41,556 bases of DNA from Clostridia bacterium. Lineage in GTDB: Bacteria; Bacillota; Clostridia; TANB77; RGIG9151. Under the pieces are notes generated by a model. That model did no database searches, had not been told where the DNA came from, and saw only the letters and a program-made list of their open reading frames with translations. The number at the start of each line of letters is the position of its first letter. Position 1 is the stretch's first letter. Below are positions 1 to 41,556 of this stretch, piece by piece. The position numbers and the translations under genes were made by a program. The stretch is taken from contig JAFSUW010000028.1 of the NCBI GenBank assembly GCA_017450465.1, positions 1 to 41,556 on the forward strand. Direction: 5' to 3'.

Positions 1-29
1 CCCCCATTTGAGTGTTTTTTATTTGGTGG

Positions 30-150
30 AAAAGGGTAGTTGGATTTGGGCCAAGTCCGTCGTAGCACCTCGCAAGTTTACTTGCGAGAGTGTGAAGTCT
101 CGAGTACGATGTTTTTTTCGGGCACCACTTTAGTAATCGAAAAAAACGAG
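30..150. ncRNA. Possible structured RNA, unassigned
   Basis: No gene covers this stretch, but it is dense in complementary segments. GGATTT and AAGTCC (about 43-58) can form a short hairpin. CGTCGTA (59-65) pairs with TACGATG (105-111). Inside that pair, CTCGCAAG and CTTGCGAG form a perfect 8-bp hairpin with a TTTA loop (about 69-88). GTTTTTTTCG (111-120) pairs perfectly with CGAAAAAAAC (138-147). The stretch runs into a hairpin followed by T on both strands, so it could be an independent RNA ending near 200 or a leader for a gene beyond the left edge. I could not match it to tmRNA, RNase P, SRP RNA, 6S, a T-box or a common riboswitch. Strand and function are unknown. Confidence 0.25.
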
Positions 151-167
151 AACAAAGACGTACCCAC

Positions 168-200
168 AATAAAAAAGCACCCTTACGGGTACTTTTTTAT
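168..200 (-). terminator. Intrinsic terminator, probably bidirectional
   Basis: On the minus strand AGTACCC-GTAA-GGGTGCT forms a 7-bp stem (one G-U) with a GNRA-type loop followed by six T. It overlaps the last codons of the gene at 197-1660. On the plus strand the same palindrome is also followed by T, with one mismatch in the stem. Confidence 0.75.
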
Positions 201-1660
201 CTATCCATGCCACTATCACCTATATTATCAAACAAGTAAAAATCTTCATACAAAAATCCAAATTTACTTCCATATTTATATTCTTCTGCGATATATCTAA
301 CATAGCTTGCTAAATCTTCTCTTTCTTCAGTTGTCATTTCTCCATTCGCTTTTATATACTCTTGACTTGTAACATACTTTACAGCTCCAGTTATAGCAGC
401 TTTTTCGTCTACACCGTTTTGTATATCATTATTTATTTTTAATATTGCATCCATCACAAAATTTATTGCCTTAGCTGTTAGTAAGTTTTTAGGTTCAAGA
501 TTTAACCTTTCTTCTTCTCTAGATTTAATATATTCATCATCATCTTCGAATATTGATTTGTCACGCATTTGTGGACTAAAGAAAGGCATTGCTTTTTTTA
601 TTTTTTCCCTTACACCATGTTCATCCATGTATTTTTTTGCTTCTATTGGTCCAATTATTTCTTGAATATCTTCATCAAAACCTCTAATTGATTGTTTTAA
701 TTCTCTATCTTGTGTATTTCTAGGTAAATCTCTTGCAAAACGGGCTCCTAAAAAACCACCAAAATGTGAAATTTTTAGTACATACCACATAGAATCGATT
801 CCATCTTGATCAAAAGTTAAAGTTCCATTGTCAGGATTCGTTAAATCTTTAAATATCTTTTCTAAAGCTTCATCAAATTTATCTGGTTCTACATCTTTTA
901 ACCCAGTTTCTAATGCTATTATTATATTGGCAGCTCTTTCCATTTTTTTTGCACCAGCTAAATTAAAAGCTTGATCTTCTACATAATCTACCCATCTTTC
1001 TTGTTTATCTTCATCAATATATTCTAAAACACTATTATACTTATCTACTAATTTATGCTCTCTTTTGTAAGTGTCAAATGCTTCACGACTAATTTTAGCA
1101 AGTTCTCTTTGTGCTAAAACATAAGGTTCTTGTTTTCCCAAGTTTTCATAACTTGAACTATCTCTAAAATCTCCACGACCTGTACCAATGTATTCTTCCA
1201 TTAAACTTCTTACTCCATTTGTTTCCTGCCCAGCATAAAAATCTAAATCACATAAATTATCAAAAATTAATTTGGCTGAAAATACCTTTTTCCTTACCTT
1301 ACTTCTTTCTTCTTCAGTTAAATCACTAATATTTCCTTGTGGTGCTTCTTTTATTAAATCTTCTAATACTTTCTTCCAAATACTAAGACACTTATTTTTC
1401 AATTCTATCAATAAATCTGTATTTATTCTTCCTTCAGCTAAATCATCTTTTATAGTAAGTGGAAATAACATTTGATGATATGTTAATAATTTGGCTACTC
1501 TTTTTTCTCCATCAGGAGCATTGAAAATTTCATTTAATCTTGAAAGATTTTCGTTAATGCCATCTACAGTACAATATGAACGTGGATTACAAAATCCACT
1601 CCAAAATAAATATTCTTCTTCCTCTGAAACATTGTCTAAATCATTACCATAATAGGCCAT
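197..1660 (-). CDS. Unrecognised 487-residue acidic helical protein
   Basis: I do not recognise this protein. It is highly charged, rich in Glu, Asp and Lys, and has no signal peptide or membrane segment, so it is probably cytoplasmic and mostly helical. Aromatic and glycine clusters occur near residues 19-30 (WSGFCNPRSYC) and near 300 (HFGGFLGARFARDL); the rest reads as amphipathic helices. AAAGGAG lies about seven bases before the ATG, which fixes the start. It is monocistronic, with its own consensus-like promoter and a terminator overlapping its end. The AT-rich codon use matches the housekeeping genes, unlike the next two genes. No function is proposed. Confidence 0.75.
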   Translation of the reverse strand: MAYYGNDLDNVSEEEEYLFWSGFCNPRSYCTVDGINENLSRLNEIFNAPDGEKRVAKLLTYHQMLFPLTIKDDLAEGRINTDLLIELKNKCLSIWKKVLEDLIKEAPQGNISDLTEEERSKVRKKVFSAKLIFDNLCDLDFYAGQETNGVRSLMEEYIGTGRGDFRDSSSYENLGKQEPYVLAQRELAKISREAFDTYKREHKLVDKYNSVLEYIDEDKQERWVDYVEDQAFNLAGAKKMERAANIIIALETGLKDVEPDKFDEALEKIFKDLTNPDNGTLTFDQDGIDSMWYVLKISHFGGFLGARFARDLPRNTQDRELKQSIRGFDEDIQEIIGPIEAKKYMDEHGVREKIKKAMPFFSPQMRDKSIFEDDDEYIKSREEERLNLEPKNLLTAKAINFVMDAILKINNDIQNGVDEKAAITGAVKYVTSQEYIKANGEMTTEEREDLASYVRYIAEEYKYGSKFGFLYEDFYLFDNIGDSGMDR

Positions 1661-1693
1661 ATATATTCTCCTTTCAAAAAAGTTTACATAATT

Positions 1694-1722
1694 ATTATAA
1701 CAATAAATCTTTAATTAGTCAA
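1694..1722 (-). promoter_or_regulatory. Sigma-A promoter for the 487-residue protein
   Basis: TTGACT-N17-TATAAT reads toward the gene at 197-1660, with the -10 about 34 bases before the start codon. Confidence 0.75.
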
Positions 1723-1896
1723 ACAGATTAAACATTGTCTAACTACTTTCTAGCATTAAATATACCCATATGTTTAAAAAACAAGTTTTCAACTTTTCAT
1801 CAAAAATAGAACCGTATTCATTATTTAAAAAGCAAAAGCAGTGAGTACATATCAGCTACCATTCTTAATTTAGAAGATTATTTGAGTAACATAAAC
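1723..1896. other. Intergenic stretch without a supported gene
   Basis: AT-rich spacer between the promoter of the 487-residue protein and the palindromic repeat at 1897. A stretch of about 37 open codons without a start ends at 1739 on the minus strand and is too short to call. No hairpin or promoter stands out. Confidence 0.4.
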
Positions 1897-1929
1897 TTGT
1901 GTCAATTGCCCCCGTCCCCATTGACACAA
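1897..1929. repeat. REP-like palindrome, copy 1
   Basis: TTGTGTCAAT and ATTGACACAA flank a C-rich core, TGCCCCCGTCCCC. Almost the same unit (GTCAGTTGCCCCCGTCCCTACTGAC) lies at 34152-34176. Short palindromes of this kind with a GGGGACGG core are common in Firmicutes genomes and resemble REP sequences mobilised by RAYT transposases (family knowledge). No transposase gene is in this window. Confidence 0.6.
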
Positions 1930-1972
1930 AAAAAGCGGTGAGGCCATTACTTTACCGCAAAGGCCTCACCAT
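1928..1972 (-). terminator. Intrinsic terminator of the 182-residue gene
   Basis: GGTGAGGCC and GGCCTCACC form a perfect 9-bp stem on the minus strand, followed by GC and seven T. It lies just past the stop codon at 1991 and touches the REP-like palindrome. Confidence 0.85.
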
Positions 1973-1990
1973 GTAAGGTTTAAATGCTTT

Positions 1991-2539
1991 TTAGATGCTT
2001 ACGATGTAGACGTCGTGTGCTTCTTCGTATCCTCCAGCGGACCAGGACATCCCTTCGGGGAGATAGAAGATGTACTCACCGGGCTTGTTGTGGGCTGCGC
2101 GGATGACGAATCCGGTTTCAGGAAAAATTTCCTTGTCGTACTCAGCGTTTCTATCGCACTCCATGTAGTTGTCGTACTCGCCAAGATAAGGAGCGGTAAT
2201 AACAAAAGCGCCAAGCAAAACCGCGAAGCTCACGATATTCTTGTTTCCGTCGTAAATAGGATGCGCGGGGTAATTGATAACGTGCGAAGTTGAAGCTACC
2301 GGTTCGGTGCAGAAAAGAATTCCAGTAGGTTCCTCACCTTCCGGAAGGAAACCCCACCACTTTCCGTCACGCGTCTTAAAGACGCAGCCTTCCTTCTTGA
2401 AGACAGAAGTTTTTGCAAGGTATCTAACCGCAGTCTCATCGTTCGGCCAATCGCCATCAAGCAGGGGCAGCATATAGCTTTTATTTCCCACTGCAATGGA
2501 GAAACGGCCGTCTTTGCATGCTTTGAGCTTGTATTCCAT
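1991..2539 (-). CDS. Unrecognised 182-residue protein, GC-richer than context
   Basis: I do not recognise this protein. It is soluble-looking and acidic, rich in Gly, Pro and aromatic residues, with many short beta-prone stretches (for example KWWGFLPEGEEPTGILF near 61-77 and YIFYLPEGMSWSAGGYEE near 156-173). This suggests a compact beta domain, without a catalytic motif I can name. AAGGAGG six bases before the ATG supports the start. It is a single-gene unit with promoter, leader and terminator. Codons favour G and C at third positions (GCG, GGC, AAG, GAC), clearly unlike the A/T-ending codons of the ribosomal genes, which suggests horizontal acquisition. Its upstream leader resembles that of the next gene (3164-3330), so the two may have arrived or been duplicated together. 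Confidence 0.7.
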   Translation of the reverse strand: MEYKLKACKDGRFSIAVGNKSYMLPLLDGDWPNDETAVRYLAKTSVFKKEGCVFKTRDGKWWGFLPEGEEPTGILFCTEPVASTSHVINYPAHPIYDGNKNIVSFAVLLGAFVITAPYLGEYDNYMECDRNAEYDKEIFPETGFVIRAAHNKPGEYIFYLPEGMSWSAGGYEEAHDVYIVSI

Positions 2540-2568
2540 ATTGCCTCCTTGTGCATTTATGATTTACA

Positions 2569-2643
2569 TTAAAAAAAGAAAATTTCCTCTTTCATAGTAT
2601 GTACCGTCTATTAAACGATTCCGTCAAAAAAGAAAATTTCCTT
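2569..2643 (-). promoter_or_regulatory. Leader with paired repeats and a short leader ORF
   Basis: Between promoter and gene the minus strand carries GGAAATTTTCTTTTTT twice (about 2628-2643 and 2573-2589). The second copy lies in a nine-codon frame (2569-2595) that would encode MKEEIFFF and a stop. The arrangement recurs before the gene at 2780-3163, where the promoter-proximal short frame encodes MEKGDISF. The repeats could be weak AT-rich terminators, pause sites or translated leader peptides; the sequence does not decide. Confidence 0.4.
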
Positions 2644-2673
2644 TTAATATGTATGTTGCACAATTATGGATAA

Positions 2674-2702
2674 ATTCTATCATATTATGTAAAGTAAGTC
2701 AA
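2674..2702 (-). promoter_or_regulatory. Sigma-A promoter for the 182-residue gene
   Basis: TTGACT-N17-TAGAAT. The spacer contains TTTACATAATATGA, nearly the same as in the promoter of the next gene (TTTACATAATGTGA), so the promoters are probably related by descent. Confidence 0.7.
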
Positions 2703-2710
2703 TATGTTTT

Positions 2711-2770
2711 AAAAAAAGAGCAGTGAGTGCTCTTATGCTTGGTAGCATTTGAACACTCACTACTCTTTTT
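2711..2770 (-). terminator. Intrinsic terminator of the 127-residue gene
   Basis: On the minus strand GAGTAGTGAGTG pairs with CACTCACTGCTC over 12 bp (one G-U), followed by seven T. The opposite strand also ends in T, so it may work both ways. Confidence 0.8.
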
Positions 2771-2779
2771 CGGAACAGG

Positions 2780-3163
2780 TTAGGCCAGGCCGAGCTTCAT
2801 CAGGTCGGTGCGAACCGCCTTGAAGGCGGTATCCATCGCATCGAGATAATGGAAAAACGCGGTGGAGTGCGCCTTGAAAGCGGCGTCATAGTCGGGATCG
2901 GAACGGTAGTCGAAGCCCTCTTTCGAGGTAACCGCGTTCAGCCGATCCTGGGCCGCCGACACTTCGGCGCAGGCGTCGTCCATGCGGACGATGGAATCGC
3001 CCTTACGGGTGTACCACGCGTCACCGCAGTAGGCGACAACCTTCTCGGTGTGCTTGTTGTACAGTTCTTCTTCCGACACGACGTCGGCAAGATAGAATCT
3101 GTCGCCATCAGCCACCACGAACTTTTCGAAGTGGCCAGCCCGAGAAATAGGATATAACGTCAT
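2780..3163 (-). CDS. Unrecognised 127-residue protein, GC-rich
   Basis: I do not recognise this small acidic protein. Its first half is beta-prone (FVVADGDRFYLADVV near residues 15-29). The second half looks helical, with Ala-rich segments such as DACAEVSAAQDRLNAV and YDAAFKAHSTAFFHYLDAMD. The ATG at 3161-3163 has AGGAGG six bases upstream; an in-frame upstream ATG (3230-3232) lacks a good ribosome site and would read through the leader, so I prefer the shorter form. Base composition is the most GC-rich in the window, with codons such as GCG, GTC and CGG. It is a single-gene unit with its own promoter and terminator. Recent transfer is an inference. Confidence 0.7.
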   Translation of the reverse strand: MTLYPISRAGHFEKFVVADGDRFYLADVVSEEELYNKHTEKVVAYCGDAWYTRKGDSIVRMDDACAEVSAAQDRLNAVTSKEGFDYRSDPDYDAAFKAHSTAFFHYLDAMDTAFKAVRTDLMKLGLA

Positions 3164-3184
3164 GATATTCCTCCTGTGCCTTAG

Positions 3185-3277
3185 ATTTTTACAACAAAAA
3201 AAGAAAATATTCCCTTTAACAGATTCTTTCATCCTACCGGATGATTACGTCTAAAAAGAAATATCTCCCTTTTCCAT
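3185..3277 (-). promoter_or_regulatory. Leader with paired repeats, second copy
   Basis: The same plan as the leader at 2569-2643: a first AAGGGAGATATTTCTTTTT unit inside a nine-codon frame (3251-3277, MEKGDISF and stop), then a second AAAGGGAATATTTTCTTTTT unit near 3190-3215. The second unit sits in a frame starting at 3232 that is open into the gene. Confidence 0.4.
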
Positions 3278-3301
3278 TGTATATGACACTTGTTCAATTA
3301 T

Positions 3302-3330
3302 ATTATATCACATTATGTAAACTTGGTCAA
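3302..3330 (-). promoter_or_regulatory. Sigma-A promoter for the 127-residue gene
   Basis: TTGACC-N17-TATAAT, with a spacer nearly identical to the promoter at 2674-2702. Confidence 0.75.
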
Positions 3331-3337
3331 ACAAATA

Positions 3338-3364
3338 AGAGCGACTTTAAGTCGCCCTTATAAT
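3338..3364 (-). terminator. Intrinsic terminator of the kinase-like gene
   Basis: GGGCGACTT and AAGTCGCTC form a 9-bp stem (one G-U) followed by TTATTT on the minus strand. It belongs to the GGGCG-type hairpins scattered through the window. Confidence 0.65.
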
Positions 3365-3373
3365 TTACATTGT

Positions 3374-4555
3374 TTAACCTAATGTTGGTCCTTCTCTTGT
3401 ACCCTTTTCTAGCTGCCTTACTCCGCTTTCTGGATACTTAAAACCATATGCCTTTTCAAATTTTTCTACTACATCACGAGTTATACATTTTACATAGTCT
3501 TCAGCTCGTTCTAGCTTTATATGTCCCATTATCCCTTCAGACATTACTACTTCATTACCTGTTGCTATCACTTCTACTGGTATTAATGGATAACCATCTT
3601 CTGATCCATTTTGCTTTTCTATCCCATAACCATTTTGGTTACCACACCCTACTGTATCTTGTCCATATATTGCATAGTACTGGCCTTCTACTTTTACTAC
3701 TCCTACCATGAAATCACCTTTTGAAGCATGGTTCTTATCTTCTACTAAGCCAGGATATATGTACTTTGTACTACGCCAATTTGGTTCATATTCTTTACCA
3801 GCACGTGCTAATTCAATACACTTATATAATGCGTCTCCAACATGTTTTATTGTTGTTCCAGATGTATTTATTACTAAATCATAATTATCTGTATCTAAAA
3901 TTTCTACGCCATATGTTTTCTTAAATCTCTCACGTTCAGAATTTGTTCTAAAACTCACTTCACCTAATGCCTTTTTATATGCTTCTTCTTCAGAAAGCCC
4001 TTCAATATTAATTTCTTCAGGGCGGTTAGGTGCATCTTTTAATAATCTTTGGGCAGCAATTTCACTTTGAATTGAAAATCTTACTGCCATATTATCTTTT
4101 CCTTGTTTATTCATAAGTAGTCCTGCTACTCTTGAATCTACAATTATTATTACATCTTTTTTTCCTTGATATTTTTCTTGATATTTTTCTATTTCTGCTA
4201 ACATATAGTCATCTACAAAGTTATCTACACTTTTTTTAAGTTGCTCTTGTGTAAGATTTTCAAAAAATGCTTTATTATTAGAACGTTCCATTAACTGTTG
4301 TAACGTATTGCCTTCCATATGTGCAAACTTAGTTAATTCTGAAACTGCATTATCTATATCTTCTGATATACCTGATTTTCTCGCTATTTCACGAAACATC
4401 TGACCTGCAGCAAGTTTTATTATGCACTTACCATCAGGATTTTCACCTATTGTGAAACCTCTTTGTTCGTATTCTTTTAATATTTCTTTTATACCAGAAC
4501 TTTTTCCTGCTAATGGATCACCTGATATTGTTACTACAAATGGGGACTGTGTCAT
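3374..4555 (-). CDS. Cytidylate-kinase-like P-loop protein with C-terminal extension
   Basis: The first 235 residues look like the cytidylate kinase-like family of P-loop nucleoside kinases. There is a Walker A, GDPLAGKSS (12-20), a DSRVAG motif (140-145) where CMP kinases have their D-G-R segment, and a terminal block with FRTNSERERFKKTYG and YDLVINTSG (202-233), the usual Asp/Arg-rich lid and last strand. The likely role is ATP-dependent phosphorylation of a nucleoside monophosphate or similar small substrate (inference). Residues 240-393 are an extra segment I do not recognise, including a beta-rich stretch (GDFMVGVVKVEGQYYAIYG) and a charged tail. Normal CMP kinases stop near 220 residues, so this may be a fused or repurposed kinase. 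GGAGG precedes the ATG. It is monocistronic with its own promoter and terminator. Confidence 0.65.
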   Translation of the reverse strand: MTQSPFVVTISGDPLAGKSSGIKEILKEYEQRGFTIGENPDGKCIIKLAAGQMFREIARKSGISEDIDNAVSELTKFAHMEGNTLQQLMERSNNKAFFENLTQEQLKKSVDNFVDDYMLAEIEKYQEKYQGKKDVIIIVDSRVAGLLMNKQGKDNMAVRFSIQSEIAAQRLLKDAPNRPEEINIEGLSEEEAYKKALGEVSFRTNSERERFKKTYGVEILDTDNYDLVINTSGTTIKHVGDALYKCIELARAGKEYEPNWRSTKYIYPGLVEDKNHASKGDFMVGVVKVEGQYYAIYGQDTVGCGNQNGYGIEKQNGSEDGYPLIPVEVIATGNEVVMSEGIMGHIKLERAEDYVKCITRDVVEKFEKAYGFKYPESGVRQLEKGTREGPTLG

Positions 4556-4587
4556 TTCCCTACCTCCATTTACATAATCTAATAAAT

Positions 4588-4616
4588 ATTATACCATGAT
4601 TTAGCCATATTTTCAA
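4588..4616 (-). promoter_or_regulatory. Sigma-A promoter for the kinase-like gene
   Basis: TTGAAA-N17-TATAAT, with the -10 about 33 bases before the start codon. Confidence 0.7.
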
Positions 4617-4631
4617 TATTGTACAAGCAAT

Positions 4632-4665
4632 CACAAAAAAATTGCCGAACAAGTCGGCAATTTTT
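4632..4665 (-). terminator. Intrinsic terminator after ireB
   Basis: ATTGCCGA-CTTG-TTCGGCAAT followed by T6 on the minus strand, overlapping the ireB stop. It closes the spoIIE-ruvX-DUF1292-SASP-ireB group. Confidence 0.85.
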
Positions 4666-4924
4666 ATATGTTTTCTAAATATTCTTCTGTTATTGCTTCT
4701 AGTATATCTTCACGCTCTACTTGTGTAATTAATGCACGTGCGTTATTATGGTTTGTTATGTATGTAGGATCGGCCGATACTAAGTATCCACAAAGTTGAT
4801 TTAATGGGTTATATCCCTTTTCTTTTAATGCCGCATATACATCTTTCATTATAAGTTTTATTTTATCGCGTCTTTCTCTTTTTTGTAATTCTTGTACATT
4901 CAAATAAATTGTATTATTATCCAT
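4664..4924 (-). CDS. ireB: IreB family regulatory protein (UPF0297, YrzL)
   Basis: An 86-residue protein with the family core KIKLIMKDVYAALKEKGYNP, then INQ-like LNQLCGYLVSADPTYITNHNNAR and a final ERE-DILE block; size and motifs match IreB/YrzL throughout. In Enterococcus faecalis IreB is a substrate of the Ser/Thr kinase IreK and helps set cephalosporin tolerance; the role here is inferred by family. The ATG at 4922-4924 has AGGTGG five bases upstream and is preferred to an in-frame GTG that overlaps that site. In many Firmicutes the order is ireB-ruvX-DUF1292 after alaS; here ireB comes last, separated from the others by a spore-protein gene. Confidence 0.9.
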   Translation of the reverse strand: MDNNTIYLNVQELQKRERRDKIKLIMKDVYAALKEKGYNPLNQLCGYLVSADPTYITNHNNARALITQVEREDILEAITEEYLENI

Positions 4925-4946
4925 ACTTACCACCTATCTTTATGTA

Positions 4947-4968
4947 TAGGTAAGGCAACCCTTACCTA
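4947..4968. repeat. Perfect 9-bp hairpin between SASP and ireB
   Basis: TAGGTAAGG-CAAC-CCTTACCTA is a perfect inverted repeat just after the SASP stop and before the ireB ribosome site. On the minus strand it lacks a T tract, so it is more likely an mRNA end-stabiliser or processing signal than a terminator. Confidence 0.45.
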
Positions 4969-4977
4969 ATTTTATGC

Positions 4978-5169
4978 TTATTTACTCATGTCTTGCTTTG
5001 CTTTTTCAATCATTTTCTTTACCATGTTTCCACCGATTGAACCAGCTTGTCTTGCTGTAAGCTCGCCGTTATAACCATTTTTTAATGTTACACCAACTTC
5101 ACTTGCAATTTCATTTTTAAAATTATTCATTGCTTTTTGGGCTTCTGGTACTAATTTTTTATATGCCAT
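4978..5169 (-). CDS. Alpha/beta-type small acid-soluble spore protein
   Basis: A 63-residue protein of the alpha/beta SASP family, which coats and protects DNA in the spore and is degraded by the GPR protease at germination. The GPR cleavage-site region is visible as NEIASEVGV (near residues 20-28), followed by the conserved GYNGELTARQAGSIGGNMVKKM block. The ATG at 5167-5169 has GAGGTG seven bases upstream; an upstream GTG lies inside that site and is rejected. The gene sits unusually inside a housekeeping group between DUF1292 and ireB. A candidate sigma-G promoter and a 14-bp inverted repeat lie directly upstream, which would allow separate forespore expression. Confidence 0.93.
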   Translation of the reverse strand: MAYKKLVPEAQKAMNNFKNEIASEVGVTLKNGYNGELTARQAGSIGGNMVKKMIEKAKQDMSK

Positions 5170-5180
5170 CTTTTTCACCT

Positions 5181-5218
5181 CACATATTAGTTTTATGGAT
5201 TTACAAAACTAATATGTG
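5181..5218. repeat. 14-bp perfect inverted repeat upstream of SASP
   Basis: CACATATTAGTTTT (5181-5194) and AAAACTAATATGTG (5205-5218) flank a 10-base centre. The inner end abuts the SASP ribosome site, and the outer arm contains the candidate sigma-G -10. It could be an operator or an mRNA hairpin for transcripts coming from DUF1292. Confidence 0.55.
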
Positions 5219-5240
5219 TAAAAAGTGACATTTTTATTCT
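5210..5240 (-). promoter_or_regulatory. Candidate sigma-G promoter for the SASP gene
   Basis: GAATA (5236-5240) and CATATTA (5210-5216) on the minus strand match the known sigma-G patterns GHATR and CATNHTA. The spacer is 19 bases, one or two longer than usual. Position, about 40 bases before the start codon, and the forespore-type target gene both fit. Confidence 0.4.
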
Positions 5241-5244
5241 TAAA

Positions 5245-5526
5245 TTAGTCAACAAAATCAAAATTTTCTTTATTTCTTTCTTTGAATATATCGTAAACCT
5301 TGTTTAATTCATCTTCATCTTCTACTGCTATAAAGTTTTCTTCTTCATTTTCTACTTCCATTTTTAATATTATTACTTCTTCAGCGTTTTCATCGTCAGT
5401 TGGCAACAATACGATATATTGGTTGTTATCCATTTCAACAGTATCTAACCATTCAAACTCTGTGTCCTTACCAGTATCGTCTGTTAATACTACGATGTTG
5501 TCTAATTCTTCATCTTTTTCACTCAT
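5245..5526 (-). CDS. DUF1292 family protein (YrzB-like)
   Basis: A 93-residue, very acidic protein matching DUF1292: an N-terminal IVVLTDDTGKDTEFEWLDTVE strand region, YIVLLPTDD, EEVIILKME, then an acidic tail ending in VYDIFKER. The molecular function is unknown. Members are nearly always next to ruvX and ireB in Firmicutes, as here (18 bases after ruvX). AGGAGG precedes the ATG. Confidence 0.88.
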   Translation of the reverse strand: MSEKDEELDNIVVLTDDTGKDTEFEWLDTVEMDNNQYIVLLPTDDENAEEVIILKMEVENEEENFIAVEDEDELNKVYDIFKERNKENFDFVD

Positions 5527-5544
5527 TGTACTTCCTCCTTTTGC

Positions 5545-5979
5545 CTAGTCTTGGCTTAATTTATTTTTATTTGCGTCTAAATAACTTTGTAATATATGAA
5601 CTGCTGCTATTGTATCCACTAAATTTTTCTTGTTTTTTCTTTTTATATTCATATCTATCATGTCTTTGTGTGCAGATACAGTACTTAACCACTCATCCCA
5701 TTTTACCACATTTAATCCGAAGTTGTCTATCAAAACTTTAATAAATTCTTCTGTTTTATTTGCACGGAACCCTATACTTCCATTCATGTTCCTAGGATAT
5801 CCGATTACTATTAGCTTTATATCGTACTCTTTTATTAATTCGGCTATTCTTGTTAGTAATTTTTCTTCATCCCCATTATAATGTATCGTTTCTAACCCTT
5901 GCGCCGTAAAACCAAATGGATCACTTACCGCTATTCCAGTACGAACATCACCATAATCTATTCCAAGTATTCTTTCCAC
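5545..5979 (-). CDS. ruvX: RuvX/YqgF family RNase H-fold nuclease
   Basis: A 144-residue YqgF-type protein, linked to Holliday-junction resolution and to pre-16S rRNA 5'-end maturation. Visible are GIDYGDVRTGIAVSD (6-20, first acidic residue Asp8), VIGYPRNMNGS (58-68), WDEWLSTVSA (94-103) and VDTIAAVHILQSYL (121-134, second Asp). The usual D-E-R-L-T/S-T motif here reads D-E-W-L-S-T, so an Arg conserved in most members is Trp97. The start is GTG with AAGGAGG upstream; an out-of-frame ATG overlaps it. The gene lies 36 bases after spoIIE, with a GGGCG-type hairpin in between. Confidence 0.9.
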   Translation of the reverse strand: MERILGIDYGDVRTGIAVSDPFGFTAQGLETIHYNGDEEKLLTRIAELIKEYDIKLIVIGYPRNMNGSIGFRANKTEEFIKVLIDNFGLNVVKWDEWLSTVSAHKDMIDMNIKRKNKKNLVDTIAAVHILQSYLDANKNKLSQD

Positions 5980-5996
5980 ATTTTCCTCCTTATTAC

Positions 5997-6020
5997 GGGC
6001 GATTAATAATCGCCCCTACA
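5997..6020. repeat. GGGCG-type hairpin repeat (spoIIE-ruvX gap)
   Basis: GGGCGATT and AATCGCCC around TA, followed by CCTACA. It overlaps the spoIIE stop region and could stall or partly terminate transcription before ruvX. The same pattern recurs at 8276, 11461, 12456, 12524, 12565, 24499 and 41469. Confidence 0.6.
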
Positions 6021-8211
6021 CTACTTTTTGGACTATTATTGTTATATCATCTGCTATTTTACCATTATAATTTTCTATTGTTTTATTTAGTAGCTCCTCT
6101 GCTATTACAGTTGGTTCATCAATATCTAATCTTTTTAAGAAACTTGATACCCAAAATTCTTTATTTATTATATCACGTTTTGAATCGATCACACCATCTG
6201 ATACAGAAACAATTATATCACCTGGTACTAAAAATCTTGTTTCTTTATAAAAATCTATTTCCTCAAAAATACCGAGCGGTAAAGTTTCTGAACATATAAT
6301 ATCTACTGAATCTTTTTTTATTATAAATGTTGGTGAACCACCTATTTTTATTAATTCGCATTCACCAGTTACTAAATTAATTGATGTAGAATCTAATGTA
6401 ATTATTTTTTCACTTTTTGATATATACTGTGCAAATGAGCTTATCAGCGTTGTTATGGTTTCTGTGTCTATATTATTTTTACTCATATTTGAAAACATAT
6501 CAACCAAAATATTACTGATATATTTTGCATCTGCACCTACTCCCATACCATCACTCAATACCATTATATATTTATCAGTCAAAAAGTCAATTAATTTATA
6601 CGTATCTCCCGATATTTTTTGACCAGTTGCACATTCACTCTTTACTGCGGTCACAACTTTTAACTTCTTTGTTTCCTTGAAATTGCCTATTCTATCTGTA
6701 TTTACCATACGTTTATTTAATATTTCTGATAAAACCACATTAGATTTTTCTAAATTACTTTTTAATACATTTCGATTGGCTTTTAATTCAACTTCACATT
6801 CGTCCTCATTCATATTTACATATGCCTTAGTAATTGGCACATTAATTTTTTCAAAGCCCTTTACTATACGTTCTTCTATGCTATATGCTTCTTCTTTATT
6901 ACCTGCCGCAATATTATATATATATTTAGAAATCCCTTTTATTTGGCTTGCCATTGATTTTTTTAAGTCGTTAAATGTTATACCTGATTTTTCATTTTTA
7001 TAATTACTATACCTATCATCTATTGCACTTAAAACTTTCTGTTTATTATCACAATCTATATCTAATGTACCTACTTCATCTGCAACTTCCATTTGTGACA
7101 CATAATCATAAATTCCACTTAAAATCTTGTCACTATTTTTGTCCCAACAACTATTATACTTGTCGCATACACTGCACACATTATTTTTTATTTCACTTAT
7201 AATGTCTTGTTCTTCATTACAATAATTAAAATCATCAATTACATCTGATATGTTATAAAGTGTATTTGAAGTGGTTTCTAACGTGTTATCTTCCACTATT
7301 TTCCCTTTAACGCCATCAGACAATAGTAAAACGTCATCCATTATAAACTTACTTATGTGCTCCATTTTTCTATTTGTTATAAAAAACATTAACCCTGCAA
7401 TTAATATTTCTACATACTTTGTAACTAGCGTATTATAGCCGGTTATATAGTATGCAATTAAACTATTCCCCAGCATAAAACCCGTCATTGCCATTAATTT
7501 GCCTTTCTTACCAAGTATTGCAGCAAATAATCCACCAAGTGTAAGCGATATTATAAAAGTTCCCATGCTTGTTTTAGATATTTCACCTATCATACCTATT
7601 ATCGCACCACCTACTACAGCAAATTTTATTCCCTTAAAATATGCTAAATTTAGTATTATATAAATTGCAAGAATATTTGTAAGTGCAAACGAATATATTG
7701 TAAAATCCTTTAGCGTAACTACCAGTATACCCATTATCACTGATAGTATCAAAAAGCCCTTTTCGTCTATCTCATACATATCAAAATTTAAGTTCTTAAA
7801 TAATGAGTAGCTTATCATTGCTGATAGCCCTGCAAGTATAGCAATAACTACATCATAGGCAAGTAACCCATCAAAAGATTCGCATAATATATTTGAACAA
7901 AGTGTAACTAAAAGTATTACATTCCCTATACTCACTTTATCTTTAATAAAAAACGCTTCAAGTACTTCCATAAAAACTAATACTAATAACACATTAATTG
8001 CATAAAAAACGCCTACTTCTAGATTAAACTTTAACATGACAACAATAAGCGATACTGCATAGAAAAATAGTTTTTTCTGCTTTATATTTTCTCGTGCTTC
8101 TATAAAACCAATGGATATTGGCACAAAAGCACCTAAAAAAGATGTGCAACTAATGAGTATTACGCAAAAAAAATTTACTATGTCCTTTTTCTTTAGTAAC
8201 AATAACCTCAA
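6016..8211 (-). CDS. spoIIE: Stage II sporulation protein E, PP2C phosphatase
   Basis: SpoIIE dephosphorylates SpoIIAA to release sigma-F in the forespore and helps place the polar septum. The first 290 residues or so hold about ten hydrophobic segments (membrane region), followed by a central soluble region with a C-V-C-D-K-Y-N-S-C cysteine cluster. A PP2C domain covers roughly 530-731 and shows SDGMGVGADA (near 553), SDGVIDS (near 671) and ADDITI (near 720), the metal-binding aspartates. Total length is about 730 residues against about 830 in Bacillus. The TTG at 8209-8211 lies only two bases from TAAGGAGGA; an in-frame TTG nine bases later (8200-8202) has better spacing and may be the true start. 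A MITE-like element abuts the ribosome site, so the promoter is displaced or lies in the element. Confidence 0.93.
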   Translation of the reverse strand: MRLLLLKKKDIVNFFCVILISCTSFLGAFVPISIGFIEARENIKQKKLFFYAVSLIVVMLKFNLEVGVFYAINVLLVLVFMEVLEAFFIKDKVSIGNVILLVTLCSNILCESFDGLLAYDVVIAILAGLSAMISYSLFKNLNFDMYEIDEKGFLILSVIMGILVVTLKDFTIYSFALTNILAIYIILNLAYFKGIKFAVVGGAIIGMIGEISKTSMGTFIISLTLGGLFAAILGKKGKLMAMTGFMLGNSLIAYYITGYNTLVTKYVEILIAGLMFFITNRKMEHISKFIMDDVLLLSDGVKGKIVEDNTLETTSNTLYNISDVIDDFNYCNEEQDIISEIKNNVCSVCDKYNSCWDKNSDKILSGIYDYVSQMEVADEVGTLDIDCDNKQKVLSAIDDRYSNYKNEKSGITFNDLKKSMASQIKGISKYIYNIAAGNKEEAYSIEERIVKGFEKINVPITKAYVNMNEDECEVELKANRNVLKSNLEKSNVVLSEILNKRMVNTDRIGNFKETKKLKVVTAVKSECATGQKISGDTYKLIDFLTDKYIMVLSDGMGVGADAKYISNILVDMFSNMSKNNIDTETITTLISSFAQYISKSEKIITLDSTSINLVTGECELIKIGGSPTFIIKKDSVDIICSETLPLGIFEEIDFYKETRFLVPGDIIVSVSDGVIDSKRDIINKEFWVSSFLKRLDIDEPTVIAEELLNKTIENYNGKIADDITIIVQKVV

Positions 8212-8275
8212 TCCTCCTTACAAATTGTTATTTATCTGAGTAAATCAAAAAATTACGCGAACCCTGTTCGCGTTC

Positions 8276-8301
8276 GGGCGGGTTAAAAACCCGCCCCTAC
8301 A
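8276..8301. repeat. GGGCG-type hairpin repeat
   Basis: GGGCGGGTT and AACCCGCCC around AAA, followed by CTACA; part of the family A element. Reading toward spoIIE it has no T tract. Confidence 0.6.
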
Positions 8302-8335
8302 GTGTTTGAGCAATCATTTAATATGTTTATTTACT

Positions 8336-8543
8336 ATACATTGGTATAAAACAAATATAAGTGAACTTTTAGTGGAAGTTTGTTACATTTATCCAAAACG
8401 GCTTATGGTGGTCAAAAAAGCTGGATGCTTTTTTGAGTGAGTATGCGACATAGATGTCGTCATACGAACGACCACCATTTGTTTTGGCTATAAATGTACA
8501 AATTGTAACGGCTGTGAACGTTATTTGTTTTATACCAATGTAT
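8336..8543. mobile_element. Nested 208-bp inverted-repeat element
   Basis: A perfect 22-bp terminal inverted repeat (ATACATTGGTATAAAACAAATA and its complement) encloses further imperfect complementarity (ACATTTAT...CCAAAAC...ATGGTGGTC on both arms). Two inner hairpins, CAAAAAAGC/GCTTTTTTG and GTATGCGACA/TGTCGTCATAC, occupy the centre. It reads as a MITE inserted into the family A element. It has no coding capacity. Confidence 0.6.
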
Positions 8544-8583
8544 CAAAATTTATTATTTTTTTCTCATACAAACAACAATTTAT

Positions 8584-8667
8584 TTGACTACTAGGAGTAT
8601 ACCTCTACTGTTATGCATTCTATGTCATTTTGTGCTGTAGAATTATAAATTGTTTCGACTTTAACAT
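8584..8667. other. Intergenic remainder between element and valS terminator
   Basis: About 80 bases with no gene. A minus-strand frame of about 27 codons without a start ends at the TAG near 8600. It could be a remnant of an older gene, but is too short to support. Confidence 0.3.
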
Positions 8668-8699
8668 AAAAAAAACGAGTAGCTTTTTACGCTACTCGC
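8668..8699 (-). terminator. Intrinsic terminator of valS
   Basis: CGAGTAGC and GCTACTCG form an 8-bp stem with a seven-base loop, followed by eight T on the minus strand. Confidence 0.9.
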
Positions 8700-8711
8700 T
8701 ATTTTTTTACT

Positions 8712-11135
8712 TTATTCAGTTATTTCGGCAAGTTTTATATCTATACCGTTTTCAGCTGATTCAACAAATTCTACATTTCTTGCACTACATGTTGTTTTTA
8801 TATCACCTATTACAGATTTTGCAAATTCTATCTCTTTAATTGTTGTTTTTATTGTTAATGTTTCAATTTCTGTTTTTAGTGATAAGTTGTTTTCTGATTT
8901 ATATTTTCTTACTTGTGCAACTATATCCTTAATGAACTCTGCACGATCTAACAGTGTATCATCACTATACTTAGATAAATCAGTAAATTCTGTTATATGG
9001 ATTGATTTTGCGCCTTCTTTTTCTGCAAAATAGTCTTGATATATTTCCTCCGTTATATGTGGAAAATATGGTGCAAATAGTTTTAATATTGAAAGAAGTG
9101 CTAGATATGATGCTTTTTGACCTGAAAGACGAGCAGCATCTCCATGTACTTCTGGCTTATATAGTCTATCTTTTACGATTTCTATGTAGTTATCACAGAA
9201 ATCCCAGAAGAACTTTTCAACACAGTTTATGCCAAGTCCTATTTCATATTTTTCCATGTAGTCTTTAAACTCTTCAGTTGTTTTATTTAATTTTGCAAGT
9301 ATCCATTTATCCATTGGAAGTAGTTCTGGCTCTTTACTATTATCAAAATCTTGTAAATGCATAAGTACAAATTTAGATGCATTAAACAGTTTTGTAATAA
9401 GTTTTGCTCCATTTTTGAACTCATCTTCAGCTAAGATTATATCATTGCCAAGACGACCATTTACTGCCCAATAACGAACTACATCTGCTGAATATCTATC
9501 ACGAAGTTCATCTGGTTCCAAGTTAGAATTTGATTTTGATTTACTTATCTTTTCACCCTTACCAGCAAGAACGTGACCTGATATCATTACATTTTCCCAA
9601 GGGACATTGTTAAAGTGGTAAATGCTCTTTACTATTGTATAGAAGTCCCATGTTCTTATAATATCATGTGCATTTGGACGCATTGTCATAGGTGTTATTT
9701 TATTAAATAACGAATCGTTTAATGCCCAACCAGAATTTATCTCAGGTGTTACTGATGAAGTTGCCCATGTATCCATTACATCTGTTTCTGGTAAAAATTC
9801 TTTTCCGCCACATTTTGGACATGCATGTTCTGGCTTTGTTGATAATGGATTTACTGGAAGATTATCCTCATCTGCTACTATTATTTCGCCACAGTCCTTA
9901 CAATACCATACAGGGAATGGAACACCATAGTATCTTTGACGTGATATACACCAGTCCCAACCTACATTCTGTACCCAATTTACATATCTTTCTTTCATAA
10001 ATGCTGGATACCAATTAATTTTGTCCCCTGCATCTAAGAATTTTTGTCTATCTTTTACTATGTCTATAAACCATTGTCTTTTTACGATAAGTTCCATTGG
10101 ATGTCCGCAACGTTCATGAACTGCTACATTGTGAACTAAATCTTCTGCTTTTATTAAATATCCCTTTGCATCTAAATCTTCGATTATCTTTTTCCTTGCA
10201 TCTTCTACTTTCATGCCCTTGTAACCTTCTACCCAATCAGCTACACGGCCATCATCAGAAACAAGTTTCTTAAGTGGTAATTTATATTTTTTCCACCATT
10301 CTATATCTGTTACGTCACCAAAAGTACAGCACATAACGATTCCGCTACCTTTGCCAAGCTCTACCTTGTCATCAGCAATGATAGGTACTTCTATATCAAA
10401 TAGTGGAACTACTGCTGTTTTTCCAACTAAATGTGTATTCTTTTCATCATCAGGATGAACAAATACTGCAACACAGGCAGCTAAAAATTCTGGACGTGTT
10501 GTTGCAATTACTATTTCTTCACCTGTTTCCTTTACTTTGAATCTTAAATGATTGAATCTTGAAGGAAGTTCCTTAGTTTCAATTTCTGCTTGTGCTACTG
10601 CTGTTTTACATTCAGTACACCAAAGAGCAAGAGATTCTGAATAATATACTTTTCCCTTTTTATATAAATCGATAAATGATTTTTGTGATGTCTTTTGAGC
10701 TTTATCACTTATACTTGAATATGTGTGATTCCAATCTGCACTAAATCCCATTGATATGAAAAGTTTCTTAAACATTTCTTCATATTCGTGAGTTGTTTCT
10801 AAGCACAATTTGTTAAACTCTTCTCTTGGCATACTTTCAGCTTTCTTGCCATATTTCTTCTCAACAAAACGTTCTGTTGGAAGACCATTGTCATCAAAAC
10901 CGAATGGATAAAATACATTAAATCCACTCATTCTTTTATATCTTGCATATACTTCTGCTTGTGAATATGAAAAAATATGCCCAATATGAATCTTTCCACT
11001 AACTGTTGGTGGTGGTGTATCTATTGAATATATTTTTTTGTTTGAATTTTCATCAAAGCCGTATATATTCTCCTTTTGCCAATATTCTTGCCATTTCTTT
11101 TCGGTTTCTAGTGCGTTATATTTTTTTGGTAACAT
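8712..11135 (-). CDS. valS: Valyl-tRNA synthetase, archaeal-type
   Basis: A class I synthetase charging tRNA-Val. PPPTVSGKIHIGH (41-53) holds the HIGH motif and KISKS (529-533) the KMSKS variant. The editing domain lies near 190-340 with ATTRPEF (211-217), and cysteine pairs at 412/415 and 439/442 suggest a zinc ribbon. TWDFYTIVKSIYHF and the anticodon-binding region follow. At 807 residues it is shorter than standard bacterial ValS (about 880) and lacks the long C-terminal coiled-coil arm, ending instead in a small alpha/beta tail (ARNVEFVESAENGIDIKLAEIT). The zinc pairs and this tail fit the archaeal-like ValS lineage seen in some bacteria. A sigma-A promoter lies just upstream and no T-box is visible. 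The ATG has GGAGG upstream. Confidence 0.95.
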   Translation of the reverse strand: MLPKKYNALETEKKWQEYWQKENIYGFDENSNKKIYSIDTPPPTVSGKIHIGHIFSYSQAEVYARYKRMSGFNVFYPFGFDDNGLPTERFVEKKYGKKAESMPREEFNKLCLETTHEYEEMFKKLFISMGFSADWNHTYSSISDKAQKTSQKSFIDLYKKGKVYYSESLALWCTECKTAVAQAEIETKELPSRFNHLRFKVKETGEEIVIATTRPEFLAACVAVFVHPDDEKNTHLVGKTAVVPLFDIEVPIIADDKVELGKGSGIVMCCTFGDVTDIEWWKKYKLPLKKLVSDDGRVADWVEGYKGMKVEDARKKIIEDLDAKGYLIKAEDLVHNVAVHERCGHPMELIVKRQWFIDIVKDRQKFLDAGDKINWYPAFMKERYVNWVQNVGWDWCISRQRYYGVPFPVWYCKDCGEIIVADEDNLPVNPLSTKPEHACPKCGGKEFLPETDVMDTWATSSVTPEINSGWALNDSLFNKITPMTMRPNAHDIIRTWDFYTIVKSIYHFNNVPWENVMISGHVLAGKGEKISKSKSNSNLEPDELRDRYSADVVRYWAVNGRLGNDIILAEDEFKNGAKLITKLFNASKFVLMHLQDFDNSKEPELLPMDKWILAKLNKTTEEFKDYMEKYEIGLGINCVEKFFWDFCDNYIEIVKDRLYKPEVHGDAARLSGQKASYLALLSILKLFAPYFPHITEEIYQDYFAEKEGAKSIHITEFTDLSKYSDDTLLDRAEFIKDIVAQVRKYKSENNLSLKTEIETLTIKTTIKEIEFAKSVIGDIKTTCSARNVEFVESAENGIDIKLAEITE

Positions 11136-11168
11136 TTCTCATTCCTCCATATAATATAAATCTTTATT

Positions 11169-11197
11169 AATATATCATTTTTTACAGTTTTTTGCAA
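11169..11197 (-). promoter_or_regulatory. Sigma-A promoter for valS
   Basis: TTGCAA-N17-TATATT, with the -10 about 33 bases before the ATG. The short leader leaves no room for a T-box. Confidence 0.7.
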
Positions 11198-11324
11198 TAT
11201 TCTATTTGAATAAATTAGTGTTTAGCAAATAGTTTGTCGAGCCTTCGTTAACATCAGCCCCTACAATATCGGGATTAAAAGTGCTTAATATGCGTATTAC
11301 ACAATTCCATTATACCAATTTTAT

Positions 11325-11447
11325 GTTTGTCAAAGATTTGATGGTGTGTCTTGGCAAACGAGCGAAAAAACCGGAAGCGTATATGTTATACGCTGAGGAT
11401 TTTTGATGCGAAGTTTAACATAGCCAAAACGCAAATATTTGACAAAC
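11325..11447. mobile_element. MITE-like element, family B, copy 1
   Basis: Ends GTTTGTCAAAGATTTG and CAAATATTTGACAAAC are inverted repeats (15 of 16). The centre is an AGCGTATA/TATACGCT hairpin. CTTGGCAAACGAGC on the left and AGTTTAACATAGCCAAAAC on the right recur in the copy at 38242-38363. It is non-coding, between valS and the next gene. Confidence 0.6.
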
Positions 11448-11460
11448 CCATAAAAATAGA

Positions 11461-11483
11461 GGCGAGTTTATAACTCGCCCCCA
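11461..11483 (-). terminator. GGGCG-type hairpin acting as terminator
   Basis: GGCGAGTT-ATA-AACTCGCC followed by TCTATTTTT on the minus strand, seven bases past the stop of the gene at 11490. A member of the dispersed hairpin family doing a terminator's job. Confidence 0.7.
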
Positions 11484-11489
11484 TGGGGT

Positions 11490-12254
11490 TTAGTCTTCGT
11501 TCCAGAACCATTCGCACATGCCGTCGATGAGGGTGGTGAGGCGCCGAAGAACAACGTAGGTATACGCCAGGTTATCGCAGATGCTGTACTTTTCGGGCTT
11601 GATGGTACCGTTCGTGAAACCGATGAGGATTTTCTCAACCATGCACTCGAAATCGATTCTGTCCATGTTCTCGAAATCGATTTCATTGCTGTGTTTGAGG
11701 CATACCATAATGCGTCTTTCGTACTCGTCACGGAGTTCGCTGAAGTATTCGCATGCCAAAACCGCGGTCTCATCGTGTCTGCACCAAGCATCGTAATCGC
11801 CGTGATGACCAAAAAGACTGTAGGTGTTGATTCTTACTTCCACCATGACGCCCGTGTAGAGAATCACCTTCCGCAAGAGGTCTAACGAGGTAACCTCATG
11901 CTCAGGTTTGTTCTTCGCAAGGTCAAGCGTAAGTTTCAGTCTCCGATAACCGATGTCGTTGATAAGGTCGATGAGTCTGCAGGAGCAGATACGCTTTACC
12001 TTGCATTCAGTGATGAATTCGCGTGAATACATCCTGCCAGCACGAACATCATCAACGAATTTCACAATGCTATCCGTATCAAACCCTTTCTCGTTCATCA
12101 ACCTGATGGTATCTTCCTGAGTTTTCAACATCCTTCTTCCGATGAAATCCCGCTCGAGCTCAGCTTCTTTGTCGGCTTTGTAGTCGCGGCCAAAGCACTT
12201 CGCATAAGCGTCTTCGAAAGCTTTGAAGGATTCGCTCTTAACCAGAGTAATCAT
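11490..12254 (-). CDS. Unrecognised 254-residue protein, GC-richer than context
   Basis: I do not recognise this protein. It is soluble, charged and probably all-helical, with many Arg, Glu and Asp residues (for example ELERDFIGRRMLKTQEDTIRL near 32-52 and YFSELRDEYERRIMVCL further on) and a Cys-rich short segment VKRICSCRLIDL near 84-95. No signal peptide or membrane segment is seen. The ATG at 12252-12254 has AGGAGG nine bases upstream; I reject an upstream in-frame start. It stands alone, flanked by two MITE-like elements. Codon use is GC-shifted like the genes at 1991-2539 and 2780-3163, suggesting a shared foreign source. No function is proposed. Confidence 0.7.
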   Translation of the reverse strand: MITLVKSESFKAFEDAYAKCFGRDYKADKEAELERDFIGRRMLKTQEDTIRLMNEKGFDTDSIVKFVDDVRAGRMYSREFITECKVKRICSCRLIDLINDIGYRRLKLTLDLAKNKPEHEVTSLDLLRKVILYTGVMVEVRINTYSLFGHHGDYDAWCRHDETAVLACEYFSELRDEYERRIMVCLKHSNEIDFENMDRIDFECMVEKILIGFTNGTIKPEKYSICDNLAYTYVVLRRLTTLIDGMCEWFWNED

Positions 12255-12455
12255 CGCTTTATTCCTCCTATTGAAAGAAATAATGTCTGACACAAGTTGT
12301 TACTCATGTCTTGGGGCCGATATACGTATGTTTATTTTATATAATATTTTAACTTGTCTCGTAAAGTAATTTCTAGCTTTTTTTATTTAATTAACTAAGG
12401 TAATTTGTTGTTTGTCTGAGTGAATCAAAAAATTACGCGAACCCTGTTCGCGTTC

Positions 12456-12480
12456 GGGCGAATGATATTCGCCCCTACAA
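12456..12480. repeat. GGGCG-type hairpin repeat
   Basis: GGGCGAAT-GAT-ATTCGCCC followed by CTACAA, within family A copy 2. Confidence 0.6.
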
Positions 12481-12523
12481 TTTTGCGGATAAACAGTACT
12501 AATAATAAATTGGCTCAAACTAA

Positions 12524-12550
12524 TGTAGGGGCGGGTTTGTAACCCGCCCG
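12524..12550. repeat. GGGCG-type hairpin repeat, reversed
   Basis: TGTAGGGGCGGGTT and AACCCGCCCG: the same unit in the opposite orientation, with TGTAG first, within family A copy 2. Confidence 0.6.
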
Positions 12551-12564
12551 TGTACAATGTTGGT

Positions 12565-12590
12565 GGGCGGGGATGGAACCCCGCCCCTAC
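12565..12590. repeat. GGGCG-type hairpin repeat
   Basis: GGGCGGGG-ATGGAA-CCCCGCCC followed by CTAC, identical to the copy at 24499-24524 over 26 bases. Confidence 0.65.
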
Positions 12591-12661
12591 GATGTTAGTA
12601 AATCCATTCACTCACATAAACAACAAATTATCTAATTAGCATTTTCTATGTTTTATCGAAT

Positions 12662-12698
12662 AAAAAAGGATAACCCTTTAGGATTATCCTCATATTTT
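12662..12698 (-). terminator. Intrinsic terminator of the dehydratase-activator pair
   Basis: AGGATAATCC-TAAA-GGGTTATCCT (10 bp, one G-U) followed by T6 on the minus strand. Confidence 0.85.
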
Positions 12699-13979
12699 TT
12701 ATTTTTTTAATAAAGTTTCTTTTTTCTCATTGGCTACTGCAAGCATTAATTTTATTCTATTTTCTTGATTTACCTTTGTAGCACTTGGATCATAGTCTAT
12801 TGGGACTATATTGGAATCGGGATGTAGCTCTTTTAACTTTCTTATCATGCCCTTACCACATATGTGGTTTGGCAAACATCCAAATGGCTGTGTACAAACT
12901 ATATTGCCATAGCCCTGCTCTATTAACTCTAGCATTTCTGCAGTAAGAAGCCATCCTTCGCCCATTTTATTGCCATACCCAATTACACCTTTTACTAATT
13001 TCTTTATGTGCTGATACGATGAAGGTGGTAAAAATTGTGGATATTCTGATACTGCACTAATTAGCTCTGTCTCAATTTTTGTTAAATAATTGAGTAAAAC
13101 TTTTACTACATTTTTCTTTATAATGCTACCACCATAAAGCTTTATATCTTCAAGTCTATTATCTACTTTAAATAGCATAAAACTTAATGCACCAGGCACC
13201 ATAACTTCACAATCTTGGCTCTCTAAAAATGCCTCTAAATTGTTGTTACCAAGACTTGCATACTTTATATATATCTCTCCTACAACACCAACTTTAGTCT
13301 TATTTTCCTTCTTAATTTTTACTTTTGAAAAATCTTTTGCGATACCCCTTAAGTTTTCACGAATTTGCTCTACATTATATCCTTTACCGTTCTTAAAATC
13401 AGTACCTAAGCGCTTTGTCCATCTATCTACAATATCTTTGCAAGCTCCTTTTTTTACTTCATATGGCTTTAATTGATTGTTTAATAGCATTAATTCATCA
13501 CCATAAATAAGGCCACTCATAAGTTTTCTAAGCATTGGTATTGTTATTTTAAATCCAGGGTTAGATTCAAGACCAGATAGGTTTAACGATATTACAGGTA
13601 TATTGCCATAACCCGCCTTCTGCAACGCTTTACGAAGCAAATGAATATAGTTTGATGCACGACATCCTCCACCTGTTTGCGTAATAATGAGCGACGTGTT
13701 TTCTAAATCGTATTTACCACTATTTAACGCATCTATCATCTGTCCTATTACAAGTAATGCTGGATAGCAAGTATCGTTATGAACATATTTTAATCCCTCT
13801 TCTATAACGCTAGGGCCTGTATTTGTGAGTAATTCAACCCTATACCCTTCGTTTACAAAGACATGCTTCATTATTCCAAAATGAATAGGGAGCATCATAG
13901 GGATTAATATTGTATGCTTTTGTTTCATTTCTTTGGTAAATATTATTCTTCCCTTTTTATCTCTTAACCTTTCTTCCAT
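12699..13979 (-). CDS. 2-hydroxyacyl-CoA dehydratase D-like / DUF2229-type protein
   Basis: This 426-residue protein matches the C-terminal third of the very large CoA-dehydratase activator proteins found as one chain in many Clostridia. Cysteine motifs likely to bind an iron-sulfur cluster are visible: NDTCYPALLVIGQ, TGGGCRASNY and QPFGCLPNHICGKG. The fold is that of the 2-hydroxyglutaryl-CoA dehydratase D component. It probably works with the protein encoded just upstream, whose stop precedes this start by about 12 bases. The exact substrate is unknown, and a role in low-potential electron transfer is inferred. The ATG at 13977-13979 has AGGTGA five bases upstream and is preferred to a GTG at 13986-13988. 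Confidence 0.85.
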   Translation of the reverse strand: MEERLRDKKGRIIFTKEMKQKHTILIPMMLPIHFGIMKHVFVNEGYRVELLTNTGPSVIEEGLKYVHNDTCYPALLVIGQMIDALNSGKYDLENTSLIITQTGGGCRASNYIHLLRKALQKAGYGNIPVISLNLSGLESNPGFKITIPMLRKLMSGLIYGDELMLLNNQLKPYEVKKGACKDIVDRWTKRLGTDFKNGKGYNVEQIRENLRGIAKDFSKVKIKKENKTKVGVVGEIYIKYASLGNNNLEAFLESQDCEVMVPGALSFMLFKVDNRLEDIKLYGGSIIKKNVVKVLLNYLTKIETELISAVSEYPQFLPPSSYQHIKKLVKGVIGYGNKMGEGWLLTAEMLELIEQGYGNIVCTQPFGCLPNHICGKGMIRKLKELHPDSNIVPIDYDPSATKVNQENRIKLMLAVANEKKETLLKK

Positions 13980-13990
13980 TCGTATCACCT

Positions 13991-16891
13991 CTAATTATCC
14001 CTCTCTAAAGCCGCGAGTAAACTTCTTATACGAATTTTTACAGCACCTAAATTGGTTATTTCATCTATCTTTATTTGAGTATAAATTTTATCATTTTTCT
14101 CTAGAATTGTACGCGTTTCATCAGTTGTTATTGCATCTACACCACAACCAAACGAAACAAGTTGAACTAAGTCCATGTCTTTTTTGTCGCCTACATACTC
14201 GGCTGTTGCATAAAGTCGTGCATGATATGTCCACTGATTTAATACTGTTGTATCAAATTTTTCTACATATGGGCTTATTACATCTTCAGAAACAACACAA
14301 ACATTGAAATTAGCAATTAATTTATCGATGCCATGATTTATTTCAGGATCCACATGATAAGGACGCCCAGACAAAACAATTATGTGCATATTGTTCTTTC
14401 GTGCTTCTTCTATTAGTTCTTGCCCCTTCTTTATTACTTTATTTCTATAGTCATAATACTCTTTATATGCTGCTTTTACCGCTTTTTTTACTTGAAGTAA
14501 ATGAATATCTGTAAAGTTAGTTTTTAATATTTCAGTTATCTTCCTCATAAAATCTTTTCTTCTATGAAGTCCTACATAATCGTATATAAACTTTACATTT
14601 TTTACGCCTGGAACATTTGCCTTTATTACTTCTGGATAATATGCAACTACCGGACAATTGTAGTGATTATCCGAAATTCCTTCATCTAAATTATATGTCA
14701 TACATGGATAGAATATTGTATCAACGCCCATGCTTAATAATTCTTCAATATGCCCATGAACAAGCTTTGCAGGGAAACATACTGTATCTGATGGAATTGT
14801 ATGCTGACCTTTTAAGTATAGTTCACGTGATGAAAATGGTGTTGTTACTACCTTAAAACCTAGTGTGGTAAAGAAGGTATGCCAAAATGGAAACAACTCA
14901 TACATATTAAGTGCAAGAGGAATACCAATTGTTCCACGAGTTCCTTCAACCGGTTTATAACTTTGTAAAAGCTCTTGCTTATATGCATATATGTTAAGTG
15001 GTTGGGCTACAGTTTTCTTCTTTAATGGTCTTTCACATCTATTACCACTTATATATTTCCCGCCACCTTCAAATGTGTTTACAGTAAGCGAACAATTATT
15101 ACTACACATTCCACAATTTACAGTTTGAACTTTATGTGTAAATGTTTCTATTTTTTCTTTGCTTATAAATATGCTTTCACTTTTTGTATGCTTTTTAGCA
15201 TAAAGTGCCGCACCGTATGCACCCATTATTCCTGCGATATTTGGACGTACAACATCTATATCTAATTCCTGCTCAAATGCACGAAGTACTGCATCGTTAT
15301 AGAATGTTCCACCTTGTACTACTACATTTTTACCAAGCTCCTCTTTAGTTGTTGCCCTTATTACTTTATATAAAGCATTTTTTACAACACTAATCGAAAG
15401 CCCTGCAGATATATTTTCAATGCTTGCGCCATCTTTTTGTGCTTGCTTTACAGATGAATTCATAAATACTGTACATCTGCTACCAAGGTCGGCTGGTTTA
15501 TCTGCAAATAAACCCAGCTTTGCAAATTTTTCGATATCATAACCTAAGGCATTGGCAAACGTTTGTAAGAACGAACCGCAACCTGAAGAACATGCTTCGT
15601 TTAAGAAAATATTATCTATTGCACCATTTCTTATTTTGAAGCACTTAATGTCTTGACCACCGATATCTATTATAAAATCTACATCTGGCTTAAACTTCTT
15701 GGCTGCAGTAAAGTGTGCTATTGTTTCTACTACGCCAAAATCTACTGAAAACGCATTTTTTATTATCTCTTCACCGTAACCCGTAACCGCTGAAGATTTT
15801 ATTTTTATATTTGGATATTTTTCATACAATTCTTTTATTAAATCACAAATTATAGGCACCGGATTACCACTATTTGATTGATAACTTGAGAATAATATTT
15901 CTTCTTCCTCACTAACCACAACAAATTTAATTGTTGTAGAACCAGCATCTATTCCTATATACACCGGTTTGTCGTAACCTTTTAAGTCTTTAATCGCTAC
16001 ATAATCTTTATCATGACGTGCCTTAAATTCATCATACTCTTTTTGAGAATTAAATAATGGCTTTATAAAATTAAATGTTTCAGTAAGTTTTGCTTTTTCT
16101 AATTCTGCAATTTTCTTAGTTAAATCTATTTTTTCTGTTGCCTTCATTGCTGTACCAATAGATACAAAGTATAGCGAATTTTCAGGGCAAACTCCCTTTA
16201 TATTTAATATTTCATCAAAACTTTTACGAAGTTCAGATATAAAAGTAAGAGGTCCACCAAGATAAACTACCTTACCACTTATCTCACGCCCTTGTGCAAG
16301 ACCTACTACTGTTTGGTTTACTACTGCATTAAATATACTTTTAGCCACATCATTTTTCTGTGCACCTTGATTTAAAAGTGGCTGTATATCAGACTTAGCA
16401 AACACACCACAACGAGATGCAATAACGTATGTTCTTTCACTAGTCTTGGCAAGTTCGTTTAACTCATCAACCGATACTTTTAATAACGTTGCCATTTGGT
16501 CTATAAATGCACCTGTGCCACCTGCACATGAACCGTTCATTCTTACTTCCATACCATTTTTTAAGAAAAGTATTTTTGCGTCTTCTCCACCAAGTTCTAT
16601 TATTGTTTCTGCATCTGGTATTAAAGAATCTACTGCAACACGAGTTGCCCATACTTCTTGGATAAAAGGAATTTTTGCCTTTTCTGCTATACCCATACCT
16701 GCAGAACCAGAAATGGCAAGACATACTTCCTTTTCTTTTACCACTTCTTTTTGCAGCTTCTTCATAACCTCAATTAATTTCTTGGTTATTTCAGAAAAAT
16801 GCCTTTCATACGAACTATATATAATTTTATCTTTATCATCTAATACTACACATTTTATTGTAGTAGACCCTATATCTAAGCCTATTCTCAT
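13991..16891 (-). CDS. CoA-dehydratase activase, two BadF/HgdC ATPase domains plus DUF2229
   Basis: A 966-residue protein with two ASKHA-type ATPase domains of the BadF/BadG/HgdC family. Domain 1 (about 1-270) has GLDIGSTTIKCVV, ELGGEDAKI and NGSCAGGTGAF. Domain 2 (about 310-590) has GIDAGSTTIKFVV, DIGGQDIKCF and NEACSSGCGSF. The Cys-bearing G-x-G loops are where the dimer holds a [4Fe-4S] cluster. Residues about 620-960 are DUF2229, with NCGMCSNNCSL, PSDTVCFPAKLVHGH and FYPCMTYN. Such activators use ATP to inject low-potential electrons into 2-hydroxyacyl-CoA dehydratases; no catalytic subunits are seen nearby. GAGAGGAG lies eight bases before the ATG at 16889-16891; an upstream GTG-type extension is rejected. 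It forms an operon with the next gene. Confidence 0.9.
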   Translation of the reverse strand: MRIGLDIGSTTIKCVVLDDKDKIIYSSYERHFSEITKKLIEVMKKLQKEVVKEKEVCLAISGSAGMGIAEKAKIPFIQEVWATRVAVDSLIPDAETIIELGGEDAKILFLKNGMEVRMNGSCAGGTGAFIDQMATLLKVSVDELNELAKTSERTYVIASRCGVFAKSDIQPLLNQGAQKNDVAKSIFNAVVNQTVVGLAQGREISGKVVYLGGPLTFISELRKSFDEILNIKGVCPENSLYFVSIGTAMKATEKIDLTKKIAELEKAKLTETFNFIKPLFNSQKEYDEFKARHDKDYVAIKDLKGYDKPVYIGIDAGSTTIKFVVVSEEEEILFSSYQSNSGNPVPIICDLIKELYEKYPNIKIKSSAVTGYGEEIIKNAFSVDFGVVETIAHFTAAKKFKPDVDFIIDIGGQDIKCFKIRNGAIDNIFLNEACSSGCGSFLQTFANALGYDIEKFAKLGLFADKPADLGSRCTVFMNSSVKQAQKDGASIENISAGLSISVVKNALYKVIRATTKEELGKNVVVQGGTFYNDAVLRAFEQELDIDVVRPNIAGIMGAYGAALYAKKHTKSESIFISKEKIETFTHKVQTVNCGMCSNNCSLTVNTFEGGGKYISGNRCERPLKKKTVAQPLNIYAYKQELLQSYKPVEGTRGTIGIPLALNMYELFPFWHTFFTTLGFKVVTTPFSSRELYLKGQHTIPSDTVCFPAKLVHGHIEELLSMGVDTIFYPCMTYNLDEGISDNHYNCPVVAYYPEVIKANVPGVKNVKFIYDYVGLHRRKDFMRKITEILKTNFTDIHLLQVKKAVKAAYKEYYDYRNKVIKKGQELIEEARKNNMHIIVLSGRPYHVDPEINHGIDKLIANFNVCVVSEDVISPYVEKFDTTVLNQWTYHARLYATAEYVGDKKDMDLVQLVSFGCGVDAITTDETRTILEKNDKIYTQIKIDEITNLGAVKIRIRSLLAALERDN

Positions 16892-16921
16892 TATACTTAC
16901 TCCTCTCAATATAGCAAGATA

Positions 16922-16950
16922 ATTCTACAACAAAAATTTTACTATGTCAA
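16922..16950 (-). promoter_or_regulatory. Sigma-A promoter for the dehydratase-activator operon
   Basis: TTGACA-N17-TAGAAT, with the -10 about 30 bases before the start codon. Confidence 0.8.
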
Positions 16951-17006
16951 ACACTTATAATAGGCAATATTAGTAGGCTTTAGCAACGTTCTATAAATTT
17001 TAGGCA

Positions 17007-17039
17007 TAAAAAAATACGGGGCAAGCCCGTATTTTTTAT
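17007..17039 (-). terminator. Intrinsic terminator of the 347-residue secreted protein
   Basis: AATACGGG-CTTG-CCCCGTATT with T7 after it on the minus strand, overlapping the stop codon. Confidence 0.85.
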
Positions 17040-18079
17040 CTGCCACCCCAACTAATATTTGAACTGCCAAATGGTTTTAATGTTGTTAAAACAGTATCAT
17101 CATATTTATCACCTTTATACACATCAAGTATTTCAAATTCTGCCATTATTGGTACAGAAATATCGTTATTAGTATAATTTATATCAAATACCTGTAATGC
17201 TTTCGAATCTTCTAGTTCTAATATATATTCTTCTTTTCCGTCTATTGTTAGCTTTAATGTTTTTACCCTGTTATTATTTTTCCATAATTCATCATCTTTT
17301 GCATAGCCATTAATTATATAAAAACCTTCTAATTTATTATGGAATTTATCAAGTGTTGCTTCTGTAGCATATGACCATTCACTGTCAGGTACATCACCAG
17401 ATTTATTGGCTTTAAGCAACCATTTTTCTAATGCTATTCCTACTTCATCAACCGAAAATTTAGCATCTCCGGCATTCCATTCAGGATATAGAGACCATTC
17501 AAGTTTTTCACAATATTCAATCATTTTACAAATTATTTTCTGACCTACACCATTTCCTTTTGTACCTTCAACCCAGCAATCTTCTGTATAAATATTTCCT
17601 AAATTTTGAACTGAATAATCTTCTTTTTCCCTAGAATATGTTGACGATGACATATATTCTGCCATAAAATCACCATAAATTGAATCACCAATATCAATTA
17701 TTTCAAAGTATATATCTGACGTTTCTAGCCAATCTTCAGAACGATTAGTATCAAGTAAAAAATCTTCCACTTCACTTCGATTATTAAAAATCGCCCTTGC
17801 AATTCTAGAAGGATGTATTTCCTTTATACTCCCTCCACCTACCTCTACTTGTCTTTTTCCTTCATTCCAGTTTATATCTACACCTAATACTTCTGCCATT
17901 GCACGTAGTGGTAAATATGTACTTCCATCTATTACTACTACTGGCTTATCTGTTTGCCATTTTGAACCATTAATTAAAATAGGAAATGTTGCCTGTAATG
18001 CATTAAAGCTTGTTGCTGCAAATGCTACACTACCAAATATTATTGCACAACACAAAAATATTTTTATGAATTTTTTCAC
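17036..18079 (-). CDS. Secreted protein with copper-amine-oxidase-like N-terminal (stalk) domain
   Basis: A 347-residue exported protein. It has a signal peptide (MKKFIKIFLCCAIIFGSVAFA, cleavage near 21-22), then one copper-amine-oxidase N-terminal-like domain (about 27-80) with VVVIDGSTYLPLRAMAEVLG and NWNEGKRQVEV. This domain is common in Clostridia surface proteins and binds no copper by itself. The remaining 265 residues are acidic and not recognised. The GTG start has GGAGG seven bases upstream. It has its own consensus promoter and a terminator. The first 80 residues and the promoter are nearly the same as those of the frameshifted gene at 21912-22525, so the two are paralogues flanking the ribosomal operon. 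Confidence 0.82.
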   Translation of the reverse strand: MKKFIKIFLCCAIIFGSVAFAATSFNALQATFPILINGSKWQTDKPVVVIDGSTYLPLRAMAEVLGVDINWNEGKRQVEVGGGSIKEIHPSRIARAIFNNRSEVEDFLLDTNRSEDWLETSDIYFEIIDIGDSIYGDFMAEYMSSSTYSREKEDYSVQNLGNIYTEDCWVEGTKGNGVGQKIICKMIEYCEKLEWSLYPEWNAGDAKFSVDEVGIALEKWLLKANKSGDVPDSEWSYATEATLDKFHNKLEGFYIINGYAKDDELWKNNNRVKTLKLTIDGKEEYILELEDSKALQVFDINYTNNDISVPIMAEFEILDVYKGDKYDDTVLTTLKPFGSSNISWGGR

Positions 18080-18110
18080 ACAAATTCCTCCTTTGTATTT
18101 TTATATGTTT

Positions 18111-18139
18111 ATTATAAAAAAATGGAAAAAAGATGTCAA
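18111..18139 (-). promoter_or_regulatory. Consensus sigma-A promoter for the secreted protein
   Basis: TTGACA-N17-TATAAT, a perfect match to consensus. The paralogue at 21912-22525 has the same arrangement (TTGACA-N17-TATACT). Confidence 0.85.
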
Positions 18140-18175
18140 TGATTTAAACAAATAGCAATTTATCTAAGCTAATAT

Positions 18176-18206
18176 AAAAAATGGACCCACTCATGAGTCC
18201 ATTTTC
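18176..18206 (-). terminator. Intrinsic terminator of the infA-rplQ operon
   Basis: AAATGGAC and GTCCATTT enclose a ten-base loop containing CTCATGAG, then T6 on the minus strand just past rplQ. Confidence 0.8.
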
Positions 18207-18211
18207 TATTT

Positions 18212-18733
18212 TTATAATAATTCTAAAATTGCCATTTCTGCAGCATCGCCACGACGTGCTCCAAGTTTCAATATTCTTGTATATCCACCTGTTCTGTCTT
18301 TATACTTATCTGCATATTCACCAAATAATTTTGCTGTTAAGTCGATGTTCTTTCCATCTTTGTCTTTAACTTTGTTTATCATTGTAAACATCTTTCTTCT
18401 TGTAGCAAGTCTTGAAGGTAAATCTACATCTACAGTTTTTGTAACTATTTCTCTTTCTACCTTCTTATATTTCTTACCATTTTTGCTTGTTGCATCTACT
18501 AGAACTTTGTTGCCATTTGCATCAACTTTAGCTGAACTTACTTTCTTTTCAGAAGTTGTGAAGTTAGCTTGTTCTTTTATTCCTAAAGTAATTAGCTTTT
18601 CTACTATAGATTGCACTTCTTTTGCTTTAGCAACAGTTGTTTCAATTTTGCCATTTAACAAAAGTGATGTTGTAAGGTTCTTAAGCATAGCAAGTCTATG
18701 GTCAGTAGTACGGCCTAATTTTCTTGTGCCCAT
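18212..18733 (-). CDS. rplQ: Ribosomal protein L17 with internal insertion
   Basis: L17 of the large subunit, placed near the peptide exit. The conserved ends are clear: MGTRKLGRTTDHRLAMLKNL (1-20), KIETTVAKAKEV (29-40), and YADKYKDRTGGYTRILKLGARRGDAAEMAILEL (140-172). Bacterial L17 is usually 115-130 residues; this one is 173 because a lysine-rich segment of about 50 residues (about 54-105) sits between EKLITLG and the LPSRLATRRKMF helix. GGAGG precedes the ATG. It is the last gene of the operon, 21 bases after rpoA. Confidence 0.95.
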   Translation of the reverse strand: MGTRKLGRTTDHRLAMLKNLTTSLLLNGKIETTVAKAKEVQSIVEKLITLGIKEQANFTTSEKKVSSAKVDANGNKVLVDATSKNGKKYKKVEREIVTKTVDVDLPSRLATRRKMFTMINKVKDKDGKNIDLTAKLFGEYADKYKDRTGGYTRILKLGARRGDAAEMAILELL

Positions 18734-18754
18734 TTTATTTCCTCCTTCATGCGC

Positions 18755-19702
18755 TTACTCTTCAGAAGGTGCAAGTGATAAACCTAAACTTGCTATCTTG
18801 TTTAATACTTCTTCTAAAGATTTGCTTCCTAAATTTCTTACTTTTATCATTTCTTCTTGTGTCTTTTCTGTTAAATCATGAACTGTATTGATACCTGCAC
18901 GTTTTAAACAGTTATATGATCTTACAGATAAGTCAAGTTCTTCTATTGTCATTTCAAGTATCTTCTCTTTACCTGCATCTTCTTTTTCAACCATGAACTC
19001 TGTGTTCTTAGCTTTTTCAGATAAGTCAATAAAGAGATTTAAGTGTTCACTCATAATTTTTGCTGCTAAACTTACTGCTTCTTCAGCTTTTATAGTTTTG
19101 TTTGTCCAAACTTCTAATGTAAGTTTATCAAAGTCTGTAATTTGACCTACTCTTGTATTTTCTATTGTGTAATTTACCTTTTTAACAGGTGTATAAATAG
19201 AATCTACAGGAATATATCCAACTGGAGCATTTTCAATTTTGTTTCTCTCAGCTGAAACATATCCTCTTCCTTTATGAGCGGTCATCTCTGCATGAAATTT
19301 TCCACCTTTTGATACTGTACAAATGTATAAATCAGGATTTAATATTTCTACATCTGAATCTACTTTGATATCAGCTGCAGTAACTACTCCTTCTTTATCT
19401 ATATCAAGTGTTAATGTTTTTTCACCATCGCTATGTATAGCAAGTGCTAACTCTTTAACATTTAATATAATATCAACAACATCTTCAACTACTCCAGGAA
19501 TAGTTGAGAATTCATGTAAAACCCCATCAATTTTAATGCTATTTATTGCTCCTCCTGGTAATGAGGATAACAAAATTCTACGTAGTGAATTACCTAATGT
19601 TGTACCATAACCTCTTTCTAAAGGTTCTACGGTAAATTTTCCGTAACCTGTTTCTGGATTAAGGTCTAAACACTCTATATTGGGTTTTTCAATTTCTATC
19701 AT
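18755..19702 (-). CDS. rpoA: RNA polymerase subunit alpha
   Basis: A 315-residue alpha subunit. The N-terminal dimerisation and assembly domain (about 1-230) includes [20 protein letters not shown] (32-51), which docks beta and beta-prime. The C-terminal domain (about 250-315) with [19 protein letters not shown] and [12 protein letters not shown] binds UP elements and activators. AGGAGG precedes the ATG. It lies between rpsD and rplQ, the usual order in Firmicutes. Confidence 0.98.
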
Positions 19703-19737
19703 TACAAAACCTCCTCTTGATTTTATGAAATCAATGA

Positions 19738-20358
19738 TTATTTAGAGTAGAGCTCAACTATTAAGTGTTCTTGAACATCTAAGTCGATGTCTTCTCTCTT
19801 TGGAAGCTCAACTATTGTTGCTTTCTTTGTATCTGCGTTAAAGTCTATCCATGAAGGAACAACTCTACCTGCTGTTTGTTCCATAATAGCTTTAATCTTT
19901 TCACTACCTGCATCTTTTAATTCAACTGTATCATTTTTACTTACTATATATGATGGAATGTTTACTTTTGAACCATTTACTGTGATATGTCCATGACGAA
20001 CGATTTGTCTTGCTTCTGCTCTTGAAGTAGCAAGTCCCATTCTATATACAATGTTATCAAGTCTTGTTTCTAATAATTGTAGTAAGTTTTCACCTGTTTT
20101 ACCTTTTTTACTTGAAGCCATGTCAAAGTATTTTCTAAATTGACTTTCAAGTACTCCATAGAATACTTTTGCTTTTTGTTTTTCACGAAGCTGTACTCCG
20201 TATTCTGATAATTTCTTTTTCTTTGAGCCATGTTGTCCAGGGCCTTGTGTGCGTCTTGCAGCAGCACATTTATCTGTATAACATCTTGAACCTTTCAAGA
20301 ATAACTTTTGTCCTTCTCTACGGCATAAACGACATGATGCGTCTGTATATCTTGCCAT
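19738..20358 (-). CDS. rpsD: Ribosomal protein S4, zinc-type
   Basis: S4 nucleates assembly of the 30S body. At 206 residues it is of normal length. The N-terminus carries four Cys in zinc-finger spacing (Cys9, Cys12, Cys26, Cys31), so it is the C+ form. The S4 RNA-binding motif [23 protein letters not shown] lies near 95-117, followed by [16 protein letters not shown]. Bacillus keeps rpsD apart from this cluster and autoregulates it; here it lies between rpsK and rpoA, as in many Clostridia. AAGGAG precedes the ATG. Confidence 0.98.
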
Positions 20359-20380
20359 CGTTAAAACTCCTTTCCGTTAA

Positions 20381-20773
20381 TTAAACTCTTCTTCTTTTTG
20401 GTGGTCTGCAACCATTGTGAGGAATTGGTGTAACATCTTTAATAGATACTACTTCAATACCTGCGCCTTGTAATGCTCTGATAGCAGATTCTCTTCCTGC
20501 TCCAGGACCTTTAACATAAACTTCGACTTTTTTTAGCCCATGTTCCATAGCTGTTTTTGAAGCTGTTTCAGCAGCCATTTGTGCTGCAAATGGTGTGCTC
20601 TTTCTTGAACCTTTAAAACCAAGTTCACCAGCACTTGCCCATGAAATTACGTTTCCTGCTTCATCTGTTATTGTTACGATTGTATTATTGAAAGTGGAAT
20701 GAATATGTGCTGCTCCACGTTCAATGTTTTTACGTTGTATTCTTCTTGCTCTTTTTGTTGTTTTAACTGCCAT
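20381..20773 (-). CDS. rpsK: Ribosomal protein S11
   Basis: A 130-residue S11 of the 30S platform. Diagnostic stretches are [37 protein letters not shown] and the C-terminal [23 protein letters not shown] precedes the ATG. It lies 13 bases after rpsM. Confidence 0.98.
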
Positions 20774-20786
20774 GATTCATCCCTCC

Positions 20787-21146
20787 TTATTTCTTAGCAA
20801 TCTTTTTAGGACCTTTGCATGTACGAGCATTGGTCTTTGTTCTTTGGCCTCTTACTGGTAGGCCTTTTCTATGTCTTATTCCACGATAGCAACCGATTTC
20901 TGTAAGTCTTTTAATGTTTAGGGCTACTTCTCTTCTTAAGTCACCTTCAACTTTATGATTCTTTTCGATTACATCTCTTAATTTACTGATTTCGTCGTCA
21001 GTTAAATCTTTAACTCTTGTATCAGGATTTACTCCAGTTTCTTTTAATATTTCGTTTGATAAAGTTCTACCAATACCGTAAACATAAGTTAATCCTATTT
21101 CAATACGTTTTTCTCTTGGTAAATCAACACCTGCGATACGTGCCAT
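20787..21146 (-). CDS. rpsM: Ribosomal protein S13
   Basis: A 119-residue S13 of the 30S head, contacting tRNA and the 50S bridge. It has [26 protein letters not shown] at the start (split here as 1-20 and onward), the helical [12 protein letters not shown] segment, and a basic tail with [20 protein letters not shown]. The ATG at 21144-21146 has GGAGGTG about ten bases upstream; a longer in-frame upstream reading is not homologous and is rejected. The 164-base gap to rpmJ is unusually long for this operon. Confidence 0.97.
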
Positions 21147-21310
21147 ATTTTTTAATACACCTCCATAAAATTTAACGCATAACGGTTGTACATACATGCT
21201 AGTGAACATAGTCCACCCATACATATAAGGACATACCATAATATAAAAAACAATATATAAGAAAGTAGTTTCCTACTCAGCCGCTCTTATTATTGAATTT
21301 TTTTATTTAA
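21147..21310 (-). other. Long spacer between rpmJ and rpsM
   Basis: Non-coding on both strands as far as can be seen. On the minus strand it contains AGAGCGGCTGAGTAGG, and the infA leader contains ATAAGCGGCTGAATCA; the shared AGCGGCTGA could be a ribosomal-protein binding site or chance. TATATT and TATTAT tracts offer weak internal -10 sequences. Confidence 0.3.
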
Positions 21311-21424
21311 TTAGCCTTGTCTTTGTTTGTGTTTTGGGTTTTCGCAAATAACACGAAGAACACCTTTTCTTCTAATGAATTTACATTTTTCACAAATCTT
21401 TTTAACTGATGGTCTTACTTTCAT
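21311..21424 (-). CDS. rpmJ: Ribosomal protein L36, zinc-type
   Basis: A 37-residue L36: [20 protein letters not shown], then [17 protein letters not shown]. It has the Cys/His zinc set (CEKC, C, H), so it is the C+ form. Three overlapping ATGAA repeats follow GAGAGG; only the third is in frame and gives the standard N-terminus. It lies between infA and rpsM as usual. Confidence 0.96.
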
Positions 21425-21448
21425 TTCATTTCATTCCTCTCATTAAAT

Positions 21449-21667
21449 TTACTTTGCCCTCCACGTGATTCTACCACGTGTTAAGTCATAAGGTGAAAGC
21501 TCAAGCTTAACCTTATCTCCTGGCAATATTTTTATAAAATTCATGCGTAGCTTACCCGAAATATGTGCAAGTATTTTATGCCCATTTTCAAGTTCAACTT
21601 GGAACATAGCATTAGGCAACGCTTCCAATACTGTTCCTTCAACTTCTATGACATCTTCCTTAGCCAT
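21449..21667 (-). CDS. infA: Translation initiation factor IF-1
   Basis: A 72-residue OB-fold protein that binds the 30S A site during initiation. [39 protein letters not shown] and LTRGRITWR are diagnostic. The ATG at 21665-21667 has GGAGG five bases upstream; an upstream in-frame reading is rejected. It opens the operon here; the S10/spc genes and adk/map that often precede it are not in the window. Confidence 0.97.
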
Positions 21668-21721
21668 AAAAACCTCCATAAAAAAATTTTGATTCAGCCG
21701 CTTATAATAATCAACTTTAGT

Positions 21722-21750
21722 ATTATACCAAAGTAACTATATTCTGTCAA
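21722..21750 (-). promoter_or_regulatory. Consensus sigma-A promoter for the infA-rplQ operon
   Basis: TTGACA-N17-TATAAT, a perfect match, with about 55 bases between the -10 and the infA start. Confidence 0.88.
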
Positions 21751-21864
21751 CAAATTTTACGATTATTTTTTGAATTTTTTTCTATTTTTAAGGATTTTTT
21801 CAAAATTTAATTAACAGTAGTTTATGTATATCACAAAATGAGTATTTTGGCAAGTTTGTAGTAC

Positions 21865-21897
21865 AAAAAAATAGCCAACACATTCATTGGCTATCTT
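21865..21897 (-). terminator. Intrinsic terminator of the frameshifted gene
   Basis: ATAGCCAA and TTGGCTAT form an 8-bp stem followed by T7 on the minus strand. Confidence 0.85.
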
Positions 21898-21911
21898 TAT
21901 TTTATATTATT

Positions 21912-22525
21912 CTAATATATCTTAACAACTTTACCAGTATCATCTACAATAAGTCCGTCAAAAACGACACAAGTAACCACTTCAGTTCCTCCACCTTCTT
22001 CAGCTCCTTTAACATCTTCTTCTGTTGGTGGAAGACCTCCATAAGCATCTATAAAGTCTTCATCTAATTCTTCAAGGCTGTTATATCCCTCATATGATAA
22101 TAAAGCATCCTTACTTACTTCTATATTTTCTAAATATAACCAACTAACTCCTTCTTCATGCATTCTATCCTCCGCAATCCATATGCGTCCATCAAAAAAG
22201 TAATTACCATTTTCTAGTCTATCTATTCTTTTTAATTCAAAACAAAACCATCTGATAAAATGTTCATATCTTTTTCTTCTTTTTTTACTTCTACTTGTCT
22301 CTTTCCTTCGTTCCAATTTATGCCTACACCTAATACTTCTGCCATTGCGCGAAGTGGTAAATATGTACTTCCATCAATTACTACAACTGGCTTATCTGTT
22401 GTCCATTCTGAACCATTAATTAAAATAGGAAAGGTTGCTTGCAACGCATTAAAACTTGTTGCTGCAACAGCTACTCCACTAAATATTAATGCACAAATTA
22501 AACATATTTTTATTACTTTTTTCAC
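21912..22525 (-). pseudogene. Frameshifted secreted protein with copper-amine-oxidase-like domain
   Basis: A GTG start (22523-22525) after AAGGAGG opens a frame for a signal peptide and the same stalk domain as the gene at 17036-18079 (ATSFNALQATFPILINGS, VVVIDGSTYLPLRAMAEVLG). It stops at 22232 after NILSDGFVLN. The protein then continues in the -1 frame (for example RIDRLENGNYFFDGRIWIAE and YGGLPPTEEDVKGAEEGGG) to a stop at 21912. The two frames overlap over about 22232-22316. A run of seven A (about 22283-22289) in that overlap makes an A-AAA-AAA slippery context, so one lost A, a sequencing error or programmed -1 slippage could each explain it. The acidic linker reads better in the first frame, which would put the shift near 22232-22250 instead. 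Promoter and terminator are intact. Confidence 0.7.
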
Positions 22526-22557
22526 TGAGATTCCTCCTTTGTAATTTTTATATATTT

Positions 22558-22586
22558 AGTATAGAAAATTGAAAAAATAATGTCAA
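22558..22586 (-). promoter_or_regulatory. Sigma-A promoter for the frameshifted secreted protein
   Basis: TTGACA-N17-TATACT, paralogous to the promoter at 18111-18139; a MITE-like element begins 15 bases upstream of it. Confidence 0.8.
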
Positions 22587-22600
22587 TATATATATATGAC

Positions 22601-22782
22601 AAATTGTTGTTTATCGGGGTGTTTAGACTTTGTTTTTCCACCTCATCCGTCGCCTTCGGCGCCACCTTCCCCTCGAGGGGAAGGCTTGCGGATAGTGCAA
22701 ATTTAAAGTCTTCCCCTTGAGGGAAAGATGTCACGAAGTGACAGATGAGGTGTTTTAATTCTCCCCTACAAACAATAATTTA
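22601..22782. mobile_element. MITE-like element, family A ends with palindromic core
   Basis: Ends AAATTGTTGTTTATCGGGG and, read inward from the right, AAATTATTGTTTGTAGGGG match the family A ends. Inside is a nested palindrome: CACCTCATC (22639-22647) with GATGAGGTG (22744-22752), a perfect 20-base CCTTCCCCTCGAGGGGAAGG (22665-22684), and a small TCACGAAGTGA hairpin. Hairpins with CACCTCATCCGTC and CTTCCCCT are known to recur in gut Firmicutes genomes (general knowledge). It lies between two genes and encodes nothing. Confidence 0.6.
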
Positions 22783-22785
22783 TTC

Positions 22786-23214
22786 TTACAAATACTGTCT
22801 TAATTCGTTTGCAAAGTTTTGTTCTAATACTACTATATTATTGGCAAGTCTTAGTGCATCTTCTTTCGAACCACCATATTGATTCATATATTTACTTACA
22901 TTTTTTATTCCCATGTTACAGCCATCCATCATTATGTCCGCAATTTTTTCATCTCTCCCGTTTAACATTAATTTCATGTTTGTCATTCCTTTTGCTGCTG
23001 TTCTTCCTATTACATTTGGTTTCTTTTCACCTTCGTTATTTTCCATAAGTTTATTCTTTACATCTGTTTCTAATTTTGTATGTTCATCATAATATTTTTT
23101 TAACATGTTTGAAAAGTTATGTGCCTTTGCATAGTTTAATGCTTGTGTTAATGAATCTTTTGCCATTATTAAACCTGCGTCACATTCTTTTAATAATGAT
23201 ACTGTATCGTCCAT
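22786..23214 (-). CDS. Unrecognised helical protein, ferritin-like fold possible
   Basis: A 142-residue soluble protein, almost wholly helical. Four amphipathic helices are suggested: MDDTVSLLKECDAGLIMAKD, then LNYAKAHNFSNMLKKYYDEH, then KLMLNGRDEKIADIMMDGCN, and ALRLANNIVVLEQNFANELR. This resembles four-helix proteins of the DUF2383/ferritin-like kind, but metal ligands are not obvious, so this is a guess at fold only. The ATG at 23212-23214 has GGAGG eight bases upstream; an upstream in-frame start is rejected. A MITE-like element follows the stop directly and no separate terminator is seen. Confidence 0.65.
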   Translation of the reverse strand: MDDTVSLLKECDAGLIMAKDSLTQALNYAKAHNFSNMLKKYYDEHTKLETDVKNKLMENNEGEKKPNVIGRTAAKGMTNMKLMLNGRDEKIADIMMDGCNMGIKNVSKYMNQYGGSKEDALRLANNIVVLEQNFANELRQYL

Positions 23215-23265
23215 TTGTTTCGCCTCCGGTATTAGTATCACTATTTTTTATTTTTTTATGCAAAA

Positions 23266-23296
23266 CAAAAAGGATACTCGAATGAGTATCCTTTTC
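23266..23296 (-). terminator. Intrinsic terminator of the HU gene
   Basis: AAAAGGATACTC-ATTC-GAGTATCCTTTT, a 12-bp stem with T-rich tail on the minus strand. Confidence 0.85.
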
Positions 23297-23306
23297 ATAA
23301 CTTAAA

Positions 23307-23579
23307 TTACTTGCAAGCTTCTTTTAATGATTTACCAGCTTTGAAAGCAGGAGCTTTTGTAGCAGGAATCTTGATAGCTTTCTTTGTTCTTGGGTTGATT
23401 CCGTTTCTAGCATTTCTTTTTCTTACTTCGAATGTTCCGAATCCAACTAATTGGATTTTCTTTCCACTCTTAAGTGTTGATTGAACTGTTTCGATAAATG
23501 CATTTAATGCACTTTCGGAATCTTTCTTTGTTAAATTACTTTTTGCTGCAATCATAGAAACTAATTCTGCTTTGTTCAT
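23307..23579 (-). CDS. hup: HU family DNA-binding protein
   Basis: A 90-residue histone-like HU that bends and compacts DNA. MNKAELVSMIAAKSNLTKKD, the GFGTFEVRKRNARNGINPRT arm region (47-66) and KIPATKAPAFKAGKSLKEA are diagnostic. GGGAGG lies nine bases before the ATG. It has its own terminator and a possible promoter. Confidence 0.97.
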   Translation of the reverse strand: MNKAELVSMIAAKSNLTKKDSESALNAFIETVQSTLKSGKKIQLVGFGTFEVRKRNARNGINPRTKKAIKIPATKAPAFKAGKSLKEACK

Positions 23580-23609
23580 TTATACATACCTCCCAAAAAA
23601 TTTTATTTT

Positions 23610-23638
23610 TAACTATTTATTCTACTTTGTTTTGTCAA
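23610..23638 (-). promoter_or_regulatory. Possible sigma-A promoter for HU
   Basis: TTGACA-N17-TAGTTA; good -35, weak -10. Confidence 0.45.
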
Positions 23639-23661
23639 ATCCTTCTTTTTTTTGATATTTT

Positions 23662-24471
23662 TTAAAAAATTTCTAATATTTTTGCCCTTTCCAGGTATTC
23701 TGTAAACTCAAAAGCGTTTATGTCACCCATTTTTTTACCTTCAAGCTCCAACATTTTCTCAACTTTTTCTATCAATTTAATTTTTTCATCACAATTTTTC
23801 TTTAATGAAATTTCTGAATCTACACCTTTTAATTCTCCAATACTTACAACACCACTTAAGATTTCTCCAATTATTTTTTCTAATTTTTCTTCATCATTAT
23901 TATTTGCTTCATTTTTATATTCATCTAATAATTTTTTTATTTCTTCTATATTATTATTTAACGTATCAGGTGATTCTTCTTTTAATGACTTCCTTGTTTT
24001 CTTTGCTAATTTATAGGTACGCATTAAAGATGTAAAACTTTCTGGAATTCTTCCAAGTTCATCGGTTAAATTTTCATAGTTTTTTTCTATACTTTTTCTA
24101 TTATAAAATAAATCGTATGCCTCACTTAAACTATCTACTACCGTATCACCAAATACATGCGGATGCCTAAATATCATCTTTCTTGTTATTCCATCTATCA
24201 CTTCATTTATGCTAAATCTATTTTCATCATCTGCTATTTGTGAATGTAAAACTACTTGAAGTAAAACATCTCCAAGTTCTTCTTTCATTCCATCTGGATT
24301 ATCTTTTTCGATTTCATTTAATAATTCATATGCTTCTTCTATTAAACAATTTTTTATACTTTTGTGTGTTTGTGCCATGTCCCATTTGCAACCATTTGGT
24401 GAACGAAGTATTCTGATTACTTCTACAAAATCATTGAAATCAAATTTTTCTTTGTCTAAGTCTAAATCCAT
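23662..24471 (-). CDS. mazG: MazG nucleoside triphosphate pyrophosphohydrolase
   Basis: A 269-residue MazG, hydrolysing NTPs and dNTPs to monophosphates (house-cleaning, ppGpp-related effects in some bacteria). The N-terminal domain (about 8-115) shows NGCKWDMAQTHKSI, EEAYELLNEIE and EELGDVLLQVVLHSQIA, which carry the E-x-x-E and E-x-x-D metal ligands, then MIFRHPHVFGD. The second MazG-like half is degenerate, lysine- and asparagine-rich and low in complexity. The ATG at 24469-24471 has AAAGGGGAT upstream; a longer reading would translate through a GGGCG hairpin repeat and is rejected. No methylase domain is fused. Confidence 0.92.
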   Translation of the reverse strand: MDLDLDKEKFDFNDFVEVIRILRSPNGCKWDMAQTHKSIKNCLIEEAYELLNEIEKDNPDGMKEELGDVLLQVVLHSQIADDENRFSINEVIDGITRKMIFRHPHVFGDTVVDSLSEAYDLFYNRKSIEKNYENLTDELGRIPESFTSLMRTYKLAKKTRKSLKEESPDTLNNNIEEIKKLLDEYKNEANNNDEEKLEKIIGEILSGVVSIGELKGVDSEISLKKNCDEKIKLIEKVEKMLELEGKKMGDINAFEFTEYLERAKILEIF

Positions 24472-24498
24472 TTGATGATCCCCTTTCGTGTTATACAC

Positions 24499-24524
24499 GG
24501 GCGGGGATGGAACCCCGCCCCTAC
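24499..24524. repeat. GGGCG-type hairpin repeat upstream of mazG
   Basis: GGGCGGGG-ATGGAA-CCCCGCCC followed by CTAC, about 27 bases before the mazG start; identical to 12565-12590. Confidence 0.65.
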
Positions 24525-24533
24525 GGTTTTGCA

Positions 24534-24570
24534 AAAAATAAAACCATAGATTTTTCTATCTATGGTTTAT
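24534..24570 (-). terminator. Intrinsic terminator of infC-rpmI-rplT
   Basis: AAACCATAGAT and ATCTATGGTTT form an 11-bp stem followed by TATTTTTTG on the minus strand. Confidence 0.85.
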
Positions 24571-24573
24571 ATT

Positions 24574-24927
24574 TTATACATTTTTCTTTGCAAGTTCAAC
24601 TAAATTTTTAAAACCTTCAGTATCATCTATTGCAATTTCTGATAACATCTTTCTATTGATGTTTACATTAGCTTTCTTTAAGCCAGAAATGAATTTACTA
24701 TATGACATTCCGTTTGCTCTTGTTGCTGCATTTATTCTTGCTATCCAAAGTTGTCTAAAATCTCTTTTCTTTAATCTTCTTCCAACGTATGCATAATTTA
24801 ATGATTTCATAACGGCTTGATTTGCCATTCTAAATCTTACACTTTTTGCGCCAAAGTATCCTTTAGCCATTTTTAAAACTTTTTTATGTCTTGCACGAGT
24901 AATCATGCCAGTTTTAACTCTTGCCAT
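24574..24927 (-). CDS. rplT: Ribosomal protein L20
   Basis: A 117-residue L20, an early 50S assembly protein and the usual translational repressor of its own operon through the infC leader. [41 protein letters not shown] and [16 protein letters not shown] are diagnostic. GGAGG precedes the ATG. It is the last gene of the infC operon. Confidence 0.98.
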
Positions 24928-24951
24928 TTTTATTCCTCCTTATTTATTTTA

Positions 24952-25149
24952 TTAAGCATATGGTAACATTTTCTTGATTGCTTCAACGTTTGTACTATCA
25001 GCAAATCCTGGTTTTCTTAAGTGTCTCATTCTCTTTGTTGGTTTTCCATTTAATAAATGTCTTCTGTTAGTTTTTGCTCTTTTTACTAAACCTGTTTTAG
25101 TAAAAGAGAATCTTTTTGCTGCACTTCTACGTGTTTTAATTTTTGGCAT
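24952..25149 (-). CDS. rpmI: Ribosomal protein L35
   Basis: A 65-residue L35: MPKIKTRRSAAKRFSFTKTG, then RHLLNGKPTKRMRHLRKPGF. GGGGG lies seven bases before the ATG. It lies between infC and rplT as usual. Confidence 0.97.
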   Translation of the reverse strand: MPKIKTRRSAAKRFSFTKTGLVKRAKTNRRHLLNGKPTKRMRHLRKPGFADSTNVEAIKKMLPYA

Positions 25150-25219
25150 TTTATATCCCCCTATCTTTATTTCTAATTTATATATTCATTCTAAATGCTA
25201 TTGCATATGAATCAATATT

Positions 25220-25738
25220 CTAATTATTTTTTGGCGATAAAAACATTGTCATATTACGACCTTCAAGTTTTGGTTCTTTATCTACAACTGCTACATCTTC
25301 TAGTGCTTCTGCAAAACTATGTAAAACTTTTTCGCCAAGTGAAGCATATGCTGCTTCTCTTCCTTTAAAACGTAATGTGATTTTTACTTTATTGCCAGAT
25401 GCTAAAAATGATTTTGCATTTTTTACTTTGAACTCAAAATCGTGTTGTTCGATATTTGGAGATATTCTTATCTCTTTTATATCTATAACTTTTTGCTTTT
25501 TCTTAGCTTCTTTTTCTTTCTTCATTTCTTCAAAACGATATTTACCATAGTCCATAACCTTACAAACAGGTGGAACTGCGGTTGGTGCAATCATAACCAA
25601 ATCTAAATCTTTTTCGTTTGCTATTTCTAATGCTTCAGCTGAAGACATAACTCCTAACATTGCTCCATCAGGACCAATTACCCTGATTTCTTTTTCTCTA
25701 ATTTCCTCATTAATTTTGGTTTCTTCTTTTATATCAAT
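25220..25738 (-). CDS. infC: Translation initiation factor IF-3, non-ATG start
   Basis: IF-3 keeps 30S subunits free and proofreads the start codon. The N-terminal domain shows KINEEIREKEIRVIGPDGAM and APTAVPPVCKVMDYGKYRFE; the C-terminal domain shows DIKEIRISPNIEQHDFEFK, GNKVKITLRFKGRE and PKLEGRNMTMFLSPK. No ATG lies at the expected N-terminus. AGGAG is followed within four bases by ATT (25736-25738), overlapping a GTG at 25739-25741. An ATT start, about 172 residues, matches the autoregulated rare start codon of infC in other bacteria. An upstream ATG in the attenuator would add nonhomologous residues. Confidence 0.95.
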   Translation of the reverse strand: MDIKEETKINEEIREKEIRVIGPDGAMLGVMSSAEALEIANEKDLDLVMIAPTAVPPVCKVMDYGKYRFEEMKKEKEAKKKQKVIDIKEIRISPNIEQHDFEFKVKNAKSFLASGNKVKITLRFKGREAAYASLGEKVLHSFAEALEDVAVVDKEPKLEGRNMTMFLSPKNN

Positions 25739-25742
25739 CACG

Positions 25743-25870
25743 CTCCTAAAAAAATGTGGATTAACTAAGAAGCTAATCCACACCATAAATAAACTTAATA
25801 ATTTACTTATTTAACCTTTTGAAACATTATTCTAAGGTGAGAAGTGGATAACTTCTTCTTTAACGTTAAT
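25743..25870 (-). promoter_or_regulatory. infC leader attenuator (L20-type)
   Basis: On the minus strand GTGGATTA and TAATCCAC (25748-25780 region) form a terminator with T7 ending right at the infC ribosome site. Earlier in the leader, GAAGTTATCCAC (about 25842-25853) can pair with the terminator's GTGGATTAGCTTC arm over 12 pairs with one bulge. That would give an antiterminator and two exclusive states. TCTCACCTT and AAAGGTT add a further helix. Position and plan fit the L20 leader of Firmicutes, where L20 binding favours termination. Confidence 0.7.
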
Positions 25871-25871
25871 T

Positions 25872-25900
25872 AGTTTACCACCATATGCATTTTTTGTCAA
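25872..25900 (-). promoter_or_regulatory. Sigma-A promoter for the infC operon
   Basis: TTGACA-N17-TAAACT, about 130 bases before infC, leaving room for the attenuator. Confidence 0.75.
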
Positions 25901-25918
25901 TATATAAATTTTATTTTT

Positions 25919-26590
25919 TTATTCTTGATAATAACTTAAAGCTCCTAAATATATGGCCCACGCAATTTCTTCTTGATATGCATCTTCTTTTAATTTTCTT
26001 TCTTCTACACTATTTGATAAAAATCCACACTCGACTATTACCGAAGGAATTTTTACTTGTTTTAAAATATATACATCACTTAGTTCTTTTGCAACTCTAT
26101 CATTTTTATTATCTATATTTTCTTTTATACTATTTTGTATACATGTTGCAAGTTTTTTTGATTCTTCGTCTTTTGGATAAAAAACTTGCGCACCACTATA
26201 CTTGCCATCTGGGAAACTATTTAAGTGTATCGATATAAATAGACTTCCATCGTTTATATCTCGTATTTCTTTTCTTGCTCGCATATCTTCTTTCTTGGAA
26301 CTACCAAGTTCATCGTCGCTTACTCGTGTCATAATAGTAAATGTTCCGCTTTTTTCAAACAATTCTTGTAATTTTACTGCTATTTTTATATTTATGTCTT
26401 TTTCAAGTGTGCCATTACTACTAATGGCACCCGGATCAAATCCGCCATGTCCTGCATCTATTATAACTACCTTGCTTGTTACAGGTGTAGATATAGTTGG
26501 TATGATGTCGCTCATTTTTACTGCTGAGAAAATTATTATTATAACTATTAATAGGAATAATACTTTCCTTAACTTTACACAAAAAAACAT
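25919..26590 (-). CDS. cwlD: CwlD-type N-acetylmuramoyl-L-alanine amidase
   Basis: A 223-residue exported zinc amidase (Amidase_3). An N-terminal membrane anchor (about 8-27) is followed by KVVIIDAGHGGFDPGA (His and first zinc region), EKDINIKIA, TRVSDD, FISIHLNSFPD and VIVECGFLSN (catalytic Glu). CwlD removes stem peptides so that muramic delta-lactam forms in spore cortex; the length and the compact single-domain layout fit CwlD better than a vegetative amidase with repeats. AGGAGG precedes the ATG. It lies downstream of the MscS gene, with about 45 bases between. Confidence 0.85.
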   Translation of the reverse strand: MFFCVKLRKVLFLLIVIIIIFSAVKMSDIIPTISTPVTSKVVIIDAGHGGFDPGAISSNGTLEKDINIKIAVKLQELFEKSGTFTIMTRVSDDELGSSKKEDMRARKEIRDINDGSLFISIHLNSFPDGKYSGAQVFYPKDEESKKLATCIQNSIKENIDNKNDRVAKELSDVYILKQVKIPSVIVECGFLSNSVEERKLKEDAYQEEIAWAIYLGALSYYQE

Positions 26591-26634
26591 ACGATTTCCT
26601 CCTAGAGTAATCGTATGCTCTTTTTTATTTTTTA

Positions 26635-27501
26635 TTACTTATTTATCATGTGAACATTTAAGTGGTTGAATGTCATTATTATACCATTCTTATCGAATGA
26701 GTCTTTAACTTCTTCCATTACCTCAAAATATACATCCCAATAATCTGCATTTTTTACCCATACTCTTGCAACATATTCTATTGAACTTTCTTTATAAGCT
26801 GATACATTAACGAATGGTGCTGGCTCTTGCAAAATTTTGTCTTTGTTTGTTAATACTTGAAGTATCGCATCTTTTACATCTTTTATCTTGCAATCATAGT
26901 CTGCTTCAAATTTCCACTCTATTCTTCTTGTATTTGCAGCGGTATAGTTGATTATTGTTGAAGCACAAATTTGGCTATTTGGCACATTTATTACTTTTTT
27001 ATCTGGTGTAACAAGTTTTGTATAAATCATTCCTATTTCTGTAGCTGTTCCACTTACCGAACCAGCTTCTATGTAATCGCCTGGCTTAAATGTCCTTGTA
27101 AGTAGTATTACAAGACCACTTGCAAGATTTGATAACACACCTTGTACTGCAAGAGAAATAGCAAGACCTGCCACACTCAATACTGCGATTAATGATGTTA
27201 CATCAATACCAACTTTGTCTGCAATCATTAATATCGCTATAAAATACAATAATATTCTTGCTGTTGATTTTATAATTCTATGAACACCCTTATCTAGTTT
27301 TGTCTTTTCAAGAGCTTTTGAAATAACTTTCATTAACATTTTTATTACAATTGCACAAACAATAAATAATAGTATTGCTTCACAAATTGTTGATACTTTA
27401 AAATCGCCAATACCATAATTCATAAAATCATTAACACTCTTTGTTACGCTTGCATTCATGTTTTCTACTGTCTGTTCGATCTTTTCCATTTGTTGTTCCA
27501 T
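26635..27501 (-). CDS. MscS family mechanosensitive ion channel
   Basis: A 288-residue small-conductance channel protein that relieves osmotic downshock. Hydrophobic segments lie near 41-60, 78-98 and 103-125. The pore helix and beta domain show LAISLAVQGVLSNLASGLVI, FKPGDYIEAG and VINVPNSQICASTIINYT. The cytoplasmic alpha/beta part follows, with a VWVKNADYWDVYFEVMEEVK helix. The ATG at 27499-27501 has GGGAGG seven bases upstream; an upstream in-frame start is rejected. Length is typical of MscS. Confidence 0.93.
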   Translation of the reverse strand: MEQQMEKIEQTVENMNASVTKSVNDFMNYGIGDFKVSTICEAILLFIVCAIVIKMLMKVISKALEKTKLDKGVHRIIKSTARILLYFIAILMIADKVGIDVTSLIAVLSVAGLAISLAVQGVLSNLASGLVILLTRTFKPGDYIEAGSVSGTATEIGMIYTKLVTPDKKVINVPNSQICASTIINYTAANTRRIEWKFEADYDCKIKDVKDAILQVLTNKDKILQEPAPFVNVSAYKESSIEYVARVWVKNADYWDVYFEVMEEVKDSFDKNGIIMTFNHLNVHMINK

Positions 27502-27570
27502 TTTTATTCCTCCCTTTAATGTGATAATGATATTACAATTTTCTACATTATTCAAGTAATTTTAAAAACA

Positions 27571-27594
27571 AAAAATACTACTGCATAAGTAGTA
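27571..27594 (-). terminator. Intrinsic terminator of tRNA-Arg
   Basis: ATACTACT-TATGC-AGTAGTAT followed by T5-6 on the minus strand, directly after the tRNA. Confidence 0.85.
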
Positions 27595-27595
27595 T

Positions 27596-27670
27596 TGGCA
27601 CCCCCAACGGGAATCGAACCTGTAACGGTCCCTTAGGAGGGGACTGTTATATCCATTTAACTATGGGGGC
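27596..27670 (-). tRNA. tRNA-Arg (anticodon CCU)
   Basis: A 75-base cloverleaf with encoded CCA. The acceptor is GCCCCCA with TGGGGGT and discriminator G. The anticodon stem GTCCC/GGGAC encloses CT-CCT-AA, which reads AGG codons. The T arm contains GGTTCGATTCC. It is a single-gene transcription unit. Confidence 0.95.
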
Positions 27671-27682
27671 GTGTACCTCCGT

Positions 27683-27711
27683 ATTATACTATACGTTTTT
27701 TTGATAGTCAA
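27683..27711 (-). promoter_or_regulatory. Sigma-A promoter for tRNA-Arg
   Basis: TTGACT-N17-TATAAT, with the -10 about 13 bases before the mature tRNA. It lies back to back with the LtaS-like gene promoter. Confidence 0.8.
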
Positions 27712-27723
27712 GGAGAAGGTAAT

Positions 27724-27752
27724 TTGAAAAAAAACAACTTTTATGGTAAAAT
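27724..27752 (+). promoter_or_regulatory. Sigma-A promoter for the LtaS-like gene
   Basis: TTGAAA-N17-TAAAAT, with the -10 about 26 bases before the start codon. Confidence 0.7.
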
Positions 27753-27778
27753 TAATCATGCATTTTAGGAGGTTTCAA

Positions 27779-29632
27779 ATGATAAAATTTAACAAAAAAG
27801 AATTCGGGTTAAAAAAATCGTTAATTATAATTGCAATATTATCTATATTTTCTGTTGTTTTTCAAGCAATAATTCAAATTGGTTTTGAAAAAAATAATTT
27901 ACACTCATACCTTACTTATATTGCTCACCCAACAGTTTTTATATTTAATTTTATACCTATTTTTTTATTAACTACACTTTTATATTTTATTTTAAATAGT
28001 ATTTCAATAAGTTACATTATAACTAATATACCACTTACTATTTTACTTATTATAAATCACTATAAGGTATACTTTTTAGATAGTCCACTTATGCTAAACG
28101 ACTTCGCGTCTAGTAAAGAAGCACTATCCATATCAAAAAATTACAAACTTGAATTTAATCTAAGAATATTCATTTTTACTTTAGTCATGCTACTTTTATT
28201 TGTATTCCTTATACGTTTTATTCGGGCTACTCGTTTATCTATAAAAAGTAAAATTTGGGGTATAACTCTTTCTTCATTACTAATTGTACTTTCTTATGTT
28301 GCTATATACACCGATACCGACCTTTACAAAACAATCGCACCAGTAAAAAATGAATATTATGATGTTGATGTTGTAAATTCAAAAGGCCTTCTTTATTCAC
28401 TTCTTTCAAAAGAAAATATAAAAAGTTTTTATAAAAAACCCGAAAATTACAATTCAAAGATATCTAATCTAATTACCGATTACACAAAGGGTTCTTCTTC
28501 TACAAAGAATTATCCTAACGTAATTGCAATCATGAGTGAGGCCTTCTTTGACCCTACTTCTGCTACAAACTTAAATTTTTATGAAGGCAAATATCCATTG
28601 AAAAATTTTGATAGGTTATGCAAAGATGGCTATTATGGCAGAATTATCGTACCCGGTTTTGCTGGAGCCACTTCATCAACTGAATTTGAATTTATTACTG
28701 GTATGAATATAACCACTATAGATAGTTCTCTACCTGATGTTTATAAAACTCATATAAATCAAAACTTATATTCACTGGTTAAATTATTTAAAGATATAAA
28801 CTATAAAACTATCGCAATACATCCCGGCCATGAGTGGTTTTATAACAGGAAAAACGTATACAATTTTATGGGATTTGATAAATCTATTTTCAAAACAGAA
28901 CTTCCAAGTGACATCGAAAAAATTAACTACTACATAAGTGATAAGGTAACAACAGATTTAATTATTAATAACTATAAAAAACATTTAGAAACAAATAAAG
29001 AACAAGGGTATTTTAACTTAACTGTTACTATTCAAAATCATGGCCCGTATATCTCAACAGTGACCGAACGGGAGCCATCTGTTATTAAGCCAGATGATAT
29101 GGATGATACCTTATATAACATTGTAAATAACTACATAGGCGGATTAAGTGATGCGGATGAACTGCTTGGAAAAGTCGCAGACTTTACAAACACGCTCGAT
29201 GTTCCTACTGTTATCGTGTTCTTTGGTGACCATCTGCCTTACTGGGATTCAGAACTTGAGGCCTACAAGGATATTGGCTACGGCATAACTGAGAACACAC
29301 TAGAAAGCTTAAACCTAAAACATTCTGTTCCTTATGTCATTTGGGGAAACGACGCTTTTATAGCTTCTATGAAAGAACAGGGCTTTGAAATAAAAAAAGG
29401 TGAGGGTAAAGAGATTTCTTCAAGCTTTTTAGGGCTTGAACTTCTTAAATATATAAATATGGATTTACCTCCATTCTTTAACTTCTTATCAAATCTAGAA
29501 GAAAAGTTACAAGTTATAACTCCTACATATTACATTAAAAATAAAGAATTTTTGACTGAACTACCAGATGAGATTAATGAATTAATTGATGATTATAGAA
29601 TTTTTGAATATCATAATTTACGTGAACAATAA
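27779..29632 (+). CDS. LTA synthase family membrane sulfatase-fold enzyme
   Basis: A 617-residue protein with about five N-terminal membrane segments (about 12-32, 50-75, 78-93, 128-150, 158-178) and an extracellular sulfatase-like domain (about 245-575). Metal and catalytic residues align with LtaS: Glu254 in IMSEAFFDP, Thr298 in GATSSTEFEFITG, Asp-His in FFGDHLPYWD, and HPGHEWFYNRKN and NHGPYIS. Members transfer glycerol phosphate from phosphatidylglycerol to build lipoteichoic acid or related polymers; the exact polymer is not determined. The ATG at 27779 has AGGAGG six bases upstream; upstream in-frame starts are rejected. It has its own promoter and terminator. Confidence 0.9.
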   Translation: MIKFNKKEFGLKKSLIIIAILSIFSVVFQAIIQIGFEKNNLHSYLTYIAHPTVFIFNFIPIFLLTTLLYFILNSISISYIITNIPLTILLIINHYKVYFLDSPLMLNDFASSKEALSISKNYKLEFNLRIFIFTLVMLLLFVFLIRFIRATRLSIKSKIWGITLSSLLIVLSYVAIYTDTDLYKTIAPVKNEYYDVDVVNSKGLLYSLLSKENIKSFYKKPENYNSKISNLITDYTKGSSSTKNYPNVIAIMSEAFFDPTSATNLNFYEGKYPLKNFDRLCKDGYYGRIIVPGFAGATSSTEFEFITGMNITTIDSSLPDVYKTHINQNLYSLVKLFKDINYKTIAIHPGHEWFYNRKNVYNFMGFDKSIFKTELPSDIEKINYYISDKVTTDLIINNYKKHLETNKEQGYFNLTVTIQNHGPYISTVTEREPSVIKPDDMDDTLYNIVNNYIGGLSDADELLGKVADFTNTLDVPTVIVFFGDHLPYWDSELEAYKDIGYGITENTLESLNLKHSVPYVIWGNDAFIASMKEQGFEIKKGEGKEISSSFLGLELLKYINMDLPPFFNFLSNLEEKLQVITPTYYIKNKEFLTELPDEINELIDDYRIFEYHNLREQ

Positions 29633-29650
29633 AAAATTAGAAGTAAACGA

Positions 29651-29693
29651 AAAGGAATGTTCCTATTCAAAACAAAGAACATTCCTTTTTATT
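29651..29693 (+). terminator. Intrinsic terminator of the LtaS-like gene
   Basis: AAGGAATGTTC and GAACATTCCTT form an 11-bp stem followed by TTTATT. Confidence 0.85.
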
Positions 29694-29728
29694 ATCCGCT
29701 AAAAGTAAATAAAAATTGTTACAATATT

Positions 29729-30580
29729 TTATTTTTGTGGTCCTTCAATAACATTTGATTGCCCATCTCTACCATTAAGTTCATTTAAAAATGCTTTCTC
29801 CAATACCGGATGTTTCCTTAAAAAAGCAAATACTTTATTCCTAAATGATTTCGCATTGCCTTTTACTGTTTTAAGTTCCTCTTCTGCCTTTTTGGCACGT
29901 TCTTCAGCTTCTTCTGCACGTTTTATTGCATCTTCTTTTTCTCTTTTATATCTTTCTATTGTTTCCCTAAAGGCAGCATGTAAATCATCTGCAGTTGGTT
30001 CCTCAAATTCATCCTGTGCTTCTATTCCTGGTTCTGTTTTTTCTTCTTGATTTCTGATTTTATTTGGATCTAATGCATATAAATCAGTAAGTTGTTTTAA
30101 TATTTCATCTGCTTTTTGGGGATATTTTGCACGTAACTTTTCTTCAATTACACCTCGTACACCTTTTTCGGCTATAATTTCAGGAGATACTCTTTCACCC
30201 AATATAGTAAAAATACCTTTGTCAGCTTCGATTGTTGCTAATGCTATAGATTCATATTCAGGAAGAGCAAAACCATCTCCATAACCAGTATAATATTGAT
30301 ATTGGTAAAGATCACCAACGTATAACACTACCACACCATTTGGATATGTTCCTTTTCTACTAGGTTCACCAAAACATTTTTCTGCTTTTCGAGTATCAAG
30401 ATTCTTAGAATATGTTATCTTTCCATCATCACACTGTTTTGAATAAGCTTCACTAGTAAAAAAATTATTAGAACTATCGTTAGATATTGATTCCGTGGTT
30501 ACTTCCTTGGCACCTTGTACAACTCCAACAACCAAACTTGTTTCTTTAGCCATTATATCAGAAACACTTATATCGCTCAT
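29729..30580 (-). CDS. Unrecognised 283-residue protein with coiled coil
   Basis: I do not recognise this protein. The first 150 residues are mixed alpha/beta, with a tyrosine-rich patch DLYQYQYYTGYGDG and possible GTYPNGVVVLYVG strands. Residues about 200-250 form a strongly heptad-like coiled coil (RAEEAEERAKKAEEELKTVK), followed by a basic helix RNKVFAFLRKHPVLEKAFLN. No signal peptide or membrane span is seen. AAGGAGG precedes the ATG. It is monocistronic with a perfect promoter. Composition is close to the host average, unlike the GC-rich orphan genes. Confidence 0.72.
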   Translation of the reverse strand: MSDISVSDIMAKETSLVVGVVQGAKEVTTESISNDSSNNFFTSEAYSKQCDDGKITYSKNLDTRKAEKCFGEPSRKGTYPNGVVVLYVGDLYQYQYYTGYGDGFALPEYESIALATIEADKGIFTILGERVSPEIIAEKGVRGVIEEKLRAKYPQKADEILKQLTDLYALDPNKIRNQEEKTEPGIEAQDEFEEPTADDLHAAFRETIERYKREKEDAIKRAEEAEERAKKAEEELKTVKGNAKSFRNKVFAFLRKHPVLEKAFLNELNGRDGQSNVIEGPQK

Positions 30581-30618
30581 TTTAGTCCTCCTTATTACAC
30601 AAAATATACACTAGTATT

Positions 30619-30647
30619 ATTATAACTTATATTGTAAATTATGTCAA
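30619..30647 (-). promoter_or_regulatory. Consensus sigma-A promoter for the coiled-coil protein
   Basis: TTGACA-N17-TATAAT, a perfect match, starting GTTGACATAATTTA like the sortase promoter at 41429-41457. Confidence 0.85.
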
Positions 30648-30732
30648 CTTGTTTGAGCATTTGGCAAATGCATTTATTATTCTTTTCATTGGTTATAGAT
30701 TTTATTTTTATCACTTTATTACTGCCTCTTTT

Positions 30733-31776
30733 TTATTCTGCGAAAACCCATTTAAGTTGTATATTAAAACTAAGTAAAAATAACGTAAAATCTACTACAA
30801 CTTTTGCAACTATCGAATTAAAGCCCAAATATCTAGTAAATAGATATACAAATAAATACGACATGCTTACTTGAAATACTGCTAAAATATAATACTTTAT
30901 TAATGTTTTTTGTGTATTTTCCTTTGAATTAAATACTATTTTTTTATTTACTATAAAATTAAGTAATGACGAAACCACCCTAGCACCAAATATTGCTATA
31001 AACAAATTAATTTGAAGTGGCAAATTTTTAAGTAACAAATGTAAAAAAGTAAATAACAAAAAGTCACAAATCATCGCCGATGTTGACGAAAATAGAAATT
31101 TACCTATTGTTTTATAAATTACAAAAGAATCTAAAAGTGGGTTAAAATGCGACGTTTCGTTTTCACTTATATACACCGTTTCTATTGGCACTTCAGATAT
31201 TTTTATTCCCTTATTTTTGGTTTCAAGTAACATATTGGTTTCATATTCAAATCGTTCACCAGGTAAATCTATTATCTCTTTTAAAAACCTTTTAGGTATT
31301 ACTCGAAGTCCTGTTTGTGTATCACTTACGTCTACACCACATAAATTTTTAAATGCAAAAGATGTTAATTTATTGCCAAATGAACTACGTGCTGGTATAT
31401 TTTTTAGCTTAAAATTTCTTACTCCCAAAATTAGTTTATCCGAATTTTCTTCAAAATTTTCTACACATTTTATTATGTCTTTAGTCAAATGCTGTCCATC
31501 ACCATCTACTGTTACTACACCTATATCATCCGTATCGTCTAATAAAAATTTATTAAACGCTGTTTTCAGGGCTCGTCCCTTACCTAAATTTTTCTCATGA
31601 GTAAGTAGCGTGCATTCTTTATGTTTTAGTGCAGTTTTAAAGTAATGTTCATTTGCGACACTACTTCCATCATTAACTAAAATTATATTATCAAAACCGG
31701 CTTCAACCAGTTCATCTACTACTTTCAAAAACTTTTCATCAGGATTCAAACTTGGAATTACCGCAGTAATATTCAA
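30733..31776 (-). CDS. GT2 glycosyltransferase fused to a GtrA-like membrane domain
   Basis: A 347-residue two-domain protein. Residues 1-215 are a GT-A fold family 2 glycosyltransferase of the dolichol-phosphate/undecaprenyl-phosphate sugar type, with VIPSLNPDEKF, LVNDGSS, NLGKGRALKTAF, VTVDGDGQH (the DxD-like metal site) and SDTQTGLRVIP. Residues about 225-345 form four membrane helices of the GtrA flippase family. Together they would make a lipid-linked sugar and flip it for cell-wall or teichoic-acid decoration (family inference). The start is TTG with GGGGGAG upstream. The next gene, at 29729-30580, has its own promoter in the gap. No clear terminator was seen. Confidence 0.88.
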   Translation of the reverse strand: MNITAVIPSLNPDEKFLKVVDELVEAGFDNIILVNDGSSVANEHYFKTALKHKECTLLTHEKNLGKGRALKTAFNKFLLDDTDDIGVVTVDGDGQHLTKDIIKCVENFEENSDKLILGVRNFKLKNIPARSSFGNKLTSFAFKNLCGVDVSDTQTGLRVIPKRFLKEIIDLPGERFEYETNMLLETKNKGIKISEVPIETVYISENETSHFNPLLDSFVIYKTIGKFLFSSTSAMICDFLLFTFLHLLLKNLPLQINLFIAIFGARVVSSLLNFIVNKKIVFNSKENTQKTLIKYYILAVFQVSMSYLFVYLFTRYLGFNSIVAKVVVDFTLFLLSFNIQLKWVFAE

Positions 31777-31960
31777 ATAACTCCCCCCGTTTCTATATTT
31801 AGGATAAAATTTTATTTAATAGATGTCAACAATAAATTCCGCCACTTTAATAAATATTTAAAAAAAGTAAAAATATGCGAAAAACATTTAACATTTCCAA
31901 AAAATTAACCGATAAAATTTTAACAAAAGATAATAAAAAATATACTAAGGAGGAAATTAT

Positions 31961-34069
31961 ATGAATGATTTAGTAATACTTGCACCAATTGGTTCAGTAA
32001 TTGCACTACTTTTCGCAGTATATCTAACTTTTAAAGTATTAAAAATGCCTGAAGGCAATGAAAAAGTAGTAAAAATTTCTCGTGCAATAAGAAAAGGAGC
32101 CAATGCTTACTTAGGAAGACAGTACAAAGTTGTTGCAATCTTCTTCGCTATTATGTTTGTAATATTATGCATTATGGCCTCCCAAAAATTTATAACTCCT
32201 TTCGTTCCTTTTGCATTCTTAACAGGTGGTTTCTTCTCGGGATTATCTGGTTTTATTGGAATGAAAGTCGCAACTGCTTCAAATTCAAGGACTGCTACGG
32301 CAGCACAGAAAAGCTTAAACTCAGGACTTAGAGTTGCATTCTCTGCCGGAAGCGTTATGGGATTTACAGTTGTAGGTTTAGGACTTCTTGATTTATCATT
32401 TTGGTACTTCTTCTTAAAATATTGGTATACACATGTTGATATCCTTGAAACCGCTGCTGAGCAAATTCAAGCCATTACTTCTGCAATGCTTACTTTCGGT
32501 ATGGGTGCATCAAGTATGGCACTCTTTGCAAGAGTTGGCGGTGGTATATTTACAAAGGCAGCAGACGTTGGAGCAGACTTAGTTGGTAAAGTTGAAGCTG
32601 GTATCCCTGAAGATGATCCAAGAAATCCTGCGGTTATCGCTGATAATGTTGGTGATAACGTTGGTGACGTTGCTGGTATGGGTGCTGATCTTTATGAATC
32701 ATATGTTGGTTCAATTGTTTCTACAAGTGCTTTAGCAGTTGCTGCAGGATACGAATTTAAAGGTGTTTCGATACCTCTTATCATGGCTGCCATTGGTATT
32801 ATCGCTTCAATACTTGGAACATTCTTCGTAAAAACAAAAGAACATGCATCACAAAAATATTTATTATTTGCACTTCGTCGTGGAACATTTTTAAGTGCCG
32901 CACTTATTGCAATTATCGCTTATCCACTTGTTACAATGGTATTAGGCGAAGTTGGTCTTTATTATTCTATTGTAACCGGTTTGGTTGCTGGCGTACTTAT
33001 TGGTGTATTTACCGAATACTACACAGCAGATACATATAGACCTACACAAAAACTTGCTGAAAGTTCACTTACTGGTTCTGCTACAATAATTATTAGCGGT
33101 TTCTCACTCGGTATGTTGTCTACAATGTTCCCAGTTTTAATAATTGCTGTTGCAATACTTGCAAGTTATGCTTTCGCTGGTGGATTTGTAGATTCAGCTA
33201 TGGCATTTAATCACGGATTATATGGTATCGGTCTTTCCGCTGTTGGTATGCTATCTACACTTGGTATTACTCTTGCTACTGATGCTTACGGCCCTGTAGC
33301 AGATAATGCTGGTGGTATCGCACAAATGGCTGAAATGGGTGAAGAAGTAAGAAAAAGAACTGACGCACTAGATTCACTTGGAAATACAACTGCAGCAACA
33401 GGTAAAGGTTTTGCTATTGGTTCTGCTGCTCTTACCGCTCTTGCTTTGATCACATCATATATTGAACAAGTAAAAATTATTAATCCTAATTACAATTACG
33501 ATTTAACCTTAACAAATCCTATCGTTTTAATTGGTTTATTTATCGGTGCAATGCTCACATTCCTATTTGCTTCTCTTACAATGAGTGCTGTAGGACGTGC
33601 TGCACAAAGTATAGTTGTTGAAGTAAGACGTCAATTTAAAGAAATTACTGGTTTAATGGATGGCGAAGCAGATCCAGATTATGCAACTTGCGTTTACTTA
33701 TGTACAAAAGCTGCTCAAAAAGAAATGATTACTCCAGCAATTGTTGCAATCGTTGCTCCAATTCTTACTGGTGTAGTTTTAGGTGTTGCAGGTGTTACTG
33801 GTATGCTTGCTGGTGCTACAATCACCGGTTTCATTCTTGCTATTATGATGGCAAACTCAGGCGGTGCTTGGGACAATGCTAAAAAATATATCGAAAATGA
33901 TAACTATGGTGGTAAAGGTTCAGATCCACACAAAGCTGCTGTAGTTGGTGATACTGTTGGTGATCCATTTAAGGATACAGCAGGTCCTTCAATAAACATT
34001 TTGATTAAACTATTATCAATGGTTTCAATCGTTTTTGCAGGATTTATTATGGCAGTATCATTATTCTAA
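31961..34069 (+). CDS. hppA: Membrane-bound ion-translocating pyrophosphatase, K+-dependent type
   Basis: A 702-residue integral membrane pyrophosphatase with about 16 helices, coupling PPi hydrolysis to H+ or Na+ export. The PPi-binding loops are clear: [60 protein letters not shown] and [15 protein letters not shown]. The segment [10 protein letters not shown] has Ala where K+-independent enzymes have Lys, so it is K+-dependent; whether it pumps H+ or Na+ cannot be settled by eye. AAGGAGG lies before the ATG. It is a single-gene unit with a strong terminator; no convincing promoter was picked out in the 180-base AT-rich upstream gap. Confidence 0.97.
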
Positions 34070-34081
34070 TAAACATAAAAT

Positions 34082-34116
34082 AGAGGTAAGATGCTTTATC
34101 TTACCTCTATTTTTCT
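34082..34116 (+). terminator. Intrinsic terminator of hppA
   Basis: AGAGGTAAGAT-GCTTT-ATCTTACCTCT, 11-bp stem, followed by ATTTTT. Confidence 0.9.
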
Positions 34117-34151
34117 GCATAAATTTATGCTAATCATTTTACATAATTGTG

Positions 34152-34194
34152 GTCAGTTGCCCCCGTCCCTACTGACAACCTGTCCCTTCTGACA
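34152..34194. repeat. REP-like palindrome, copy 2, with tandem half-unit
   Basis: GTCAGTTGCCCCCGTCCC then TACTGAC (34152-34176) matches the unit at 1897-1929. A second unit, TGACAACCTGTCCCTTCTGACA (34173-34194, in two parts), overlaps it. Together they supply the last codons and the stop of the MurL-like gene. Confidence 0.6.
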
Positions 34195-35023
34195 AGTAAA
34201 GCTTTTCCAAATCTTCTTTGCTCATACCATATAATAAGCTAAAATAGTGTATCCCCGGAGTTATATATTTTTCTACATATGCTACAAAATCCTTTTCAAA
34301 ATACATTGTTTTTGAATATTCTTCTTCCTCAGCATCATATGATAAAATTACGTTTTCGCTATTTGTAAGTAGTGCACAAAATATTGATAAAAACGAAAGA
34401 GTAACCGATATAGGCAAATCGCCTTTTAAAAATCTTTCATCATTTATTTGTGGATCTGATTTCCTATAAACTTCAATGGTATTTTCTTTATCAACAATTT
34501 CTGTAGGATTCACTACTAAATATATTTTACCTTCTTCTACAAGTTTTAATGTTACAACTGTGTTTTTATCATCAATAATCGGAATTATATTGCCTGAATA
34601 ATCGTTCTTTCTTGATTTTACAGGATATTTTTTCGAATAATTCTCAAATGTAAAAAAGTCATCTTCTGATATATCTATTTTATTAATTTCCCTAAAACTT
34701 TTAAGTTCATTATAAAAAAGTTTCTTAAAAAATGTCATCTGCTCATCACGAAGTGCCCCTGCTTTTAAAATTATTTTCTTAGGACATGCTAATTTATAGT
34801 AATTTATAATCTCCATAACCCCTAAATTAAACAAAAAAGCATCTTTTTCAACCATGTTATTAATAGCAAAAACCTCTTTTTTAGGAATAACTATTGTATG
34901 TGTAAAATGGTAATCTCCTAATGTATAATAAAAATAAATATTTATATTTTTATCATTTTCTATATATTCATATTTTTCAAAAAATATTGCTTCATATTTA
35001 TCTCTCAATTCGTTAAATGTCAT
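34169..35023 (-). CDS. Truncated MurL-like protein
   Basis: The 284 residues resemble the N-terminal two thirds of MurL, which epimerises the L-Glu in UDP-MurNAc-L-Ala-L-Glu. Similar blocks include MTFNELRDKYE, LFNLGVMEIINYYKLACPKK, QMTFFKKLFYNELKSF, DYSGNIIPIIDDKNTVVTL, FLKGDLPISVTLSFLSIF, YSKTMYFEKDFVAYVEKY and IHYFSLLYGMSKEDLEKLY (recall of the family, not searched). The family's G-G-G-K-D-S segment reads I-D-D-K-N-T, and its L-S-N-E-S-S segment is also altered. MurL is about 440 residues; here the Cys-rich C-terminal part is missing and the reading frame ends inside a REP-like repeat (final SEGTGCQ). It is probably a decayed or repurposed gene. The ATG at 35021-35023 follows AAGGAG. Confidence 0.5.
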   Translation of the reverse strand: MTFNELRDKYEAIFFEKYEYIENDKNINIYFYYTLGDYHFTHTIVIPKKEVFAINNMVEKDAFLFNLGVMEIINYYKLACPKKIILKAGALRDEQMTFFKKLFYNELKSFREINKIDISEDDFFTFENYSKKYPVKSRKNDYSGNIIPIIDDKNTVVTLKLVEEGKIYLVVNPTEIVDKENTIEVYRKSDPQINDERFLKGDLPISVTLSFLSIFCALLTNSENVILSYDAEEEEYSKTMYFEKDFVAYVEKYITPGIHYFSLLYGMSKEDLEKLYLSEGTGCQ

Positions 35024-35088
35024 AATCATTTCTCCTTGGTTATATATTTTATACCCTAATTTTAAATTATGCAAATTATTGCTTGCAT

Positions 35089-35120
35089 AAAAAAATTGCT
35101 AGTATCAAAACTAGCAATTC
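35089..35120 (-). terminator. Intrinsic terminator of the Ig-repeat protein
   Basis: AATTGCTAGT-TTTGAT-ACTAGCAATT followed by T5-7 on the minus strand. Confidence 0.85.
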
Positions 35121-35129
35121 TTTATTATA

Positions 35130-36080
35130 TTACTTTGTAACTAATACTGGTTTTATAGGTTTTGGAACAGGAATTGGTTCCGAAATAGAATGCAATCGTG
35201 TGATATTTAAATTATTTACTGTAAATTCTTGGCTTAAATTAGTAACATTTCCTGCTGCATCCTTTGCTGTTATTGTTAGTGTAACTTTACCTACCAATCC
35301 AGCAGGCATCTTAAAGCTTGCTATAGCTGTTTTTCCATCTATTACAGAATTATTTGGTATAATTATTGCTCCTCCTGCTATTACTTCTCTTCCCAAGCTA
35401 TCTGTACCTACAATTTTTCGGCTTAAGCCAAAATTTAATGATTCCATTGCTATATCATCTGTTGCCACTATTTTTACTTCTTTACCTGACATTATTGATC
35501 CACCATTTGGTGTTACTTTTATTGTTGGTGCTTTTGTATCTACATTTGTTTTTACTGTAAATGATTTAGTTACAGTTCTTTCATTTCCCGCTGCATCTTT
35601 TGCTTTTATTGTTATACTATAACTGCCTGATTTATTAAAATTAAATGTTGTCTTTAATGTCTTTTCTCCATTTGCTTTTATTGGTTCCATAACAAATGGG
35701 CCACCTGAACTTAAATTCATACCATTTGGACCTTCTAAAGTTATACTGTGAGAACCTGTTATTGATATTTCTCCCATTGCTGTCTCATCTGTTGCTATTA
35801 CTTCCATTATTGTACCTAATTTTACTGTTCCTCCATTTGGTGTTACTTTTATTGTTGGTGCTTTTTTATCTATATTACCTAATGTACCATGGAAATTTTT
35901 CAAATAACCCGCATCTAATAACTCTTGTAGTGTTAAACCTTTTTGATTTCCAAAAGTACTAAAACTTTTTTCATTCAATTTTGCCTTATTTACGTTAATC
36001 TCATTACTTACTGCCATTGATGGTGTAACCAAAAAAATAGCCATCACCATTACAACTAAAAATTTTGAAAATTTTTTCAT
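35130..36080 (-). CDS. Secreted protein with two bacterial Ig-like repeats
   Basis: A 316-residue exported protein. The signal peptide (MKKFSKFLVVMVMAIFLVTP, cleavage after SMA near 23) is followed by a linker with LTLQELLDAGYLKNFHGTLG, then two tandem Ig-like domains. Both start KAPTIKVTPNGG (about 72 and 185) and end with ITIKAKDAAGNERTVTKSF or ITAKDAAGNVTNLSQEF. The tail is Pro- and Lys-rich (EPIPVPKPIKPVLVTK) with no LPxTG or membrane anchor. It is probably a surface or adhesive protein. AGGAGG precedes the ATG. The DNA repeats make the copy number prone to recombination. Confidence 0.85.
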   Translation of the reverse strand: MKKFSKFLVVMVMAIFLVTPSMAVSNEINVNKAKLNEKSFSTFGNQKGLTLQELLDAGYLKNFHGTLGNIDKKAPTIKVTPNGGTVKLGTIMEVIATDETAMGEISITGSHSITLEGPNGMNLSSGGPFVMEPIKANGEKTLKTTFNFNKSGSYSITIKAKDAAGNERTVTKSFTVKTNVDTKAPTIKVTPNGGSIMSGKEVKIVATDDIAMESLNFGLSRKIVGTDSLGREVIAGGAIIIPNNSVIDGKTAIASFKMPAGLVGKVTLTITAKDAAGNVTNLSQEFTVNNLNITRLHSISEPIPVPKPIKPVLVTK

Positions 36081-36137
36081 AAATTTTTCCTCCTTTTTAT
36101 CGTCCTTATAGTTATTTAACTATATCTAACTTTTATT

Positions 36138-36165
36138 ATTATAGCATTTTATGATGTTATATCAA
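36138..36165 (-). promoter_or_regulatory. Sigma-A promoter for the Ig-repeat protein
   Basis: TTGATA-N16-TATAAT, about 58 bases before the start codon. Confidence 0.6.
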
Positions 36166-36280
36166 CTTGCTTGAGCTTATAGATTATGATAATAACTAAA
36201 ACAACAATTTATCTGCTTAAAAAATATATACTTCTTCAAATTAATATGATAGAATATTTTAAGTAAAGGTGGTGATAACT

Positions 36281-36718
36281 ATGCCTCTTTGGCAAATATG
36301 GCTTATAGCCGCTGTTGTTTGGTTTGTTGGGGAACTTTTAACTGAAGGTTTCGCTCTATTTTGGTTTGCAGTTGGCTCTTTAGCTGCAATGGTACTTTCA
36401 TTTTTTGTACCAAATTGGATAATTCAATTTTCTTTCTTTTTAATTGTGTCTTTTGTATTATTCATTTTTACAAGACCACTTACACAGAAGTTTTTTGAAT
36501 CCAAAAATAAAACACAATCAAACATTTATTCATTGGTTGGAATGAAGGCAAAAGTAACTGAATCTATCGACCGTATTAACGGAACAGGTAAAGTAAAAGT
36601 AAACGGTGAAACTTGGAAAGCAGTTTTTGAAAACGATGAAGAAGAAGCTGCACCAGTTGGAAGTGAAGTAATAATTAAAGCTATTGATGGAGTTAAACTT
36701 ATCGTTAGCAAAAAATAA
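36281..36718 (+). CDS. NfeD-like membrane protein
   Basis: A 145-residue short NfeD: two or three hydrophobic segments in the first 65 residues (IWLIAAVVWFVGELL; FWFAVGSLAAMVLSFF; IIQFSFFLIVSFVLFIF), then an OB-fold domain with LVGMKAKVTESI and GTGKVKVNGETWKAVF. Such proteins pair with SPFH/flotillin-type proteins in membrane microdomains. That fits the two SPFH genes directly downstream (18 and 18 bases between genes). The ATG at 36281 has AGGTGGTGAT upstream and is preferred to an upstream in-frame start. Confidence 0.9.
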   Translation: MPLWQIWLIAAVVWFVGELLTEGFALFWFAVGSLAAMVLSFFVPNWIIQFSFFLIVSFVLFIFTRPLTQKFFESKNKTQSNIYSLVGMKAKVTESIDRINGTGKVKVNGETWKAVFENDEEEAAPVGSEVIIKAIDGVKLIVSKK

Positions 36719-36736
36719 TTACTAAAGGTGATTTTT

Positions 36737-37246
36737 ATGAAACTCATGATTATATCATTAACTCTATTCTTTACGTTACTTGTATGTTTTTTTAAAACAT
36801 CAGTCAAGTTTGTAAAAAAAGATACAGTTTTAGTTATTGAACGTTTTGGTAAATTCAATAGAAATGTAAATTCTAATCGTACTGTCGTAATTCCTTTTAT
36901 TGAAAAGGTGAAAGCTATAGTATCATTAGAACCACAAAAAATAGAATTGCCACCGCAAAGTATTATTACTACAGATAATGTCATAATAAACATTGGTACA
37001 ATTACAAAATTTCAAGTAACAGATCCAGTTAAAGCTACCTATGAAATAGAATCTTTCGAACGTGGCATTGAAACTATGACTACAAAACTGCTTCATGATA
37101 TTGTTGAAAAAATGGATTACGACACGGCCATTAATTCAAAAACAGACATTCGTCATAATATCCAAAATATTTTGACCGAAGCAGTATCCTCATGGGGCAT
37201 AACAATTTGGGAATTTGAATTTAGTACTTTTGCGAAAAATATTTAA
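36737..37246 (+). CDS. Short SPFH-domain protein
   Basis: A 169-residue paralogue of the next gene: one membrane helix (about 2-20), then an SPFH/band-7 core with VLVIERFGKFNRNV, VVIPFIEKVKAIVSLEPQ, LPPQSIITTDNVIINIGT and YEIESFERGIETMTT. It stops right after the SPFH core (GITIWEFEFSTFAKNI) and lacks the long Ala/Glu coiled coil by which such proteins oligomerise. It may modulate the full-length neighbour. AAAGGTGAT precedes the ATG. It is the middle gene of an nfeD-SPFH-SPFH operon. Confidence 0.85.
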   Translation: MKLMIISLTLFFTLLVCFFKTSVKFVKKDTVLVIERFGKFNRNVNSNRTVVIPFIEKVKAIVSLEPQKIELPPQSIITTDNVIINIGTITKFQVTDPVKATYEIESFERGIETMTTKLLHDIVEKMDYDTAINSKTDIRHNIQNILTEAVSSWGITIWEFEFSTFAKNI

Positions 37247-37264
37247 TAAAAGGAGAGTGCTTAA

Positions 37265-38191
37265 ATGGAAATTTTAGTTATTTTACTTATTCTACTTCTT
37301 ATTTTGGTTATAATGTCAATTAAAGTAGTACAACAATCAGAAGTAATGGTAATTGAACGTCTTGGTAAATATGACAGAACTGCAATGCCTGGTATTAATA
37401 TCTTAATTCCTTTCATTGATAAAGTTCGTGCAAAAATCAGTATGCGTCAACAAACAATGGACGTTCCACCACAAGGTGTTATCACAAAAGATAATGTTAC
37501 AATAACAATTGATACTGTTGTGTTCTATCAAATAACAGATGCTTTTAAAGCTATTTATGAAATAGAATCATTACAACGTGGTATCCAATATATTGCAATC
37601 ACAACAATCCGTGATATCATCGGTAAAATGGATTTAGATAGTACATTTAGTTCAAGAGATTTAATTAATACACAACTTCGTGATATATTAGATGAAGCAA
37701 CAGATAAATGGGGTTGTAAAGTTGACCGAGTTGAAGTTAAAGATATTCGTCCACCTGCAGATATTAGAGACGCCATGGAAAAACAAATGAATGCAGAAAG
37801 AAATAAAAGAGCACAAATTCTTGAAGCTGAAGGTGAAAGACAAAGTGCTATAACTCGTGCCGAAGGTGAAAAGGAAGCTGCTATTCTTCGTGCTGAAGCT
37901 GAAAAAGAAGCAAATATCCGTCGTGCTGAAGGTGTTAAGGAAGCAAAAATATTAGAAGCTGCCGGTGAAGCAAACGCAATTCGTGAAATTGCTGAAGCAA
38001 AAGCAAAAGAAGTTGAGATGGTTTATGGAGCAATCAAAAATTCAAAACCAGATGAAAACCTAGTTGCTATCAAATCATTAGAAGCACTTGAAAAAGTTGC
38101 TGAAGGCCCTGCTAATAAAGTATTTATACCATTCGATGCAACAAAAACACTCGGTGCAATCTCAACAATGGTAGAAGCAAAGAAAAATTAA
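37265..38191 (+). CDS. SPFH/stomatin-like membrane protein (QmcA type)
   Basis: A 308-residue stomatin-like protein. One N-terminal helix (about 1-21), then the SPFH domain with VMVIERLGKYDRTAMPGINI, VPPQGVITKDNVTITIDTVV and GCKVDRVEVKDIRPPADI. A long Ala/Glu coiled coil with repeated R-A-E-G-E-K-E-A units (about 175-250) precedes a hydrophobic C-terminal segment. Known roles are membrane microdomain scaffolding and modulation of proteases. GGAGAG lies nine bases before the ATG. It is the last gene of the operon. Confidence 0.93.
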   Translation: MEILVILLILLLILVIMSIKVVQQSEVMVIERLGKYDRTAMPGINILIPFIDKVRAKISMRQQTMDVPPQGVITKDNVTITIDTVVFYQITDAFKAIYEIESLQRGIQYIAITTIRDIIGKMDLDSTFSSRDLINTQLRDILDEATDKWGCKVDRVEVKDIRPPADIRDAMEKQMNAERNKRAQILEAEGERQSAITRAEGEKEAAILRAEAEKEANIRRAEGVKEAKILEAAGEANAIREIAEAKAKEVEMVYGAIKNSKPDENLVAIKSLEALEKVAEGPANKVFIPFDATKTLGAISTMVEAKKN

Positions 38192-38202
38192 ATAAGAATA
38201 AA

Positions 38203-38234
38203 TTAGGGACCGATTTTATTCGGTCCTTTTTATT
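38203..38234 (+). terminator. Intrinsic terminator of the nfeD-SPFH operon
   Basis: GGACCGA-TTTTAT-TCGGTCC followed by T5. Confidence 0.85.
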
Positions 38235-38241
38235 GTCTAAA

Positions 38242-38363
38242 TTTTAACAAGAATTGTGGTTTTGGCAAGGCAAACAAGCAAGAAAACCTTAAGCGTATAA
38301 TCTATACGCTTAAGGTTTTTTGAAGTGCAGTTTAACACAGCCAAAACCAAATTATTGTTAAAA
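38242..38363. mobile_element. MITE-like element, family B, copy 2
   Basis: Ends TTTTAACAAGAATTGTGG and, read inward from the right, TTTTAACAATAATTTGG are inverted repeats continuing into GTTTTGGC on both sides. The core is a CCTTAAGCGTATA/TATACGCTTAAGG hairpin followed by T6, which could act as a second terminator. GGCAAACAAGC and AGTTTAACACAGCCAAAAC match the copy at 11325-11447. It is non-coding. Confidence 0.65.
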
Positions 38364-38373
38364 CAACCTCAAT

Positions 38374-39102
38374 TTAATTCATTTCCTCGATATAATACAC
38401 ATAATCAAGCGTTCTTAATGCTTCTATTATCTCGCTATGTTTTTTATATTTTTTTAATTCCTCACTACTTATTGTAATTGAAACTGAATAAACACTTAAA
38501 CCAGAATTTAAGTATGCCGGATTTGATTCTATATCATCAATTTTTAATCCGAGTCGTCTTATTGTTGTTACAAAATCTTGCAAATTACTTTTATTTTTTA
38601 ATTCCAAGTGCACTTCAAAATGGTTTGATTTATCCTTCAAATACTTTTCTAAAGCAGGAAATACTGATAGACAACAGATAAATGTTAAATATGATATCAA
38701 TGTTAGTGTATATAACCCTGCACCTAAAGATAAGCCAATTATACCACATCCCCATAATCCAACAGACGTTGTAAGACCTTTTATTTGATTTCTTGATGAA
38801 AATAATATTGAATTACCACTTAGCATAGCCGTACTAACTATTGTTGTAGCAGATAACATTGCAAAAGTTAAACCATAATTTTGAATCAAAAATATATCTA
38901 TAATCATTGCCATTGTTGATGCTAAAGATACCAAAATAAATGTTCTAAGTCCTGCCGAATGCCTTTTGCTAGCTCTTTCACATCCTATTATCGCAGAAAG
39001 CAATACTGATAAAAATATCCTAAATAATATTGACCAAATATTTAGCCCCATTATCCATTCTCCAAATATATTTACCATAGGGTCATTAGTTAAATTAATC
39101 AT
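38374..39102 (-). CDS. MgtC/SapB family membrane protein
   Basis: A 242-residue protein with about five membrane helices in the first 150 residues and the family block LLSAIIGCERASKRHSAGLRTFILVSLAS (the G-x-E-R and G-L-R-T motifs). A C-terminal ACT-like domain (about 155-242) contains LQDFVTTIRRLGLKIDDIE. MgtC relatives affect Mg and phosphate homeostasis or, in Bacillus, membrane potential; substrate and role are unknown here. AGGAGG lies nine bases before the ATG at 39100-39102. It follows the antiporter gene by 13 bases, so they form an operon. Confidence 0.88.
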   Translation of the reverse strand: MINLTNDPMVNIFGEWIMGLNIWSILFRIFLSVLLSAIIGCERASKRHSAGLRTFILVSLASTMAMIIDIFLIQNYGLTFAMLSATTIVSTAMLSGNSILFSSRNQIKGLTTSVGLWGCGIIGLSLGAGLYTLTLISYLTFICCLSVFPALEKYLKDKSNHFEVHLELKNKSNLQDFVTTIRRLGLKIDDIESNPAYLNSGLSVYSVSITISSEELKKYKKHSEIIEALRTLDYVYYIEEMN

Positions 39103-39115
39103 AAAAATGCTCCTC

Positions 39116-40555
39116 CTACCTTCCGTTATGACGTCTTGCACCAATTGCCGCATACTGTTCCGCTGCTTCTAAAAATGCATTCTCTTCTTCTGAATACGGA
39201 TTCGTATGTTCCGGTAATTCTTCTTGTATTTTATTTATACGTTCTATTAATAGCTCTAATGAAGATTTTTGTTCGCCTTTATCATCTACTTCTTCTACCG
39301 TTACTAAATCTTCTATTTTATTCGAATACGAACCAGATAAATAAAGCGAAAGTTTTGCACAAGCAGGGCCTACTAATTCATATAATACACTCGATGCTAA
39401 AATTATAGTTTGAAGTGCCTGCCCAAGTTCCCCACCTAAAGTTCTTGCACCAAGTGCTGCAAGGCCTATTGCAACTCCTGCCTGTGGTATTAATGCAAGA
39501 CCTAAAAAGTTACGCACTTTAGGGGCTTTTTTTACCATCAGACAACCAATAAATGCACCTAAATATTTTCCGATTATTCTTACCAAAAAATAAAGAATTC
39601 CAACCACGATTAATGGAATAGCTAAAGCCGATTTTGATGTATCTACTAATGCATCAAGTTCAAATGACAAACCCGAACGCACAAAGAATAGTAAAAGTAT
39701 TGGTGGACTAAAATAATTTAATTGCTTAAATAATTTATCATCATCCGTTAAGTTTATATAAATCATACCCATTGACATACATCCAAGAAGTGGCGACACA
39801 TCTAATATTGCACAGATTCCACAAAAAGCAAAGAGCATGGCAATTGATACTATTAATCTATTATCATTTGACCTACTTGCCATAAGGAGTTTTAAGCAAA
39901 AACCTAAAAAACCACCCAAAATTAAAACTATTATATTTATAAAAATTGGTGTAATTACACTCATAATGCCAACACCATTTCCTGTACCCATAGAAGCCAT
40001 AGCAACTGAAATTGCAATACTATATGCAACAAGTCCTACAACATCATCAAGTGCAACTACTTGAAGTAACGTATCTACGAAATCCCCTTTAGCATTTGTT
40101 TGTCGTATCGTCATCATAGTAGAGGCAGGTGCAGTAGCTGCTGCTAATGCTGCTAACACTATAGAAAATGCAAGTGTTAAATGAAGCATAAAATACATAA
40201 CTATAAAAATCAAAATAGAGGCAAGACACGCTTCTAAAACGGTTATTAATATAACTTTTAATCCATTTTTCTTTAACACACTAAACTTAAAAAATTCACC
40301 CGTACTAAAGGCAATAAACGCAAGTGCGATATCAGGCAAAAACTCCATGCCGTTTACTACATTAGCACTTATTAAATTTAAGCAATACGGACCTATTAAT
40401 ATCCCTGTTAGAATATACGCTGTTACATTAGGGAGCCTTAGTTTTTTTGTTATTCTTGTCATAGCGAAGCCCAAAAATAGCATAAATGCAATAGAAATAA
40501 TTACATTTGCAACAGGTGATGTCCCTTGCATAAGTTCATAAAATTTTGTGTTCAT
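39116..40555 (-). CDS. CPA2 family cation:proton antiporter
   Basis: A 479-residue Na+(K+)/H+ antiporter-like protein with 12 or so membrane helices. Signature stretches are LRLPNVTAYILTGILIGPYC (40-60 region), IALAFIAFSTGEFF, ALAAATAPASTMMTIRQT and VVALDDVVGLVAYS, with the adjacent Asp pair expected for ion exchange. The C-terminal 70 residues are cytoplasmic and acidic, too short for a TrkA-N domain. The ATG at 40553-40555 has GGAGGAG upstream; an upstream in-frame start is rejected. It is the first gene of an operon with the MgtC-like gene. Confidence 0.9.
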   Translation of the reverse strand: MNTKFYELMQGTSPVANVIISIAFMLFLGFAMTRITKKLRLPNVTAYILTGILIGPYCLNLISANVVNGMEFLPDIALAFIAFSTGEFFKFSVLKKNGLKVILITVLEACLASILIFIVMYFMLHLTLAFSIVLAALAAATAPASTMMTIRQTNAKGDFVDTLLQVVALDDVVGLVAYSIAISVAMASMGTGNGVGIMSVITPIFINIIVLILGGFLGFCLKLLMASRSNDNRLIVSIAMLFAFCGICAILDVSPLLGCMSMGMIYINLTDDDKLFKQLNYFSPPILLLFFVRSGLSFELDALVDTSKSALAIPLIVVGILYFLVRIIGKYLGAFIGCLMVKKAPKVRNFLGLALIPQAGVAIGLAALGARTLGGELGQALQTIILASSVLYELVGPACAKLSLYLSGSYSNKIEDLVTVEEVDDKGEQKSSLELLIERINKIQEELPEHTNPYSEEENAFLEAAEQYAAIGARRHNGR

Positions 40556-40617
40556 TTTTGTCTCCTCCAATGTTAATATTTTACATTATATGCGTTATTT
40601 TTTCAATGTTTAATTTA

Positions 40618-40650
40618 AAAAACAAAAGAGCCCTTTCTGGCTCTTCTGTT
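40618..40650 (-). terminator. Intrinsic terminator of the sortase gene
   Basis: AGAGCC-AGAAA-GGGCTCTTTTGTTTTTT on the minus strand, past the sortase stop. Confidence 0.8.
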
Positions 40651-40661
40651 TATCCTTTCTT

Positions 40662-41393
40662 TTATACTTTCTTGGCTATTACTACCCACCTCTCTGTGGT
40701 GGGCAACATTGATGTACAGGTAATAAAACGTGCGGTTTCTCCTTCCATTTCGCTGCGAAGGAGATTTGTTCCGTCACTTACTGCAACTGCATCTGTGTTG
40801 GTTGCGTTCATGACTGCAAGTTCGGAACGAAGGACTTTATATTCGGCGGCTACACCATCGTTGTAAACGGTAATAATGTCACCGATTTTGACGTCCTTAA
40901 GGCACCGAAGCGACCTATAACAGTGTCCGAAGAAAACGATTGAAGTTTCTGTACTAAAACCGCCAGGGCGTCCAGCATCTTGAACAACATCGAAGTTATC
41001 TACGTTATCTTGATCAGCCGGACCCACAAACAGGTCTATTACCTTATCACCTATTACAAGGCAGTTTTGTGGATAGTCAAACCATTCGTCATTAAATTCT
41101 TCTTCAACGGCTGTGTCTGCTTCTACTGTTACTGTTATTTCTTCTTTTTCTTTTTGCTCGTTTTTCTCTCTTTCCCTTTCTTCCAGGTAATCCAGATAAT
41201 CCTGATATTCAAGCATACTTATCTCAACGGTAAGATTCGGAAGCGTCTCGTATTCTGCTTCCTTTTTCAATGCCAGGCGCTCTGCTTTTTGGGCAGCCCA
41301 TTTGGCATTTATATCCTCCATTACGAGAAGATAGAGGTTCCCAAGCACTAAGGCCATAAGGATCACTCCTATGACCAAAAGAATTTTTTTCAT
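40662..41393 (-). CDS. Sortase family transpeptidase
   Basis: A 243-residue membrane-anchored sortase. The N-terminal anchor (about 3-25) is followed by a charged helical linker (about 27-90, rich in Glu and Lys) and a beta-barrel domain (about 110-243). Catalytic residues are His157 (FFGHCYRSL), Cys226 (RFITCTSM, the T-x-T-C-type site) and Arg235 (TTERW). Sortases join sorting-signal proteins to the wall or build pili; no LPxTG-type substrate was found among the secreted proteins here. The ATG at 41391-41393 has GAGGTG four bases upstream; a GTG inside that site is rejected. Codons are GC-richer than neighbours, as in the orphan genes at 2-3 and 11.5 kb, hinting at transfer. Confidence 0.85.
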   Translation of the reverse strand: MKKILLVIGVILMALVLGNLYLLVMEDINAKWAAQKAERLALKKEAEYETLPNLTVEISMLEYQDYLDYLEEREREKNEQKEKEEITVTVEADTAVEEEFNDEWFDYPQNCLVIGDKVIDLFVGPADQDNVDNFDVVQDAGRPGGFSTETSIVFFGHCYRSLRCLKDVKIGDIITVYNDGVAAEYKVLRSELAVMNATNTDAVAVSDGTNLLRSEMEGETARFITCTSMLPTTERWVVIAKKV

Positions 41394-41428
41394 GTACACC
41401 TCACTGTTGTATAAAAATGATTATCTAC

Positions 41429-41457
41429 ATTATATCAAAAAGTATAAATTATGTCAA
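41429..41457 (-). promoter_or_regulatory. Consensus sigma-A promoter for the sortase gene
   Basis: TTGACA-N17-TATAAT, a perfect match. Confidence 0.85.
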
Positions 41458-41463
41458 CCAAAG

Positions 41464-41492
41464 AAAAAGGGCGACTATATGCCGCCCTTACA
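41464..41492 (-). terminator. GGGCG-type hairpin acting as terminator of the right-edge gene
   Basis: AAGGGCG and CGCCCTT around GCATATAGT, followed by TTTCTTT on the minus strand, just past the stop at 41510. Confidence 0.75.
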
Positions 41493-41509
41493 ATATATGA
41501 ACTTATTTT

Positions 41510-41556
41510 TAATACATTCCCATTCCGGCACCCATACCAGCTGCTGCAGCTGCTGC
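41510..41556 (-). CDS. C-terminus of a protein ending in Ala/Gly/Met-rich tail (partial)
   Basis: Only 14 full codons and a stop are inside the window: an alanine run then GMGAGMGMY. Flexible Gly/Met-rich tails of this kind are typical of GroEL chaperonins, which is my first guess, but SPFH-type and other proteins can end similarly. The terminator directly downstream supports a real gene end. Confidence 0.4.

Follow-up and report, generated by a model that had tools for sequence, protein, structure and literature searches.

Introduction

MITEs are short non-coding elements that carry terminal inverted repeats, reach high copy numbers and have interchangeable interiors, and integron cassette arrays consist of directional small modules separated by a shared site.

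In Neisseria, according to the accessible text of PMC3898611, the dRS3/RS mosaic (NIME) combines a repeat of about 20 bp with 6-bp terminal inverted repeats, present in almost 700 copies per genome, with non-coding units of 30-160 bp in intergenic arrays of 200-2700 bp; dRS3 is suggested there as a recombination site and is itself a phage integration target. For other bacteria, the accessible part of PMC3733652 describes dimers of GTAG-type REPs that lie within palindromes, and the insertion of IS elements into REPs is known (accessible part of PMC1525189).

The window considered here is the whole stretch of DNA that was analysed, 41,556 nucleotides forming one entire contig (C17) of a Clostridia bacterium genome of 1,468,166 bases (37 contigs, 94% complete). 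It carries elements that are bounded by a shared end, referred to as the ring, which is built around the 12-mer AAATTGTTGTTT and is written F when forward and R when reverse. These repeats are real and widespread, and they are probably mobile. A short non-coding repeat is in itself ordinary; the shared ring, the one-way units and the turnover of contents are unusual.

Ring-bounded elements in the window

Inverted AAATTGTTGTTT pairs delimit positions 8222-8581, 12402-12629 and 22601-22781, which bears out three copies that a first-pass annotation had placed at 8221-8583, 12401-12630 and 22601-22782. A ring-pair test (inverted rings, summed mismatches of at most 2, spacing of 100-400 bp) recovered 3 pairs in the window against a mean of 0.017 and a maximum of 1 in 60 dinucleotide shuffles, and exact 12-mers numbered 3 against a shuffle mean of 0.08. 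At up to 2 mismatches the 12-mer occurs 30 times where 27.1 are expected, which is not above chance, so isolated degenerate ends carry little meaning. Chance matches in AT-rich sequence were ruled out as an explanation of the family by reversed-pattern controls and by the shuffles. The features are as follows (window coordinates).

8222-8581, no strand: element 1, ring-bounded hairpin element of 360 bp (ring pair, folding)
8222-8233, forward: left ring of element 1, AAATTGTTATTT, 1 mismatch (12-mer scan)
8256-8272, no strand: small hairpin CGCGAAC/GTTCGCG, common to elements 1 and 2 (repeat comparison)
8276-8300, reverse: GTAG-type REP hairpin of element 1 (GTAG class after the accessible part of PMC3733652)
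8336-8543, no strand: inner element of element 1, core type c, whose 22-bp inverted ends are perfect (inverted-repeat and core comparison)
8570-8581, reverse: right ring of element 1, exact (12-mer scan)
12402-12629, no strand: element 2, the feature under study, ring-bounded, 228 bp (ring pair, inverted repeat, folding)
12402-12413, forward: left ring of element 2, AATTTGTTGTTT, 1 mismatch (12-mer scan)
12456-12478, reverse: GTAG-type REP hairpin of element 2
12525-12549, forward: GTAG-type REP hairpin of element 2
12565-12590, reverse: GTAG-type REP hairpin of element 2, direction opposite to 12525-12549
12618-12629, reverse: right ring of element 2, AATTTGTTGTTT, change identical to that of the left end (12-mer scan)
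18150-18161, reverse: possible solo ring, degenerate (2 mismatches), with GAT flank, partnerless by the ring-pair test
22601-22781, no strand: element 3, ring-bounded, 181 bp (ring pair, folding)
22601-22612, forward: left ring of element 3, exact (12-mer scan)
22639-22752, no strand: core type b of element 3, nested hairpin CACCTCATC...GATGAGGTG (folding, core comparison)
22770-22781, reverse: right ring of element 3, AAATTATTGTTT, 1 mismatch (12-mer scan)
36199-36210, reverse: possible solo ring, exact 12-mer, GAT flank, partnerless by the ring-pair test

The rings of element 2 belong to a 28-bp inverted repeat that is 89% complementary. Elements 1 and 2 have 59 bp in common (93%), running inward from the left end, so their cores are partly shared and not wholly different; of the earlier description, shared ends with different cores, the ends stand and the cores only in part. 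All three elements fold far above shuffled sequence (z of -11.2, -9.8 and -6.5 for elements 1, 2 and 3), and among the program-listed ORFs none of 80 or more amino acids lies inside them, in agreement with their being non-coding. The lone ends that had been suspected near 18150 and 36200 are indeed ring-like (2 mismatches and exact, respectively, each with a GAT flank), yet both are partnerless and can be listed only as possible solo rings.

Each element sits between ORFs: element 1 is placed between a SpoIIE gene and a gene for a leucyl-like class I tRNA synthetase, element 2 neighbours a gene with a DUF2229 match, and element 3 a small Cu_amine_oxidN1 gene. There is no Rfam match at the elements, the matches in the window being an L20 leader and a tRNA elsewhere. 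In the loop of the element 3 core, at 22699-22704, stands AAATTT, a possible landing site for another element. A solitary GTAG-type REP hairpin at 24499-24524, identical to 12565-12590, has no rings, so that such hairpins occur outside ring elements too. The window also holds a direct repeat of 263 bp (87%) at 17840-18102 and 22286-22548, covering the points where two genes with matches to Cu_amine_oxidN1 begin; of their products the longer (17036-18079) also matches the NADase-translocation F5/8 type C domain. Imperfect repeats (82%) at 35444-35546 and 35774-35876 lie within an ORF (35130-36080) with bacterial Ig-like domain matches.

Copies in the genome and in other Clostridia

The genome-wide search for the ends that the first-pass annotation had proposed returned further copies: with as many as 3 mismatches allowed, the 24-base end is found at 14 places in the window's genome and nowhere in the reversed control, and the exact 12-mer at 36 places against 2 in its reversed control. 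Loci were available for 30 of the 36 12-mer places, and from these and the window 13 complete F...R elements could be read. Sorted by motif, their interiors contain GTAGGGGCG hairpins (6), CACCTCATC (2), GGTCAAAAAA (2), TTTGTCAAAGATTT (3) and GTAGCGGCG (1), and element 1, one of the two GGTCAAAAAA elements, carries a GTAGGGGCG hairpin as well. A GTAG tag with a GC-rich palindrome is therefore a property of part of the cores, namely the 6 of 13 with GTAGGGGCG, a pair being present in element 2, while core types b and d of this genome are without a GTAG hairpin. Comparison of the 13 cores with 140 cores from elsewhere gave no similarity at E <= 1e-4. The only constant part of the family is the ring; the sequence between rings varies freely and may be GTAG-type REP or other hairpins. 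The three copies in the window exemplify the low-copy state, their cores consisting of REP hairpins and hairpins of other kinds. Five contigs (C5, C19, C22, C26, C28) start inside ring elements, as is expected of repeats that break assembly.

Exact F and R rings 119-177 bases apart matched at least 117 stretches which, among the matches listed, come from Clostridia or Oscillospiraceae metagenome genomes. In 14 genomes, picked because they had ring-pair matches, there are 255 paired elements, with none in the reversed control of any genome; the largest counts are 58, 58, 32, 27 and 22 and the smallest is 1. These and the genome-wide counts uphold the view of a non-coding family with conserved inverted ends, interchangeable hairpin cores and many copies. 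The 15-mer RTAAATTGTTGTTTR has 283 and 198 sites in two high-copy genomes (controls 0), and in the first of these, a genome of about 2.7 Mb, the 283 sites amount to roughly one ring every 9.5 kb. A search with the 24-mer at up to 2 mismatches was negative in the two other genomes from the family of the window.

In a viral collection 3 contigs matched, one of them (L217) with a plausible true element. The other two, identical in sequence, lack the usual GRY/R context and are probably chance matches, and an origin of the family in phage was set aside. Rfam had no match in four array loci. Ring-bounded cores of about 612-626 bp recur (L100 2117-2742, L218 3719-4342, L221 2233-2870), the one in L100 being without an ORF of 120 codons. 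Among papers containing the 12-mer or its complement, as far as titles and the starts of abstracts tell and with subscription papers mostly beyond reach, there is no work on such repeats, and a keyword search of the same literature for work on nested MITEs or REPs found nothing.

The ring and its insertion target

A profile of 262 ends has G-R-Y ahead of AAATTGTTGTTT and R behind it, with G at +15, so that the ring reads GRYAAA-TTGTTG-TTTRYC. The inner half of this dyad is weaker than the outer, positions 13 and 14 falling below 0.25 bit, and the outer GRY is retained in 244 of 284 ends with non-repeat flanks. Flanks favour GRT/AYC at inner and outer rings alike. Since the earlier pattern search had itself required the ring, places in the high-copy genome G007 were also read by anchoring on the core and blind to the ring: of 50 places 30 were read, with 27 exact left rings among the 30 and 28 exact right rings among the 29 that could be read. 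In two exceptions (L194 and L196) the left ring is cut and gives way to GAGATGCCC, which is the end of another repeat (GGGCATCTCTAAAAA...) that seems to insert into rings.

In loci L045-L161 an open frame of at least 80 codons lies upstream of 184 outermost ring ends; 29 of these ends are at distance -2 from the stop codon, and in those 29 the TAA stop comes from the ring itself; the peak is thus partly built in, as the ring carries TAA. At three sites a conserved gene seems to have its natural stop in this ring-supplied TAA.

Alleles were compared across congeners with one genome per species, a sampling in which movement between strains is not seen. At site one, G007 and G010 are occupied with different contents (the right ring of G010 is degenerate), G012 is without an element and reads GTGTAAATTTATC, and G008 is without both the element and AAATTT. 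At this site the ends are thereby tied to insertion in a comparative alignment, as had been anticipated, with the empty GTGTAAATTTATC facing the occupied alleles. At site two G010 is occupied and the element-free G008 reads AAGTAAATTTT at the junction, and at site three the element-free G010 allele lacks AAATTT; at one site the alignment of seven congeners next to the insertion is too poor for a judgement. The insertion target is probably the palindromic AAATTT, with two element-free alleles in support, and AAATTT in the empty alleles could instead be the product of precise excision.

As AAATTT is its own reverse complement, a target duplication of 0-4 bp is neither excluded nor fixed by these alleles. 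The junction admits two readings, a blunt join (TTGTTGTTT...AAACAACAA) and a duplication of 4 bp, AATT (GTTGTTT...AAACAAC), and the blunt reading with a target GGTAAT/ATTATC would account for the same change at both ends of element 2 (AATTTG). Outside the ring the target duplication that had been proposed as a check did not appear: 1764 combinations of length and offset in 145 arrays gave a best z of about 3, none convincing, and what remains compatible is 0-4 bp inside the palindrome. Insertion into hairpins generally was also rejected, the flanks being hardly inverted beyond GRY (mean score of 5.74 against 5.44 in re-paired controls, 142 arrays); scores of 10 or more occur in 5 of 142 arrays and in 1.3% of controls.

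Search for an enzyme

A transposase gene bordered by the ends, which the first-pass annotation had suggested seeking, was not found. In the loci scanned for this no transposase-like ORF lies within ring pairs. The search by family covered PF01609 and PF00665 in draft genomes, which easily lose transposase genes: among 12 ring-bearing genomes PF01609 is absent from 9 and present in 3 (5 genes), PF00665 is absent from 7 and present in 5 (7 genes), and both are absent from the window's genome and from the high-copy G007. The 12 stretches holding these genes contain no ring with up to 1 mismatch, and one ring with 2 mismatches (L256). A scan for convergent rings at spacings of 450-5000 bp, as candidates for an autonomous copy, turned up two cases in the loci that it covered: a 614-bp core lacking an ORF, and a stretch of 3.7 kb whose three long ORFs look metabolic by eye. 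Neither was retained. When 3222 ORFs near arrays were clustered, the 45 largest groups were mostly one gene across several species. A crude screen of these ORFs for a RAYT-like motif had no hit, an H-x-LRH motif occurs in 1 of 3222, and a third, loose motif screen gave many matches and was uninformative.

Unit arrays, content turnover and competing explanations

The reading that we favour, with somewhat better than even confidence, is that the window elements belong to a non-autonomous, non-coding family of mobile repeats, mobilised in trans and MITE- or NIME-like, in which the ring is the recognised site and the cores are interchangeable. An enzyme supplied in trans would bind the ring, and anything between two rings could then move. 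The putative enzyme would place elements at GRTAAATTTAYC, the halves of which resemble those of the ring, and rings might be used again as landing sites, whereby modules would be added or swapped. Candidates for it are DDE transposases that use the rings as ends, HUH/REP-type enzymes and site-specific recombinases. The alternatives differ mainly on the class of enzyme, and the confidences attached to them therefore overlap and do not add up to a whole.

The arrays that bear on these alternatives were studied in two high-copy congeners, G007 and G008, and not in the window's genome. Here a common extended form is F-unit-F-unit-F-core-R-unit-R, with a unit length of 75-80 bp in 99 of 108 units (about 77 bp). 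Of the 108 units read, all 90 that matched a profile built from G007 units have the same direction relative to the ring. In G007 (54 arrays) units stand on both sides in 18, on the left only in 15, on the right only in 13 and on neither side in 8 (one-sided Fisher p 0.79), and in G008 (16 arrays) the corresponding numbers are 4, 4, 3 and 5 (p 0.50). None of the 70 cores is made of two units. The innermost left and right units of G007 are no more alike within an array (0.675) than between arrays (0.683), with 612 of 1000 permutations reaching the observed value (17 arrays), and in G008 750 of 1000 do so (4 arrays).

One-way units, independence of left and right and the lack of two-unit cores argue against simple nesting and for single one-way additions at rings. 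It can be proposed, with low confidence, that gut Clostridia have an undescribed non-coding, directional hairpin-cassette system that recombines at the ring, in which single units are gained or lost on either arm and cores are swapped at the same sites by a putative recombinase or HUH enzyme. A more specific version, which we regard as rather doubtful, has a site-specific recombinase cross over at the ring, in the manner of integrons or NIMEs, such that small circles, each with a single unit and a single ring, would integrate wherever a ring stands and give directional arrays, and exchange between inverted rings would swap cores. The array counts just given speak for this version, as do the dyad-like arms flanking a fixed 6-bp TTGTTG spacer and clusters with rings of a single orientation (FF 3, RR 3 and RRRRR 1, of 158). 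It is countered by the basic element, whose rings are inverted and not direct, which a single circle integration would not yield, by the empty site, which is without the 6-bp spacer, and by the failure of the ORF motif screens to reveal a ring-tied recombinase, the single H-x-LRH match included. In one locus adjoining units match at 90%, so plain tandem duplication also contributes.

Contents that differ at corresponding boundaries count in favour of the same version. Among ten orthologous site pairs compared by contents, five (S1-S5) have both boundaries in agreement within a few bases and contents that differ between species: S1, S3 and S4 have no detectable similarity, S2 has short fragments of at most 45 bp among the matches listed, and S5 an 84-bp unit at 80%. 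In the other five the boundaries are shifted, one-sided or trimmed in the coordinates used here, and S10 retains similarity between its contents over 144 bp (72%). Six arrays from a single 20-kb stretch were also compared: 3 have a boundary in common with at least one congener, 1 agrees partially, and 2 cannot be judged. Such turnover may reflect either a few good targets struck repeatedly or contents exchanged at rings.

Nested transposition, in which palindromic elements insert one after another into the middle of their predecessors and one-sided arrays arise through later deletion between direct rings, appears unlikely. It would suit the layered elements and the GRT/AYC context, which is the same at inner and outer rings. 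Layering does exist: in G004, at loci chosen for rings, outer TGTGCNTATCGG-like ends adjoin an exact ring in 14 of 17 cases and a degenerate ring in 1 of 17. This outer layer of G004 is a second terminal repeat (for example L049 173-420 and L160 488-784). As a model of the layered arrays, however, simple nesting is weakened by units that are uncorrelated and are not partner arms on the left and right, by the absence of an unfilled two-unit element among 70 arrays, and by GRYAAATTTRYC, which was found twice in the loci examined for it, neither time between repeat arms by eye. The earlier idea that the family collects smaller palindromes thus survives in part at most; in the two best-sampled relatives the modules are chained by rings in one direction and are not partner arms.

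It is distinctly unlikely that REP/RAYT biology accounts for the family, with pairs of GTAG-type REPs as the mobile part and the ring as merely a preferred palindromic target. GTAG hairpins do make up many cores, the REP at 24499-24524 is ringless, and REP dimers within palindromes are reported from A. variabilis and H. neapolitanus in the accessible part of PMC3733652. Many ring-bounded cores are nevertheless without a GTAG hairpin (types b and d of the window's genome and the listed G010 cores), copies are delimited by rings while cores vary, and the crude RAYT motif screen is negative. A host-conserved intergenic structure that is not mobile (a terminator, attenuator or RNA) would fit the strong predicted folding, the intergenic position in the window and the frequent placement elsewhere at a stop codon (29 of 184 ends at -2), but it is very improbable given that neither the window elements nor the four array loci match Rfam, that congeners differ in content at the same site and some have no element there, and that the stop-codon peak is partly intrinsic to the TAA in the ring.

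One short end brackets unrelated hairpin modules across many gut Clostridia. If modules are indeed added or swapped at the ring, this would explain the intergenic gathering of REP-like palindromes and why some draft contigs end inside ring elements, and it would point to an enzyme that experiment could find.

Comparison with known systems

Ring elements resemble integron cassettes in forming directional arrays of small modules with a shared separating site, and differ in that the modules are non-coding and the arrays point inward from both sides. With MITEs they share short terminal inverted repeats around a non-coding, interchangeable interior and a presence in multiple copies. Unlike MITEs, they show no clear duplication of the target other than, possibly, a palindromic AATT, their units are linked by rings into arrays, and no parent transposase was found in the searches for PF01609 and PF00665; they are accordingly not filed as proven MITEs.

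The likeness to REP dimers and REPINs, so far as the accessible parts of PMC3733652 and PMC3116915 describe them, lies in a GTAG tag with a GC-rich hairpin, often in inverted pairs and in some species within palindromic arms. The difference is that several unrelated core families, with or without GTAG and in many genomes, here lie between copies of one ring, which also joins directional arrays of units.

In architecture the closest system is the dRS3/RS mosaic (NIME) of Neisseria, an analogy drawn from the accessible text of PMC3898611. In both, a repeat of about 20 bp with 6-bp inverted termini separates short intergenic units, the inner terminus being weakly conserved in the ring. dRS3 reads ATTCCC-N8-GGGAAT, whereas the ring is AT-rich with a fixed TTGTTG spacer (GRYAAA-TTGTTG-TTTRYC), and the likeness is therefore one of architecture and not of membership. 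The ring arrays further differ in converging on a central core with inverted rings, and while dRS3 is a phage target, the ring is seen on one plausible viral contig only.
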